Of a stretch of 64,000 bases of DNA, positions 1 through 64,000 are shown piece by piece (the first letter of the stretch is position 1; the number at the start of each line of letters is the position of its first letter). A model generated the notes under the pieces. That model ran no database searches. It had not been told where the DNA came from and saw only the letters and a list, made by a program, of their open reading frames with translations. The DNA is taken from NCBI GenBank assembly GCA_016933175.1, contig JAFGBK010000052.1, positions 1 to 64,000 on the forward strand, given 5' to 3'. The translations under genes were made by a program, and so were the position numbers. Source of the DNA: Candidatus Krumholzibacteriota bacterium. Its GTDB lineage: Bacteria > Krumholzibacteriota > Krumholzibacteriia > JACNKJ01.

Positions 1-1
1 C

Positions 2-433
2 GTGATCACCGTGATGACGCAGATGACCGTGGCGCGCTGGGCGCCGGGCCAGGAGCCGTCGCCGGAGATCGTCCAGCTGATCCGGCGCCTGAGCGAGGAT
101 CCCTGGCTGATGCTGGTCTGGCTGGGTCCGGTGGCATGGATCGGCGCGGCCCTCTTCGAGGAGCTGGCGCGCGTCTTCGTCCTGCGCCGCCTCTGGCTGG
201 CCTGGCCGGGCGCCACGGCGCGAAGCGTGGCCGTCATGGCCTCCGCCCTGGCCTTCGGTCTGGTGCACTACTACCAGGGGCCGCCGGGGATGGTCTCCAC
301 GGGCTTCATGGGGCTGGTGGCCGGGGCCGTCTTCCTGTTCCGCGGCCGCCTCTGGCCCCTGGTGCTCGGCCACGCCGTCTACGACATGATCAGCATCGGC
401 ATTGGGGTCCTGCAGGTGCGCGGCACCGTCTGA
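2..433 (+). CDS. CPBP-family intramembrane metalloprotease-like protein (5' end probably outside window)
   Basis: Membrane protein with FEELARVFVLRRLW, FGLVHYYQG and LGHAVYDM motifs typical of CPBP/Abi proteases; ORF open to window edge. Confidence 0.65.
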   Translation: MITVMTQMTVARWAPGQEPSPEIVQLIRRLSEDPWLMLVWLGPVAWIGAALFEELARVFVLRRLWLAWPGATARSVAVMASALAFGLVHYYQGPPGMVSTGFMGLVAGAVFLFRGRLWPLVLGHAVYDMISIGIGVLQVRGTV

Positions 434-445
434 GTCCCGCGCGGG

Positions 446-934
446 CTAGCCGTCCCCCTCGGTCTCGACGGCGAGGGGATCCTCGGGACATACGGGCTCC
501 TCCGGATCCGTGTGGCGCACCACGAGCCAGTAGGCGACGCCCATGGCGAGCACGACGGCGGCCGTGGCGTAGATGTAGGGCGGCGTGACCTTCTCGAAGT
601 CGAGGATGATCACCTTCCGGGCGATGGCCATCAGCGCCGTGGCCAGGACGATCTTGACGTGGATCACGTCGTCGCGCAGGTAGATGCTGATGTTGACGAA
701 GATCTCGATGGCGATGAGCACCGCCATGAAGGCACCGAAGGTCGCCAGGATGTCGTTGATGGTCAGCAGGCCGTAGGGCGGCGTCCGCAGCTCCTGGTAC
801 AGCACCCAGGCCACGTCGATGACCCCCCAGAAGATCACGAGGGTCATGAGGACGGCCAGGACCCGCACGGCGAGGCGTATCAGGGCGCGCAGCCTCAGAA
901 CCAGGGGCTTTCGTGGGACGTGGAGGGGATCCAT
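446..934 (-). CDS. PsiE-like (phosphate-starvation-inducible E family) membrane protein
   Basis: Four predicted TM segments; DILATFGAFMAVLIAIEIFVNISIYLRDDVIHVKIVLATALMAIARKVIILD resembles the PsiE family. Confidence 0.6.
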   Translation of the reverse strand: MDPLHVPRKPLVLRLRALIRLAVRVLAVLMTLVIFWGVIDVAWVLYQELRTPPYGLLTINDILATFGAFMAVLIAIEIFVNISIYLRDDVIHVKIVLATALMAIARKVIILDFEKVTPPYIYATAAVVLAMGVAYWLVVRHTDPEEPVCPEDPLAVETEGDG

Positions 935-1058
935 GCCGGCGGCTCCTCCCTGTCTGCGTGGCGCCGCGGCCGACGAGCGTCACGGCATCCCGATGCCCGC
1001 CGCCGCGACGGTCCGTCACCGCGGACGAGACCGAATCTGCAACGATTCGCGTCCGAGG

Positions 1059-1889
1059 TCAAAGTCCTTTTCCCCGGCCCCCGGCGGCGGCGTCCGGCCC
1101 GTCACCGAGGACCAGCCGCCGCAGCCCCGCTTCGGCCTCGCCGATGCGCCGGGCGTAGTGGGCGAGCTGCCCCGCGAAGGAGCGGCCGCCCGTGGCGGCC
1201 TGGTAGCCCGCCTGCATCTGGCGCCGCCACGCGGCCAGGACGGCCGCGTCCGCGTCGCGGTAGCCGCCCGCCGGGGCCACGGCCTCGACCGGCAGCTTGG
1301 GAGGCATGACGGGGCGCGGACGTCCGCTCAGCGGCCGGCCGAAGACCGCCGTCACCAGGGGCAGCACCCCTGCGGGCAGGACCAGCACGTCCGCCAGCTC
1401 GGCGGCGTCGTAGAAGCCCGTCTTGCCCGTCTCGCTGAGCAGGCAGGAGCCGAGGCCCAGGGCCTCGGCGGCCAGGACCATGCTCATGGCCGCCAGCGAA
1501 GCGTTCATGACGCCGACGGTGTGATCGCACAGCGGCGCCGCCGGGAATTCGAAGGCCCGCCGGGCGCGCCTCGTGTCGGCCAGGATCATCACGGCCCAGG
1601 GCGCGCCCAGGGGCAGCGGGCGGCTGAAGGTCCGCCGCCACTGCTCGCGGTCGAAGGGCAGGAAGGTCCAGGTCTGCAGGTTCACCGTCGATGGCGCCAG
1701 GCGGCCGGCCTCGAGGATGGCCTCGCGCTCATCGGGCGCCACGTCCTCGTCCCGGAAGCGACGGCGCGTGCGGCGTTCGAGGATCGTTCGCAGCAGGGGA
1801 TTGCCGGCCACGGAACGGGGCGCCCGCGGCCGGGCGGCCAGGATCCGCGCCAGCGAGGCGACGAGCTGCCGCTTGGTCAGGCGTTCCAT
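1059..1889 (-). CDS. Nitroreductase-family protein
   Basis: NPLLRTILERRTRRRFRDEDV...APSTVNLQTWTF plus AMSMVLAAEALGLGSC; start placed at MERLTKRQ. Confidence 0.75.
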   Translation of the reverse strand: MERLTKRQLVASLARILAARPRAPRSVAGNPLLRTILERRTRRRFRDEDVAPDEREAILEAGRLAPSTVNLQTWTFLPFDREQWRRTFSRPLPLGAPWAVMILADTRRARRAFEFPAAPLCDHTVGVMNASLAAMSMVLAAEALGLGSCLLSETGKTGFYDAAELADVLVLPAGVLPLVTAVFGRPLSGRPRPVMPPKLPVEAVAPAGGYRDADAAVLAAWRRQMQAGYQAATGGRSFAGQLAHYARRIGEAEAGLRRLVLGDGPDAAAGGRGKGL

Positions 1890-1988
1890 GCTTACTCCTT
1901 CGTGGCGCGACCTTGCCGGTTGTCCGCCGGGCCGCCTTGCGCTACCATACCGCTTCAACCCAGCGGATCAAACCGGAACGGAACGGCC

Positions 1989-2768
1989 ATGCGCATCCTG
2001 CTCACCAATGACGACGGCATCCACGCCCAGGGCCTGCAGTTGCTCAAGGAGGCCCTCGCGCCCCTGTGCGAGCTCTGGGTGGTGGCGCCCTCCAGCCAGC
2101 AGAGCGCCACGAGCCACAGCCTGACCCTCGGCACCATCCTGCGCCGGCGCAAGTGGGAGGATCGCATCTTCAGCGTCCACGGGACGCCGGCCGACTCCGT
2201 GCTGATGGGAGTCAACGGCCTGCTCAAGGGACGGGAGCCGGACCTGGTCATCTCCGGCGTCAACCACGGGCCCAACATGGGCGAGGACGTCCACTACTCG
2301 GGCACCGTGGCCGCGGCCATCGAGGGAGCCATCCTGGGCGTGCCCTCGGTGGCCATCAGCATCGCCTCATTCCGCGACCAGGTCTTCGCGAGCGCCGTGC
2401 GCTTCATGGCCGAGACGGTGCGTGACCACCCCGAGCGCCTGACCGGGCCGGGCACCCTGCTCAACATCAACGTGCCCAACCTGCCCTGGGACCAGATCCA
2501 GGGCGTGAGCGTCACACGCCTGGGCTCGCGCTTCTACGGGGACGTCATCATCAAGAAGCAGGACCCGCGCGGCCACGAGTACTTCTGGATCGGCGGCGAG
2601 GAGCCCACCTGGGCCGAGGGGGACGACACGGACTTCCATGCCGTCCACACGCTCCACCGCATCTCCGTGACGCCACTCAAGCTCGACTTCACCGATCGCG
2701 ACCGCATCGCCGCCATGGCAGCCTGGACCTGCACGTTCCAGCCCGACGAGGCGGGCCGGCGGCGATGA
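1989..2768 (+). CDS. surE: 5'/3'-nucleotidase SurE
   Basis: MRILLTNDDGIHAQGL...VVAPSSQQSATSHS...SGVNHGPNMGEDVHYSGTVAAAIEG; hallmark SurE motifs. Confidence 0.95.
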   Translation: MRILLTNDDGIHAQGLQLLKEALAPLCELWVVAPSSQQSATSHSLTLGTILRRRKWEDRIFSVHGTPADSVLMGVNGLLKGREPDLVISGVNHGPNMGEDVHYSGTVAAAIEGAILGVPSVAISIASFRDQVFASAVRFMAETVRDHPERLTGPGTLLNINVPNLPWDQIQGVSVTRLGSRFYGDVIIKKQDPRGHEYFWIGGEEPTWAEGDDTDFHAVHTLHRISVTPLKLDFTDRDRIAAMAAWTCTFQPDEAGRRR

Positions 2769-3412
2769 GCGAGTTCCGCGTGGCCCGCGAGCGCATGGTC
2801 GAGCGCCTGCGCGCGGCCGGACTGGCCGGCGAGGCCGTCCTCGGCGCCATGGCCGAGCTGCCCCGCCACCGCTTCGTGGAGCCGGCCCTGGGCCGCCGCG
2901 CCTACGGTCGCGACAGCCTGCCCATCGGCCATGACCAGACCCTGTCGCACCCCGAGGTCGTCGCCTTCATGACCGAGTCCCTGCGCCTGGCGCCCGGGCA
3001 GCGCGTCCTGGAGGTGGGGACGGGCTCGGGCTACCAGGCGGCGCTCCTCTGCCTGCTCGGCGCCGAGGTCTGGACCGTCGAGCGCATCGCGCCCCTGCTC
3101 GACGGCGCCCGGGCCGCCTGGACGGAGCTGCGCCTGGCCGACCGCATCCGCGCCCGGGTGGGGGACGGGCACGCGGGCTGGCCCGAGGGCGCGCCCTTCG
3201 ACCGCATCCTCGTGACGGCCGCGCCGCGCGAGCTGCCACCGCACCTCCTGGCCCAGCTCGCCCACGGCGGCTTCCTGGTCCTGCCCCTGGACGGCGGTGG
3301 CGGCCAGCGCCTGGTGCGCGTGCGCCGCGAGGGCGAGCGCGCCTTCCGCGAGGACCTGGGCGCCTGCAGCTTCGTGCCCATGCGGGCCCGCACGGTGGGG
3401 GAGTCGCCGTGA
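2765..3412 (+). CDS. pcm: Protein-L-isoaspartate O-methyltransferase
   Basis: LPRHRFVEPAL...LPIGHDQTLSHPEVVAFMTE...VLEVGTGSGYQAALL; 4-bp overlap with surE (ATGA). Confidence 0.93.
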   Translation: MSEFRVARERMVERLRAAGLAGEAVLGAMAELPRHRFVEPALGRRAYGRDSLPIGHDQTLSHPEVVAFMTESLRLAPGQRVLEVGTGSGYQAALLCLLGAEVWTVERIAPLLDGARAAWTELRLADRIRARVGDGHAGWPEGAPFDRILVTAAPRELPPHLLAQLAHGGFLVLPLDGGGGQRLVRVRREGERAFREDLGACSFVPMRARTVGESP

Positions 3413-3479
3413 CGCGCGCTCCGCTCACCACGCGGCGCCGCTCGGCCGGGACCAGCCGCCGCGGTCGGGAGGGGCGGCC

Positions 3480-3983
3480 ATGAACGGACTCCTCCACTGG
3501 GCCCAGGGCCTGCCCGGCGTCTGGCCGGTCATCCTGCTGTCCATGCTGCCCGTCAGCGAATTGCGCGGGGCCATCCCCTGGGCGGTCTTCGTCGAGGGCA
3601 TGAGCTACCCCGAGGCCTTCCTGCTGGCCGTCATCGGGAACTTCCTGCCGGTCGTGCCGCTGCTTCTCCTGCTGGGTCCCCTGGAGCGGGGGCTGGGGCG
3701 CTGGCGGCCCTTCCGGAGGTTTTTCGACTGGCTCTTCGCCCGCACCCGCCGTCGCGGGAAGCTGGTGGAACGCTGGGAGTTCGTGGGGCTCATGCTCTTC
3801 GTTGCCATCCCCATGCCCGTGACGGGGGCCTGGACGGGAGTGGCGGCGGCCTACCTGTTCGGCGTGCCCTTGCGCCGGGCCGTGCCGGCCATCATCGCTG
3901 GCATCCTGATTGCTGGGATCATCGTCAGCCTGGCCTGCGCCGGCGTCCTCGGCTTCTGGCGCCTGGCGGCTCCCGGCGGCTAG
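3480..3983 (+). CDS. Small multidrug export protein family (COG2426-like) membrane protein
   Basis: MLPVSELRGAIPWAVFVEGMSYPEAFLLAVIGNFLPVVPLLLLLGPLER pattern. Confidence 0.7.
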   Translation: MNGLLHWAQGLPGVWPVILLSMLPVSELRGAIPWAVFVEGMSYPEAFLLAVIGNFLPVVPLLLLLGPLERGLGRWRPFRRFFDWLFARTRRRGKLVERWEFVGLMLFVAIPMPVTGAWTGVAAAYLFGVPLRRAVPAIIAGILIAGIIVSLACAGVLGFWRLAAPGG

Positions 3984-3987
3984 GGGC

Positions 3988-4016
3988 TTTACAGAAGTCC
4001 GTCGTTGGATTACCTT
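3988..4016 (+). promoter_or_regulatory. Sigma70-like promoter for tRNA-Pro
   Basis: TTTACA - 17 nt - TACCTT, 10 nt before the tRNA. Confidence 0.5.
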
Positions 4017-4025
4017 CGCTGCGTT

Positions 4026-4100
4026 CGGGGTGTAGCGCAGCCCGGTTAGCGCGCCTCGTTCGGGACGAGGAGGTCCGGGGTTCAAATCCCCGCACCCCGA
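4026..4100 (+). tRNA. tRNA-Pro (CGG)
   Basis: Cloverleaf: CGGGGTG/CACCCCG acceptor, CCTCG-TTCGGGA-CGAGG anticodon arm, GGTTCAAATCC T arm. Confidence 0.95.
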
Positions 4101-4106
4101 CCGGAT

Positions 4107-4134
4107 GCCCGGTTCCCCTGGGGCCGGGCTTTTT
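4107..4134 (+). terminator. Rho-independent terminator after tRNA-Pro
   Basis: GCCCGG ... CCGGGC followed by TTTTT; lies directly against the stop codon of the convergent gene. Confidence 0.75.
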
Positions 4135-4971
4135 CTATGGGGACCGCCGCCAACGTCGGCGGAGGGGAGCGCCGAGGAAGGTGGAGAGCAGGTAGGCGCC
4201 GCCAGCCACGAGGATGATCGTCGCGCCGGCCGGCAGGTCGGGCCCGTAGGAGGCGGCCAGGCCGGCGAAGGTGAAGACGGCGCCGAGGACGGAGGCCAGC
4301 ACCATCATGCGGCCCAGCGATCCCGCGTACTGCGAGGCGATGGCGGCCGGCAGGGTCAGCAGAGCGATGACCAGGATCAGGCCCACCACCTGGATCAGCA
4401 GCACCACCGTCAGGGCCGCCATGCACAGCAGCAGCAGCGTGAACAGCTCGACGTTGACGCCCCGCAGCCGCGCGAATTCCTCGTCGAAGGCCACGGCCAG
4501 GAGCTGCCGATGGAACATCAGCACCAGGACCAGGATGCAGCCGTCCAGGACCGCCATGGTGGCGAGCTGGGTCCGGTCCACCATGAGGATGTTGCCGAAC
4601 AGGTAGCTCATGAGGTCGACGTTGTAGCCCGGCGTGCGCGAGATGAAGACGATGCCGACGGCCATGCCCACGGCCCACAGGGCGCTGATGAGCGTGTCCT
4701 CGTGCTGGCGCCAGCGGAGGTTCACGGTGCCGATGAGCAGGGCCGCCGCCAGGGCGGCCACCAGGGCGCCGGCCATGGGGGAGGCGCCCAGGTAGTACGC
4801 CACGCCCATGCCGCCCAGGACGGCGTGGGCGATGCCGCCGGCGAGAAAGGCGATGCGCTTGACCACGACGTAGCTTCCCATGACGCCGCAGCCCAGGCTG
4901 GCGAGCAGGCCCGCCAGGACGGCGTTCTGCAGGAAGCCCTGCGTGGCCAGCGCGCGCAGGAACTCGCTCAC
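4135..4971 (-). CDS. znuB: Zinc/manganese ABC transporter permease (ZnuB-like)
   Basis: ABC-3 family: FLQNAVLAGLLASLGCGVMGSYVVVKRIAFLAGGIAHAVLGGMGVAYYLG; adjacent ATPase and SBP. Confidence 0.85.
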   Translation of the reverse strand: MSEFLRALATQGFLQNAVLAGLLASLGCGVMGSYVVVKRIAFLAGGIAHAVLGGMGVAYYLGASPMAGALVAALAAALLIGTVNLRWRQHEDTLISALWAVGMAVGIVFISRTPGYNVDLMSYLFGNILMVDRTQLATMAVLDGCILVLVLMFHRQLLAVAFDEEFARLRGVNVELFTLLLLCMAALTVVLLIQVVGLILVIALLTLPAAIASQYAGSLGRMMVLASVLGAVFTFAGLAASYGPDLPAGATIILVAGGAYLLSTFLGAPLRRRWRRSP

Positions 4972-5723
4972 GGGCGGCCCCGCGGGTCCAGCCGGCTGTC
5001 GTGGTCGATGCGGCGCATGGGCTCGCCGTAGAGGGTTTCCACGATCTTGCCACCCACGACGCTCGTGTCGTGACAGACCAGGCGCCGGTTCAGGCAGGCG
5101 ACGCGCGTGACGTAGCGCGAGATGAAGCCGATGTCGTGAGACACCACGACGATGGTCAGCGTCTCGTGGAGCGTCTTGAGCAGGTCGAAGATGCCCTCCT
5201 CGGCGCCCAGGTCGATGTTGGCCGTGGGTTCGTCCAGCAGCAGGATCTCCGGCGAGTCCACCAGGGCGCGCGCGATGAGCGCCCGCTGGAGCTGCCCGCC
5301 CGAGAGGGTGCCCAGGCGCCGCCCGGCGGCGTCCGCGATGTGCGCCTGGACCATGGCCCGCGTCGCGGCCTCGCGGTCGTCACGCCGGTAGCGGCCGGCG
5401 CCGCGGGAATGGCCGAGGCGGCCCTGGAGCACCATGTCCGAGACGCTGATGGGGAAGTCGCGCTGGAAGTGGGCGAACTGGGGCACGTAGCCCAGGGCCG
5501 CGCGCCTCATGCCGGGCGGTTCGCCCAGCACGATGACGCGCCCGCGGGTGGGCTCGATCAGGCCCAGCACCAGCTTGAGCAGTGTGCTCTTGCCGCCGCC
5601 GTTCGGACCCACGAGCCCCAGGAAGGCTCCGCGCTCGACGTCGAGATTGACGTCCTCGAGGACCGGCGGGCCGCCATAGTCGAAGCCGACGTGCTCCAGG
5701 CGAATCGCGGGCGCGGCGCTCAT
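4968..5723 (-). CDS. znuC: Zinc/manganese ABC transporter ATP-binding protein (ZnuC-like)
   Basis: Walker A GPNGGGKSTLLK, LSGGQLQRALIARAL, ILLLDEPTANID; start at MSAAPAIRLEHV. Confidence 0.87.
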   Translation of the reverse strand: MSAAPAIRLEHVGFDYGGPPVLEDVNLDVERGAFLGLVGPNGGGKSTLLKLVLGLIEPTRGRVIVLGEPPGMRRAALGYVPQFAHFQRDFPISVSDMVLQGRLGHSRGAGRYRRDDREAATRAMVQAHIADAAGRRLGTLSGGQLQRALIARALVDSPEILLLDEPTANIDLGAEEGIFDLLKTLHETLTIVVVSHDIGFISRYVTRVACLNRRLVCHDTSVVGGKIVETLYGEPMRRIDHDSRLDPRGRP

Positions 5724-6685
5724 CGCAGGGCCTCCGCCAGGGCGGCCGCCACTCGTCGCAGGTTGGCGGCGTAGTCCTCGGCCAGGGGATCCACGGTGAT
5801 CACGGCGGCGCCGACCTCGGCGGCCACGCGCTCGGCCAGGGCGCGGCTGAACTGGGCCTGCACGAAGACCGCGCGGATCTGCTCGGCGCGGGCCGTCTCG
5901 ATCAGACCACTCAGCGCGCGGGCGCCGGGCTCCTTGCCCCCGACCTCGATGGCCACCTGCTCGAGGCCATAGGCCGCGGCGAAGTAGCCCCAGCTCGGAT
6001 GGAAGACGAGGAAGCGCCGGCCGGCGAGTCCGACGAGAATCTCGCGGAGCTCCGCGTCGAGGGCGGTCATCGCCTGGCCGAAGGACGCCGCGCCGGCCTG
6101 GTAACGCAGCGCGCCCGCGGGGTCGAGGTCGGCGAGCGCGGCGGCGATCTGCTTCGCCATGGCCGACGCGTTGCGTGGATCGGTCCAGACGTGGGGATCG
6201 CCTCGGCCGCCGTCCGGCTCCTTCCCGGCGACGGCCGGCGCGAGGTCGTGATGGCGCGCGTCCATCGCCAGGCGCGCGATGCCGGCCGTGCTGTCCCGGA
6301 TGGTCAGGCCGGGGTGGGCGCGCCGCAGGCGCGGCAGCCAAACCGCCTCGAAGGGCACACCGGCGGTCAGGAGCAGATCCGCAGCGGCCAGGCGGGCCAT
6401 CTGGCGGGGCGTGGGCTCGTAGGTCGCGGGGCTGCGCCCCGGGCCCACCAGCACCTCCACGATGACGCGTTCGCCACCCACGCGCTCCACGAAGTGCTTC
6501 TGGGGCAAGATGCTGACGAAGACGCGCCAGGGCCGCGCCTCGGCGCCATCTGCGGATGTCTCGAACCCGGCGGCCGCGTGGCCGGGGGCCTGCGTCGCCA
6601 GGAGCGCGGCGGACAGCCAGGGCAGATAGCGAGCGTGGAGGCGGCGACGGGCGCGCGTTATGGGGTTTGGCGTGGGAACTCCCAC
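5720..6685 (-). CDS. znuA: Metal ABC transporter substrate-binding protein (ZnuA-like)
   Basis: VSILPQKHFVERVGGERVIVEVLVGPGRSPATYEPTPRQMARL; HDLAP, DPHVWTDPRNA, FHPSWGYFAAAYGL; GTG start proposed at 6685. Confidence 0.82.
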   Translation of the reverse strand: MGVPTPNPITRARRRLHARYLPWLSAALLATQAPGHAAAGFETSADGAEARPWRVFVSILPQKHFVERVGGERVIVEVLVGPGRSPATYEPTPRQMARLAAADLLLTAGVPFEAVWLPRLRRAHPGLTIRDSTAGIARLAMDARHHDLAPAVAGKEPDGGRGDPHVWTDPRNASAMAKQIAAALADLDPAGALRYQAGAASFGQAMTALDAELREILVGLAGRRFLVFHPSWGYFAAAYGLEQVAIEVGGKEPGARALSGLIETARAEQIRAVFVQAQFSRALAERVAAEVGAAVITVDPLAEDYAANLRRVAAALAEALR

Positions 6686-6796
6686 GAACAGCCTCCTCGG
6701 GCGGCGGTGGATCGGCCCATGCCCACGGTGCGCATTGTCTCCGGCGCCGGGAGGGCGGTCAAGACCCGCATGCGTGAAGTTTTGCTGGGCACGTTT

Positions 6797-6818
6797 TGCA
6801 AAAATGCGTATTTTCACA
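6797..6818. promoter_or_regulatory. Putative Fur/Zur-type operator upstream of znuA
   Basis: TGCAAAAATGCGTATTTTCACA: imperfect dyad, TG..AAAAT.CG.ATTTT..CA. Confidence 0.4.
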
Positions 6819-6899
6819 TCATAGCACGTTGACGACCCGCGCGGGCCGTCCCTTGCAAACCACGGCTCGGGCGGGGATTCCCGATGCACGGACAACGCA

Positions 6900-7736
6900 A
6901 TGCCCTTGAACGAGTACGAGACCATCTATGTCCGCGAGATCTCGCGCATTCCCGTCCTCAGTCCCGAGGAGGAGCGCGACCTCGCGCGCCGCTTCCACGC
7001 TGGCGATGACACGGCGCGCCGCAAGCTCATTGTCAGCAACCTGCGCCTCGTGCTCAGCATCGCTCGCTCCTACGCGGGGCGGGGAGTGTCCCTGCTCGAC
7101 ATCGTCGAAGAGGGCAATCTCGGCCTGATCCGGGCCGTGGAGAAGTTCAATCCCGAGCGCGGCTATCGCTTCTCCACGTATGCGTCCTACTGGATCAAGC
7201 AGGCCATGGCGCGCGCCGTGGCCAACCAGGGCCGCACCATTCGCATCCCGTTCCACGTCTTCCAGCTCGTCAACCGCTACACGCGTCTGGCGGCGCGGAA
7301 GCCGAGCATCCAGGTCCTCGGCGATAACGAGCTGGCCGAGATGCTCCGCTGTTCGCGGCGCAAGGCACACCTCGTGCGCAACCTCGTCATGGGCATCATG
7401 TCGTTGGATCTCATGATGAGTCAGGGCGCCATGAAGGAGCTCTACGCCGACGAGCAGAACCGCGTCACGCAAACGCCCGAGGACGTCGTCCTGCTGCAGC
7501 TCGAGCACGAGCAGCTGCACCGTCTCATGGAAAAGCTCTCGGACCGCGAGCGCGCGGTGCTGCGCATCCGCTACGGCTTCGAGACGGGAGGCGAGTTCCA
7601 GACCCTCGAGGAGACGGGCAAGGTCTTCGGCATCACGCGCGAGCGCGCGCGGCAGATCGAAATGAAGGCGTTGCGGAAGCTGCGCCTTCTGCTAACATCC
7701 GAACAGCAGGCTGGTAGCGCCAGCGTCGGCGAGTGA
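6900..7736 (+). CDS. RNA polymerase sigma factor, sigma-70 family (RpoS/group 2-like)
   Basis: [60 protein letters not shown] (region 2); [17 protein letters not shown] (region 4). Confidence 0.93.
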
Positions 7737-7737
7737 C

Positions 7738-7810
7738 GCCCCCGTAGCTCAGGCGGATAGAGCACTGGTTTCCTAAACCGGGTGCAGAGGTTCGAGTCCT
7801 CTCGGGGGCA
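7738..7810 (+). tRNA. tRNA-Arg (CCT)
   Basis: GCCCCCG...CGGGGGC acceptor, CTGGT-TTCCTAA-ACCGG anticodon arm; begins 2 nt after the sigma-factor stop codon. Confidence 0.93.
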
Positions 7811-8106
7811 CCGCGAAATGTGCAGAGAGTGGTAGGAATCTGGTCGCAGGGCGGTGGCGGCAGGCTGCTGGAGACACAAAAAGAGGAGGGGCTCAACCGC
7901 CTAGCACGTGAAACACCCACCCTTCAGAGGCCCGTGCGGCAATCGCTTCGCTGAGATGCATGAGGAAACGGGGACACGTGCTCGCAGAAAAGCCTCTCCT
8001 TCAATGCGAGAACATAGCAGGGGCATACCGGATTGTCAACGTATTCATGCAGAACTGACAAGAGGTAATGGACATGAAAGTCCATTATTTCCAAGCCCCG
8101 GCCAGC

Positions 8107-8136
8107 TTGACTTGATGTAATGTGTCAGGATATATT
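8107..8136 (+). promoter_or_regulatory. Candidate sigma70-like promoter in a non-coding region
   Basis: TTGACT - 18 nt - TATATT. Confidence 0.35.
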
Positions 8137-8144
8137 TGCAAGGA

Positions 8145-8177
8145 AGAAAGGAAAAGGCGCTTCCCGCAGGAAGCGCC
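8145..8177 (-). terminator. Rho-independent terminator (minus strand)
   Basis: On minus: GGCGCTTCC-TGCG-GGAAGCGCC (9-bp perfect stem) followed by TTTTCCTTTCTT. Confidence 0.75.
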
Positions 8178-8233
8178 CTCATGTGTCGAACTTCATGTTC
8201 CCCTCTTGAGTGACAGCTACGTCCTCAGATCCT

Positions 8234-8284
8234 CTAATCCTTGAGCCACCAGAAGAGATCCAAGAGGTTCAGGAAGATCAGCAT
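8234..8284 (-). CDS. Candidate micro-ORF, 16 aa: MLIFLNLLDLFWWLKD
   Basis: ATG preceded by GGAGG-AAGGCA (6-nt spacing), TAG stop; strongly hydrophobic; between phosphatase gene and terminator. Confidence 0.4.
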   Translation of the reverse strand: MLIFLNLLDLFWWLKD

Positions 8285-8391
8285 TGCCTTCCTCCCTTTT
8301 CATGGATCCCTGGCCAGGGACAAAATCCAGTGTGGCCTAGCAATCCCTGTGCCTGTCACAAAAGTGCCTCCAAACGGAGCTATGGGGAGCT

Positions 8392-10893
8392 TCAGGGTGC
8401 CAATCGCATGATTACGAAAGAGATATCATCGCGACTGCGGCCGCCGGCGTAGGCCAGGAGTTCGGCCATGAGGGCCTCGGCGAGCAGATTGACGTTTCCT
8501 GCCTGCCGGCGCTGCAAATCGATGTATTCCTGGAGGCGCCGGGGCCCGTAGGGGATTTCCGCGGCGTCCTCTTGGTCCTCGAGGCCATCCGAGCGCAGGA
8601 AAAGGAGGTCGCCCGGCCGCATGCGCAGCACGCCGCTGCGGTAGCGCATGGCGGGATCCAGACCCATCGGGCCGCCGCCGCGATCGAGTCGCTCGACGCG
8701 GGCTCCATCGCCGCGGAAGAGCCAGGGCGCCGGCATGCCCGCGTTGCAGTAGCGGAGCGTGCCGCCGGCCGGCTCGTAGAGCGCGTAGACGAAACAGCTG
8801 AAGACGCGCGCCGGATCGTCGCTGCCCGCGGCCAGGCTGGCGAGACCGCTGTTCATTGCGGTCACGACGCGCTCCGGCGAAGCGCCGCCCGCCGCCTCGC
8901 TGCGGAAGGCCAGGGCCACCGAGGAGATGAGCAGGGCGGCCGGGATGCCGTGTCCGGAAGCGTCGCCCAGCGCGAGCCCGACGCGCTGGCCGGGAAGCTC
9001 AAGCCAGTCGAAGTAGTCGCCACCCACCTCGCTGCTGGACAGGACACGGCCGGTGATCTCCAGGTGGGGCAGGGACGGCGGCGTCTGGGGCAGCAGTCGC
9101 TGCTGGATGCTCCGCGCCAGGTCCAGCTCCGTGCGGAGCTGTTCCTCGTGAGTGGCCTGTTCCAGGAGGCCCAGACTGCGGAGCAGGAGCTCCAGGGTGG
9201 GCAGCAGGCCCTCGAGCCCGTCCAGGACGGCGCTCGGGTAGAGCGAGCGCTCCACCGCGGGTCCGAGGACGAGGATCAGGGGTGGCTGCCCGCCCTCGCC
9301 GCGCACCGCCGCCAGCAGGTTCCAGTCCCGCTCCTGGCAGAAGGGCAGTGCCTCGGATCCCATGAGTGTTTCGGCCCAGTAGGGATCCCACTGCTCGACG
9401 GCCAGAATGCGCCGGGAGCCGGCGAGCAGGGCGCGTTCGAGGCCCGCAGGGAGGCGGTAGGCGGTGCCGGTGGGGGGCAGCGGCAGCGACTGAGGCGGGC
9501 CGCCCTCGCGGCGCCAGCCGTCGCAGACAACCCAGGCGCCCTGGCCGTCCGGCTCCAGGCAGATGACCCAGGCGGCGCCGATGTCCCCGCCGAGTCGGGG
9601 CAGCAGCGAGCGTTGCAGTTCCGCCCGGCTGCGGAAGTAGCGTGGCGGAGCCAGCCAGCGCCGGCTGTCGAGGAGGAGATCGCCGCTCTCGCCGCGCGCC
9701 CGGCGCAGGCGCCGTCTCAGGAGCTGGAAGGCTGCCAGGCCGGCGCCCAGGGACACCAGGTCCAGGAACATCGCCTCGGCGACGTGACTGCTGGTGCCGA
9801 AGGCCTGGAAGAGAAGCAGTCGCATCCCCAGGAAGACGAGCACCAGGACGCCGCCGGCCATCAGAAGGGCCAGGGCGCGCCGGGCGAGGCGGTTGAGGGC
9901 CTGCAGGTCGCGACCGAGAATGCCCAGCGCGAAGCTGAGAGGCGGGAAGGTCAGGAACAAGGGCGTCCAATCGGCCAGCAGCAGCCGGCGCCCCGGCAGC
10001 ATCTCGTGCAGGAACTGGAAGACGGCGAGGGGCAGCAGCCCAAGCGCCGCGCCCACCAGGACCAGGCGCAGCCGGTGGCGCTCTCGGCGATGCTTGCGCC
10101 GCACCGCCTTGAGGACGAGCACGGCGATACCCGCCAACAGGAAGAGGCCGGAGTGCGCCAGTGCGGCGCCCTGGAGCGCCATGGGCCAGCCGCTGTAGGG
10201 TGCGTCGGCGCTGATGGCCACCGTGTCGGCGGCCCCGAGGATCGCCACGGGCAGGTAGAGCAGCCACCCCAGCCACTGCCGGCGTGGCCGCTGCTCGGGA
10301 AAGAGGATGAGGAAGTGCAGGAGCAGGGGCGCCAGCAGCAGGCCCACCAGATCGGATTCCCATTCCAGCATCTGGCGCCACGGCGCCGATCCCAGGCGGG
10401 GGTGGAGTGCGAAGAGGGAGCCCACCAGCAGCGTCAGGAGCAGGAAGACGTTGCCCAGGGGATCACGCCGTCGGAAATGAACCATCGCGCCCATGAAGAT
10501 GACCAGCAGCGCGCCCAGGGTACGCAGCGTCCAGCCGAGGCGGCGCATGGGTCCGGGTGTCGACGGCCGCAGGGTGAGCTCAAGGCGGGAGCCGTCGCGT
10601 TCCACGGCGAGCTTCACGGGGCCGTGGCGCGCGCGGGCGGCGAGGATGCTCAGGGCGGGATGGTCGCGCTGCGGGGTGATCCCCGCAATGCCCAGCAGGC
10701 GGTCCCCGGCCATGAGCGGCGCGATCTGCCCCGGCTCCGACGCCTGGTTGGGGATGACGCGCAGATGGCGGAGGCGGAAGGGGAGGTCCGGTCCGGTCCA
10801 GCGCTCGACGAGTCCGAAGAGGGCCAGGCACAGGGCCAGCGCCAGGGCGGCCCGCAGCAGGAATTGCGTCAGCGTTCCTCGCGGGGGCGGCAT
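8392..10893 (-). CDS. Membrane-anchored PP2C/SpoIIE-family serine phosphatase with PDZ-like periplasmic segment
   Basis: LDLARSIQQRLLPQTPPSLPHLEITGRVLSSSEVGGDYFDWLEL...LALGDASGHGIPAALLISS...DDISFVIMRL; multiple N-terminal TM segments. Confidence 0.87.
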   Translation of the reverse strand: MPPPRGTLTQFLLRAALALALCLALFGLVERWTGPDLPFRLRHLRVIPNQASEPGQIAPLMAGDRLLGIAGITPQRDHPALSILAARARHGPVKLAVERDGSRLELTLRPSTPGPMRRLGWTLRTLGALLVIFMGAMVHFRRRDPLGNVFLLLTLLVGSLFALHPRLGSAPWRQMLEWESDLVGLLLAPLLLHFLILFPEQRPRRQWLGWLLYLPVAILGAADTVAISADAPYSGWPMALQGAALAHSGLFLLAGIAVLVLKAVRRKHRRERHRLRLVLVGAALGLLPLAVFQFLHEMLPGRRLLLADWTPLFLTFPPLSFALGILGRDLQALNRLARRALALLMAGGVLVLVFLGMRLLLFQAFGTSSHVAEAMFLDLVSLGAGLAAFQLLRRRLRRARGESGDLLLDSRRWLAPPRYFRSRAELQRSLLPRLGGDIGAAWVICLEPDGQGAWVVCDGWRREGGPPQSLPLPPTGTAYRLPAGLERALLAGSRRILAVEQWDPYWAETLMGSEALPFCQERDWNLLAAVRGEGGQPPLILVLGPAVERSLYPSAVLDGLEGLLPTLELLLRSLGLLEQATHEEQLRTELDLARSIQQRLLPQTPPSLPHLEITGRVLSSSEVGGDYFDWLELPGQRVGLALGDASGHGIPAALLISSVALAFRSEAAGGASPERVVTAMNSGLASLAAGSDDPARVFSCFVYALYEPAGGTLRYCNAGMPAPWLFRGDGARVERLDRGGGPMGLDPAMRYRSGVLRMRPGDLLFLRSDGLEDQEDAAEIPYGPRRLQEYIDLQRRQAGNVNLLAEALMAELLAYAGGRSRDDISFVIMRLAP

Positions 10894-10968
10894 GCGCCTA
10901 CTGTCCCGCGCCGGGCCCGCCGCGTCAAGGACCACGTTGGTCGCCCTAACTCACGCTGTCGCTGGCTA

Positions 10969-10997
10969 TTGCAGCCGGCTGCCAGGGATGCTAGATT
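10969..10997 (+). promoter_or_regulatory. Sigma70-like promoter
   Basis: TTGCAG - 17 nt - TAGATT upstream of the 11064 gene. Confidence 0.4.
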
Positions 10998-11063
10998 GAC
11001 AGCTCATTCCGGCTGGAACCGGCTTGCCTGCCGGCGGGGCGTGTGACGCGAGGAGGATCTGGC

Positions 11064-11762
11064 GTGAGTGCCGCGAAGCGACTGACCAAGAGACAGCTCA
11101 AGGACGACAAGTTCGTCGACGCCATGCTGAGCTACGGAGAGCTGGCGCGCAAGTACCAGCGCCATCTGCTGTACGGCATCCTGGTGATCATCCTCGTCAT
11201 CCTGGGTCTCACCTGGGGCGCCAACTACCGACGCGCCCAGGGCGAGGAGGCCCAGCACGCCTTCTCCACGGCTCTCAAGACCCTGGAAACGGCCATGACC
11301 TCCGCCGCGGAGACGGACTACGCCGTGGCCCAGGCGGCCTTCGAGGACGTCCACGCGCGCTACGGCGGCCGCCAGGTGGGCAAGTGGTCCCTGTACTTCA
11401 CGGGCTTCTGCAAGGAGCGCGTGATGGACTACATCGCGGCGCAGGCCGATTACGAGCGCTACCTGGAGGAGGATCCACGCGGCGAGTTCGAGATCCCGGC
11501 CCGCGCGGGCATCGCCGTGTGCTTGGGCAGCGTGGGCAAGATGAAGCAGGAGGCGGACATCCTGCGCGATCTGGCCGGCCGGAAAGGGATCGGCACCAAA
11601 CAGGCGCAGGCCTGGCTCTACCAGGCCAGTCAAATCTATCTGGACGAAGGCTACTTCAGCGTGGCGCGGGAGCTGCTCGAGGAGCTCGCCACGGGCGCGG
11701 ATCCCACGCTGGCACGCAAGATCGAGCAGGATCTGGAGGCGCTGAAGAGCCTGGGCTCCTGA
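11064..11762 (+). CDS. TPR-like (YfgM-type) membrane-anchored protein
   Basis: N-terminal TM (LLYGILVIILVILGLTWGANYRRAQ) then helical-repeat segments; AGGAGG upstream of GTG start. Confidence 0.55.
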   Translation: MSAAKRLTKRQLKDDKFVDAMLSYGELARKYQRHLLYGILVIILVILGLTWGANYRRAQGEEAQHAFSTALKTLETAMTSAAETDYAVAQAAFEDVHARYGGRQVGKWSLYFTGFCKERVMDYIAAQADYERYLEEDPRGEFEIPARAGIAVCLGSVGKMKQEADILRDLAGRKGIGTKQAQAWLYQASQIYLDEGYFSVARELLEELATGADPTLARKIEQDLEALKSLGS

Positions 11763-11772
11763 GTCCCTGAGC

Positions 11773-13950
11773 ATGACTATACTGCGGCTCGCCATTCTCT
11801 GGCACATGCACCAGCCCTTCTATCTGGAACCGAACGAAGGGCGCTTCGCGATGCCGTGGGTGCGGCTCCACTCCTTCAAGGACTACCTCGACATGCCCCT
11901 GCTGGCCGGCGCCCAGGCGGGGGTGTCCGTCAACTTCAATCTCGTGCCCTCGCTCATGGAGCAGTGGGAGGCCTGGCGCCGGGGCTGCCAGGACCGCGTG
12001 CAGGAGCTCTGCGAGCTGCCCGTGGCGCGCCTGGAGCCCGAGGAGCGGGTGGAACTGGTCGGCCTGCTGTTCCGGGCCCATCCCCAGACCATGATCGCGC
12101 CGCTGCCCGAGTACGCCGAGCTCCACCAGCGCTGGCAGGCGCGCGGCTCGGAGAGCATCCGCGATCCGGAGCTGGTGCGCCTCAAGTACTGGTTTCATCT
12201 CGCCTGGCTCGATCCGCTCTTTCGCGAGGAGCCCGTGCCCGCCGGCTTCCTGCAGGACAACCAGCGGCTCACCGAGGCGAACTGGCACGAGTTCCGGAAC
12301 TACCTGGACAGCTTCCCGGACCGCCTGTTCGACACCTACGGCCGCCTGCACCGCGAGGGGCGGATCGAGGTCTCGGTGACACCCTACTTCCATCCCATCC
12401 TGCCGCTGCTCATCGACACCGACTGCGCACGCGAGGCGCGCCCGGAGGTGGACCTGCCCGCGGAGCGCTTCCGGGCGCCCGACGACGCCCGCTGGCAGCT
12501 CCGCGAGGCGCGCGCGGCGGTCCACCGCTGGCTGGACATCACGCCGGATGGGCTGTGGCCCGCGGAGGGATCGGTGAGCGAAGCGGCACTGCGCATCGCC
12601 GCCGAGGAGGGCTTCGCCTGGGCGGCCACCGACGAGCAGGTCCTTGCCAACAGCCTCGGCCTGTCCAACCTGAACCTGCCCGGACCCGAGCGGGCCGCCC
12701 TGCTCTACCGGCCCCTGCGCCGGCGTTTCGGTGACAACGCCCTGCGACTGGTCTTTCGCGACCACTTCCTCAGCGATCGCATCGGCTTCGCCTATGCGAG
12801 CTGGGATCCCGAGAAAGCGGTGGACGACTTCCTCGGCCACCTCGAGCGCATCCGGCGCGAGGCGACTCAGCCCGAGCCGCTGGTGACGGTCATCCTCGAT
12901 GGCGAGAACTGCTGGGAGTTCTACCACCAGGATGGATTGCCCTTCCTGCGACTGCTCTACCGCCGCCTGGCCGAGACGGAATGGCTGCGCCTGGACACCA
13001 TCTCGCGTCACCTGGCCGAGACGGAGGCGGAGGACCTGGAGCGCGTCCGCGCCGGCAGCTGGATCGACGGCAGCTTCTCCATCTGGATCGGCCACCCCGC
13101 AGACAACCGCTCCTGGGACTATCTGGCACGAGCCCGGCGCGACCTGCTGGAGCACGGTGGGGGGGCGCATCCCCTGGCGAAGGGCGAGGGCGATCTCGCG
13201 CCGTCGCTCCAGAGCGCCTGGCGTTCCCTCTTCGCGGCCGAGGGCAGCGACTGGAACTGGTGGTACGGCGACGATCACAACAGCCTGGACGACGACACCT
13301 TCGATTCGCTGTACCGCAGCCATCTCCAGTCCGTCTACCGGGACCTGGAGCTCGAGGTGCCGGCCTGCCTGCACGAGCCCATCGCCGTCATGGGCGCTGC
13401 GGCGGCGGCAGGGGGGATGGTGCCCACGGGCTTCTCGGAGGTGCGCGTGGACGGGAAGGTCAGCCACTTCTACGAGTGGCGCAACGCGGCCTGCCACGTG
13501 GTCGCCGGCACGGGCGGCGCCATGACGCGCGCGGATCGCCTCGTCGAAGCCGTCTGGCTGGCCTTCGGCCCCGGGGACTGCTTCCTCCGCGTGGACCTCA
13601 ATACCGCGAGCCCCGACGCCGCGGCGCTGCGGCGGCTCAGCGTGAATTTCAAGGGTCCCCAGCCGCGACGATTCCGCATCGCCCTCCATGAGCCCGGCGC
13701 GCCCCTGCAGGCAGAGACCGAGGGTCCCGGCGGCTGGGATGCGGTGGCCAGCGGCGGTCGCTGGGCCTGGAAGGACATCCTCGAATTGGCGATTCCCTGG
13801 CCGGAACTGCCGGGACGCGCCGGCCAAGAGGTCAGCTTTGACTTGACGTTTTTGGGAGAAACGGGAATCCTGGATGTCATGCCAGCGGGAGCGCCACTGG
13901 TATTCGCTTTACCTGACGCCGATTACGATCGCATCATGTGGAAGATCTAG
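11773..13950 (+). CDS. Glycoside hydrolase family 57 protein
   Basis: LAILWHMHQPFY, GLWPAEGSVSEAAL, VTVILDGENCWEFYHQDGLPFLRLLYRRL motifs. Confidence 0.9.
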   Translation: MTILRLAILWHMHQPFYLEPNEGRFAMPWVRLHSFKDYLDMPLLAGAQAGVSVNFNLVPSLMEQWEAWRRGCQDRVQELCELPVARLEPEERVELVGLLFRAHPQTMIAPLPEYAELHQRWQARGSESIRDPELVRLKYWFHLAWLDPLFREEPVPAGFLQDNQRLTEANWHEFRNYLDSFPDRLFDTYGRLHREGRIEVSVTPYFHPILPLLIDTDCAREARPEVDLPAERFRAPDDARWQLREARAAVHRWLDITPDGLWPAEGSVSEAALRIAAEEGFAWAATDEQVLANSLGLSNLNLPGPERAALLYRPLRRRFGDNALRLVFRDHFLSDRIGFAYASWDPEKAVDDFLGHLERIRREATQPEPLVTVILDGENCWEFYHQDGLPFLRLLYRRLAETEWLRLDTISRHLAETEAEDLERVRAGSWIDGSFSIWIGHPADNRSWDYLARARRDLLEHGGGAHPLAKGEGDLAPSLQSAWRSLFAAEGSDWNWWYGDDHNSLDDDTFDSLYRSHLQSVYRDLELEVPACLHEPIAVMGAAAAAGGMVPTGFSEVRVDGKVSHFYEWRNAACHVVAGTGGAMTRADRLVEAVWLAFGPGDCFLRVDLNTASPDAAALRRLSVNFKGPQPRRFRIALHEPGAPLQAETEGPGGWDAVASGGRWAWKDILELAIPWPELPGRAGQEVSFDLTFLGETGILDVMPAGAPLVFALPDADYDRIMWKI

Positions 13951-14381
13951 AATCCCTCGCCATGCTCAAGGGGGCTCTGGTGCCCGACGCCGTCAGCGAG
14001 GATCGTCTCGAAGGAGCGCATCTGGACGCCTCGGAACGCTGGGCCGCAGCCCTCTCCTATGTCTTCGTCCTCTGCTGGATTCCCTACCTGTTCTTCTCCG
14101 ACCGGCCCTTCGTCTTCTATCACGCCCGCCAGGGAGTAGCGCTCTTCCTGGCGGAGCTGGTGGGGGCCTTCGTACTGTGGATCATCGATGTCACCCTGGG
14201 GAGGATTCCCTTCCTGGGACTCCTGATTCTCATCCTGCTGCGCCTGATCTTCTTTCTGGCCATCCTCGCCCTCTCGGTGCTGGGTTTCGCCAGGGGCCTG
14301 TCGGGTGAGATCGCGCCGCTGCCTTGGCTGGGAAGCTTCGGAGAGGGGCTGCCCGAACCGCCGTTCCGCGTCCGGCGCTAA
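13938..14381 (+). CDS. DUF4870-like small membrane protein
   Basis: DASERWAAALSYVFVLCWIPYLFFSDRPFVFYHARQGVALFL; HARQG motif with TM helices. Confidence 0.55.
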   Translation: MEDLESLAMLKGALVPDAVSEDRLEGAHLDASERWAAALSYVFVLCWIPYLFFSDRPFVFYHARQGVALFLAELVGAFVLWIIDVTLGRIPFLGLLILILLRLIFFLAILALSVLGFARGLSGEIAPLPWLGSFGEGLPEPPFRVRR

Positions 14382-14398
14382 GCGCCGCACAGATGGCG

Positions 14399-14414
14399 CA
14401 TAATGTACATTATG
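14399..14414. promoter_or_regulatory. Perfect 16-bp palindrome, candidate operator
   Basis: CATAATGTACATTATG is its own reverse complement; 69 bp upstream of the acyl-CoA synthetase ATG. Confidence 0.55.
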
Positions 14415-14482
14415 TTAACCATTGAGACAGCCTCCGAATCGGAAACCCTGGCCCCGATTGCAGGGAACGCAAGGCTGGCGGC

Positions 14483-16288
14483 ATGAGCATCCGAACTGTC
14501 AACGAGCTCTTCCTGCACGCAACGCGCAACGTCTCCAACGAGAAGGCCTTCCAGCACCGCGTCAAGGGACGCTACGAGGTCGTCTCGGCCGCGCAGGCGG
14601 AACGCCTCTGCTTCATGGTCGCGCTGGGGCTGTCCGACCTCGGCTTCGGCGCGGATGACCGCGGCGCCATCCTGTCCCAGAATCGTCTCGAATGGGTGCT
14701 GGCGGACATGGGCATGCTGCTTCTGGGCGGCGTGGACGTACCCGTCTATCCGTCCCTCATCGCGGACCAGGTGGCCTACATCCTCGGTCACGCCGAATGC
14801 CGAGTCGCCTTCTGCGAGGACGCCCAGCAGGCGGACAAGGTGCTGGCCGTCCGCGACCGTCTGCCGCAGCTCGCGCACATCGTCCAGTTCGCCGCCGAGC
14901 CGGCCGCCGCAGGCGTGATGCCTTTCAAGGAGGTGCTCGCGCGCGGCGAGCGCGTTTACGAGGACCGACGCAGCCGTATCGAGGAGATCGCCCTTGCCGT
15001 GTCGCCGGAGGCGCCCTGCAGCATCATCTACACCTCGGGAACCACGGGACAGCCTAAGGGCGTGGTCCTGAGCCACGGCAACATCGTCAGCAACGTGCAC
15101 GCCTGCCTCAAGGTCTTCGAGATCGACCGCCGCGACACAGCCCTGTCCTTCCTGCCGCTGAGCCATATCTTCGAGCGCACAGGGGGCTACTACGCGCTGC
15201 TCTATGCCGGCTGCTCCATCGCCTACGCCGAGTCCATCCACACGGTGCCCCGCGACCTGCTGGACGTGCGTCCGACCGTCCTCATCTCGGTGCCGCGCCT
15301 GTTCGAGAAGATGCACGCCCGCATCCTCGACACGGCCTTGGCGGCCAGCTTCCTGCGCAAGCAGCTCTTCTTCTGGGCGCGTCGCGTGGGCCTGCGCTGG
15401 GCCGCGCTGACCCTGGCCGGCGAGGAGATTCCGCGTCTCCTGGCGCACTCCTTCCGGTTGGCCGATCGCCTGGTCTTCACGAAGATCCGCTCCCGCACCG
15501 GCGGGCGCCTGCGGCTGCTGGTTTCCGGTGGCGCGCCGCTGTCGGAGCTCATCGGACGCTTCTTCTACGCCGTGGGTCTCCCCATCATGGAAGGCTACGG
15601 ACTGACCGAGACCAGCCCCGTGGTAGCCGCCAACAACCCCCGCCACTACCGCCTCGGCTCCGTGGGCCGACCCGTGCCGGGCGTCGAGGTGAAGCTATCC
15701 GCCGACGGCGAGATTCTCACCCGCGGCCCCCACGTCATGCAGGGCTACTACAAGGATCCAGAGGCGACGCGAGCGACCATCGACGCGGCGGGCTGGCTCG
15801 CCACGGGCGACATCGGCGCGATTGACGCCGACGGCTACCTGCACATCACCGACCGCAAGAAGGACCTCCTCGTGACGGCCGGCGGCAAGAACGTGGCCCC
15901 GCAGCCCATCGAAACTCTTCTCAAGGCCGACAAGTTCGTCGGCGAGGCGATTCTGCTAGGTGATCAACTGCCCTTCATCTCAGCCCTTATCGTTCCGCAC
16001 TTCGAGTACCTGATGAAGTATGCAAAGCGCAAGAGCATCCTCTACACGTCCATGGCGGGGCTCGTGCGCGAGCCCCGCGTCCAGGACCTTTACCGGCGCC
16101 GGGTGGAACTCGCCAACTCCCGGCTGGCGCGCTACGAGCGCATTCGCAAGTTCCGTCTCCTCGATCACGAGCTGACCCTCGAGGATGGCGAGCTGACGCC
16201 GACCATGAAGGTGCGGCGGCAGCGGATCGCAGAACTCTACAAGGAGATCATCGCCGCCATGTATGACGAGGAGCCGCCCGCCTCGTGA
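14483..16288 (+). CDS. Long-chain fatty acid--CoA ligase (AMP-forming)
   Basis: IIYTSGTTGQPKGVVLSHGN, GYGLTETSPVVAANN, TGDIGAIDADGYLHITDRKKDLLVTAGGKNVAPQPIE. Confidence 0.93.
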   Translation: MSIRTVNELFLHATRNVSNEKAFQHRVKGRYEVVSAAQAERLCFMVALGLSDLGFGADDRGAILSQNRLEWVLADMGMLLLGGVDVPVYPSLIADQVAYILGHAECRVAFCEDAQQADKVLAVRDRLPQLAHIVQFAAEPAAAGVMPFKEVLARGERVYEDRRSRIEEIALAVSPEAPCSIIYTSGTTGQPKGVVLSHGNIVSNVHACLKVFEIDRRDTALSFLPLSHIFERTGGYYALLYAGCSIAYAESIHTVPRDLLDVRPTVLISVPRLFEKMHARILDTALAASFLRKQLFFWARRVGLRWAALTLAGEEIPRLLAHSFRLADRLVFTKIRSRTGGRLRLLVSGGAPLSELIGRFFYAVGLPIMEGYGLTETSPVVAANNPRHYRLGSVGRPVPGVEVKLSADGEILTRGPHVMQGYYKDPEATRATIDAAGWLATGDIGAIDADGYLHITDRKKDLLVTAGGKNVAPQPIETLLKADKFVGEAILLGDQLPFISALIVPHFEYLMKYAKRKSILYTSMAGLVREPRVQDLYRRRVELANSRLARYERIRKFRLLDHELTLEDGELTPTMKVRRQRIAELYKEIIAAMYDEEPPAS

Positions 16289-16349
16289 GCGACTAGCAAG
16301 CGACTAGCATCTGATCTCGCCGCCTGACCCAGCCCAAAAAGGGGTTACC

Positions 16350-17597
16350 ATGTCCGCACGCGCCCGCTTCCTCCTGTTGACCGGCGTCCTTCTCCTGATC
16401 GCCGCCGCCGCCCGTGGGGCCGGCTTCGCCATCTGGGAGATGGGGACCAAGAGTTCCGGCATGGGCGGCGTGGCCACGGCGAGCGCCGACGACCCCGCCG
16501 CGGTCTTCTACAACCCGGCGGGACTGGCCCGCCTCGGCCGAGCGCAGCTCAGCCTTGACCTGACCACCATCGACATCACCACCGAGTTCAGCGGCGTGGC
16601 CCCCCATCCCGGCTACGGCGTAACCGAGCACCTGGCCGATCCCTTCTTCGTCCTCCCCCAGCTCTACGTGGCCGTTCCGGTCGGCGAGCGCTTCGCCCTG
16701 GGCCTTGGCATCAACACGCCCTACGGCCTGTCGGTGGAGTGGGCCCATCCCGACACCTTCACCGGCCGCCACGTGGCCACCTTCACCGACCTCAAGACCT
16801 ACTTCGTCTCCCCCGCCGTCGCCTGGCAGGCCACCGAGCGCGTGAGCCTCGGCTTCAGCCTCAACCTGGTCCTGGCCGAGGTGGAGCTCAACAAGCACAT
16901 CGTCGAGATCCTGGGCAACCCGACGGAGGTCGGGAAGGTCCGCATCCGGGGTGACAATGAACTGAGCCTCGGCTACAACTTCGGACTGCTGGTGGATCTG
17001 GGGCCGCGCACGACTCTGGGCCTCGACGTCAAGAGCCGCATCGATCTGGAGCTGGCGGGCAACGCCGATTTCACGGCCTTCACGGGCTACGAGGCGGTCC
17101 TGCCCGCCGACGGCCCCGTGGAGACCGAGCTGCCCCTGCCCAACCTCGTCTCCCTCGGCGTCTCCCACCGCTTCGGCGAGCGGTGGCGTTTGGAGTTCAA
17201 CTACAACCGCATCCAGTGGTCCGCCTTCGAGACGCTGGACCTCCACTTCCCCGCGGCGCCGGCGGCGGACGAGTCCATCCACGAGGATTACACGAACACC
17301 AGCCAGTACCGCCTGGGCGTCGAGTATCAGGCCGCTCCGTCGCTGGTCCTGCGCGCCGGCGCGGTGCGTGACGAGTCGCCTCAGCCCACGGGAAGCTGCG
17401 GGCCGGTGCTGCCCGACGCCGACCGCAGGGGCGTTTCCCTCGGGGCGAGCTGGTGCCGCGGTGCAGTGACCCTGGAGGCCTACAACCTCTTCCTCTTTCT
17501 CGACGACCGCGCGGTGCGCGACAACTACGACGGCTACCAGGGCGACTACCGCAGCTTCACGAACCTGCTGGGCGCCGGCCTGACCTACCACTTCTAG
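16350..17597 (+). CDS. FadL/OMPP1-type outer membrane transport protein
   Basis: GAGFAIWEMGTKSSGMGGVATASADDPAAVFYNPAGLARL; beta-barrel pattern ending in ...LGAGLTYHF. Confidence 0.88.
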   Translation: MSARARFLLLTGVLLLIAAAARGAGFAIWEMGTKSSGMGGVATASADDPAAVFYNPAGLARLGRAQLSLDLTTIDITTEFSGVAPHPGYGVTEHLADPFFVLPQLYVAVPVGERFALGLGINTPYGLSVEWAHPDTFTGRHVATFTDLKTYFVSPAVAWQATERVSLGFSLNLVLAEVELNKHIVEILGNPTEVGKVRIRGDNELSLGYNFGLLVDLGPRTTLGLDVKSRIDLELAGNADFTAFTGYEAVLPADGPVETELPLPNLVSLGVSHRFGERWRLEFNYNRIQWSAFETLDLHFPAAPAADESIHEDYTNTSQYRLGVEYQAAPSLVLRAGAVRDESPQPTGSCGPVLPDADRRGVSLGASWCRGAVTLEAYNLFLFLDDRAVRDNYDGYQGDYRSFTNLLGAGLTYHF

Positions 17598-17617
17598 CGG
17601 CGAAAGGCGGTACCACG

Positions 17618-19018
17618 ATGAAGTCGACCCGTTGGCTCACAGCGCTGCTCCTCGCGGCCGCTCTGGGCCTCACGGCCTGTTCCCTCCTGGCTCCCGACGA
17701 GGAGGCCCTGGCCCCGCCGCCCGTGCAACCCGGCACCGCGGACTTCAGCGTCTTCGTGGCCCTGGGCAACAGCCTGACGGCCGGCGTGCAATCGGGTGCC
17801 CTCTACGAGAGCGCCCAGCAGAGGAGCTGGGCGGCCCTGCTGGCGGCCGCCATGGACACCGGGTTCGAGCTGCCGTTGATCGCCGATCCCGGCTACTTCA
17901 ACTGGGTGGATCCCGTCGGCCATCTGGCCGTGAGCTTCGACAGCACCGGCGAGGCCGGCATCGACCCCGTTCCCTGGTCCGCGGGAGAGCCGGCCCTGCT
18001 CAACGCCGCGCTGCCACTCCCCTACCATGACCTGGGCATCCCGGGCGCCCTTGCCTGGGATCTGCTCAACGCGCGCGGAGCGGACGATTGCTTCAGCGCG
18101 CTATTCGGGGGCTCGCCCAATCCGTACTTCGATGTGATCCTGCGCAACGACGACATCGACTGGACGGCGGCCGGCGCCGCGGAGGCCGACCTGACGCCCC
18201 TGGCGCAGGCCGCCCTGCTCTCGCCCACCTTCCTCGCGGTGTGGATCGGCAACAACGAGATCCTGGGTGCGGCCACCCGGGGCGACGGCACGCCCCTGGT
18301 GTCCCCCGACGATTTCGCCGGTCTCTACACGGGGCTTCTCGACGCCATCGCCGCGACGATGCCCGGTGCGGACGTCATCGCGGCCAACGTGCCGCCCGTC
18401 GCCTGCTGCCCCTTCTTCACGACCATTCCCTGGCTGGTGGTCGACGGCGACCACGTGCCGGTTCTGGACGGAGCGGGCCTGCCCATCGGTCTGCTGTCGG
18501 CCGAGGTGGGACAGCTCGTGGCCGGCGATCGGGTGCTGCTCACTGCCAAGGATTACATGGAGGATGGCATGGGTATCCCCGACGCGGTACTGGTGGGATT
18601 CCTCATGGCGGAGCTGGGCGTGGATTCGCTGACGGCGGTCGGCGTCTTGACCGGTCCGGCAACGCCCTTCCCCCGGCATGGGCAGCCCCTGCCGGAAAGC
18701 CTGACCCTCACGGCGTCCGAGCTGGACGATCTGGCTGGCGCCGTCCTCGCCTACAACACCGTCATCGACACCCTGGCGGCGGCGCGCAGCATTCCCGTGG
18801 TGGACATCCACGCCCTGCTGGCGCGGGGCGCCGCCGAGGGACTGGTCCATAACGGCCAGCTGCTGACCGCGGAGCTGGTCACGGGCGGCCTCTTCAGCCT
18901 GGACGGAGTGCACCCCGCGGACCTGGGCCACGCCGTGGTGGCGGAGGCGTTCGCGCGGGTGATCAACGAGACCTGGAGCGCGCGGCTCCGCGTGCCCGAG
19001 CAGCCGCTGCTGCCCTAG
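17618..19018 (+). CDS. SGNH/GDSL-family lipoprotein esterase/lipase
   Basis: Lipobox LTAC; FVALGNSLTAG (block I), VWIGNNEILG (block III), SLDGVHPADLGHAVVAEAF (block V). Confidence 0.82.
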   Translation: MKSTRWLTALLLAAALGLTACSLLAPDEEALAPPPVQPGTADFSVFVALGNSLTAGVQSGALYESAQQRSWAALLAAAMDTGFELPLIADPGYFNWVDPVGHLAVSFDSTGEAGIDPVPWSAGEPALLNAALPLPYHDLGIPGALAWDLLNARGADDCFSALFGGSPNPYFDVILRNDDIDWTAAGAAEADLTPLAQAALLSPTFLAVWIGNNEILGAATRGDGTPLVSPDDFAGLYTGLLDAIAATMPGADVIAANVPPVACCPFFTTIPWLVVDGDHVPVLDGAGLPIGLLSAEVGQLVAGDRVLLTAKDYMEDGMGIPDAVLVGFLMAELGVDSLTAVGVLTGPATPFPRHGQPLPESLTLTASELDDLAGAVLAYNTVIDTLAAARSIPVVDIHALLARGAAEGLVHNGQLLTAELVTGGLFSLDGVHPADLGHAVVAEAFARVINETWSARLRVPEQPLLP

Positions 19019-19674
19019 CCCTTCTCGCCGCGAGGCGCTGAGCGCACCGGCTTGGCGATGCTGGGCCGGCGCGGCGCCTCCATCATCTGCTCATCCGTCA
19101 GGCCTGCCGCGTAGTCGCGGATAATGCCATAGGTCTCGAGCAGCAGCGCGCGGTCGGGATCGTCCACGACGCGCAGGCGGCGCAGGCCGGGCAGGAAGAA
19201 CTGCACCGTGAGGCTGGATTCCATGATTCCCATCTGCAGGCAGCGGCGGTGCTCCTTGGGGATCTCCACGTAGACGTTGATGAAGTCGCGGCTCGCCGCG
19301 ACGAGGGTGGAATCCGTGTAGAGGCTGGGCAGCCGGTACAGGCAGTCCCGGCAGGTGTGGTCAAAGAGGTAGAGCGCGAGCGGGATCTTGGTCTCGGCTG
19401 AGATGCGCACGGCCAGATCGAGGTCGTTGTAGAAGTAGACCCGGTTCGGGTGTACGCGGATCCGACCGGCAGCGATGAAGTCGATGTCCGGATCGAGGTT
19501 GGAATTGCGGTCGTCGATGGAGTTCTGGTCGTAGATCCACTGGCGGTACTCGTGGCCCGCGTACCAGAGGCTGTCTCGCACCGCCGTGCCCGTGAGGGGC
19601 GCGTCGTCGCCGGCCGTCGCGGTCATGGGGATCAGAAGTCCTGACAGGATCAGGACCAGGATCGCTCGCTTCAT
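19015..19674 (-). CDS. Exported thioredoxin-like protein of unknown function
   Basis: Signal peptide MKRAILVLILSGLLIPMTATAG; ETKIPLALYLFDHTCRDCLYRLPSLYTDSTLVA has a thioredoxin-like CxxC. Confidence 0.5.
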   Translation of the reverse strand: MKRAILVLILSGLLIPMTATAGDDAPLTGTAVRDSLWYAGHEYRQWIYDQNSIDDRNSNLDPDIDFIAAGRIRVHPNRVYFYNDLDLAVRISAETKIPLALYLFDHTCRDCLYRLPSLYTDSTLVAASRDFINVYVEIPKEHRRCLQMGIMESSLTVQFFLPGLRRLRVVDDPDRALLLETYGIIRDYAAGLTDEQMMEAPRRPSIAKPVRSAPRGEKG

Positions 19675-19738
19675 GGTGTCGCCCTCCGCTCGTGGGTCGG
19701 GGAAAGTTAGCAACGGACCGCCGGGCGCCGCAAGGCGC

Positions 19739-20779
19739 TCAGGCGGGAAGGTGCCGGCCGGCCAGGGATTCCAGCAGCGTCGTCGCGAACAACTGCGGCA
19801 GGCTCTCCCGCGGCAGCCGCTTGACCTGCAGATCCAGCTTCTGGAGGTTGAAGAGCCAGGCCAGCAACTGGCGCCGGCTCAGGGCCCCGGCCCTCTCGAC
19901 GTACTCGCGCGCCCGTCCTCCCCAGAGCGGCAGGCGCGCGGCCGCCTGGGCGGGCGGCAGGCCCTCGTCCAGAAGCAGGCGCGCGCGCAGCAGCATGGTG
20001 ACGGTCCAGCCCAGGGCGGGCACCAGCGAGGCGGGATTATACACGCCGGAATCCAGGAGTTCCCGCAGGTGGCCCAGGGCCTCGGCCTCGCCGCCGGGGC
20101 GTAGGGTGGCCGCCAGCCGCCAGACGTCCTCCAGGCGCTGGCGTCCCACCAGGCGCTGCAGGTCCGCGGCGCGGATGCGGCCGCCGGGCTCCACCATCAG
20201 CGACAGCTTGTCCAGCTCGCTCTCGATCTCGCCGGGATCCTCGGGCAGGGCTTCCACCAGCAGGCCCGGCACCGCTGCCGCGAAGGCCAGCCCGCGTGCG
20301 CGAAGCCGAGACGCCGTCCAGTCCACGAGCTGCCGGGCCGAGAGGGCCTCGAACTTGAGGACGAGTCCGCCGGCCTTGGCGATGCGGTTCTTGGCGGCCG
20401 TGAGCTGCGCGAGGTTGGGCGCCTCCAGGCAGAGCACGTTCTGGCCGGGCGTCTCCGCAAGATAATGCGCCAGCGCATCGCGCGTCTCCGCAGCCAGAAC
20501 ACCGGGCACCTCCAGGTGGATCAGCTTGCGGCCGCCGAAGAAGGAATAGCTGCGCAGGATGGCCTCAACATCGGCCCAATCGCTGTGACGGTCGAGGCGA
20601 CGGGATTCGAAGCTGAAATCCGCGGTACCGGACGGCACGATGCGGTCACGCAGCGTCTCGACGGCACGTCTCCGGAACCAGTAGTTCTCGCCGTGGAACA
20701 GGTAGAACGGACGCAGCGCGGCGGTCAGGTCCTCGTCGAGCCTGCGCAGGGGGTCCTCCTTGCCACGCCGTGTTGCCAT
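19739..20779 (-). CDS. holA: DNA polymerase III subunit delta
   Basis: PFYLFHGENYWFRRRAVETLRD, KLIHLEVPG, DPGEIESELDKLSLM; HolA architecture. Confidence 0.85.
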   Translation of the reverse strand: MATRRGKEDPLRRLDEDLTAALRPFYLFHGENYWFRRRAVETLRDRIVPSGTADFSFESRRLDRHSDWADVEAILRSYSFFGGRKLIHLEVPGVLAAETRDALAHYLAETPGQNVLCLEAPNLAQLTAAKNRIAKAGGLVLKFEALSARQLVDWTASRLRARGLAFAAAVPGLLVEALPEDPGEIESELDKLSLMVEPGGRIRAADLQRLVGRQRLEDVWRLAATLRPGGEAEALGHLRELLDSGVYNPASLVPALGWTVTMLLRARLLLDEGLPPAQAAARLPLWGGRAREYVERAGALSRRQLLAWLFNLQKLDLQVKRLPRESLPQLFATTLLESLAGRHLPA

Positions 20780-20837
20780 GCCGTTCTAGGTAGCAACAAT
20801 GCGGGGCCCGGGCAAGTACAAACGCGGGTTTCTTCTG

Positions 20838-20845
20838 CTATACTG
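20838..20845 (+). promoter_or_regulatory. Extended -10 promoter element
   Basis: TGCTATACTGGG (TGnTATACT), same element as in the predicted 6S promoter. Confidence 0.35.
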
Positions 20846-20936
20846 GGCGGGAACCGATCGTGCGTGATCTTCTCCCGAAGCCCGGGACCGCGCTGCGGCG
20901 CGCAGCCGATCACGGCGACAAGCGGCATTGTACACC

Positions 20937-22244
20937 ATGGATGCTTGGTTCCGCGGACGGCGGCTGGTTGTTCTCATCGGCGCATGCTTTGCCATCGCGC
21001 TTGGTCTCTATGCGCGCGGTTTCGACAACGGCTTCCGGCGCGACGATTACTGGTTTCTCGAGCATGTCATATCGCAGCCGGCCGCCGACGCCGTCTTCCA
21101 CCCACTCGAGGGTATTCCCTTCTTCCGTCCGGGCGCCGTCGCGGTCTTCCTGCTCGAGTACCGCCTTTTCGGCCTTGCGGGCGGGCCCTACATCGCCTTC
21201 AACTTCATCCTGCACGCGCTGATCGCGCTTGCGACCTGGGCGGTGCTGCGCGCCTTGGGCTTCCGTCGCGAGGTGAGCGTCACGGCCGCCGGGTTCTTCC
21301 TGATCGGTTTTGGTCACTTCGGCAAGCAGGTGCTGTGGGCGTGCACCAGCGGGCCTCTCGTCGCGGTGCTCCTCTCGCTGGTCGCGGTGCTCGCGACGAA
21401 GGCCTGGCTCGGCGCCGCCGCCGCGCGCACTCGCGCCCGGCACCTGTGGCCGCCGGTGACGGTGGCGGTACTGCTCGCGGGCCCGCTCTTCCACGAACTG
21501 GCCTTCCTGACGCCCCTGCTGGTCATGCCGCTCCTGCTCGGGCGTCAGGGTCGCCGCGCCGCGCCCCTCGGCGTGCGGTTGGCGGTGCTGCTCGGCCCCA
21601 TCCTCCTGTGGTCGGCGGTTTTCCTCCAGCTTTCCGCTACGGAACCCCGCTACATGCGCATGGCCGGCGAGGCGCTGGCGGCGCCGCTCTACCAGCTCCG
21701 TCACGTGCTGCGCAGCCTCGCCTTCATGGTGATCCCCTTCCAGCAATGCTATCTGCTGGAACAGGCGCCGGCGTTTCTCGGGCGCCTGGGCGGCATCGCC
21801 GGCATCCTCCAGATGACCGTCGGCGGTCTGCTGGTCGCGGCGTCCATCCTTCTGCTTCGCCGGGGTGACACGAAGCTGCGCTTTCTCGTCCTGTGGATCT
21901 ACCTGGCCATCCTTCCCTTCGGCTACATTCGGCTCTCGCAGGACTGGTTCTGTCTGCGCTACGTCTACTACGCCGCCGTGCCTTTCTGCGGGCTGTTAGC
22001 CGCGGCCGCCGTCCGCCTGCTCGCCGGGCGGAGAACATGGCGGCGAGCGATCGTCCTGACGGTCCTGGCCGTCTACGCGGCGGGCGTCGTCGCGCTCCTC
22101 GTCGCGCTGGAGCGCCAGTACGATCTCAAGGCGAGCTCGGCAGCCCATCGCGCCTGGCTCGCCGAGCTGGAAGCGGCACGGGAAGCCGCCATCCCGGCGG
22201 GGACGTCCGACAATGCAGTTGGCGCGGAGAGAGAATCGCCGTGA
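20937..22244 (+). CDS. GT39-like / dolichyl-phosphate-mannosyltransferase-like integral membrane protein
   Basis: Many TM helices; FDNGFRRDDYWFLEHV near the N-terminus resembles GT-C transferases. Confidence 0.55.
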   Translation: MDAWFRGRRLVVLIGACFAIALGLYARGFDNGFRRDDYWFLEHVISQPAADAVFHPLEGIPFFRPGAVAVFLLEYRLFGLAGGPYIAFNFILHALIALATWAVLRALGFRREVSVTAAGFFLIGFGHFGKQVLWACTSGPLVAVLLSLVAVLATKAWLGAAAARTRARHLWPPVTVAVLLAGPLFHELAFLTPLLVMPLLLGRQGRRAAPLGVRLAVLLGPILLWSAVFLQLSATEPRYMRMAGEALAAPLYQLRHVLRSLAFMVIPFQQCYLLEQAPAFLGRLGGIAGILQMTVGGLLVAASILLLRRGDTKLRFLVLWIYLAILPFGYIRLSQDWFCLRYVYYAAVPFCGLLAAAAVRLLAGRRTWRRAIVLTVLAVYAAGVVALLVALERQYDLKASSAAHRAWLAELEAAREAAIPAGTSDNAVGAERESP

Positions 22245-22277
22245 GTCGGGCGCCGACCGAGGCGACGTAGACCGTCG

Positions 22278-22789
22278 CTACCATTCCCCGAAGATCGCGT
22301 CGAGGATGTCCTCGACGATCTGCTCCAGGGCGCGCACCTCGGCGCCCGCGCGGGTCAGCTCCTCGCCGGCGGCGCTGCTCTCGATGTAGAAATTGGCGCT
22401 ACCGGTGACACGCTTGTCGCGCCAGCCCCGCTGCTGGCCGGTCTGGTCGACGAAGGACACGACGATGGCGATGGAGAGCTTGTACTCGTCCGCCACTCCT
22501 TCGGCGCTGATGGAGAACGGCGCCTCCGTGTAGCGCGTGACGGCCCCCTGCAGCAAGAAATCCTCGTCGCCGGGGCTCACCACCTCCAGGTTGCCGTCCT
22601 GCTCGAGGGCCTCGACGAGCGCTTCCGTCAGCTGGACCTCCAGGTCCGGCTGGCCCGTGCGGTTGTCCAGGAAGGGCACGGCGATGCGGCCGTGCAGCGA
22701 GCGGCCGCGGCTGGTGGTGCGGTAGGCGCAGGCCGACGCGGCGAGCAAAACCGCCAGGCACACGATGATGAGAGCGCGGCGGCGCGGTT

Positions 22790-22793
<4 letters not shown>
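22278..22793 (-). CDS. LPS-assembly lipoprotein LptE-like
   Basis: Lipobox SACAYR; IAVPFLDNRTGQPDLEVQLTEALVEAL...LEQIVEDILDAI pattern. Confidence 0.7.
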
Positions 22794-24208
<1,415 letters not shown>

Positions 24209-24218
24209 CGTTCCTCCT

Positions 24219-25160
24219 CTAGCGCGCGGCCTGCTCGCGGTACCAGTCCACGGTGATGCCCAGACCCGCGGCGAAATCCACCACCGGCTCGTAGCCGAGC
24301 AGCGCGCGGGCGCGGGTGATGTCGGCCATGGAGTGGTCCACGTCGCCCGCGCGGCGCGGCCCGTGGATGGGTTCGATGTCGACGCCCAGACGATCGCGTA
24401 TCTGCCGGAAAAGTTCCAGCACAGAGTAGGAGCCGCCGCAGGCCACGTTCACGGCCTCGCCGTTGGTGCGCGGCGCCGTCATGGCCTTGATGTTGCCTGC
24501 CACGACGTTGGCGACGTAGGTGAAATCGCGCGTCTGCTCGCCGTCGCCGTCGATGACCGGCGGCTCACCCGCGAGCAGCTTGGCGGCGAAGATGGGGATC
24601 ACGGCGGCGTAGGGCGAATTCGGGTCCTGGCGCGGTCCGAACACGTTGAAATAGCGGATGCTCACCGTCTCCAGGCCGTAGACCTCGCTGAAGGCACGGC
24701 AGTAGTACTCCCCCACCAGCTTGGATACGGCGTAGGGCGACAGTGGCTGCGGCACCAGACCCTCGTGCTTGGGGCTGACCTCCGAGTTGCCATAGGCCGA
24801 GCTGCTGCCGGCGTAGACGACGCGCTTGACGCCCGCGTCGCGGGCGGCGACGAGCACGTTCAGGGTGCCGGCGACGTTGACCGCGTTGGTCGTCACGGGA
24901 TCCTTCACCGAACGCGGCACGGATGCCAGGGCCGCCTCGTGAAAGACGTAGTCCTGGCCGGCCACGGCCGCCGCCACGCCGGCGGCGTCGCGCAGGTCCA
25001 CCTCGTGCAGCGTGATCTGCTCACGGAAGCCGGCCAGGTTCGCCGGATGCCCCGTGGAGAAGTTGTCCAGAACGCTGACCGCATTGCCGTCGTCAACGAG
25101 GGCCTGGGCGAGATGGCTGCCGATGAAGCCGGCGCCGCCCGTGACGAGGATCCTGGCCAT
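24219..25160 (-). CDS. NAD-dependent nucleotide-sugar epimerase (UDP-GlcNAc/GlcNAcA 4-epimerase-like)
   Basis: [64 protein letters not shown]. Confidence 0.87.
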
Positions 25161-25169
25161 GCCTGCCTC

Positions 25170-26480
25170 CTAGAGCCGGAAGAGCTTGGGCGAGTCCACA
25201 CCCTTGTATGCGTTGCGGGTGTCCACGACCAGCGGCAGCGCGTCCAGCACGGCCGCGTAGTCGATATCCCGATGGTTCGTGACGATGACGCCCAGGTCGA
25301 ATCCACGCAGGACGGCCGGCGACAAGTCGGCGACCCGCGGCACGCCGGACAGCTCGGGGATGGGATGCGGCACCCAGGCGTCGTGGAAGCTGACCTTGGC
25401 GCCGCGCCCTTGCAGGAGCTTGACGATGTCCAGGGCGGGGCTCTCCCGGTAGTCGTCGATGTCGTTCTTGTAGGCGACGCCCAGTACCAGCAGCCGCGAG
25501 CCGTTGACGGCCTTGCGCTGCGAGTTCAGGGCCTCGCAGACCCGCTCCACCACGTGATCGGGCATGTGGCCGTTGATCTCGCCGGCCAGCTCGATGAAGC
25601 GCGCCTCGTAGCCGTGCAGGCGCGCCTTCCAGGAAAGATAGAAGGGGTCGATGGGGATGCAGTGCCCGCCCAGGCCCGGCCCCGGGTAGAAGGGCATGAA
25701 GCCGAACGGCTTTGTGGCCGCCGCGTCGATGACGTCCCAGACATCGATGTCCATCCGGCGGCAGATCATCGCGATCTCGTTGACGAGCCCGATGTTCACC
25801 GAGCGGAAGGTGTTCTCCAGGAGCTTGACCGTCTCGGCCACGCGGCAGGTCGAGACGGGCACCACGGTGTCGATCGCGCGGGCGTAGAGGGCCGCCGCGA
25901 CCTCGGTGCAGGCCGGGGTGACGCCGCCCACCACCTTCGGGATGTTGCGGGTCTGGTAGACGGCGTTGCCCGGATCCACGCGTTCGGGGCTGAAGGCCAC
26001 GAAGATCTCCTCGCCCACCCGGCGGCCGGTCGCCTCCAGCTTGGGCAGGATGACCTCCTCGGTCGTGCCGGGATAGGTGGTGCTCTCGAGGATGACCAGG
26101 GTGCCGTCGCTCAGGTAGCGCGCGATCTGGTCGGTGGCCGCGACGATGAAGGAGATGTCCGGATCGCGGGTCTTTCCCAGCGGCGTCGGCACGGCGATGT
26201 TGATGGTGTCCACCTCGGCCAGGCGCGAGAAGTCCGTGGTGGCCTCCAGCCTCCCCTGCTCCACCAGGGGCGCCAGCTCCCCGGTGGGCACGTCCTGGAT
26301 ATAGCTCTCGCCGCGGCCGATGGCCGCGACCTTCTGCTCGTTCAGATCCACGCCCAGGACGCGCAGTCCGCTCTTGCACAGCTCGACGGCAAGAGGCAGG
26401 CCCACGTAACCCAGGCCGATGACCGCACAGAGGGCCTCGCCCGTGGCAATCTTTTCCTTCAAGGCATCCCGATGGCTCAT
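25170..26480 (-). CDS. Nucleotide-sugar (UDP-GlcNAc-type) 6-dehydrogenase
   Basis: [49 protein letters not shown]. Confidence 0.9.
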
Positions 26481-26546
26481 GCTGTCTCTCCGCTTGATGC
26501 GTGGACCACGACCGTCGCCGGGGGGGTTGCCCGGCGCCGGAACGAC

Positions 26547-26897
26547 CTAGCTATCTTCTTCATCGACAGTGGATTCCGGCCAATTCCGCAACTCCCGCCA
26601 GAGCTCCCTGGCCTCGCGCCAGATGTGGCGGAGGCGGAAGAGCAGGAACAGGAAAAGCACCCCGATCCCGATCGGCAAGAGCCATGCCCGGCCGCCGAAC
26701 TCGGCGAGCAGGCGCACGCGCAGCAACTGGACGGTGGTGTAGAGGAGCCAGATCATGGCGATGTAGAGCAGGAGGGCCACCACGCCCTGGACCACCTTGG
26801 CGATGAACTCCTCGCGCACACGGCTGCGGGCGCGGAAGCGCGAGACCCTCCTTGACGTGCGTCGCGAGGAGCGCGGTCGCAGCAAGATCGGGCTCAT
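26547..26897 (-). CDS. Small membrane protein, unknown function
   Basis: Basic N-terminus and two TM segments; 4-bp overlap with the upstream small ORF. Confidence 0.5.
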   Translation of the reverse strand: MSPILLRPRSSRRTSRRVSRFRARSRVREEFIAKVVQGVVALLLYIAMIWLLYTTVQLLRVRLLAEFGGRAWLLPIGIGVLFLFLLFRLRHIWREARELWRELRNWPESTVDEEDS

Positions 26898-27103
26898 GGC
26901 CGATCCTCCTCCTCGCCGTCGATCTCCTCGAATTCGGCGTCGCGGATCTCCCCCGCCGGAAAGCCCCGCGACGCCGTAGGCTGCGTTTCGGACTGCCGGG
27001 TGGCAGCGCCGGATCCCCGCCGCGGCTGCAGCCAGGAGCGCGTCAGGAGGCGTGCCAGCCAGACGGCCAGGAGGATGAGAAGCAACCGGGACAACCAGAT
27101 CAT
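26894..27103 (-). CDS. Small membrane-anchored protein with acidic tail
   Basis: MIWLSRLLLILLAVWLARLL then AEFEEIDGEEED; overlaps next gene. Confidence 0.45.
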   Translation of the reverse strand: MIWLSRLLLILLAVWLARLLTRSWLQPRRGSGAATRQSETQPTASRGFPAGEIRDAEFEEIDGEEEDRP

Positions 27104-27197
27104 GACACACTCCGCAGGCTGCGTCGGCGAGCCGCGCCGTGGCGGCGTGACTCTAGCAGATGGCGGCAGAGGGGTGTAGGGAAATGCCGAAACCTGA

Positions 27198-27238
27198 TGC
27201 TTCACATGAAGCAGCCGGCGCAATTCATTGCGCCGGCT
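27198..27238. repeat. Two back-to-back perfect inverted repeats
   Basis: TGCTTCA-CA-TGAAGCA sharing one base with AGCCGGCGCAAT-TC-ATTGCGCCGGCT. Confidence 0.75.
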
Positions 27239-27248
27239 TGTCTTCGGG

Positions 27249-27322
27249 TACGCCCGGCAGGATTCGAACCTGCGGCCTCATGCTCCGGAGGCATGCGCTC
27301 TATCCAGCTGAGCTACGGGCGC
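27249..27322 (-). tRNA. tRNA-Arg (CCG)
   Basis: Minus: GCGCCCGTAGCTCAGCTGGATAGAGC-GCATGCCTCCGGAGCATGAGG-CCGCAGGTTCGAATCCTGCCGGGCGT; loop CTCCGGA. Confidence 0.94.
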
Positions 27323-27378
27323 GACACGGCGAAATCTAGGCCATCGGCGCCGGCATTGCCAGATCAAAAACCCGCTTC

Positions 27379-29151
27379 CTAGGATCGCCGCCGGCCTCCG
27401 GCTGGCCCGGCGCGCCGACCGCCGCCGGCGGCGGCCCTGCGTGCCGGGGCGTCGCCTGGCGCTGGCGGCGCCAGCAGCGAGGCCGCCAGGCGTCGTGCGT
27501 CGCCCGCCCCGCCGCTCGCCTCCTCGCCCAGCATGCGGGCCAGCTCGGCGACGCGCGCGTCGCCCTCGAGGCGCTCGACGATGGTCCGCGTGCGCTGCCC
27601 CGTGAACTCCTTGCGCACGAGGAAGTGGCGGCGCGCGACGGCGGCTAGAGGCGCCTGATGCGTGACCAGGATCACCTGGCGCCGGGCGGCGAGCTCACGC
27701 AGGGGATCGGCCAGCGCGCGCGCCGTGTCCGCGCCGAGGCCGGCGTCCACTTCGTCCAGCACCAGGACCGGCGGCGTCTCCGCGCCGAGGCCGAGCAGGT
27801 GCAGGGCGAGGCTGATCCGGGACAGCTCGCCGCCGCTGGGCACCTCGCGCAGCTCTCCCTCGGGCAGGTCGGGATTGGGCCGCACCAGGACGCGGACGCT
27901 GTCCATGCCGGCCTCGCCGGCGTGGAAGCGGAGGCCATTCCGCTCGATCCAGCCGTCCGCCTCCTCGCGCGGCGTCACCTCGACACGCAGCCGGCTGCGC
28001 GCCATCCCCAGTTCGTGCAGGCGCTTCTGCCAGGCCGCGCCCAGCCGCGCGGCGGCGGCGAGGCGTGACTCGCTGAGGGCGGCCGCGCTCCCGGCGAGAG
28101 CCTTCTCGCCCTGCCGGCGCGCCGCGGCCCGCTCGGCCAGGAGGCGCTCGCCCTCGGCCAGGCCCTCCAGCAGGCGGCGCTGCGCGACGGCCCAGTCCAG
28201 GATCTCGTCCAGGGGTACGCCATGCTTGCGTTCCAGGGCGTGCAGGCGGCCCAGCCTCTCGGCGAGGCGCTCGCCCTCGTCGGCCTCGGCGGCGACGGCC
28301 TCGCGACGCTCGGCCAGGCCGCCGGCCAGCTCGCCCATCTGCTCCTCGAGCAGATCGAGGGGCGCGGCGCCGAGCCCGGCCTCGAGGCGGTCGAGGCGAT
28401 CCAGCACGCGGCGCAACTCGGCCAGCCGCGGCGCCAGCCCCCCCTCACCCTCCAGGAGCCGGAGTCCCTCGGCCAGGGTCTCCTGGATGCGGGCCGCGTT
28501 GCGCAGGCGCCGCTCGCGGCTGCCCAGCTCCTCCATCTCGCCGGGCCGGGGATCCAGGGCCGCGATCTCGTCCAGCTGGAAGCGCAGGTACTCCTCGTCG
28601 CGACGGACGCGCGCCAGCTCTAGCGCCAGGCGCTCCTCCTCGGCACGCCGGGTGCGTAACGCCGCCAGGTCGGCGCGGTAGGCGCCCAGCAGATCCGCGT
28701 GCCCCGCCCAGCGATCGAGCAACGCGCGCTGGCTCTCGGCGGCGAGCAGGTCGAGCTGCCCGTGCTGGTCCTGGCGTTCCAGGAGCAGGGCGCCCAGGTC
28801 GCGCAGACGCCGCACGGACAGGGGGAAGCCGTCGAGGAGGGCGCGGCCGCGGCCGTCGGGGCGCAGCTCGCGCGTCACCTGGCACTCGCCGCCTTCGACG
28901 TCGAAGCCTGCCTCGCGCAGGCGCGCCTCGCGGCCGGCGTCCAGCTCGAAGAAGGCCTCCACCCGGGCGCGGTCCGCGCTGGGCCGGATCCAGTCCGTCC
29001 GGGCCCGGCCGCCGGCCACCAGGGTCAGCGCGGCCAGGAGCACGGACTTGCCCGCGCCCGTGACGCCGCTGAGCACGTTGAGGCCACAGTCCAGCTCCAG
29101 GACGGCCTCCTCGACCACGACGAGATCGCGGATGCGCAGGTGGGTGAGCAT
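27379..29151 (-). CDS. recN: DNA repair protein RecN
   Basis: MLTHLRIRDLVVVEEAVLELDCGLNVLSGVTGAGKSVLLAAL, GGELSRISLALHLL, VLVLDEVDAGLG. Confidence 0.93.
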   Translation of the reverse strand: MLTHLRIRDLVVVEEAVLELDCGLNVLSGVTGAGKSVLLAALTLVAGGRARTDWIRPSADRARVEAFFELDAGREARLREAGFDVEGGECQVTRELRPDGRGRALLDGFPLSVRRLRDLGALLLERQDQHGQLDLLAAESQRALLDRWAGHADLLGAYRADLAALRTRRAEEERLALELARVRRDEEYLRFQLDEIAALDPRPGEMEELGSRERRLRNAARIQETLAEGLRLLEGEGGLAPRLAELRRVLDRLDRLEAGLGAAPLDLLEEQMGELAGGLAERREAVAAEADEGERLAERLGRLHALERKHGVPLDEILDWAVAQRRLLEGLAEGERLLAERAAARRQGEKALAGSAAALSESRLAAAARLGAAWQKRLHELGMARSRLRVEVTPREEADGWIERNGLRFHAGEAGMDSVRVLVRPNPDLPEGELREVPSGGELSRISLALHLLGLGAETPPVLVLDEVDAGLGADTARALADPLRELAARRQVILVTHQAPLAAVARRHFLVRKEFTGQRTRTIVERLEGDARVAELARMLGEEASGGAGDARRLAASLLAPPAPGDAPARRAAAGGGRRAGPAGGRRRS

Positions 29152-29154
29152 GCC

Positions 29155-30030
29155 TCAGGTGAGCTCCGGTCCGCCCCAGCGCAGCTTCTCGCGCACGAGG
29201 CTGTAGTAGCCGAAGCCCAGGGGAAACAGGACGGGCTGCGTGCAGTCGGCGCGCCGGATCCGCACCTCGTCGCCCTGCTGCAGCAGGACCTCGACCATGC
29301 CGTCCAGGGAGATGGAGGCCAGCCCGCTCCGGTCGCCGATCTGGACCTCGATCTGCTCCTCGCCGCCGACGACGATGGGCCGGATGGCCAGGGCGTGGGG
29401 GCTGATGGGCGTGGCCACCAGCGCGTTCATGGTGGGATGGATGATCGGCCCGCCGGCCGACATGGAGTAGGCCGTGGAGCCCGTGGGGGTGGCGACGATG
29501 AGCCCGTCGGCGCGGTAGTTGCCCAGGTACTGCCCCCCCACCGAGATAATGAACTCGGTGAGGCGGGAGCCGCGCGCCGTGTGCATGACGGCGTCGTTGA
29601 GGGCGGTGTAGCTCTCGAATGGCTCCTCGTCGCGGAAGAGGGTTGCCTTGAGCAGCATGCGCTGCTCGATGCGGTAGTCCCCGGCGAGGATGGCGCTCAG
29701 GGCGGCCGTGACGTCAGCCAGACGCAGCACGGTCAGGAAGCCCAGGCTGCCCATGTTGATGCCCAGCAGGGGCACCTTGCAGGCTTCCAGGGCGCGGGCG
29801 GACCGGAGAAAGGTGCCGTCGCCGCCAAAGACCAGCACGAGCTGGCAGCGCTTGGCCAGCTCGGCCAGATTGCGCTCGGAGGGCTCCTCCTCAAGCCAGG
29901 TGGCCATCTCCGGTTCCAGGAGGACCTCGGCGCCGTTCTCCCGCAGGAAGGCCATGGCCTTGCGCGCCCAGGCGTCGGCCCCCCGGATCTCCCTGTTGGC
30001 GAGGATGCCCACGTGCTTGATGGGTTCCAC
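29155..30030 (-). CDS. nadK: NAD kinase
   Basis: LVFGGDGTFLRSARAL, GINMGSLGFLT, NDAVMH, DGLIVATPTGSTAYSMSAGGPI; GTG start proposed. Confidence 0.94.
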   Translation of the reverse strand: MEPIKHVGILANREIRGADAWARKAMAFLRENGAEVLLEPEMATWLEEEPSERNLAELAKRCQLVLVFGGDGTFLRSARALEACKVPLLGINMGSLGFLTVLRLADVTAALSAILAGDYRIEQRMLLKATLFRDEEPFESYTALNDAVMHTARGSRLTEFIISVGGQYLGNYRADGLIVATPTGSTAYSMSAGGPIIHPTMNALVATPISPHALAIRPIVVGGEEQIEVQIGDRSGLASISLDGMVEVLLQQGDEVRIRRADCTQPVLFPLGFGYYSLVREKLRWGGPELT

Positions 30031-30040
30031 GGTCGCCTCC

Positions 30041-30772
30041 TCAGGCCCGGCGGCGGGCAAGGATGAAGTACTCGCGGTTGAGCTGATCGGGACCCTGCGG
30101 CGCTGGCCCCCGCGCCGTGACGCACCAGCCGGACTCCGCGGCGGCGGCTGCGACCGCTTCCAGGACGCGCGCGGCCTCGCGGGCGTCGCGCACGCGGCCG
30201 CTGCCCGTTCGCGACCGCGCCGGCAGTTCGAACTGCGGCTTGACGAGAGCCGCCAGGCGCGCGGCGGGCGCCAGGGGCAGGCGCAGGGCAGGCAGCACCT
30301 CGCGCAGGCTGGGGCCGCTCAGGTCGAGGAGGAGGATTTCGCAGGGCGCCGGCAGCGTGTCGATGGTGCGAAGATCGCAGCCCCCGCGCACGATGACGCG
30401 AGGATCGCCGCGCAGTTCCGGGGCGAGCTGTCCCTCGCCCAGATCCACGGCGACGACGCACCTGGCGCCTCGCTCCAGGGCGAGCTGCGTGAAGCCGCCG
30501 GTGGCGGCCCCACCGTCGACGACCCATCGGTCCGTGAAGTCCAGGGGATGCCCGTCCAGGAAAGCCCTCAGCTTGTCGTAGCCGCGGCCAACGCGGTGGC
30601 GGCTCGTGCCCGCCGCGACGTCCAGGTCGGCGTCTTCCGCCAGCTCGCGGCCGGGCCGGCGACAGGCGGCGCCGTCCACCAGGACGCGACCCGCGAGGAT
30701 GAACTCCCGGCCCTGGCTGCGGCTGCGCACGAGGCCGCGCCGGACGAGCAGGCGGTCCAGGCGGGGACTCAC
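30041..30772 (-). CDS. tlyA: TlyA-family S4/FtsJ-like rRNA methyltransferase
   Basis: RLDRLLVRRGLVRSRSQGREFILAGRVLVDG (S4), DRWVVDGGAATGGFTQLALERGA, VKPQFEL. Confidence 0.9.
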   Translation of the reverse strand: MSPRLDRLLVRRGLVRSRSQGREFILAGRVLVDGAACRRPGRELAEDADLDVAAGTSRHRVGRGYDKLRAFLDGHPLDFTDRWVVDGGAATGGFTQLALERGARCVVAVDLGEGQLAPELRGDPRVIVRGGCDLRTIDTLPAPCEILLLDLSGPSLREVLPALRLPLAPAARLAALVKPQFELPARSRTGSGRVRDAREAARVLEAVAAAAAESGWCVTARGPAPQGPDQLNREYFILARRRA

Positions 30773-32685
30773 CGGGAGCCTCCCCCCGCCTCGCCGCTGG
30801 CCAGGGTCGGCATGCCGGCTATGGCCGCGCGCACGCGGCGGGCGACGCCCTCGCCGTCCAGGCCCAGCTCCGCCAGCAGTTCGCGGCGCGTGCCCTGGGG
30901 CACGAACTCGGCGGGCAGGCCGAGGGTCAGCAGGGGCGGGGCCAGACTCCGCTCGCGCAGGCAGGCTGCCACGGCCTCCCCGAAGCCCCCGCGCAGGGAG
31001 TTCTCCTCCAGGGTCACCAGCAGTCGCGCCCGATCGGCGGCGGCCGCCAGGGCGGCCTCGTCCAGGGGCGACGCGAAGCGCGCGTCCACGACGCGCGGCG
31101 AGAGGCCCTCGGCGGCCAGGCGGTTCGCGGCGTCCTCGGCCGCGGCCACCAGGCTGCCCAGTGCCCAGAGCTCGACACCCTCGCCCTCGCGGCGCACGCG
31201 GACCCGACCGAGAGGGATGGGCTCCAGTTCGGCCTTCTCCTTCAAGCCGCGGGCGGCGCCCCGCGGGTAGCGCAGGGCGATCGGTCCGGTCTCGTGGGCC
31301 AGCGCCGTGGCCAGCATGCGGCGCAGCTCGTTCTCGTCGCTGGGCGCCATGACGACCATGCCCGGCGCCAGGCGCAGGTAGCTCAGGTCCAGGGAGCCGT
31401 GGTGGGTGGGCCCGTCCTCCCCCACCAGGCCGGCGCGGTCCAGAGCGAAGACAACGGGCAGATGCTGCAGGGCGACGTCGTGGACCACCTGGTCGAAGGC
31501 GCGCTGCAGGAAGGTCGAGTAGATGGCCACCACGGGACGGAGGCCGTCGGCCGCCAATCCGGCGGCGAAGGTGACGGCATGGGGCTCGGCGATGCCCACG
31601 TCGAAGAAACGATCTGGAAAACGGGCGGCGAAGGCCTGGAGCCCGGTGCCCTCGGGCATGGCGGCGGTGATGGCCACGATGCGCTCGTCCCGCTCGGCCA
31701 GGGCGACAAGGGCCTCGCCGAAGGCCTGGGTATAGGTGACGGATCCGCCCGCGACCACGCCGCGCTTGGCACCGGTCTCGCGGATGAAGGGCGCGAAGCC
31801 GTGGTACTTGGCCGGATTCGCCTCGGCGAAGGTGCAGCCCTTGCCCTTCTGCGTCAGGACGTGCAGGAGCACGGGCTTGCGGATGCGGCGCACGCGGCGG
31901 AGGGTCTGGACGAGCAGGGTCATGTCGTGCCCGTCGATGGGTCCGTAATACGTGAAGCCGAGGTCCTCGAAGACGTTGCTGGGCACGACCAGGGACTTGA
32001 GCCCGTAACGCGCGCGTCCCATGAGCACGCGCAGCTTGTGGCCGATGCGCGGAATGCGTCCCAGCGCCCGCCAGGCGCCCCCCTCGAGGGTGAGGTAGGC
32101 GTTGGTGGACGTCAGCTTGGTCAGGATGCGGCTGATGGCGCCCACGTTGCGGCTGATGGACATCTCGTTGTCGTTGAGGATGACCAGCAGGCGGCCGGCG
32201 TGGCTCTGCACGTTGTTGAGGGCTTCGTAGACCAGGCCGCCCGTGGCGGCGCCGTCGCCCATGATGGCCACGGTATGGCGGTCCTCGCCGCGCAGCGCGG
32301 CGCCGGTGCTGAAGCCCAGGGCGGCGCTCAGGGCCGTGCAGGCGTGGCCGGCGCCGAAGTGGTCGTACGGGCTCTCGTCGCGGCGGCAGAAGCCGCTGAT
32401 GCCGTGGCGCCGGCGCAGGCCCTCGAAGCGGGCGCGGCGCCCCGTCAGGAGCTTGTGGGCGTAGGCCTGGTGGCTGGTGTCCCAGACGATGCGGTTCTCG
32501 GGCTCGGGGAAGACGTGGTGCACCGCCACGGCGAGGTCCACGGCGCCGAGGCTGGCGGCCAGGTGGCCCCCGTTGAGGGAGCAGACCCGGATGATCTCCT
32601 CGCGGATCTCATGGGAAAGGAAAGGGAGCTTCTCGTCGGGCAGGGCCGCGACGTCCCGAGGCGAGTGGATGTGGTCGAGCAGCAT
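30769..32685 (-). CDS. dxs: 1-deoxy-D-xylulose-5-phosphate synthase
   Basis: LSHEIREEIIRVCSLNGGHLAASLGAVDLAVAVHHVF, GDGAATGG, YYGPIDGHD, DRAGLVGEDGPTHHGSLDLSYLR. Confidence 0.96.
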   Translation of the reverse strand: MLLDHIHSPRDVAALPDEKLPFLSHEIREEIIRVCSLNGGHLAASLGAVDLAVAVHHVFPEPENRIVWDTSHQAYAHKLLTGRRARFEGLRRRHGISGFCRRDESPYDHFGAGHACTALSAALGFSTGAALRGEDRHTVAIMGDGAATGGLVYEALNNVQSHAGRLLVILNDNEMSISRNVGAISRILTKLTSTNAYLTLEGGAWRALGRIPRIGHKLRVLMGRARYGLKSLVVPSNVFEDLGFTYYGPIDGHDMTLLVQTLRRVRRIRKPVLLHVLTQKGKGCTFAEANPAKYHGFAPFIRETGAKRGVVAGGSVTYTQAFGEALVALAERDERIVAITAAMPEGTGLQAFAARFPDRFFDVGIAEPHAVTFAAGLAADGLRPVVAIYSTFLQRAFDQVVHDVALQHLPVVFALDRAGLVGEDGPTHHGSLDLSYLRLAPGMVVMAPSDENELRRMLATALAHETGPIALRYPRGAARGLKEKAELEPIPLGRVRVRREGEGVELWALGSLVAAAEDAANRLAAEGLSPRVVDARFASPLDEAALAAAADRARLLVTLEENSLRGGFGEAVAACLRERSLAPPLLTLGLPAEFVPQGTRRELLAELGLDGEGVARRVRAAIAGMPTLASGEAGGGSR

Positions 32686-32723
32686 GATTCCTCTCGGTTC
32701 CGCCAGGCCCGATCCCATCAAGC

Positions 32724-33158
32724 CTAGCAGGACAGGAGCAACAGGGCAAGCCAGGCGCGCTCGATGACGATGCCCAGCAGGGCGCCGCCACAGGCGGCCA
32801 GCAGGGCGCGGGCGGGGCTCTGGCCGAGGAGCTCCGTCAAGTGTCGCTCGAGCGACACCTCGCGCCCCAGGCGCTTGAGGATGCGCGCCTGGCGGCCCGC
32901 CGCGCGCTTAACGCCCATGGTGTCGTAGAGCACGATGCCGGTGAACCCCATGGTCACCGCGGCCGCCGTGCTGCTCCAGCCAGCGCCGTCGCCCACCTGC
33001 CAGCAGAGACAGCCCGCGAGCAGGGGATGCAGGCTCGGGAAGCTCTCGAAGTCGCCCAGCCGAGCCAGGCGCCAGCGGCGCGCGCGCAGGCTGTGGAAGA
33101 GCACCTTCAACAGCTGCCCCACGATGCCGGTTCCGAGCACGGGCACGAGGATCATCAC
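32724..33158 (-). CDS. Divergent PAP2-family (DUF212/YuiD-like) membrane protein
   Basis: GQLLKVLFHSLRARRWRLARLGDFESFPSLHPLLAGCLCWQVGD...TGIVLYDTMGVKRAAGRQA. Confidence 0.78.
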   Translation of the reverse strand: MMILVPVLGTGIVGQLLKVLFHSLRARRWRLARLGDFESFPSLHPLLAGCLCWQVGDGAGWSSTAAAVTMGFTGIVLYDTMGVKRAAGRQARILKRLGREVSLERHLTELLGQSPARALLAACGGALLGIVIERAWLALLLLSC

Positions 33159-34042
33159 GACCGCCTGTGGACGAGGGCGTCCGCCAGCTCGCGCAGGGGC
33201 GCCGCCGCCGGCCGCGCGGGCAGGGCGGCGAGGGCCTCGGCCAGCCAGGCCTCGGCCCGCCGTCGCGTCTCGTCGGCGCCCAGGAGCGCCGGGAGGGTCA
33301 GCTTGCCCAGGGCGGCGTCCCGGCCGGGGGTCTTGCCCAGATCATCCCGCTCGCCCTCGGCGTCCAGGAGGTCGTCCACGGCCTGGAAGGCCAGGCCCAG
33401 GGAGTCGCCGGCCCGCCCGAGGCCGGCGATCTCTCCTGGCGGCAGGGCGCCGAAGCGGCCGCCGATGACCAGCGCGGCCCGCAGGAGCGCCCCCGTCTTG
33501 CGCGCGTGGATCCACAGGACCCGGTCCAGGTCCGCGGGGACCGGCGGCGGCTCCAGGTCCCCCGCCTGCCCGCCTACCAGGCCCAGGGCGCCCGCGGCGC
33601 GCGACAGGTCGGCGAGGGCATCCCGCGTCGCCTCGGACGGCAGGTCCGCCGCCGCGGCGGCGCCGAGCAGGGTTTCGAAGGCCAGGGCCTGCAGGGCGTC
33701 CCCGGCGAGGATGGCCATCGCCTCGCCGAAGGCGCTGTGGCAGGCGGGCTGGCCGCGCCGCCAGTCGTCGTCGTCCATGGCCGGCAGGTCGTCGTGGACG
33801 AGGGAGTAGGCGTGCAGGCACTCCAGGGCGGCCCCGGCCCGCAGCACGGGCCCCGGCGCGACGTCCTCGCCCAGGGCCGCCGCGGCGGCCAGCAGGCGCG
33901 GGCGCAGGCGCTTGCCGCCGCCCAGCAGGGCGTGGGCCATGGCCGCGTGCAGGCGGGGATGGCACGCCGCCATCTCGGGCAGGCAGCCGGCCAGAACCTC
34001 CTCGAAGGCGTCCGGAAAGAGGCTGCGCGGATCCAGGGGCAC
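33155..34042 (-). CDS. ispA: Polyprenyl (farnesyl/geranylgeranyl) diphosphate synthase
   Basis: GGGKRLRPRLL, ALECLHAYSLVHDDLPAMDDDDWRRGQPACH, FQAVDDLLDAEG. Confidence 0.93.
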   Translation of the reverse strand: MPLDPRSLFPDAFEEVLAGCLPEMAACHPRLHAAMAHALLGGGKRLRPRLLAAAAALGEDVAPGPVLRAGAALECLHAYSLVHDDLPAMDDDDWRRGQPACHSAFGEAMAILAGDALQALAFETLLGAAAAADLPSEATRDALADLSRAAGALGLVGGQAGDLEPPPVPADLDRVLWIHARKTGALLRAALVIGGRFGALPPGEIAGLGRAGDSLGLAFQAVDDLLDAEGERDDLGKTPGRDAALGKLTLPALLGADETRRRAEAWLAEALAALPARPAAAPLRELADALVHRRS

Positions 34043-34043
34043 G

Positions 34044-34922
34044 TCAGGCCTCCACCCGGCCGCTCTGGCGGCGCCAGGCGTCCAGCGTGTTGCTCATGAG
34101 CATGGCCACCGTCATGGCGCCGACGCCGCCGGGCACGGGCGTGATGGCCGACGTCCGCGGGGCGACGGCCGCGAAGTCGACGTCCCCCACGAGGCGGTAT
34201 CCCCGCTTGGACGACGGGTCCGCGATGCGGTTGATGCCCACGTCGACGACGACGGCGCCCTCCTTGACCATCTCGGCCGTGATGGCGCCGGGCCGGCCCA
34301 CGGCCGCCACCAGGATGTCCGCGCGGCGCGTGTGGGCGGCCAGGTCGGTCGTGCGGCTGTGGCAGACGGTCACCGTGGCGTCGCCCCGGCCGCCCTTCTC
34401 CAGGAGGAGGAGGGCCAGGGGCTTGCCGACGATGAGGCTGCGCCCCACCACCACGACCTCGCGGCCGCGGATCGCGATGCCCTCCTTCGCCAGCAGGGCG
34501 AGGACGCCCGCCGGCGTGCAGGGCCGCGGGCCGGGCAAGCCCGCCATCAGGCGGCCCAGGTTCACCGGATGGAAGCCGTCGACATCCTTCTCCGGATCGA
34601 CGTGGCGCATCGCGTCGTCGGCGTCGAGATGGGCGGGCAGGGGAAGCTGGAGCAGCAGCCCGTGCACGGCCGGATCGGCGCTCAGCGCGTCGAGGACGGC
34701 CGCGAGCTCCGCCTGGTCGACAGCCGCGGGCAGGTGGCGGTGCTCGCTGCGAACGCCGGTCGTCCTGCAGGCGCGCATCTTGTTGCGGACATAGACCGCG
34801 CTGGCGGGATCCGCACCCACCTGCACCACCACCAGCCGCGGCGGATCCGTGACGCCCGCCAGCTCGGCGGCGATGTCGGCGAGGATGGCGTCGCGCAGCG
34901 CGTTTCCGTCCAGCAGTCGCAT
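34044..34922 (-). CDS. folD: Bifunctional methylenetetrahydrofolate dehydrogenase/cyclohydrolase
   Basis: VVQVGADPASAVYVRNKMRAC, GLLLQLPLPAHLDADDAM, VVVGRSLIVGKPLALLLLEKG, TPVPGGVGAMTVAML. Confidence 0.95.
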   Translation of the reverse strand: MRLLDGNALRDAILADIAAELAGVTDPPRLVVVQVGADPASAVYVRNKMRACRTTGVRSEHRHLPAAVDQAELAAVLDALSADPAVHGLLLQLPLPAHLDADDAMRHVDPEKDVDGFHPVNLGRLMAGLPGPRPCTPAGVLALLAKEGIAIRGREVVVVGRSLIVGKPLALLLLEKGGRGDATVTVCHSRTTDLAAHTRRADILVAAVGRPGAITAEMVKEGAVVVDVGINRIADPSSKRGYRLVGDVDFAAVAPRTSAITPVPGGVGAMTVAMLMSNTLDAWRRQSGRVEA

Positions 34923-35705
34923 CTAGTCCTCCAGGGGCAGGTCGAGGCGCTCCAGGGCGAGGGCGCGCCAGCTGTCCGGGTCGAAATCGAGCAGGGCGCC
35001 CTGGAGGCGGATCGCCTCCTGGCTTACTTCGAAACGGCGTGGCGTTGTGCGCAGGAAGCGGTGCAGGGCCGTCTCGACGGTGATGCCAATGACGCCGCCG
35101 TGGGGCCCGGTCATCCCGGCATCGGTCAGGAAGGCCGTGCCGCCGGGCAGGATGCGCGCGTCCGCCGTCTGGACGTGGGTGTGGGTGCCGATGACGGCGG
35201 TCACCCGCCCGTCCAGGTGATGCGCGAGGGCGGTCTTCTCGCTGGTCGCCTCGGCGTGGAAGTCCACCAGGACCGGTCCGCGACCGCCCCAGTCGGCCAG
35301 GATGGAGTCGGCGCGACGGAAGGGGCAATCGATGGCCGGCAGGTAGACGCGGCCCTGGAGGTTGACCACCAGGAGTTCCCGCCCGCCGGGCAGGGGCAGG
35401 ACCGCGGTGCCGCGCCCGGCGACACCGGGCGGGAAGTTGTCCGGCCGCAGCGCCCGCTCGGCCGTCTCCAGGTAGGCCGCGCCGTCGCGGTTGTCCCAGC
35501 TGTGATTGCCGCCCGTGAGCAGGTCCACGCCGGCGGCCAGCAGCTCCTCGGCGGTGTCCCGCGTGAAGCCCGCGCCGCCGGCGCTGTTCTCGGCGTTGGC
35601 CACCACCAGGTCCGGCGCGTGGCGCTCGCGCAGCCCGGGCAGCAGGCGGGCCAGGGCCCGGCGGCCCGGGCGCCCGAAGACGTCAGCGATGAAGATGAGG
35701 CGCAT
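34923..35705 (-). CDS. YmdB-like (TIGR00282) metallophosphoesterase
   Basis: MRLIFIADVFGRPGRRAL, VVANAENSAGGAGFT, LLTGGNHSWDN, VIGTHTHVQTADARILPGGTAFLTDAGMTGPH. Confidence 0.9.
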   Translation of the reverse strand: MRLIFIADVFGRPGRRALARLLPGLRERHAPDLVVANAENSAGGAGFTRDTAEELLAAGVDLLTGGNHSWDNRDGAAYLETAERALRPDNFPPGVAGRGTAVLPLPGGRELLVVNLQGRVYLPAIDCPFRRADSILADWGGRGPVLVDFHAEATSEKTALAHHLDGRVTAVIGTHTHVQTADARILPGGTAFLTDAGMTGPHGGVIGITVETALHRFLRTTPRRFEVSQEAIRLQGALLDFDPDSWRALALERLDLPLED

Positions 35706-35707
35706 GG

Positions 35708-37273
35708 CTACCTCGCCGTGTCCGTGGCGCGGGTCTCGCGGATGACGACCACCTTGATCTCGCCGGGATACTCGAGCTCGCTCTCGATGCGCCGCGCGAT
35801 CTCGTAGGAGAGCGTGGCGGCCTGCTCGTCGTCGAGCGCCTGGGCGTTGACGACGATGCGCAGCTCGCGGCCCGCCTGGATGGCGTAGGAGGTCTCGACG
35901 CCGTGGAAGCCGTCGGCGATCTCCTCGAGCCGCTGGAGGCGTTTGACGTAGTGCTCGAGGGATTCCCGGCGGGCGCCGGGACGCGCGCTGCTGATGGCGT
36001 CCGCGGCCGAGACCAGCCAAGTGACGAGGTTCGTGGGTTCGATCTCCTCGTGGTGGCCGGCGATGGCGTTGACGACGACGGCGTTCTCGCCGTGGCGCTC
36101 GGCGATCTGCGCGCCGATGGCGGCGTGGGTGCCTTCCATTTCATGGTCCAGGGCCTTGCCGATGTCGTGGAGCAGACCGGCCCGGCGCGCCAGGGCGGGA
36201 TCGAGGTCCAACTCGGCGGCCATGAGCCCGCTGAGGGCCGCCACCTCGCGGCTGTGGGCCAGGGCGTTCTGGCCGTAGCTGCTGCGGTACTGGAGCTCGC
36301 CGAGGAGCTTGACGAGCTCCGTATGGACGCCGTGTACGTCCAGGTCGTAGAGGGCCTGTTCGCCGGTCTCGATCACCTTGCTGGCGAGGTCTTCGCGGGT
36401 CTTGAGGACGATCTCCTCGATGCGCGTCGGGTGGATGCGGCCGTCCGCGATGAGGCGCTCGAGGCTCAGACGGGCGATCTCGCGCCGGAAGGGATTGAAG
36501 CCCGAGAGGATGACGGCGCCCGGCGTGTCGTCGATGATCACGTCGACGCCCGTGGCGCTCTCGAAGGCGCGGATGTTGCGGCCCTCGCGGCCGATGATGC
36601 GTCCCTTCATCTCCTCGCCGGGCAGCTCCACCACGGACACCGTGGTCTCGGCGCAATGCGCCGCGGCGTAGCGCTGGATGGCCATGGTGATGATGCGCTG
36701 GCCTTCCTTCTTGGCCGCGCGCTCGGCCTCGGCCCGGAGGTCTTTGAGCCGGCGGCCGAAGTGGTGGCGTGCCTCCTCCTCCATGTTGGCCAGGAGCCGC
36801 TGCCGGGCGTCGTCCCGGGACAGGCCGCTTATCTGCTGCAGCCGCGCGTTCTGGTCCTCGAGGACGCGGTCCAGGCGCTCCTGCTCCTGCGCCAGCCGGG
36901 CGCGCTGGCGCGCCAGATCCTGGCGCGCGCGCTCCTGCTCGGTCTCGCCGCCGGCCAGGAACTCGGCCCGACGCGCCAGATCCTGGGCCAGGCGCTCCAG
37001 CTCCGCGGCCCGGCCGTCGAGTTCCTGGCGCTCCTGGCGCGTCTTGTCGTCGAACTCGCTCTGGACCCGCAGCCGCTCCTCGCGAGCGACCAGGTTCGCG
37101 TCGCGGCGCAGGCGCTCGGCCTCGCCCTGGGCATCGGCAAGGATGTCGGCGGCGAGCCGGCGCGAACGGGCCAGGAGCAGGCGCTGGATCAGGAATCCCG
37201 CCGTCGCCCCGATCAGGAGGAAGAGGAGGGCGGCCAGCAGGGCGCCCGGTGACAGGGAGAGAAATTCGGACAT
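35708..37273 (-). CDS. rny: Ribonuclease Y
   Basis: N-terminal TM and coiled coil, KH domain GRIIGREGRNIRAFESATGVDVIIDDTPG, HD domain ARRAGLLHDIGKALDHEMEGTHAAIG. Confidence 0.96.
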   Translation of the reverse strand: MSEFLSLSPGALLAALLFLLIGATAGFLIQRLLLARSRRLAADILADAQGEAERLRRDANLVAREERLRVQSEFDDKTRQERQELDGRAAELERLAQDLARRAEFLAGGETEQERARQDLARQRARLAQEQERLDRVLEDQNARLQQISGLSRDDARQRLLANMEEEARHHFGRRLKDLRAEAERAAKKEGQRIITMAIQRYAAAHCAETTVSVVELPGEEMKGRIIGREGRNIRAFESATGVDVIIDDTPGAVILSGFNPFRREIARLSLERLIADGRIHPTRIEEIVLKTREDLASKVIETGEQALYDLDVHGVHTELVKLLGELQYRSSYGQNALAHSREVAALSGLMAAELDLDPALARRAGLLHDIGKALDHEMEGTHAAIGAQIAERHGENAVVVNAIAGHHEEIEPTNLVTWLVSAADAISSARPGARRESLEHYVKRLQRLEEIADGFHGVETSYAIQAGRELRIVVNAQALDDEQAATLSYEIARRIESELEYPGEIKVVVIRETRATDTAR

Positions 37274-37311
37274 GGCGACCACCTGTCGCGCAGGGGGTCG
37301 GGCGCGGGCAG

Positions 37312-37497
37312 AAAGAAGAATTCCCCTCTCATTGCCGTGCTGGAAGCGTCAACATGGGCCTCGGACCCATGGTGGAGAGCCTCACGAGCGGTTCGGGAGC
37401 CCGGCGGCGGGCGCCCTCGGCCGTCCGGATTCGGCCCTCCATGACATCAGTGTTGGCTCAATTGTCAACTTCCCGCACGAGCACGGAAGGGAATCTT
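37312..37497 (-). ncRNA. ssrS: 6S RNA (predicted)
   Basis: ~186 nt rod: 5' AAGATTCCCTTCCGTGCT pairs with 3' AGCACGG...AGGGGAATTCTT, imperfectly paired middle; located just downstream of zapA, before rny. Confidence 0.72.
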
Positions 37498-37504
37498 CGG
37501 TTCC

Positions 37505-37534
37505 AGTATAGCAAGCGGCGCCCGACTCCTTCAA
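37505..37534 (-). promoter_or_regulatory. Promoter of predicted 6S RNA
   Basis: Minus: TTGAAG - 18 nt - TATACT with extended -10 (TGCTATACT). Confidence 0.6.
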
Positions 37535-37848
37535 GGCTCGTTGCCTGTCGTGTCGATCGCTTGCGCGTCTTCGTCTTCGAACAGCTTCAGCAGCTCGGCG
37601 GCCCGCTTCTCCGCGACCCGGCCGGCGTCCGGACCCCTGCCTCGCGTCTGCAGCAGCTCATCCGCGATGTTGAAGGCGGCCAGGATGGCGATGCGCTCCG
37701 CCGATATGGTGCGACCGCGCGCTGCGATGTCGCGCATGGTCCGGTCCACGTAGTCAGCGATCTCGCGGATGTACTTCTCATCCGCCTCGCCGCGCACCCG
37801 GTACTCGTTGCCATAGATGCTGACACGGACCGGTACGTTGGCATTCAT
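37531..37848 (-). CDS. zapA: Cell division protein ZapA
   Basis: VRVSIYGNEYRVRGEADEKYIREIADYVDRTMRDIAARGRTISAERIAILAAFNIADELLQ. Confidence 0.9.
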   Translation of the reverse strand: MNANVPVRVSIYGNEYRVRGEADEKYIREIADYVDRTMRDIAARGRTISAERIAILAAFNIADELLQTRGRGPDAGRVAEKRAAELLKLFEDEDAQAIDTTGNEP

Positions 37849-37883
37849 GCTGCCCTCCCCAAGAGGCGTGACCGGCGGCCCCG

Positions 37884-38165
37884 TCAGAGGTCCAGCTGGT
37901 CGAACTTGGACAGGATTGCGTCCACGCGCGTGCGGAGGCTCTCCAGGTTGGTGCCGTCCGCCTGGGATCCCCTGGAGTGGCTCTCGAGGGCCTCGAGATT
38001 CCGGCGCAGCTCGCCGTTGGCTCGTGACAGTTCGTCCACCCGGCCGGCGAGCTGCGACTTCGCGTCTCGCAGTTCCTTGTTCTCGGCCTTCATCGATGCG
38101 AGCTTCTCGAGCGCGGACGTTATCTTGCGCTCGAGGGCGTCGAGGTTCGATAGCTCAGAAGTCAC
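37884..38165 (-). CDS. ZapB-like coiled-coil protein
   Basis: LDALERKITSALEKLASMKAENKELRDAKSQLAGRVDELSRANGELRRNLEALES; adjacent to zapA. Confidence 0.6.
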   Translation of the reverse strand: MTSELSNLDALERKITSALEKLASMKAENKELRDAKSQLAGRVDELSRANGELRRNLEALESHSRGSQADGTNLESLRTRVDAILSKFDQLDL

Positions 38166-38188
38166 GGCTCACCTCTGGGTCCATGGTG

Positions 38189-40585
38189 TCACGAACGCAG
38201 GCGCACCTGCAAGGTCTTATCGAGGGCCTGCAGAACACGCGTCAGCTGCTTGTCCGCCTGCTTGTCCGTCAGCGTCCCCTCGGGCGAACGAAACACCAGG
38301 CGGACGGCGTAGCTGGCGTGCCCCGCCGGCAGGCCCTCGCCCCGGTAGACGTCGAAAAGTCCGCAGCGCTCCAGCAGGCGCCCGCCGGCCTCGGTGATGG
38401 TCTCGGCGACGCGCCGCCAGGGCAGCCCGTCGGGCACCAGCAGGGCCAGGTCGCGCAGCAGGGCCGGATAGGCCGGCAAGGGCGCGAAGCAGCGCTGTCC
38501 CGGGTCGCCGCCACCGGATAGATCCATCTCCAGGGCGAAGACGTCGCGCTTCTGCTTCAGGTCATGCATGAGCGAGGGCCGCAGCAGGCCGGCCCAGCCG
38601 ACGGCCGCCTCGCCGCGCAACAGGTGGACGGCGGCGCCGGGCACCAGGCAAGGCTCGTCACCCGCGTAGTCCGGCGCCAGGTCCGGCAGGAGGTCCTGCA
38701 GGCCCTGGACCACGCCCATCAGGTCGGCGAATCCCAGGGCCGAGGCGGGCTGGCGCCAGTGCGCCGGCTGGGCGTGCCCCGTGAGGAGGACCGCGAGGTG
38801 GACCGGCTCGTCGGGCAACGTCGTGCCCTCGCGACGCCGGTAGACGCGGCCGATCTGGTACAGGCGCAGCTCCTCCTGTCCGCGGTGAAAGTTGGTCTTG
38901 AGCACCTCCAGCATCCCGGGCAGCAGGGTACTGCGCATCTGGGCGTTGAAGCTGACGAGGGGATTGCGCAGGACCACCACGCGGCGGCGCGGATCATCGC
39001 CGGGCAGGCGCATGGCGTCGAGGCTGCGCGCGTCCATGAAGCTGCTGGCGATGACCTCCTGGCAGCCGAGCCCGCGCAGGGCCTCGTGGAGGCGGGCCGC
39101 CAGGCGCTCCTCGGGGAGCCGGGTCGCATAGAGGGTGTTGCGCACCCGGTTCTCCAGGGGCAGCCGGTCGTAGCCGTAGAGGCGCGCCACCTCCTCGATC
39201 AGGTCGATCTCCGCCGCCAGGTCGCGACGGAAGGAGGGCACCGTCACGGCCAGGCCGCCAGGCGCCGTCTCGGCGGGCAGCTGCAGCCTCTCCAGCAGGT
39301 GTTCGACGGTGGCCGCGTCCAGGTCCGTGCCCATCAGGCCGTTGACCTTCGCTACGCGCAGGATCACCTTGCGCGGTGCGGCGCGGCCGGGATAGTGATC
39401 GTCAGGTTCGGCGGCGACACGCGCGCCGGCCAGCTCGGCCAGGAGCCGGCAGACGCGGCGGCTGGCGAAGTCGGCCATCTCCGCGTCGGCGCCCCGCTCG
39501 AAGCGGTAGGCGGCGTCCGTTGTGAGGTCAAGGCGCTGGCGCGTCCCGCGGATCAGGCCGGGATGGAAGCAGGCGCTCTCGAGGATGATCTCGCGACTGG
39601 ACTCCGTCACCAGGGAGTTGGCGCCGCCCATGACGCCGGCGATGCAGACGGTGCGCTCGGCGTCGGCGATCACCAGGTCGGCGGGATCGAGGGCGACCTC
39701 CTTCTCCTCGAGGGTGACGGTCGTCTCGCCGGGCCGCGCCCGTCGGATGACGATCCGCCCGCCGGCCAGCTTGGCGGCGTCGAAGGCATGAAGCGGATGG
39801 CCCGTCTCGAACAGGACGAAGTTGGTCACGTCGACGATGTTGTTGATGGGCCGCAGGCCCATGCTCTCCAGCCGGCGGCAGAGCCAGGCGGGACTGGGCC
39901 CCACCGTCACGTCCCTCAGGCGCCGCGCCAGGTAGCGCGGACAGTCCGCCGGATCCTCGATGTCCACCGGTACGGGTTCCATCGCGGCGAGGGCTGCGGC
40001 GGGGATCTCGGTCGCCGGCAGGCGCAAGGGGCGCTCGTAGCGGGCGGCCACCTCCCGGGCGACGCCCAGGTAGCCCAGCTGGTCGGGGCGGTTGGGCGTC
40101 ACGTCGATGTCGAGGATCCAGTCCTCGTGTCCGAAGAGCGCCGACAGCGGCGTGCCCGGCGCCAGACCGCTTTCCAGGACCATGATGCCGTCGGCCTCGG
40201 CGCCGAGGCCCAGCTCGCGGACGGAGCAGATCATACCTTCGCTGAGGGCGCCGCGGATCTTGCCCTTCTTGATGACGGTGCCGTCGGGCAGCGGCTCGCC
40301 GGCCGGAATGATGGGCACCTCCTGGCCCGCCCGTACGTTGGGCGCGCCGCAGACGATGTCGCGCGGCGCCGCCTCGCCGATGTCCACGGTGCAGACGGAG
40401 AGCCGGTCGGCGTTGGGATGGCGCTCGCAGGTGAGGACGCGGCCGATGCGCAGTGGCGCGAAGGGATTGGGCCGGTGCTCCACGCCCTCCACATTAAGTC
40501 CCAGCATGGTCAGGTCCTCGGCCAGCCGGCGCGGCTCCTCCTCGATGTCAACGTACTGTCGCAGCCAGTCCAGGCTGATCAGCAT
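38189..40585 (-). CDS. pheT: Phenylalanine--tRNA ligase beta subunit
   Basis: MLISLDWLRQYVDIE, TPNRPDQLGYLGVARE, RPINNIVDVTNFVLFETGHPLHAFDA. Confidence 0.97.
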   Translation of the reverse strand: MLISLDWLRQYVDIEEEPRRLAEDLTMLGLNVEGVEHRPNPFAPLRIGRVLTCERHPNADRLSVCTVDIGEAAPRDIVCGAPNVRAGQEVPIIPAGEPLPDGTVIKKGKIRGALSEGMICSVRELGLGAEADGIMVLESGLAPGTPLSALFGHEDWILDIDVTPNRPDQLGYLGVAREVAARYERPLRLPATEIPAAALAAMEPVPVDIEDPADCPRYLARRLRDVTVGPSPAWLCRRLESMGLRPINNIVDVTNFVLFETGHPLHAFDAAKLAGGRIVIRRARPGETTVTLEEKEVALDPADLVIADAERTVCIAGVMGGANSLVTESSREIILESACFHPGLIRGTRQRLDLTTDAAYRFERGADAEMADFASRRVCRLLAELAGARVAAEPDDHYPGRAAPRKVILRVAKVNGLMGTDLDAATVEHLLERLQLPAETAPGGLAVTVPSFRRDLAAEIDLIEEVARLYGYDRLPLENRVRNTLYATRLPEERLAARLHEALRGLGCQEVIASSFMDARSLDAMRLPGDDPRRRVVVLRNPLVSFNAQMRSTLLPGMLEVLKTNFHRGQEELRLYQIGRVYRRREGTTLPDEPVHLAVLLTGHAQPAHWRQPASALGFADLMGVVQGLQDLLPDLAPDYAGDEPCLVPGAAVHLLRGEAAVGWAGLLRPSLMHDLKQKRDVFALEMDLSGGGDPGQRCFAPLPAYPALLRDLALLVPDGLPWRRVAETITEAGGRLLERCGLFDVYRGEGLPAGHASYAVRLVFRSPEGTLTDKQADKQLTRVLQALDKTLQVRLRS

Positions 40586-40594
40586 GGCACCCTC

Positions 40595-41608
40595 CTAGAA
40601 CTGGGACAGGAAGCGGACGTCGTTCTCGAGAAAGAGGCGGATGTCCTCGATGCCGTAGCGCTGCATGGCCATGCGCTCGATGCCGATGCCGAAGGCGAAG
40701 CCCGTCACCCGCTCCGGATCGTAGCCGACGGCGCGGAAGACGTTGGGATGGACCATGCCGGCGCCGAGCAGCTCGATCCAGCCGGTGCCGCCGCAGATGC
40801 GGCAGCCCTCCCCCCCGCAGTTGAAGCAGAGCACGTCCGCTTCGGCGCTGGGCTCCGTGAAGGGGAAGAAGTGGGGCCGGAACCGCAGCTCGGCCCGGGG
40901 GCCGAAGAACTCGCGTGCGAACTGGCGCAGGGTGGTCTTCAGGTCGCCGATGGTGACGCCCGCATCGACGTAGAGACCCTCGAGCTGGAAGAACTCGGCC
41001 GCGTGCGAGGCGTCCACGGCCTCGTTGCGGTAGACCCGCCCGGGCGCGACGATCCGCACCGGCGCCGGGTGGGTCTCCATGTATCGCACCTGGACGGGAC
41101 TGGTGTGGGTGCGCAGCAGCACCTCGTCGTCGACGTAGAAGGTGTCCTGGCTGTCGCGCGAGGGGTGGTTCGCCGGGAAGTTGAGGGCCTGGAAGTTGTA
41201 GTAGTCGGTCTCGACCTCGGGGCCCTCGGCCACCGAGAATCCCATGCCCCGGAAGATGTCGATGATTTCCTCGAGCACAGCCGACAGGATGTGGCGGCGC
41301 CCTCGCCAGGGACGCCGCCCCGGCAGGCTCGGATCGAAGCCCGCCGGCAGGCGCTCCTCGGCGCAGGCGCTGAGCGCCGTCTTGCGCGCCGCGAGGCCTT
41401 CCGCCACCACCTGCTCGAGGGCATGGATGGCCTTCCCCATGGCGGGCCGCTCGGCCGCGGCCGCCTTGCCAAGATCCTGGAAAAGCCCGGCGAGAGCGCC
41501 CTTGCGGCCGAGGTAACGGATGCGGAGCTCCTCGAGGGCTCGCTCGTCGGCGACGCCGGCCAGCTCCTCGCGGAACCGTGACGCCAGATGCTCGATCTCC
41601 GGTTGCAT
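40595..41608 (-). CDS. pheS: Phenylalanine--tRNA ligase alpha subunit
   Basis: GRKGALAGLF, MGFSVAEGPEVETDYYNFQALNFPANHPSRDSQDTFYVD, LLRTHTSPVQVRYME. Confidence 0.97.
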   Translation of the reverse strand: MQPEIEHLASRFREELAGVADERALEELRIRYLGRKGALAGLFQDLGKAAAAERPAMGKAIHALEQVVAEGLAARKTALSACAEERLPAGFDPSLPGRRPWRGRRHILSAVLEEIIDIFRGMGFSVAEGPEVETDYYNFQALNFPANHPSRDSQDTFYVDDEVLLRTHTSPVQVRYMETHPAPVRIVAPGRVYRNEAVDASHAAEFFQLEGLYVDAGVTIGDLKTTLRQFAREFFGPRAELRFRPHFFPFTEPSAEADVLCFNCGGEGCRICGGTGWIELLGAGMVHPNVFRAVGYDPERVTGFAFGIGIERMAMQRYGIEDIRLFLENDVRFLSQF

Positions 41609-41616
41609 CGCTGCGT

Positions 41617-41982
41617 CTAGCTGGCCTTGGCCAGCTCGGCCTGGACCATGTCCGTCAGGCGGCCGAAGGCGGCCGGGTCGTTGACGGCCATCTCGGCGAG
41701 CTGCCGGCGATCGATCTGCACGTCGAGCTGCTTGAGGCCGTTGATGAGCCGGCTGTAGCTCAGGCCGTGCTGGTGCGCGGCGGCGTTGATGCGGATGATC
41801 CAGAGGCGGCGGAAATCGCGCTTCCGGGTCCGACGGTCGCGGTAGGCATACTGCCCGGCGCGGTGGACGGCGTCGGTGCCGGCGCGGACGCTGTTCTTCC
41901 GCTTGCCGTAGAAACCCTTGGCGCGCGTGAGGATCTTCTTGCGGCGGGCGCGCGAGGCGACGTTGTTGGTGGCACGGCTCAT
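41617..41982 (-). CDS. rplT: 50S ribosomal protein L20
   Basis: RARRKKILTRAKGFYGKRKNSVRAGTDAVHRAGQYAYRDRRTRKRDFRRLWIIRINAAAHQHGLSYSRLI. Confidence 0.97.
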   Translation of the reverse strand: MSRATNNVASRARRKKILTRAKGFYGKRKNSVRAGTDAVHRAGQYAYRDRRTRKRDFRRLWIIRINAAAHQHGLSYSRLINGLKQLDVQIDRRQLAEMAVNDPAAFGRLTDMVQAELAKAS

Positions 41983-42025
41983 GGCTTATCTCTCCTGGGC
42001 TTCGGTTCGCTGGCGGGATGTGGGC

Positions 42026-42223
42026 TCACTTGGAGAGGATCATCCTCTTGATGCGCGGGCTGTCGGGCGGGCTGGCCAGCGTGGCGTCCCGCAGATTGCG
42101 CTTCCGCTTGGACGACTTCTTCGTGAGGATGTGGTTCGCGAAGGCCTTGTGGCGGCGCACCTTTCCCTGGCCGGTCGTGCGGAAGCGCTTCATGGCGGCG
42201 CGGTTGCTCTTCATCTTGGGCAT
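42026..42223 (-). CDS. rpmI: 50S ribosomal protein L35
   Basis: [49 protein letters not shown]. Confidence 0.96.
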
Positions 42224-42259
42224 CGGTCGTTCCTCCTGCCTGTTGTCGCGGGGCCGCGC

Positions 42260-42838
42260 TCAGGCGCCCTCGGCGCTCTCTTCCTTGGACTCGGCCACCG
42301 AGCGCTGGCGGCGCTCCTTCTCCCCGAGCGAAGCCAGCATCATGACCACGGTGCGGCCCTCCTGGCGGGGTTCCTGCTCCACCTTGGCGACGTCGGCCAG
42401 ATCCTCCAGCAGCCGCTCGAAGGTCTGCATGGCGTAGTCCATGTGACTCATCTCGCGACCGCGGAAGCGCATGGTCACCTTCACCTTGAAGTCGTGGTCG
42501 ATGAAGCGCACGATGTTCCGCACCTTGAACCGATAGTCGTGCTCGTCGGTCTTGGGGCGGAACTGGACCTCTTTGATGACGATCTGGTGCTGCTTCTTGC
42601 GCGCCTCCTTGGCGCGCTTGCTCTGCTCGTACTTGTACTTGCCGAAGTCCATGATCCGGCACACGGGCGGCCGGCTGTTGGGCGAGACCTCGACGAGGTC
42701 GAGGCCGCGTTCCTCGGCCATCTGCATCGCGATGGCCGTGGCCACGACGCCTACCTGGTTCCCCTCCTCGTCGACGAGGCGGATCTCGGGGATGCGGATT
42801 CGCTGGTTGACGCGTGGCTCGTCGGAGTCTCTTCTGAT
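42260..42838 (-). CDS. infC: Translation initiation factor IF-3 (probable AUC start)
   Basis: VNQRIRIPEIRLVDEEGNQVGVV...PPVCRIMDFGKYKYEQSKRAKEARKKQHQIVIKEVQFRP; AGGAGG, 8 nt, then in-frame ATC at 42838. Confidence 0.93.
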   Translation of the reverse strand: MRRDSDEPRVNQRIRIPEIRLVDEEGNQVGVVATAIAMQMAEERGLDLVEVSPNSRPPVCRIMDFGKYKYEQSKRAKEARKKQHQIVIKEVQFRPKTDEHDYRFKVRNIVRFIDHDFKVKVTMRFRGREMSHMDYAMQTFERLLEDLADVAKVEQEPRQEGRTVVMMLASLGEKERRQRSVAESKEESAEGA

Positions 42839-42858
42839 AGGATGTACCTCCTGGCTAC

Positions 42859-42887
42859 AAAAAAAGAGTGGATACATAGACCCACTC
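42859..42887 (-). terminator. Intrinsic terminator/attenuator in infC leader
   Basis: Minus: GAGTGG-GTCTATGTAT-CCACTC followed by TTTTTTT, just upstream of the infC SD. Confidence 0.75.
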
Positions 42888-42992
42888 GTTGCTGCTCCCG
42901 CCTGGCGGTCGCGAAACGCTGACGTACACGCCACGGCGGTAGTCAGGTGAGAGGGTCCCTCTGCTTTCGATATTCACTTGTAAGGAAACAGA

Positions 42993-44918
42993 TTAGTGCT
43001 TGCGGGACACTTCGTCAAGGGCCCGGGCGATGAAATCCTCCAGGCCGACTGCCCCCTCGTCGCCCTGTTTCTTGCTCCGCAGCGAAACGGTGCCCTGCTC
43101 CATCTCCCGGGAGCCGACGATGAGCATGTAGGGCACCTTCTGGAGCTCGGCCTGCCGGATCTTGTAGCCCACCTTCTCGTCGCGGGTGTCCAGTTCCGCC
43201 CGCAGGCCGGCGCTCCGGAGGCGCTCGGTCACCTGCCCGCCGTAGTCCCGGAAGGGGGCGCTGACGGGCAACACGGCCACCTGGACGGGGGCCAGCCAGA
43301 GGGGGAACTCCCCCGCGAAGTGCTCCGTGAGGATGCCCACGAAGCGCTCCAGGGACCCCAGCAGGGCGCGGTGGATGATGTAGGGGTGCCGGTGCTGGCC
43401 GTCCTCGTCCACGTACTGGACGTTGAAGCGCCGCCCGAGGTTGAAGTCGAACTGGATGGTGGTCGTCTGCCAGAGGCGGCCGATGGCGTCGCGCAGCTTG
43501 AGGTCGATCTTGGGGCCGTAGAAGACGGCCTCCCCCTCCATGCGCTTGACGGCCAGGCCCACCTCGTCGGCGGCCGATTTCAAGGCCGCCTCCGCCTCCT
43601 CCCACTCCCCGTCGCTGCCGATGTACTTGTCCCCGTTGGCGGGGTCCCGGACGCTGAGCTCGGCCTGGAATTCGTTGAACCCCAGATCGCGCTGCAGCTC
43701 CTGGGAGAAGTCGATGAGCTTGGTGACCTCGCCTGCGAGCTGGGCCGGCGTGCAGAAGATGTGGGCGTCGTCCTGGGTGAAGCCGCGCACGCGCAGCAGG
43801 CCGTGCAGCGTACCGCTGCGCTCGTAGCGGTAGACGGTGCCCAGCTCGGCCAGGCGCAGGGGCAGGTCGCGGTAGCTGTGCAGCTCGTTCTGGAAGACGA
43901 GGATGTGCCCCGGGCAGTTCATGGGCTTGACCACGTAGGTCTGCCCGTCCTGGTCGAAGGTGTACATGTTGTCGGCGTAGAAGTCGAAGTGTCCGCTGGT
44001 CCGCCACAGCTCGCCGCGAAAGATGTGCGGCGTCACGATGAGCTGGTAGTCCCGGCGGCGGTGCTCGGCCTTCCAGTGGTTCTCGATCTGCTCGCGCAGG
44101 ACGGTGCCCTTGGGATACCAGAAGACCAGCCCCGCGCCGGCGTCTTCCTTGATGCCGAAGAGCCCGAGTTGCTGGCCCAGGCGGCGGTGGTCGCGCTTCT
44201 CGGCCTCGGCCAGCATGGTCAGGTGGGCCTCGAGGTCCTTGGCCTTGAACCAGCTGGTGCCGTAGATGCGCTGCAGCTGCTCGCGCTTCTCGTCGCCCTT
44301 CCAGTAGGCGCCGGCGACGCTCATCAGCTTGAAGGCCTTGAGCAGGCCCGTGTCGGGCACGTGCGGCCCCTCGCACAGGTCGACGAAGTCACCCAGCTCG
44401 TAGATGGAGATCTCCGCGGCATCCGGCAGGTCGTCGATGTGCTCGACCTTGAAGCCCTGGCCCCGCTCGGCGAAGAAGCGCTTGGCCTCCTCGCGGCTCA
44501 TGATGGTCTTGACGAAGGGCAGCTTCGCCCTGGCCAGCTCCTTCATCCGCGCCTCGATGCGCGCCAGGTCATCGGGCGTGAAGGGTCGGCCGACGAGGAT
44601 GTCGTAGTAGAAGCCATTCTCGACGTCGGGTCCGAACGCGAAGCGGGCCTCCGGGAAGAGCTCCTGGACCGCGTAGGCCATGAGATGGGCCGTGCTGTGG
44701 CGTAGCACCTGCAGGCTGTCCTCGTCGTTGTCGGTGAGGACCTCGAAGCGGCCGCCCGCGCGCAGCTCGGAGTGGAGATCTATGACACGGCCGTCGAGCC
44801 GGACGGCGACGGCGCGGCGCGCGAGGCCCTCGCTGACGGCGCGCGCGGCGGCGGCCGCGGGCAGCGGTCCGTCCAGCTCGAGGACCTCGTCATCGGGAAG
44901 CGTGAGGGCGATCTTCAT
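42993..44918 (-). CDS. thrS: Threonine--tRNA ligase
   Basis: TGS domain, HSTAHLMAYAVQELFPEARFAFGPDVENGFYYD, MNCPGHILVFQ, ERFVGILTEHFAGEFPLWLAPVQV. Confidence 0.97.
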   Translation of the reverse strand: MKIALTLPDDEVLELDGPLPAAAAARAVSEGLARRAVAVRLDGRVIDLHSELRAGGRFEVLTDNDEDSLQVLRHSTAHLMAYAVQELFPEARFAFGPDVENGFYYDILVGRPFTPDDLARIEARMKELARAKLPFVKTIMSREEAKRFFAERGQGFKVEHIDDLPDAAEISIYELGDFVDLCEGPHVPDTGLLKAFKLMSVAGAYWKGDEKREQLQRIYGTSWFKAKDLEAHLTMLAEAEKRDHRRLGQQLGLFGIKEDAGAGLVFWYPKGTVLREQIENHWKAEHRRRDYQLIVTPHIFRGELWRTSGHFDFYADNMYTFDQDGQTYVVKPMNCPGHILVFQNELHSYRDLPLRLAELGTVYRYERSGTLHGLLRVRGFTQDDAHIFCTPAQLAGEVTKLIDFSQELQRDLGFNEFQAELSVRDPANGDKYIGSDGEWEEAEAALKSAADEVGLAVKRMEGEAVFYGPKIDLKLRDAIGRLWQTTTIQFDFNLGRRFNVQYVDEDGQHRHPYIIHRALLGSLERFVGILTEHFAGEFPLWLAPVQVAVLPVSAPFRDYGGQVTERLRSAGLRAELDTRDEKVGYKIRQAELQKVPYMLIVGSREMEQGTVSLRSKKQGDEGAVGLEDFIARALDEVSRKH

Positions 44919-44956
44919 GATGGGCCACCCGTCCGTGCGTGATGCTGAACCATAGC

Positions 44957-44984
44957 GAAAAGGCCAGACTCAAGCGCCTGGCCT
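44957..44984 (-). terminator. Rho-independent terminator between tRNA-Val and thrS
   Basis: Minus: AGGCCAG-GCGCTTGAGT-CTGGCCT followed by TTTC. Confidence 0.6.
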
Positions 44985-44994
44985 CAGCGTCGGG

Positions 44995-45068
44995 TGGGCG
45001 ATACTAGACTCGAACTAGTGACCTCTTGCGTGTCGAGCAAGCGCTCTAACCAACTGAGCTAATCGCCC
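44995..45068 (-). tRNA. tRNA-Val (GAC)
   Basis: Minus: GGGCGATTAGCTCAGTTGGTTAGAGCGCTTGCTCGACACGCAAGAGGTCACTAGTTCGAGTCTAGTATCGCCCA; loop TCGACAC. Confidence 0.95.
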
Positions 45069-45095
45069 ACGGGCCTATTGCCATAGCATGCGGGG

Positions 45096-45124
45096 ATTTA
45101 AGCGCCTGATTCCGGCTTTGTCAA
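45096..45124 (-). promoter_or_regulatory. Sigma70-type promoter for tRNA-Val
   Basis: Minus: TTGACA - 17 nt - TTAAAT. Confidence 0.7.
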
Positions 45125-45139
45125 GACCGCCCCGCGGAG

Positions 45140-46216
45140 CTAGGCCATGGGCACGGCCTCCCCCACGACCTTCAGCCGCGGGCTGGCCTTCTGGAACTCC
45201 AGGGCGCCGTTGCGCTTTCTGAAGTCAACCTGGATGTGGTCGCCGTAGCGGACCTGACCCGTGGAGATGAGGTTGGACAGGGGGTAGACCAGATAGCGCT
45301 CGATGGCCCGCTTGATGTGGCGGGCGCCGTACTTGCGGTCCACGCCCTCGGCGAGGAGGAAATCCTTGGCCCGCTGGCTCAGCTCGAATGAGAACTTGGT
45401 GTCGCCCGCCGACTGCATGATCCGGCGCTGGAGGTTGCCCAGCTCGATGTCGAGGATCTGCCGGATGTGGTCGTCGGTCAGGTTACGGAAGACCACCACC
45501 GAGTCGATGCGGTTCATGAACTCGGGTGAGAACTTGCGGCGGGCCGCTTCGAGAACGGTGCTGTAGATCTGCTTGTCCATCTTGGGATCGTGGACCCGGG
45601 CGCCGACATCCGTGAAGCCGATGCCGCCCTCGAGCAACCGCTCGATGCGCTCGGCCCCGATGTTGCCCGTCATGAAGATGATGGTCCGGGTCATGTCGAC
45701 TTCGGAGTTGTCGCCGAGAGTCAGCCGCCCCTTGTCGAGAATCCCCAGGAGAAGGCTCCACAGCGTGTCGCTGGCCTTTTCGATCTCATCGAAGAGGATG
45801 AGGGTGAAGTCCAGCTCCGGCGTGCGGTAGCGCTCGAGGTTCGCCTGCGAGAAGTAGGGTGTCGTTTCGCGGTGGCCCAGGTAGCCCGGCGGCGATCCGA
45901 TGAGGCGGCTGATCTCGTGGCTGTGCGCGTACTCGGCGCAGTCCACCTTGAGCACGGCGTTGAGTGTCCCGAAGAGGATCTCCGACGAGGCCTCGATGAT
46001 GCGCGTCTTCCCGCTGCCCGTCGGTCCGAGGAACAAGTAGTTACCGATGGGGCGCTGCGGCGGATAGAGCCCCGCCAGGTAGATCTGGTAGAGGCGGGCG
46101 ATGCGCTCCACGGCGCGTTCCTGTCCGACGATGCGCTCGCGGAGCTGCTCCTCGAAGTGCTCGGCTGCCATCGACTTCTTCTGCGGATCCAGGGTGCTCT
46201 TGGTGGCAGTACTCAC
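45140..46216 (-). CDS. Single-module Clp-like (ClpA/B/C D2-related) AAA+ ATPase
   Basis: LFLGPTGSGKTRIIEASSEILFG, IGSPPGYLGHRETTPYFSQANLERYRT, LILFDEIEKASDTLWSLLLGILDKGRLT, MTGNIG, FMNRIDSVVVFRNLT; GTG start with GGAGG. Confidence 0.85.
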   Translation of the reverse strand: MSTATKSTLDPQKKSMAAEHFEEQLRERIVGQERAVERIARLYQIYLAGLYPPQRPIGNYLFLGPTGSGKTRIIEASSEILFGTLNAVLKVDCAEYAHSHEISRLIGSPPGYLGHRETTPYFSQANLERYRTPELDFTLILFDEIEKASDTLWSLLLGILDKGRLTLGDNSEVDMTRTIIFMTGNIGAERIERLLEGGIGFTDVGARVHDPKMDKQIYSTVLEAARRKFSPEFMNRIDSVVVFRNLTDDHIRQILDIELGNLQRRIMQSAGDTKFSFELSQRAKDFLLAEGVDRKYGARHIKRAIERYLVYPLSNLISTGQVRYGDHIQVDFRKRNGALEFQKASPRLKVVGEAVPMA

Positions 46217-46730
46217 GACGCGTCCCTCCTGATGCAGAGCTGGTGCTTCGTCCGCGGCCCGTACAGCAAGGAGTCTGCCAAGGCGCCCTTTTGCCGGGAG
46301 GCACCGGCTACCGGCGGCGAGCCGCCAGGCCGGCGTCCTATCCTCTTTGGAGCGTGTGTTTTTCCGGCCTGACGCCGCCGCCGGCTCGCAAGTGACCGGG
46401 CGGCACCTTGTTCCCGGCGCTGGGATGGACCGGAACCGCCGCCGGTGGCGGGAGGCGCCACTGCAACGCGGCGCCGCAAATTCGAGACGGGACGCGCGTC
46501 ATCACGACCGCCGCCGGCGACTTCGCCAGATGTGATATTGCATGGCGATCGTTCGCATATTACGAGAAGATAATGATCGGCCCGCGAACGGATGGCGCCG
46601 CAAGAGAGCCGCGCTGCCCTCGCCGTGGCGCGTCATTACGCATCGTCTGCTGTCGGACCAGATTCGGCTGCAGCATCATTCAACATGTAGCATCCCATAT
46701 GATCGTCGGTATCCGATATCCACCACATAA

Positions 46731-46761
46731 TACAAAAGGCGCCGGGCAATACCCGGCGCCT
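46731..46761 (-). terminator. Rho-independent terminator downstream of dnaK
   Basis: Minus: AGGCGCCGGG-TATTG-CCCGGCGCCT followed by TTTTGT. Confidence 0.8.
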
Positions 46762-46790
46762 CGGTCAACGATGGGGAACGACGACGGCGT

Positions 46791-48710
<1,920 letters not shown>

Positions 48711-48771
48711 CGTGTTCCTCCATCATGAGACGTTCGACGGACTGCTTGGAAGTGCCGTGCCAACTCATCGC

Positions 48772-48811
48772 GATACCATAACGTGATATGATACTGTGGA
48801 TTATCTGATAC
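48772..48811. repeat. Three GATAC repeats with ~17-18 nt period upstream of dnaK
   Basis: GATAC at 48772, 48790, 48807; the last two are embedded in TGATACTG/TGATACTG-like context. Confidence 0.4.
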
Positions 48812-48887
48812 TGGCCGAGTCCTACCCCAGGCCATCACCATGAGTGGCTGCCAAGATGGCTTTATTCTGCCAGGTTGGCGTCCTGGG

Positions 48888-50126
48888 TCACGCCAGGCCG
48901 TCACGCGTGGCGAGGAAGTCCGCGAAGAGCTCCGCGCGGGCGCGGGAGTTGGCGGTCATGTCGTAGTGCATCTCGATGTGCCGGCGAGCGCGGCGCGCCA
49001 TCTCACGCGCGCGCCCGGTGTCGGCCAGGATCTCCGCGATCCGCGCGGCGAACTCCTCGGTACGGCGGGGATCGGCGAGCAGACCCGTGACGCCATCCTC
49101 GACGAGTTCTGGCAGACCAGTGACGCGCGGCCCCAGGACCGGCGTCCCCAGCGCCATCGCCTCCATGAGCGAGACGGGGATGCCTTCACTGAGACTCGCC
49201 AGCACCGCCAGGTCGGCCGCCCGGAGGTAGCGAGCGATCTCGCCGTGGTCGACCACGCCGTGGAAGCGGACGCGCTCGCCGATGCCGAGCTGATCCGCCA
49301 GCCGCGTCAGGCGCTGGCGTCGGTCCTCTGCGTCCCCACCCACCAGGTCGAGCCGGAAGTCGACGCCGCGCGAAGCGAGCAGAGACGCGGCGCCCAGCAG
49401 GGTTTCGTGGTTCTTGATCGGATAGAAGGAGGCGATGCAGACCAGGCGGCTGGGTCCTGGGGTGCAAGGCCCGCGCTCCGTGAAGGGGTACTGATCCAGC
49501 AGGACGCCGCAGCGGCTGACGGCGACGCGCCCCGGCGGATAATCGGGATAGAGCGACAGCAGTGTCCGCCGGTTGAACTCCGAGACCGCTAGGACGAAGG
49601 CCGCGTGCCGCACCTTGCTGCGCAGGCAGAGGCGCTTGGCCCGGTAGACGGTGTGGCTGCCGTGGGCCGTGAAGCTGTAGCTGTTGCCGTTGAGCCGTGA
49701 CGCGACGTGCGCCGCCAGCGCGGCCTTGTGCGCGAAGTGCGCGTGCAGGTGCTCGCCGTGGTCGCGGATCAGCCAGGCGAAGTAGACGGCGACGCCCAGG
49801 TGCGCGAGGGTGCGCAGCGCCTGGGCGGGACGGTCGTTGTCCAGAGGCAGCCGGAGGACCATGCCCAGCAGACGGCGCGGGCGGCGACGCAGGTAGTGGA
49901 ACCACGCGCGCAGGAACCCCCGCCAGGGGACCGGACGTACGTTGCATGTCCGCGCGAGGTAGTCGCGCGCCTCGGCGGGGCAGGTCGTCGCCGGCAGCAG
50001 GGAGTAGAGCGCGATGCGGAACCCGGCCTCCTCCAGGACCCGGATCTCGTTGTAGATGAAGTTCAGCGTGTAGGAGGGGAAGCGGTCCAGCACGTAGAGG
50101 AGCCGCCTGTCGGACGGGCGTTTCAT
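48888..50126 (-). CDS. Glycosyltransferase family 4 protein
   Basis: RLVCIASFYPIKNHETLLGAASLLASRGVDFRLDLVGGDAEDRRQRL...LASLSEGIPVSLMEAMALGTPVLGPRVTGLPELVEDGVTGLLAD. Confidence 0.9.
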   Translation of the reverse strand: MKRPSDRRLLYVLDRFPSYTLNFIYNEIRVLEEAGFRIALYSLLPATTCPAEARDYLARTCNVRPVPWRGFLRAWFHYLRRRPRRLLGMVLRLPLDNDRPAQALRTLAHLGVAVYFAWLIRDHGEHLHAHFAHKAALAAHVASRLNGNSYSFTAHGSHTVYRAKRLCLRSKVRHAAFVLAVSEFNRRTLLSLYPDYPPGRVAVSRCGVLLDQYPFTERGPCTPGPSRLVCIASFYPIKNHETLLGAASLLASRGVDFRLDLVGGDAEDRRQRLTRLADQLGIGERVRFHGVVDHGEIARYLRAADLAVLASLSEGIPVSLMEAMALGTPVLGPRVTGLPELVEDGVTGLLADPRRTEEFAARIAEILADTGRAREMARRARRHIEMHYDMTANSRARAELFADFLATRDGLA

Positions 50127-50131
50127 CGTCC

Positions 50132-51445
50132 CTACCAGCAGATGCCCTGATAGGCATCGTCGGCGGGCGGCTGGCGCCAGAGGCGGACCAGGTCGATGAT
50201 CTTCTTGCCTCGCCCCGGACCCGCGAGGAGGTCGGCGTAGCCCGACAGCGCCGCGCCGACGATGACGACGCCGGCCTCGTTCACGACCGACTCCGGATCG
50301 CCGACCAGCAGCTCGCTGATGTGCGGCAGCCGCGCCTCGATGTAGGCCTTGTTGCCGCCGCGGAGGCGCGCCAGCGCGACGTTCTCGTCGTGGATGCGGA
50401 CCCGGCACCCCTTGCCGATGAGCCGCTCCACCAGCTCGACGAGCGGGCTCTCGCGCAGGTCGTCGGTGCCCGGCTTGAAGCTCAGCCCGAGCACGCCGAT
50501 CCGCGTCTCGCCGAGCGACAGCACGAGGTCCAGCGCGCGCAGGATGTGGCGGTCGTTGCTGTCCTGGATCGCGCGGATGACGGGCATCTCCACATTCCGC
50601 GCCCGCGCCAGGTAATTCATCGCGCGCAGATCCTTGGGCAGGCACGAGCCGCCGTAAGCGAAGCCGGGCATGAGGTAGGCGGGCGAGATGTTCAGGCGCG
50701 TGTCCTGGCAGAAGATCGTCATCACCTCGTGGCTGTCGATGCCGAGGGCGCGGCAGAGGGTGCCGATCTCGTTGCCGAAGGCGACCTTGAGTGCGTGGAA
50801 GACGTTGTCGGCGTACTTGACCATCTCGGCGGTCTTGATCCCGGTGATGAACAGGGGCGACGGGAAGCCCTGGTAGAGGCCGGCCAGCGCCTGGGCCGAT
50901 CGGGCGTCCGCCGCGCCGATGACGATCTTGGGCGGCGCACGGAAATCCCTGACCGAGGAGCCCTCGCGCAGGAACTCGGGGTGGAAGCAGAGCCCGAAAT
51001 CGTCGCCCGCTAGCTTGCCGGCGCTCGCGTTGAGGGCTGGCGTCACCACCGTCTCCATGCTGCCCGGCAGGATGGTGCTGCGCACCACCACGACATGGTA
51101 GTCCGCCTTGTCCCGCAGCGCCGCGCCGATCTCGGTGGAGACCCGCGTGACGTAGTCCAGGTTCGGCTTGCCCGCCGCGTCGGAGGGCGTCCCCACGCAG
51201 ACGATGGACATCTCGGAGCCCAGGATCGCCTCGGCGGCGCTGGTGGTGGCGCGCAGCCTGCCGGCGGCGGCCATGGCGGCGGTGATCTCGTTGATCAGCT
51301 CCTCGACGATGGGGCTCTCGCCGCTGTTGATGGCCTCCACCTTCTCGGGCACGACGTCCACGCCGATGATTTCATGGCCCATCTCGGCCAGGCAGGCCGC
51401 CGTGACGACACCGACGTAGCCGAGTCCGAAGACGCTGATGCGCAT
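50132..51445 (-). CDS. GDP-mannose/UDP-glucose-type nucleotide-sugar 6-dehydrogenase
   Basis: MRISVFGLGYVGVVTAACLAEMGHEIIGVDV, FHPEFLREGSSVRDF, GFAYGGSCLPKDLRAM. Confidence 0.9.
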   Translation of the reverse strand: MRISVFGLGYVGVVTAACLAEMGHEIIGVDVVPEKVEAINSGESPIVEELINEITAAMAAAGRLRATTSAAEAILGSEMSIVCVGTPSDAAGKPNLDYVTRVSTEIGAALRDKADYHVVVVRSTILPGSMETVVTPALNASAGKLAGDDFGLCFHPEFLREGSSVRDFRAPPKIVIGAADARSAQALAGLYQGFPSPLFITGIKTAEMVKYADNVFHALKVAFGNEIGTLCRALGIDSHEVMTIFCQDTRLNISPAYLMPGFAYGGSCLPKDLRAMNYLARARNVEMPVIRAIQDSNDRHILRALDLVLSLGETRIGVLGLSFKPGTDDLRESPLVELVERLIGKGCRVRIHDENVALARLRGGNKAYIEARLPHISELLVGDPESVVNEAGVVIVGAALSGYADLLAGPGRGKKIIDLVRLWRQPPADDAYQGICW

Positions 51446-51449
51446 GGGT

Positions 51450-52439
51450 TTATCCTTCCTGCAGTTCCGGCAGTCGCTGGGCGAGCTCGGCGCGTGTCCG
51501 GACCCAGCTCGCCTGGCGCTCGTTCGCCAGTTCGCGGATCTCGCGCCGGTAGCGCTCGTAGGATCCCCGCAGCGTGCCGACGGCCGCCTGGATCGACTCG
51601 GCGCTGTTGTCCACGTGCACGGTCCCCTTGCTGAAGATCTGGCGCAAGACGGGCCAGTCGGAGGTGATGAGGGGCCGGCCGACGGAGACCGCCTCGCTGC
51701 CCCCGCGCTGCATCGTGAAGTCGCGCGTCGTGAGCACCATGAGGGCATCGGCGGCCCGGAGCAATCCCGCGTAGTCCTCGTTGCTCAGGTACCCGGTGAA
51801 GACCAGGTTCCGCGGCTGCGACCCTCGCAGCGCCGGATCGGCCTTGCGGGCGTCCCCGGTGACATAGAAGCTCACGTCCGCGAGGCCGCGGGCGGCCTCG
51901 AACACCGCTGCCAGCGGTTCGTCCGGAGCGTAGGTGCAGACGAACACGATGGTGAACGCGGCCGCGGGCAGGGGATAGCTCCCGGCCGGCAGTGTGTAGG
52001 GAATGTCCGTGATCCGAAACGCCTCGCCGCCCAGCGCGCGGACCGCGTCGCACAGCGTCTCGTTGGTGACGATGGACAGGACGGCGCGCCGGGCGGCGAA
52101 CGCGTGCAGGGGGTGCAGCCAGGTCCACTTGCGCATGTCGAAGGCCGCCGAATGGGAGTCCAGGATGAAGCGGGCCCGATAGAACCTGGTGTAGACGGCG
52201 GCCACGAGCGGCAGGAAATAAGGCGGATTCATGCAGATGACCAGCGCGGGCCGCCGCCTCGTGAGCAGGCGCCACGTCTTCCAGGCGCGGGGGAGGTACT
52301 TGAGCAGGCCCAGTCGCTGCCCGTCGTGGATGAAGTGGCACTCGGCACCAAGGCCCTGGGCAAGGCTGCTGCTCCGCGTGGAATGGCGCACCCAGGAGAT
52401 GAAAAGCGAACGTGCCGGCACCGTACCTAGCCAACCCAT
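51450..52439 (-). CDS. Glycosyltransferase family 4 protein
   Basis: IVFVCTYAPDEPLAAVFEAARGLADVSFYVTGDARKADP...NLVFTGYLSNEDYAGLLRAADALMVLTTRDFTMQRGGSEAVSVGRPLITSDW. Confidence 0.8.
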   Translation of the reverse strand: MGWLGTVPARSLFISWVRHSTRSSSLAQGLGAECHFIHDGQRLGLLKYLPRAWKTWRLLTRRRPALVICMNPPYFLPLVAAVYTRFYRARFILDSHSAAFDMRKWTWLHPLHAFAARRAVLSIVTNETLCDAVRALGGEAFRITDIPYTLPAGSYPLPAAAFTIVFVCTYAPDEPLAAVFEAARGLADVSFYVTGDARKADPALRGSQPRNLVFTGYLSNEDYAGLLRAADALMVLTTRDFTMQRGGSEAVSVGRPLITSDWPVLRQIFSKGTVHVDNSAESIQAAVGTLRGSYERYRREIRELANERQASWVRTRAELAQRLPELQEG

Positions 52440-52583
52440 TGCATGCTCTCGGGTATCGGACACCTCCGTGGGCCCTGATGGCACCGGCCTTCGCCGCGCG
52501 CCACTCGCGGCGCGGCACCGCGATTCGCGCGCGAGAAGGGCGCCTGAGGAGACGGGCCTGCCCAGATGCACAGGCCCGTCGAA

Positions 52584-52668
52584 TGCCGGAGGCCGGAATC
52601 GAACCGGCATGGCCCGAAGGGCCGGGGGATTTTAAGTCCCCTGCGTCTACCCGTTCCGCCACTCCGGC
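52584..52668 (-). tRNA. tRNA-Leu (TAA)
   Basis: Class II tRNA, 85 nt; GCCGGAGTGGCGGAACGGGTAGACGC, anticodon loop CTTAAAA, long variable arm. Confidence 0.94.
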
Positions 52669-52679
52669 TCAGGATGAGG

Positions 52680-52750
52680 AGGCGGCACCCGGAATCGAAC
52701 CGGGGATAACGGTTTTGCAGACCGTCGCCTTACCACTTGGCTATGCCGCC
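52680..52750 (-). tRNA. tRNA-Cys (GCA)
   Basis: GGCGGCATAGCCAAGTGGTAAGGC, loop CTGCAAA, U discriminator. Confidence 0.95.
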
Positions 52751-52817
52751 CTATCGTGCGCCGAGCTGCGCTTACTGAAACCCCCACAAGGACTTCGCGC
52801 TCTGGTCGGCGAGTCAC

Positions 52818-52846
52818 AGCATAGGTAGAGCCGCCGCGGCTGTCAA
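52818..52846 (-). promoter_or_regulatory. Sigma70-type promoter for tRNA-Cys/tRNA-Leu
   Basis: Minus: TTGACA - 17 nt - TATGCT. Confidence 0.7.
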
Positions 52847-52892
52847 GCGCCGCACGGCGGGCCCCACCGCCGTCATGCGGCTTGGCCCAAGC

Positions 52893-52919
52893 AAAAACCC
52901 CGCCGCCGAAGCGACGGGG
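52893..52919 (-). terminator. Rho-independent terminator after tRNA-Gly
   Basis: Minus: CCCCGTCGC-TTCG-GCGGCGGGG followed by TTTTT. Confidence 0.85.
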
Positions 52920-52925
52920 CCCGGG

Positions 52926-52997
52926 AGCGGGAAACGGGATTTGAACCCGCGACCCCCACCTTGGCAAGGTGGTGCTCTACCACTGAGCTATTCCCGC
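52926..52997 (-). tRNA. tRNA-Gly (GCC)
   Basis: GCGGGAATAGCTCAGTGGTAGAGC, loop TTGCCAA, GGTTCAAATCC T arm. Confidence 0.95.
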
Positions 52998-53008
52998 AAG
53001 CGCCTCTA

Positions 53009-53037
53009 CCAGTAAGACATGGGCCGTGGAAAGTCAA
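53009..53037 (-). promoter_or_regulatory. Sigma70-like promoter for tRNA-Gly, overlapping the glgA stop region
   Basis: Minus: TTGACT - 17 nt - TACTGG. Confidence 0.45.
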
Positions 53038-54578
53038 GCCCCCCGGGCGGCCGCGAGGTGCAGCTCCTCCAGCAGCGGCCGGGCCTGCTCGGGTCGGCCC
53101 TGCCGTCGCAGGCGGGCCACCTGGTAGAGCTTCTCGTAGGCGGCGGCCGAGGCGTCCCAGCTGAAGTCGAGGGCCATGGCCCGCCGCCTCAGGGCGGAGA
53201 AGGCGTCGCGCCGGCCGAAGAAGGCGATGGCCCGCCCCAGGGCCGCCAGCAGGGCCTCGGGCTCGTAGTCCGTGAAGCCGAAGCCCGTGCCCCGCGCGCC
53301 TTCCGCGTCCACCTCCGTCACCGTATCGGCCAGGCCGCCCGTGTAGCGTACCACGGGGATGGTGCCGTAGCGCAGGCTGTACATCTGGTTGAGACCGCAG
53401 GGCTCGTAGCGGCTGGGCATGAGGAAGAAGTCGGCGCCGGCCTCGATCTGGTGGGCCAGGGCGTTGTCGAAGGTGAGAAACACGGCGAGGCGAGCGGGCC
53501 AGCGCTCCGCGTACTCCGCGAAGGCGGCCTCCATCTCCTTCTCGCCCGTGCCCAGGACGACCATCTGCAGCGGGAGGCTCATGATCCGCTCCATGACGGG
53601 CGGCAGCAGGTCGAAGCCCTTCTGGCCCACCAGGCGCGAGATGATCCCCACCAGGGGCAGGCCGGGGCGGTACTCGAGTCCCGCCCGCGCCAGCAGGGCG
53701 ATCTTGTTGACCTCCTTGCCCGAGTCGGGGTCCCGGGCATCGTAGCCCACCTCGATGAGGGGATCGTGCTCCGGCGACCAGACCTCCGGGTCGATGCCGT
53801 TGAGGATGCCCACCAGGTCGCCGCCGCGCTGGCGCAGAACTCCTTCCAGCCCGCAGCCCAGCTCGGGATCCGTGATCTCCCGGGCGTAGCGCGGGCTCAC
53901 GGTGGTCACCAGGTCCGCGTGGTGGATCCCCGCCTTCATGAAGTTCACGCGGCCCCAGTACTCGAAGGGGCTTCCCGGCCGGAACTCCGCCCGGGAGATG
54001 CCGGCCAGGTCCAGGATCCCTGGCTCGTAGAGCCCCTGGTAGGCCAGATTGTGGATGCTGTAGATGGTGGCGCAGCCCTCCAGGGCCGGGCGGTGGCGCC
54101 AGAAGCGCTCTAGGAGGGCCGGGATCATGCCGGTGTGGTAGTCGTTGCAATGGACGATGTCGACGCCGATGTCCAGGCGGTCCAGGGACTCCAGCACCGC
54201 CAGGGAGAAGAAGAGGAAGCGTTCGCCGTCGTCGTCGTAGGCCAGGCCCGTCTCGGGATCCGTGTAGAGGCCGGGTCGGTCGAAGTAGCCCGGCGCGTCC
54301 ACGAAATAGACGCGCAGGTCCCCGCCGCCGGCCAGGCGCAGGAGCCGGAAGGAGGCGGCCGGCCGCCCGCCGAAGAAGGGCACGCGGGCCTCGAGGACCG
54401 GGTCCAGCGCCCGCGCCGGCGCGTCCACGGCGGCGTACAACGGCAGGAACAGGCTGGGCTGATGCCCGTGCGCGGCGAGAGCGCGGGGCAGGGCGCCGGC
54501 GACGTCGGCCAGGCCGCCCGCCTTGGCCCAGGGCACGGCCTCGGCGGCGATGAAGGCCGGTCGGACAGGAGCGCTCAC
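53034..54578 (-). CDS. glgA: Glycogen synthase
   Basis: AEAVPWAKAGGLADVAGALPRALAAHGH, VHCNDYHTGMIPALL, YSIHNLAYQGLY, LMPSRYEPCGLNQMYSLRYGTIPVVRYTGGLADTV; GTG start. Confidence 0.93.
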   Translation of the reverse strand: MSAPVRPAFIAAEAVPWAKAGGLADVAGALPRALAAHGHQPSLFLPLYAAVDAPARALDPVLEARVPFFGGRPAASFRLLRLAGGGDLRVYFVDAPGYFDRPGLYTDPETGLAYDDDGERFLFFSLAVLESLDRLDIGVDIVHCNDYHTGMIPALLERFWRHRPALEGCATIYSIHNLAYQGLYEPGILDLAGISRAEFRPGSPFEYWGRVNFMKAGIHHADLVTTVSPRYAREITDPELGCGLEGVLRQRGGDLVGILNGIDPEVWSPEHDPLIEVGYDARDPDSGKEVNKIALLARAGLEYRPGLPLVGIISRLVGQKGFDLLPPVMERIMSLPLQMVVLGTGEKEMEAAFAEYAERWPARLAVFLTFDNALAHQIEAGADFFLMPSRYEPCGLNQMYSLRYGTIPVVRYTGGLADTVTEVDAEGARGTGFGFTDYEPEALLAALGRAIAFFGRRDAFSALRRRAMALDFSWDASAAAYEKLYQVARLRRQGRPEQARPLLEELHLAAARGA

Positions 54579-55594
54579 GGCGGCTCCGTCGGAACGGGAT
54601 CCAGGCGCAGCTCGCGCAGGTACTCGGCGGCTTCCTCGGGCGGCGTCGGGTTGATATAGAAGCCGCTGCCCCACTCGAAGCCCGCCACCTTGGTCACCTT
54701 GGGCATGATCTCGATGTGCCAGTGGAAGTACCAATCGCGGCGGTCGTTCACGGGCGCCGTGTGGATGGCGTAGTTGTAGGCCGGACCGTCGAGGGCCACG
54801 TCCAGCTTGCGCAGGACGGTGCTCAGGATCGCGGCGAAGTGGCGGCGCTGCTCGGCGTCGATGCCCGCGAAGTGGGACGCATGGCTCTTGGGCAGGATCC
54901 AGGTCTCGAAGGGGAAGCGCGCGGCGAAGGGCGCCAGAGCCGCGAAGTGGGGATTCTCCGCCACCACGCGGCGCCCGTCCCAGAGTTCCTGGTCGAGGAT
55001 GTCGCAGAAGATGCAGCGCTCCTTGGCCTGGAAGTGCCGCGCGGTGCCGTCCAGCTCCTCGATGACGCGCTTGGGCACGATGGGCGTCGCGATGAGCTGG
55101 GTGTGCGAGTGCTCGAGGCTCGCGCCAGCCTCCTCGCCCTGGTTCTTGAACAGGAGCAGGTAGCGGAAGCGCTGATCCTGCTGGAGGTCGTTGAGGCGGC
55201 TCTGGTAGGCGAGAAGCAGCTCGTCGAGTTCGCCCACGGAGAAGTCGGACAGGGTGCGGTCGTGGCGCGGGGTCTCGATGATGACCTCGTGGGCGCCGAT
55301 GCCGTTCATCATGTCGTAGAGGCCCACGCCCTTCGGCCGCAGGGGCCCCTCCACCACCAGGGCCGGGAACTTGTTGGGGACGACGCGGACGCGCCAGCCG
55401 GGGCTGTTGGGCTTGCCGCCGTCGCGGAAGGCGAGGATCTCCGGCGGCGTCTTGTCCTCGTTCCCCTCGCAGAAGGGACACAAGCCGCTGCGGGGCGTGG
55501 CTTCCCGCCGCCCGAAGTCCAGGGGGCGTTTTCCGCGCTCGGTGGAAATGACCACCCAGCGCCCGATGACGGGATCCTTGCGTAGCTCGGGCAT
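54575..55594 (-). CDS. galT: Galactose-1-phosphate uridylyltransferase
   Basis: MPELRKDPVIGRWVVISTERGKRP, CPFCEGNE, NKFPAL, ENPHFAALAPFAARFPFETWILPKSH, YFHWHIEIMPK. Confidence 0.93.
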   Translation of the reverse strand: MPELRKDPVIGRWVVISTERGKRPLDFGRREATPRSGLCPFCEGNEDKTPPEILAFRDGGKPNSPGWRVRVVPNKFPALVVEGPLRPKGVGLYDMMNGIGAHEVIIETPRHDRTLSDFSVGELDELLLAYQSRLNDLQQDQRFRYLLLFKNQGEEAGASLEHSHTQLIATPIVPKRVIEELDGTARHFQAKERCIFCDILDQELWDGRRVVAENPHFAALAPFAARFPFETWILPKSHASHFAGIDAEQRRHFAAILSTVLRKLDVALDGPAYNYAIHTAPVNDRRDWYFHWHIEIMPKVTKVAGFEWGSGFYINPTPPEEAAEYLRELRLDPVPTEPP

Positions 55595-55619
55595 GCCCTC
55601 GCGATGTCTCCGGTGACGG

Positions 55620-56144
55620 CTAGTACTCGAAGATCCAGGCGTCCTCGTAACCCAGCGCGACCACGTCGCGCCTCAGGTCGACCGCGTCCTCGCGATCGAC
55701 GAAGCCCCCCACCAGGACCTTGTAGTAGGGCTCCACGTACTCGACGCGGACGCGCTCATCAAGACGCGCGGCGGCGGCGCGGGCCGTCTCCTCGGCGCTG
55801 GCGCGGGTGCTGCCGGCGAAGATCTGCACCCAGTAGAGCGGGCCGTCGATCTCGGCGGCAGGCGGCGCGGTCTGCACCGGCGCCGGCGTCGTCGTCGCGG
55901 GGGCGGGTTCGGCTTCCTCCTCGATGACGGGCAGGTCGGCCTCGGCCGGCGCCGTCTCGGCGGCGGCAGCCTCGTCCGCCAGCGGCGGCGCCTCCTCGAT
56001 CAGGAAGTCGTAGCTCAAGGTATCGGGCGCCGCCTCGACGGCCGCCTCGGGCTCGAGCCAGGGATCGTTCCGCACCGGTTCCTTGGGGCTGCAGCCGACC
56101 AGCAGGGAGAGTGCGAGCAGGATCAGGAGCGCGCGCTTCGTCAT
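55620..56144 (-). CDS. SPOR-domain lipoprotein
   Basis: Lipobox LVGCSPKE; C-terminal YWVQIFAGSTRASAEETARAAAARL...YYKVLVGGFVDREDAVDLRRDVVALGY. Confidence 0.8.
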   Translation of the reverse strand: MTKRALLILLALSLLVGCSPKEPVRNDPWLEPEAAVEAAPDTLSYDFLIEEAPPLADEAAAAETAPAEADLPVIEEEAEPAPATTTPAPVQTAPPAAEIDGPLYWVQIFAGSTRASAEETARAAAARLDERVRVEYVEPYYKVLVGGFVDREDAVDLRRDVVALGYEDAWIFEY

Positions 56145-56204
56145 CTTCGACTCCCTTCGCCAAAGCGGCGGCAGGATAGCAGGCGGCGCCCCATCCGGCA
56201 ACAG

Positions 56205-57458
56205 TTAAGGACGGGCACCCAGGCGCGCGTAGAGGGTGAGGGTCTCGGCGAGGATGCGGTCGGGATGGAAGCGGCGCCGTGCCTCGGCGTGGGCCCTCTC
56301 GCCGCGCCGTCGGCGCTCCTGTGGCGCGCCGGCCCAGTCGTCCAGGCAGGCGGCCAGGGCGTCCGCGTCACCGGCGTCGAAGAGCCAACCCGTCTCGCCC
56401 TCGGCGACCAGCTCCGGCGTGCCGCCCAGGCGGCTGGCGAGCACCGGCCGTCCCAGCGCCAGGGACTCCAGCACGGACAGGGGCGCGTTCTCGTACCACT
56501 CGCTGGGCAGGACGGTGGCGTCGGCCGCGGCCAGCAGAGCCGGGATCTCGTCGCGAGGCCGGCGTCCCAGGAAGCGCACCCGATCGCCGAGGGCCAGCTC
56601 GCCGGCCAGGCGGCGCAGGGGCCCCTCCTCGGGACCGTCGCCCACCAGGGCGAGGCGCAGGGGACGGCGGGCGCGGGACACGGCGGTCAGCAGCGTGGCC
56701 AGCCCCTTCTCGTAGCTGAGCCGCCCCACCCAGAGCAGCTCCGGCGCCTCTCTGGCGGGCGGCGGCGCGTAGGCCCGGGCCAGGGTGGCCGCGTCCAGGG
56801 GCAGCGCGTTGGCCAGGTGGACGATGCGGCCGGGATCAAGGCCGGTGGCGACCAGCTTGCCCCGCAGGAAGCGGCTCGGCGCGGTGAACAGGGTCACGCC
56901 GCGCTCGTAGCTGCGCAGGGCGCGGTGGAGAAGGGCCTCGCTGAAGAGGACGGCGCTCTCGGCCAGGCTGCCGCCCTTGCAGCGGTGGCGGAGCAGAGGC
57001 AGGGGCAGGCGGCCCAGGCACTCCTCGCAGACGCCCCCGTCGCGGAGGAAGGTGTAGACGGGGCAGGCCAGCTTGTAGTCGTGCAGGGTCAGCAGTACGG
57101 GGACCTTCCGCGCCCGCGCCGGCGCCAGGATGGCCGGCGTGAGCTGGTGGTAGATGTTGTGCGCATGGATCAAGTCGGGCCGCCAGCGGTCCAGGAGGCG
57201 CGCCATGCCGCGCCGGGCGCGCAGTCCGTAGATGGTGCGCAGGGCCTCGGTGGCCTTGCGGGCCGCGCTGCGCCGGGCGTGGTAGTCCACGGCCGGCGGG
57301 AAGCAGTCGTCGTCCGGGCCGGTCGGGTTGCGCGGGTCCTGCATGCCGAACAGGCGCACCTCGTGGCCCGCCGCGCCCAGCTGTTCGGCCAGGCCCAGGC
57401 AGACGATCTCCGCGCCTCCCTTGGGATAGAGGAACTTGTTCACCTGGAGCACGCGCAT
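56205..57458 (-). CDS. Glycosyltransferase family 4 protein
   Basis: MRVLQVNKFLYPKGGAEIVCLGLAEQLGAAGHEV...LLWVGRLSYEKGLATLL...LPSEWYENAPLSVLESLALGRPVLASRLGGTPELV. Confidence 0.92.
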   Translation of the reverse strand: MRVLQVNKFLYPKGGAEIVCLGLAEQLGAAGHEVRLFGMQDPRNPTGPDDDCFPPAVDYHARRSAARKATEALRTIYGLRARRGMARLLDRWRPDLIHAHNIYHQLTPAILAPARARKVPVLLTLHDYKLACPVYTFLRDGGVCEECLGRLPLPLLRHRCKGGSLAESAVLFSEALLHRALRSYERGVTLFTAPSRFLRGKLVATGLDPGRIVHLANALPLDAATLARAYAPPPAREAPELLWVGRLSYEKGLATLLTAVSRARRPLRLALVGDGPEEGPLRRLAGELALGDRVRFLGRRPRDEIPALLAAADATVLPSEWYENAPLSVLESLALGRPVLASRLGGTPELVAEGETGWLFDAGDADALAACLDDWAGAPQERRRRGERAHAEARRRFHPDRILAETLTLYARLGARP

Positions 57459-58540
57459 CAGGGCGCCCCCAGATGGGAGGCCAGCCGCGCATAGCGTTCC
57501 GCAAAGCGCGCGGGATGGTGCTCCGCGGCGACGGCCCTCGCCTTGGCGTCCCGCTGCACCGCCGCGGGCGGAGCGGCGAGGAAGGCGTCCACCTGATCGA
57601 CCCAGCCCGCGGGGTCCTCGCCGCCCAGGAGCAGACCACAGCCCGCCAGCAGGGCGGGCAGGGCGCCCCGGGGCGGCGCCGCCACGGGCACGCCGGCCGC
57701 GAGCGCCTCCAGGACGCTCAGGGGCAGCGCCTCCTCGGCGCTGGTGAGGATGAACAGGTCCATGCGCGCCAGCAGCGCCGGCACGTCGTCGCGCCTGCCC
57801 CAGAAGCGCACGCGGTCCGCGATGCCCAGATCCTCTGCCCGGCGGCGGAGAGCGGCCTCCTCGGGCCCGGCCCCCACCAGCCAGAGCTCGATCTCGCGGC
57901 GTCCCGCCAGGCGCGCGGCCAGGTCCAGCAGCAGATCCTGGCGTTTCTCCGGCCGCAGGGCGGCCACCGTGCCGAGGATGATGGGCCCGCCGTCTTCCCG
58001 CCGCGGACCGGGGCGGAGCCGCTCCCCGTCCACCGGGTTGGGCACCCTGACCCAGAAGCCCGGAGAGAGCCCCTCGCGGCGGCGCAAGCCATCCTCCTGC
58101 CAGGAGCCGAGGGTGACCAGGTTGGGAGAGAGACCCAGGAGGAGGCGATTGTAGGCCCGGAACGCCCGCAAGCCTCCCTGGGCGGAGCTGTGGACGGGCG
58201 ACAGCACGGGCAGGAAGCCGGCCAGGGCGGCGGCCAGGCGCCCCCAGAAGAGGCAGTCGTGGTGATCCTGAACGTAGAGCAGAGCGGCTCCGTCCCGGCG
58301 CAGGGCGACCAGGACGGCAAGCAGGGCGCGCGGGTGGCGCGTGCTGCCCAGACCGAGGGCCCGCGTGGGAATCCCCGCCTTCGCCAGCTCGCCGCCCACC
58401 GGTCCCGGTTCCTTGAGCAGCAGGAGGGACAGGGGCGTGCCCCGGTCCCTCAGCGCGAGCAGCAGCTGGGCCAGGACCCGCTCGCCGCCCCCCACCCGCA
58501 GGGTCGAGGCCAGGACCAGGATGCCGCCCGCCTCGCCCAT
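57458..58540 (-). CDS. Glycosyltransferase family 4 protein
   Basis: ILVLASTLRVGGGERVLAQLLLAL...ILGTVAALRPEKRQDLLLDLAARL...LTSAEEALPLSVLEALAAGVPVAAP. Confidence 0.9.
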   Translation of the reverse strand: MGEAGGILVLASTLRVGGGERVLAQLLLALRDRGTPLSLLLLKEPGPVGGELAKAGIPTRALGLGSTRHPRALLAVLVALRRDGAALLYVQDHHDCLFWGRLAAALAGFLPVLSPVHSSAQGGLRAFRAYNRLLLGLSPNLVTLGSWQEDGLRRREGLSPGFWVRVPNPVDGERLRPGPRREDGGPIILGTVAALRPEKRQDLLLDLAARLAGRREIELWLVGAGPEEAALRRRAEDLGIADRVRFWGRRDDVPALLARMDLFILTSAEEALPLSVLEALAAGVPVAAPPRGALPALLAGCGLLLGGEDPAGWVDQVDAFLAAPPAAVQRDAKARAVAAEHHPARFAERYARLASHLGAP

Positions 58541-58544
58541 GGCC

Positions 58545-59189
58545 TCAGGCCGGCGGCTCGTAGGGCCGCTGCCGCAAGTCGACGACGCAGTCGATGTCGT
58601 AGATGGAACCGTGCACGCGCGCGGGATTGCCGTAGGCCACCGTCGCGGGCGGTATGTCCCGTGTCACGACGGCGCCGCTGCCGATCAGCGCCCGGGCGCC
58701 GATGCGTACCATGGGCACGATGGTGACGTTGACGCCGATCTGGGCGCCCGCCTCGATGATCGGGCCCTTCATGCACTCGCCGGACTGGGGGCAGCCGGGG
58801 TGCGGGTCGTTGGCGATGGTGACGCCGGGCGCCAGGAATGCGCCGTCGCCGATCTCCGTGAACTGGGCCACGTAGCAGTTGGCGTGGATCTTCACGTCGT
58901 CGCCGATGACGCAGCCGTAGTCGATGACGGTGTTGTTCCAGACCGCGAAGCGGTCGCCGATGCGGTTCTCCTCGCGGATGACCACGTTGTGCCCGGTTTC
59001 CAGGCGCTCGCCGATGGTGGTGCCCTGGTAGATGACGGTACCCGAGCGCAGGTGGGCGCCGGGCGCGATGCGAAGCTCGAGGGCGACGTTCCGCCTGCCC
59101 GTCAGGTAGCCGAGCAGGACGTCAGGATCGACGTGGCGGGGATCGCCCAGGATCACGTGCGCGGGCAGGGAGAAACTCACGTCAGCCAC
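58545..59189 (-). CDS. Left-handed beta-helix acyltransferase (sugar N-acetyltransferase-like)
   Basis: Hexapeptide repeats: IGDRFAVWNNTVIDYGCVIGDDVKIHANCYVAQFTEIGDGAFLAPGVTI...IGARALIGSGAVVTRDIPPATVAYGNPAR; GTG start. Confidence 0.85.
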   Translation of the reverse strand: MADVSFSLPAHVILGDPRHVDPDVLLGYLTGRRNVALELRIAPGAHLRSGTVIYQGTTIGERLETGHNVVIREENRIGDRFAVWNNTVIDYGCVIGDDVKIHANCYVAQFTEIGDGAFLAPGVTIANDPHPGCPQSGECMKGPIIEAGAQIGVNVTIVPMVRIGARALIGSGAVVTRDIPPATVAYGNPARVHGSIYDIDCVVDLRQRPYEPPA

Positions 59190-59199
59190 GGGCCGCCTC

Positions 59200-60219
59200 C
59201 TAGAGACCGTAATCGATGGCGGTTTCGCCGCCGCTGTCCCCCATGGAGCGGCAGGCGTGCTCCAGGGCGACGACCACCTGGTGGCCGTGCAGGAAGCTCG
59301 AGCGGCAGGGGGTGCCCTTGCGGATGCAGTCCAGGAAATGCGCCGTCTCCGCCTTGAGCGGCTCGCCGTCGGCCAGCTTGGGGATGCTGATGTCGCCGAA
59401 GCGGTAGGCGAGGTGGAATTCGCCGAAGGTGTCGTAGTGGCGGTGCACGTCGACGCCCTTGTCGTAGACGCGGATCTTCTCCAGCGTCGACACGTCGTCA
59501 TAGACCAGCATCTTCTTGGAGCCGACGACGGTGGTCTTGCGGATCTTGTTGGGATCCAGCCAGCTGACGTGCACGTGGGCCAGCTTGCCCTTGGGATAGC
59601 GGAAGGTCAGGAAGGCCACGTCCTCGATCTCGGGCTGGATGTAGTCGTGGCCCACCGCGTTGACGCGGTCCGGCACCGAGCCGAAGATGAAGTTGAAGAT
59701 CGAGATGTCGTGGGGCGCCAGGTCCCAGACGACGTTGATGTCGTCCTGGAAGAGGCCCAGGTTGACCCGGATGGTGCTGATGTACTGAACCTCGCCCAGC
59801 TCGCCGGCGTCGACCAGCTCCTTGATCTTCATTACGGCCGGCGAGTAGAGGAAGGTGTGCCCCACCATCCCCACCAGGCCCTTGGCCTCGGCCAGCTTGA
59901 CCAGCTCCAGGCTCTCAGCCGCGTTGTGCGTCAGGGGCTTCTCGAGAAACACGTGCTTGCCGGCCTCCAGGGCCTCCTTGGCCAGCTTGTAGTGCGTCGT
60001 CACGGGGGTCGAGATGACGATGGCGTCCAGGCCGGGATCCTCGATCAGCTCCCGGTGGTCCTGGGTCGTCTCCAGGGCGGGGAAGAGCGTCTCCATGTGC
60101 TGGAGTCTCTCGCGCGACAGGTCGGCGACCTTGGTCACTCGCGTGTCCGGCTGACTGTAGAAGTTGCGGACGAGGTTGGGCCCCCAGTAACCGCAGCCGA
60201 TGACTCCCAAGGTCAGCAT
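59200..60219 (-). CDS. Gfo/Idh/MocA-family oxidoreductase
   Basis: LGVIGCGYWGPNLVRNFY, DAIVISTPVTTHYKLAKEALEAGKHVFLEKPLTHNAAES, VGHTFLYSPAV. Confidence 0.93.
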   Translation of the reverse strand: MLTLGVIGCGYWGPNLVRNFYSQPDTRVTKVADLSRERLQHMETLFPALETTQDHRELIEDPGLDAIVISTPVTTHYKLAKEALEAGKHVFLEKPLTHNAAESLELVKLAEAKGLVGMVGHTFLYSPAVMKIKELVDAGELGEVQYISTIRVNLGLFQDDINVVWDLAPHDISIFNFIFGSVPDRVNAVGHDYIQPEIEDVAFLTFRYPKGKLAHVHVSWLDPNKIRKTTVVGSKKMLVYDDVSTLEKIRVYDKGVDVHRHYDTFGEFHLAYRFGDISIPKLADGEPLKAETAHFLDCIRKGTPCRSSFLHGHQVVVALEHACRSMGDSGGETAIDYGL

Positions 60220-60304
60220 CGCTTCCTCCTAAGGCCAGAAAAACAGAGAGCGTACCGCTCCTATGTAGGGGGGGCGTGCCCCGCTGTCAACCGAAAGTCG
60301 GCGC

Positions 60305-61141
60305 CTAGTAGCCTCCAACTCCGAAGAGGACCACGGGTACGGTTCGCAGGAGGATCTTGAGATCCAGCAGGAAGGACCAGTGCTCCAGGTAGTGGATGTC
60401 CAGCATGACCATCTCGTCGAAGGGGACGCGGCTGCGCCCGCTCACCTGCCAGAGGCCCGTGATGCCGGGCTTGGCCAGGAGCCGCTGCTTGTGCCACTCC
60501 TGGTAGTGATCGAGCTCGTACTCGATGGGCGGCCGCGGGCCCACGAGGCTCATGTCCCCCTTCAGGACGTTGAACAGCTGCGGCAGCTCGTCCAGGCTGC
60601 TGCGCCGCAGGAAGCCGCCCACGCGTGTGATGCGCGGGTCGTTGGTCATCTTGAATGTCGAGCCGCTGCCCTGAAGCCCCCATCCGTTGATGAGTCGCGC
60701 GGAGTACTGGCGGTGGATGGAGTCGTCGTTCCGGTGATGCATGGTCCGGAACTTGTAGAATTTGATGATCCGCCCGTGCTGGCCCAGGCGTCGCTGGGTG
60801 AAGATCACGGGACCGGGCGAGGTGATGGCCACGGCGATGGCGACGACGAGGAAGACGGGCGACAGGAACGCGATGGCGACGGCAGCGGTCACCGCGTCGA
60901 ACACGCGCTTGCGCAAGGCGCCTGCCTCGTAGATCTGATGATTGGGGTGGGGAGGTACCAGGGTCAGTCGGGGCCGCGTGGAAATCCGATACCCCTCCGC
61001 CGCGGAGCTGGCCAGGATCGAGGTCTTTTTCAAGCTCGAACTCCTCGATGATGTGCTGAGATGTGATTCAAGCCTGACTAGAGCTTTAACAAGCGATCGA
61101 TACGGCCTCCTCGCGGCTCCATTGTCATACGAGTGTTCCAA
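60305..61141 (-). CDS. Undecaprenyl-phosphate sugar (glycosyl-1-P) transferase
   Basis: [58 protein letters not shown]...[29 protein letters not shown]. Confidence 0.92.
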
Positions 61142-61157
61142 CTCGCGACCATTCGCG

Positions 61158-61163
61158 ATTATA
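61158..61163 (-). promoter_or_regulatory. Consensus -10 element upstream of sugar transferase
   Basis: TATAAT on minus strand 17 nt upstream of the proposed ATG; no good -35 seen. Confidence 0.3.
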
Positions 61164-61211
61164 TCACAGGGTCGTCCGGGAAAACTAGTGGAAACAGGGC
61201 GCTTTTCGGTG

Positions 61212-62327
61212 TCAGGCCGGCCTGTTGATGAGGCCGGTCAGGAGGCCCTCCCAGCGGTCCGCCAGGACCGCGGGATCATGCCGCTCCTTCAGGAACGACA
61301 GGGCGCGATCGGCCCTTGCGAGGCGTTCGGCCGGTGTTTCGGTCAGCAGGGCGGTCAGCGCGGTTTCCAGCCCCGCCAGATCCCGGACCGCGGCGCCCAA
61401 CCCTCCCGCCGACAGTAGTCCATCGGGATCCACGGTGGACAGGACGGGCATCCCCTGTCGCCAGGCTTCCAGGAAGGTGTTGGGAAAGCCCTCGCTCTGC
61501 GAGGTGTTGAGGAAGACCCGCGCCCGCCGGAACAGGCCGGGCAGGTCCTCGGGCGCCACCGGTCCCAGGTACTCGATGTTCGCCGCCGCCGCCAGGCGTT
61601 CAGCGATCCCGCGCGCGTAGGCCTCGTGCCCGGGAGCGGCCCCCCCGTAGACGATGAAGGGCACCGTGGCGAAGCGCTCCGCCAGGGCCAGCAGCCACTC
61701 GGGGCGCTTGACGGGGCGCAGGTTCCCCCCCCACAGCACCGCCTCACCGGCGGGATGGGTCGGCGCCGCCGGCAGGTCCCCGGCCGGGAAGGAAGGTATC
61801 AGCGTCGCCGCGATTCCAAAGCGCTCCCGCAGGCGGCGCACCTGGGCCTCGGTCTGGGCCACGACGGCCGCGGCGCGGCGCAATCCGGCCCGGTAGAGCA
61901 GGTGGTCTTGGGGATGGGGCACGATCTCCCGGCCAGGCTGCAGGTCCCGGTTGCTCGCCACCATGAAGATGAAGGGAATGCCCACGCGCCGGCAGGCGAA
62001 GGCGCCCAGTCCCGTCAGTTCCGCGGCGCCGCGCTGCAGGAGCGCCCCGGCGCGGCAGTCGAGGAGGAATCTCCGCAGGGCGCTGCTCTTGGGATGGATC
62101 AGCTTGATCAGCGGCACGCCGCCCAGTGGATAGCGCGGCCAGACGCGCCCGGCCGGACACTCGCGCGGCGGCCCGCTGTCCCCGGCCACCATGATATCGA
62201 CGACATGCCCCCGGGCGCGCAAGGCTGCGCCCAGGGCCGCGATCTGGCGCTCGGCGCCCCCCACCGCGCCGGCCGCCTCCCGGATCAGCGCCGGAGCCGC
62301 GGTGGGCGCCAGGACGGCGATCCTCAC
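61212..62327 (-). CDS. Glycosyltransferase family 4 protein
   Basis: VGGAERQIAALGAALRARGHVVDIMVAGD...EAVLWGGNLRPVKRPEWLLALAERF...LNTSQSEGFPNTFLEAWRQGMPVLSTVDPDGLL. Confidence 0.9.
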   Translation of the reverse strand: MRIAVLAPTAAPALIREAAGAVGGAERQIAALGAALRARGHVVDIMVAGDSGPPRECPAGRVWPRYPLGGVPLIKLIHPKSSALRRFLLDCRAGALLQRGAAELTGLGAFACRRVGIPFIFMVASNRDLQPGREIVPHPQDHLLYRAGLRRAAAVVAQTEAQVRRLRERFGIAATLIPSFPAGDLPAAPTHPAGEAVLWGGNLRPVKRPEWLLALAERFATVPFIVYGGAAPGHEAYARGIAERLAAAANIEYLGPVAPEDLPGLFRRARVFLNTSQSEGFPNTFLEAWRQGMPVLSTVDPDGLLSAGGLGAAVRDLAGLETALTALLTETPAERLARADRALSFLKERHDPAVLADRWEGLLTGLINRPA

Positions 62328-63823
62328 GGCGGCAGGGTATTGGCGGAGTTCGCCGCGGGCAGCGTCCGCAGGGATCGCGTCCGCTTCTCCTCAGGCGTCC
62401 TCTGGAACAGCACGCCGCCCAGCAGGAAGATGAGAATGGCCGAATACTGAGCGTTGAAGACCATGTCCGTGGTGAGTGCCTGGACGTACTGGGTGAGGAA
62501 AATGCCCACGCAGACCATGACCTCCATCTTGCCTGCGATGTGACCGTGGACCCGGTTCGACAGCAGCTTCCACATGCGGAGAATGAACAAGAGGAGGATG
62601 CCCAGGTACAGCAGGGCCAGCATCGGGCCGCCCTCGACCCAGAGGCGGATGTAGGAGTTGTGTGCCGAGGTGATGCCGTGGGCGTATTCCGTGGACACCG
62701 TGTTGCCGTGGAAGGTGAAGTACTTCGTGTAATAGGTCCCGAACATGTCCAGCCCCGTCCCGAGCAGGGGATAGTCCTTGATCATCTCCCAGCTGGTGGT
62801 CCAGACGACCCAGCGGTCGTTGACCGTGCGCGAGTCAGCGAATCGCTCCTGGTAGACGGTCGTCTGCGTGATCGAATGCCATTGCGTCGCCGAGATCAGC
62901 AGAATCAGGACGAACATCGCGAGCAGGGGACGCCGGAAGCGTTTCTCCACGATGCCGAGGAACACCATGGTCACCGCGTAGCCCATCCAGACGGAACGTC
63001 GGTAGGTCCAGTAGGCCACCATCGTGTGGATGAAGAGGATGCAGGCCGAGAAGAGGCGCATGCGCAGGTTCTTGGCGTTGAACAGGTGGTAGAAGAAGAA
63101 GACGATCCCGCCAACCATGACCGAGCCCAGGACCTGCGGCGTGTCGAAGGGACCCTGGACGCGGTCGGCCATCCCCTCCTGCTTCCAGTTGAGCTCGCCT
63201 GTCGCCGTAAAGAAGCTGTGTTCGGTGAAGTGCTCCTGGAAACCCAGCAGGGCGCAGTAGACGGTCACGATGCCGAAGGTCCAGACGAGAGAGCGGATGC
63301 CTTCCTTCGTCGTGATGAGATTCTTCGTGAGAAAAAACACGATGAAGGGCGTCATCAGATGGTCGAATACCACCTGTCCCGCCTTGATGGGGTCAGAGCC
63401 ACGGAAGATGGCGGGCAGCGCGATGAGGATGGTTCCGACCATCAGCCAGTCAATGACCTGCATCTTCTGCAGCTGCCGCACCTTGACGGCTATCTGGAAG
63501 AGCAGCACGAGCATGAGTGCGGACACGGCGACCCGGTTGATCGTGATGTCCGGGATGCCGGCACCGAGGTTGATGCGAATGAAGTGGTTGAGGATGGGCG
63601 CCGAGGCCACCCAGACCAGGAAGACCGCCGTGGTGTTGGTCATCATCGCGTAGACCAGGAAGGGCACCATCGCGATCAGGATCGCCTGGGTCCAACCGCC
63701 GTACAGGAGGACGTTGGCCAGTACAACGCCGATCACCGCAGCTAGCAGAACAACGGATTTGAACTGCAGATGTCCCAGCAGTCGCTCGAGCAGGGGGTGC
63801 TTCTGGAAGATCACCTGCTGCAT
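62324..63823 (-). CDS. O-antigen ligase / Wzy-family membrane protein
   Basis: ~10 TM helices; PLLGTGLDMFGTYYTKYF...YAHGITSAHNSYIRLWVEGGPMLALLYLGILL, typical Wzy_C loop. Confidence 0.82.
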   Translation of the reverse strand: MQQVIFQKHPLLERLLGHLQFKSVVLLAAVIGVVLANVLLYGGWTQAILIAMVPFLVYAMMTNTTAVFLVWVASAPILNHFIRINLGAGIPDITINRVAVSALMLVLLFQIAVKVRQLQKMQVIDWLMVGTILIALPAIFRGSDPIKAGQVVFDHLMTPFIVFFLTKNLITTKEGIRSLVWTFGIVTVYCALLGFQEHFTEHSFFTATGELNWKQEGMADRVQGPFDTPQVLGSVMVGGIVFFFYHLFNAKNLRMRLFSACILFIHTMVAYWTYRRSVWMGYAVTMVFLGIVEKRFRRPLLAMFVLILLISATQWHSITQTTVYQERFADSRTVNDRWVVWTTSWEMIKDYPLLGTGLDMFGTYYTKYFTFHGNTVSTEYAHGITSAHNSYIRLWVEGGPMLALLYLGILLLFILRMWKLLSNRVHGHIAGKMEVMVCVGIFLTQYVQALTTDMVFNAQYSAILIFLLGGVLFQRTPEEKRTRSLRTLPAANSANTLPP

Positions 63824-63825
63824 GG

Positions 63826-63999
63826 CTAGATCCGCCGGTAGATGAAGTCCGGGATCGGGAATTCCCGCTTGTTGAAGAGGATGCCAGTTACGGGAATGGC
63901 GGCGTTGCGGAAACCGTTCAGGACGCGCTCCAGGATCTCCTGCTTGGTGCGGCGGTAGCTGGTCACGATGAACACCGTATCGCTGTGGCGGCTCCAGAT
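63826..63999 (-). CDS. C-terminal fragment of BY-kinase/CpsD-type protein (runs off window)
   Basis: Frame open to window edge: IWSRHSDTVFIVTSYRRTKQEILERVLNGFRNAAIPVTGILFNKREFPIPDFIYRRI*. Confidence 0.5.
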   Translation of the reverse strand: MWSRHSDTVFIVTSYRRTKQEILERVLNGFRNAAIPVTGILFNKREFPIPDFIYRRI

Positions 64000-64000
64000 C

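Follow-up and report, generated by a model that had tools for sequence, protein, structure and literature searches.

Lying between zapA and rny on the minus strand of the window (the whole 64,000-nucleotide stretch of DNA analysed) is a locus, at approximately 37318–37497, that on sequence evidence is a real, divergent 6S RNA gene (ssrS). 6S RNA is used by most bacteria to restrain their main RNA polymerase. The best explanation of the locus, to which we give a probability of about 97%, is that it is the single 6S RNA gene of this genome, with its own housekeeping-sigma promoter and an RNA product of about 180 nt that would mimic an open promoter. The gene, its structure, conservation and linkage, and a promoter-like site are demonstrated here.

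At Rfam gathering thresholds the window yields tRNAs only and no 6S RNA, and a whole-genome search with the 6S family RF00013 at its gathering threshold gives no match, both of which are threshold effects. Once the threshold is lowered, the best-scoring Rfam family in the zapA–rny region is RF00013, which aligns over its full length (model positions 1–187) to minus-strand positions 37495–37318 with 33.2 bits (E-value of 5.1e-5 over all 4227 families; gathering score of 46.4). Taken alone, this match is suggestive. PyrR206, flavi_FSE and P5 also gave weak matches in the region, each under its own cut-off and with E-values of 0.3–9.9, and were rejected.

The identity as 6S is settled by a covariance model of relatives' 6S RNAs, R1, since it recovers the window. 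Built from 27 6S genes, all passing RF00013 gathering and 5 drawn from contigs of Syntrophobacteraceae and Nitrospirae, with the window and its family left out, R1 scores the locus at 87.7 bits (E-value of ~1e-23), matching 178 nt at 37495–37318 with ends identical to those of the RF00013 match. The 6S candidate that the initial annotation had placed between zapA and rny is thus supported by both models, and the Infernal search with RF00013 that it had proposed does return a full-length match, though one below the gathering score. A whole-genome search finds a single R1 copy in the 3.45-Mb genome.

The RNA is spread across the phylum, with R1 matches in 77 of 80 genomes. R1 detects 6S in 56 of 58 relatives (40 of 40 among good-quality genomes), and RF00013 exceeds its cut-off genome-wide in 52 of the 58; it also exceeds gathering in the zapA–rny space of all 27 same-class loci from other families (L003–L029). 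Within the window's own family, whose four genomes constitute the entire sample of its order, RF00013 passes in none and R1 finds the RNA in three, one of them (L002) with 72.5 bits. Default annotation misses the window's 6S, since the RNA has diverged in this order until its score no longer reaches the Rfam cut-off. The new part is small: the 6S of this order lies under the cut-off in all three genomes possessing the RNA, standard annotation overlooks it, and the Rfam family could be widened with these sequences. Inconsistent annotation of ssrS after zapA, conceivably from sequence divergence, has been described before in beta- and gammaproteobacteria (PMC7641849). In genomes G020, G041 and G060, R1 also gives weak matches antisense to a few 6S genes, as expected of a long hairpin RNA.

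The predicted fold of a 194-nt segment has a minimum free energy of −94.9 kcal/mol (z = −5.4), and none of 200 dinucleotide shuffles is equally stable. Closing the structure is a long interrupted stem, of which the 5′ arm (AAGATTCCC...CCGTGCT...GGAAG, 37469–37497, minus strand) pairs with the 3′ arm (CTTCC, AGCACGG and GGGGAATTCTT, 37316–37346, minus strand), the latter being followed by a T-rich tail and identified from the sequence, the fold, R1 and the pair comparison. In the predicted fold AAGATTCCC (37497–37489) pairs with GGGGAATTCTT (37326–37316), CCGTGCT with AGCACGG, and GGAAG (37473–37469) with CTTCC (37346–37342), so that all the pairing arms proposed in the initial annotation for the RNA ends are paired. 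The terminal arm (GGAGGGCC...GGCTCTCC, 37374–37440, minus strand) corresponds to helices 3–6 of the class model and is likewise present in the predicted fold. The same annotation had seen a GC-rich centre as in 6S RNA; strong central GC-richness is there, as a property of this genome, whereas the class-wide centre is an open bubble with a terminal arm. Folds are stable in all three members of the window's family, and when the strands are folded alone, alternative pairs partly close the central bubble.

Closing stem, central bubble and terminal arm are all supported by covariation in the window and its relatives. Across 51 sequences, changes on both sides are seen in 28 of 39 pairs and 92.6% of cells hold standard pairs, counts taken from an alignment fitted to the model structure and so biased towards it. 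Sliding the partners by one to three columns reduces the paired cells to 37–47% and the covariation score to 0.058–0.127, against 0.483 observed, a gap that is not explained by the alignment fitting; no shuffle reaches any of the observed values. Both-side changes occur in 12 of 18 closing-stem pairs across the class and in 15 of 19 pairs of helices 3–6, and 36 of the 39 model pairs are canonical in the window. Compensatory changes in the terminal stem, which the initial annotation had proposed to look for, are found within the family itself: at pair 11/213 the window has U-A where both other members have A-U, and pair 1/222 reads G-U, A-U and U-A in the three. The GGAAG/CUUCC helix belongs to an inner closing-stem helix found in most of the class, for which native partners average −8.4 kcal/mol and between-family swaps −5.3 kcal/mol.

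On the 5′ strand of the central bubble (37442–37468, minus strand) is TTGAGCCAACAC, the predicted template of the product RNA (pRNA), which aligns to the Rfam consensus CuGAgCCgAaa. The template motif GAGCCAACAC is present in the window, the template strand of its family reads UUGAGCCAACAC, and the GCCAACA core of this strand is near-invariant across the class (alignment A2). Aligned with E. coli 6S, in which we take the pRNA start to be U44, the window would initiate opposite C37452, giving a predicted product 5′-GUUGGCUCAAUUGUC... that begins near 5′-GUUGGCUCAA.

Facing the template is a 3′ strand that differs among families. It reads GGUUCAA in family f6 and mostly GGUUCAG in f4, and can there pair with (U/G)UGAGCC; the window's family instead has GGCCCAU at the corresponding stretch, with an A-C mismatch to the template, and forms a strong hairpin (in the window CATGGG...CCCATG, 37353–37371, minus strand). 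A similar hairpin occurs in L002 and L142, the 3′ strands of the three family members folding alone with −14.0 (window), −11.7 and −9.5 kcal/mol. E. coli 6S has a known 3′ stem-loop at about nucleotide 140, which has been linked to the release driven by pRNA (PMC10406553).

Upstream of the RNA is a σ70-type promoter (37505–37534, minus strand) comprising a −35 element TTGAAG (37534–37529), an 18-nt spacer and a −10 element TATACT (37510–37505), the latter preceded by TGC to form an extended −10. The promoter, already read by the initial annotation, is confirmed in the sequence and is the sole promoter-like match in 500 bp (37200–37700; 0.0 expected from shuffles), ending 7–9 nt upstream of the predicted RNA 5′ end (37498–37495). 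Its −35 element does, as had been noted, overlap the end of zapA, at the last codon and the stop codon (37533–37531). A TATACT-like box lies 7–14 nt before the RNA in L002, L142, family f2 and most of f6; none is evident before 6S in most of families f4, f5 and f7, and 6S in these may therefore come from the zapA transcript.

The anatomy of the window's 6S fits the mechanism described for 6S RNAs, which mimic an open promoter when binding the σ70 holoenzyme and are freed from it when pRNA is synthesised (PMC10406553). Judging by the 6S family, the gene would be expressed from the promoter overlapping the end of zapA as an RNA of about 180 nt, which would fold into the long interrupted closing stem, central bubble and terminal arm and so resemble an open promoter. 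By homology, it would bind the housekeeping holoenzyme of RNA polymerase at its active site as cells slow, and 6S would be released when the GAGCCAACAC strand is transcribed by the polymerase into a short product RNA; the freed opposite strand would then fold into the CAUGGG...CCCAUG hairpin.

Upstream of 6S is zapA (37531–37848, minus strand; Pfam PF05164, E-value of 2.7e-21), with ZapB encoded further upstream, and downstream is rny, encoding RNase Y (35708–37282, minus strand; Pfam PF12072 (RNase_Y_N), PF00013 (KH) and PF01966 (HD)), followed by YmdB. The longest rny frame starts at GTG 37282; ATG 37273, preceded by an AGGTGG ribosome-binding site, is the likelier start as judged from the sequence. 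The RNA ends only about 40 nt before the start of rny, and a search for an intrinsic terminator in between was negative.

Linkage of 6S to zapA has been published for beta- and gammaproteobacteria (PMC7641849), and the present results extend it across a phylum sampled mostly as fragmented genomes. 6S directly follows zapA in the window and in all seven families checked, and zapA precedes 6S in 20 of 20 additional regions read. The suggestion of the initial annotation, a conserved zapA–ssrS–rny context, holds as far as the zapA linkage and a common rny neighbour go, but rny is not universal. RNase Y was found in 49 of 58 related genomes, ZapA lies upstream of rny in nearly all loci examined, and rny follows 6S in family f4; in sampled f2 and f5 genomes (L144–L147, L154 and L156) and in genome G003 of the window's own family (L142), all of which keep zapA–6S, rny was found neither near 6S nor by protein search. 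At L147 the gene after 6S resembles ymdB by eye. No description of the zapA–6S–rny order was found in the literature searched, in which coverage of subscription journals is thin.

With its 3′ end so close to rny and no intrinsic terminator found between them, the RNA might be read as belonging to rny, as its attenuator or structured 5′ leader (an autoregulatory target of RNase Y, for instance), with no more than a resemblance to 6S. This is very improbable: the element remains after zapA where rny was not found (f2, f5 and G003), it has the length, architecture and pRNA-template motif of a 6S RNA, and R1 and RF00013 agree. A bolder arrangement, in which 6S and RNase Y are regulated together in this lineage, with 6S as the leading part of a joint 6S–rny transcript from which RNase Y itself excises it and with a preformed 3′ hairpin that alters release from the polymerase, is unlikely, being disfavoured by the presence in the genome of an RNase E/G gene (G000:C62:37671-38480) and by the persistence of 6S after zapA where rny was not found.

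Stable folds are common at high GC, and a long inverted repeat or terminator-like structure could arise by chance in GC-rich intergenic DNA; the z-score relative to dinucleotide shuffles and the phylum-wide conservation with covariation leave this reading a negligible probability, and the independent R1 match refutes it. An Ms1-type RNA, which would bind core RNA polymerase and not the σ70 holoenzyme, cannot be told apart from 6S by overall shape alone, Ms1 being structurally related to 6S (PMC9130861). The position after zapA is nevertheless that of proteobacterial ssrS (PMC7641849), sister families score 52–91 bits with RF00013 and the pRNA-template motif is kept, so that an Ms1-type identity is extremely improbable.

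The 6S gene of the window is closest in kind to E. coli-type 6S/ssrS (RF00013), with which it shares length, closing stem, central bubble, terminal arm, the GAGCC pRNA-template motif, a site right after zapA and a promoter of its own. It differs in scoring below Rfam gathering, in being followed by rny and not by ygfA (FAU1) or EVE, in forming the strong CAUGGG/CCCAUG hairpin from its 3′ bubble strand, and in a template register (GAGCC–GGUUC in some sister families) weakened by the A-C mismatch. Within the same class, the 6S RNAs of sister families share the post-zapA locus, the GCCAACA core and the outer-stem AUUCCCU...GGGGAAU, and pass Rfam gathering whereas the window's family does not. On Nitrospirae and Syntrophobacteraceae contigs (L057, L053, L063, L031 and L032) 6S also precedes rny in the same orientation, at L057 with zapA directly before it; unlike in the window, the distance to rny there varies between a few hundred bases and about 2 kb. 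The underlying biology is as expected, that of an ordinary regulator in a group that has been little studied.

Many loci of families f3 and f7 (L003–L029) have a GC-rich hairpin, often ending GGGGATTT, between zapA and 6S, about 40–80 nt upstream of the RNA; TGTTGG, complementary to part of the template GCCAACA, occurs upstream of 6S in 9 of 22 f3 and f7 loci, too few for it to be kept as a meaningful motif. No such upstream element occurs in the window's family. Plus-strand open reading frames of 277, 449 and 542 amino acids lie antisense to rny, 6S and zapA within 35903–38397 and look like by-products of high GC.
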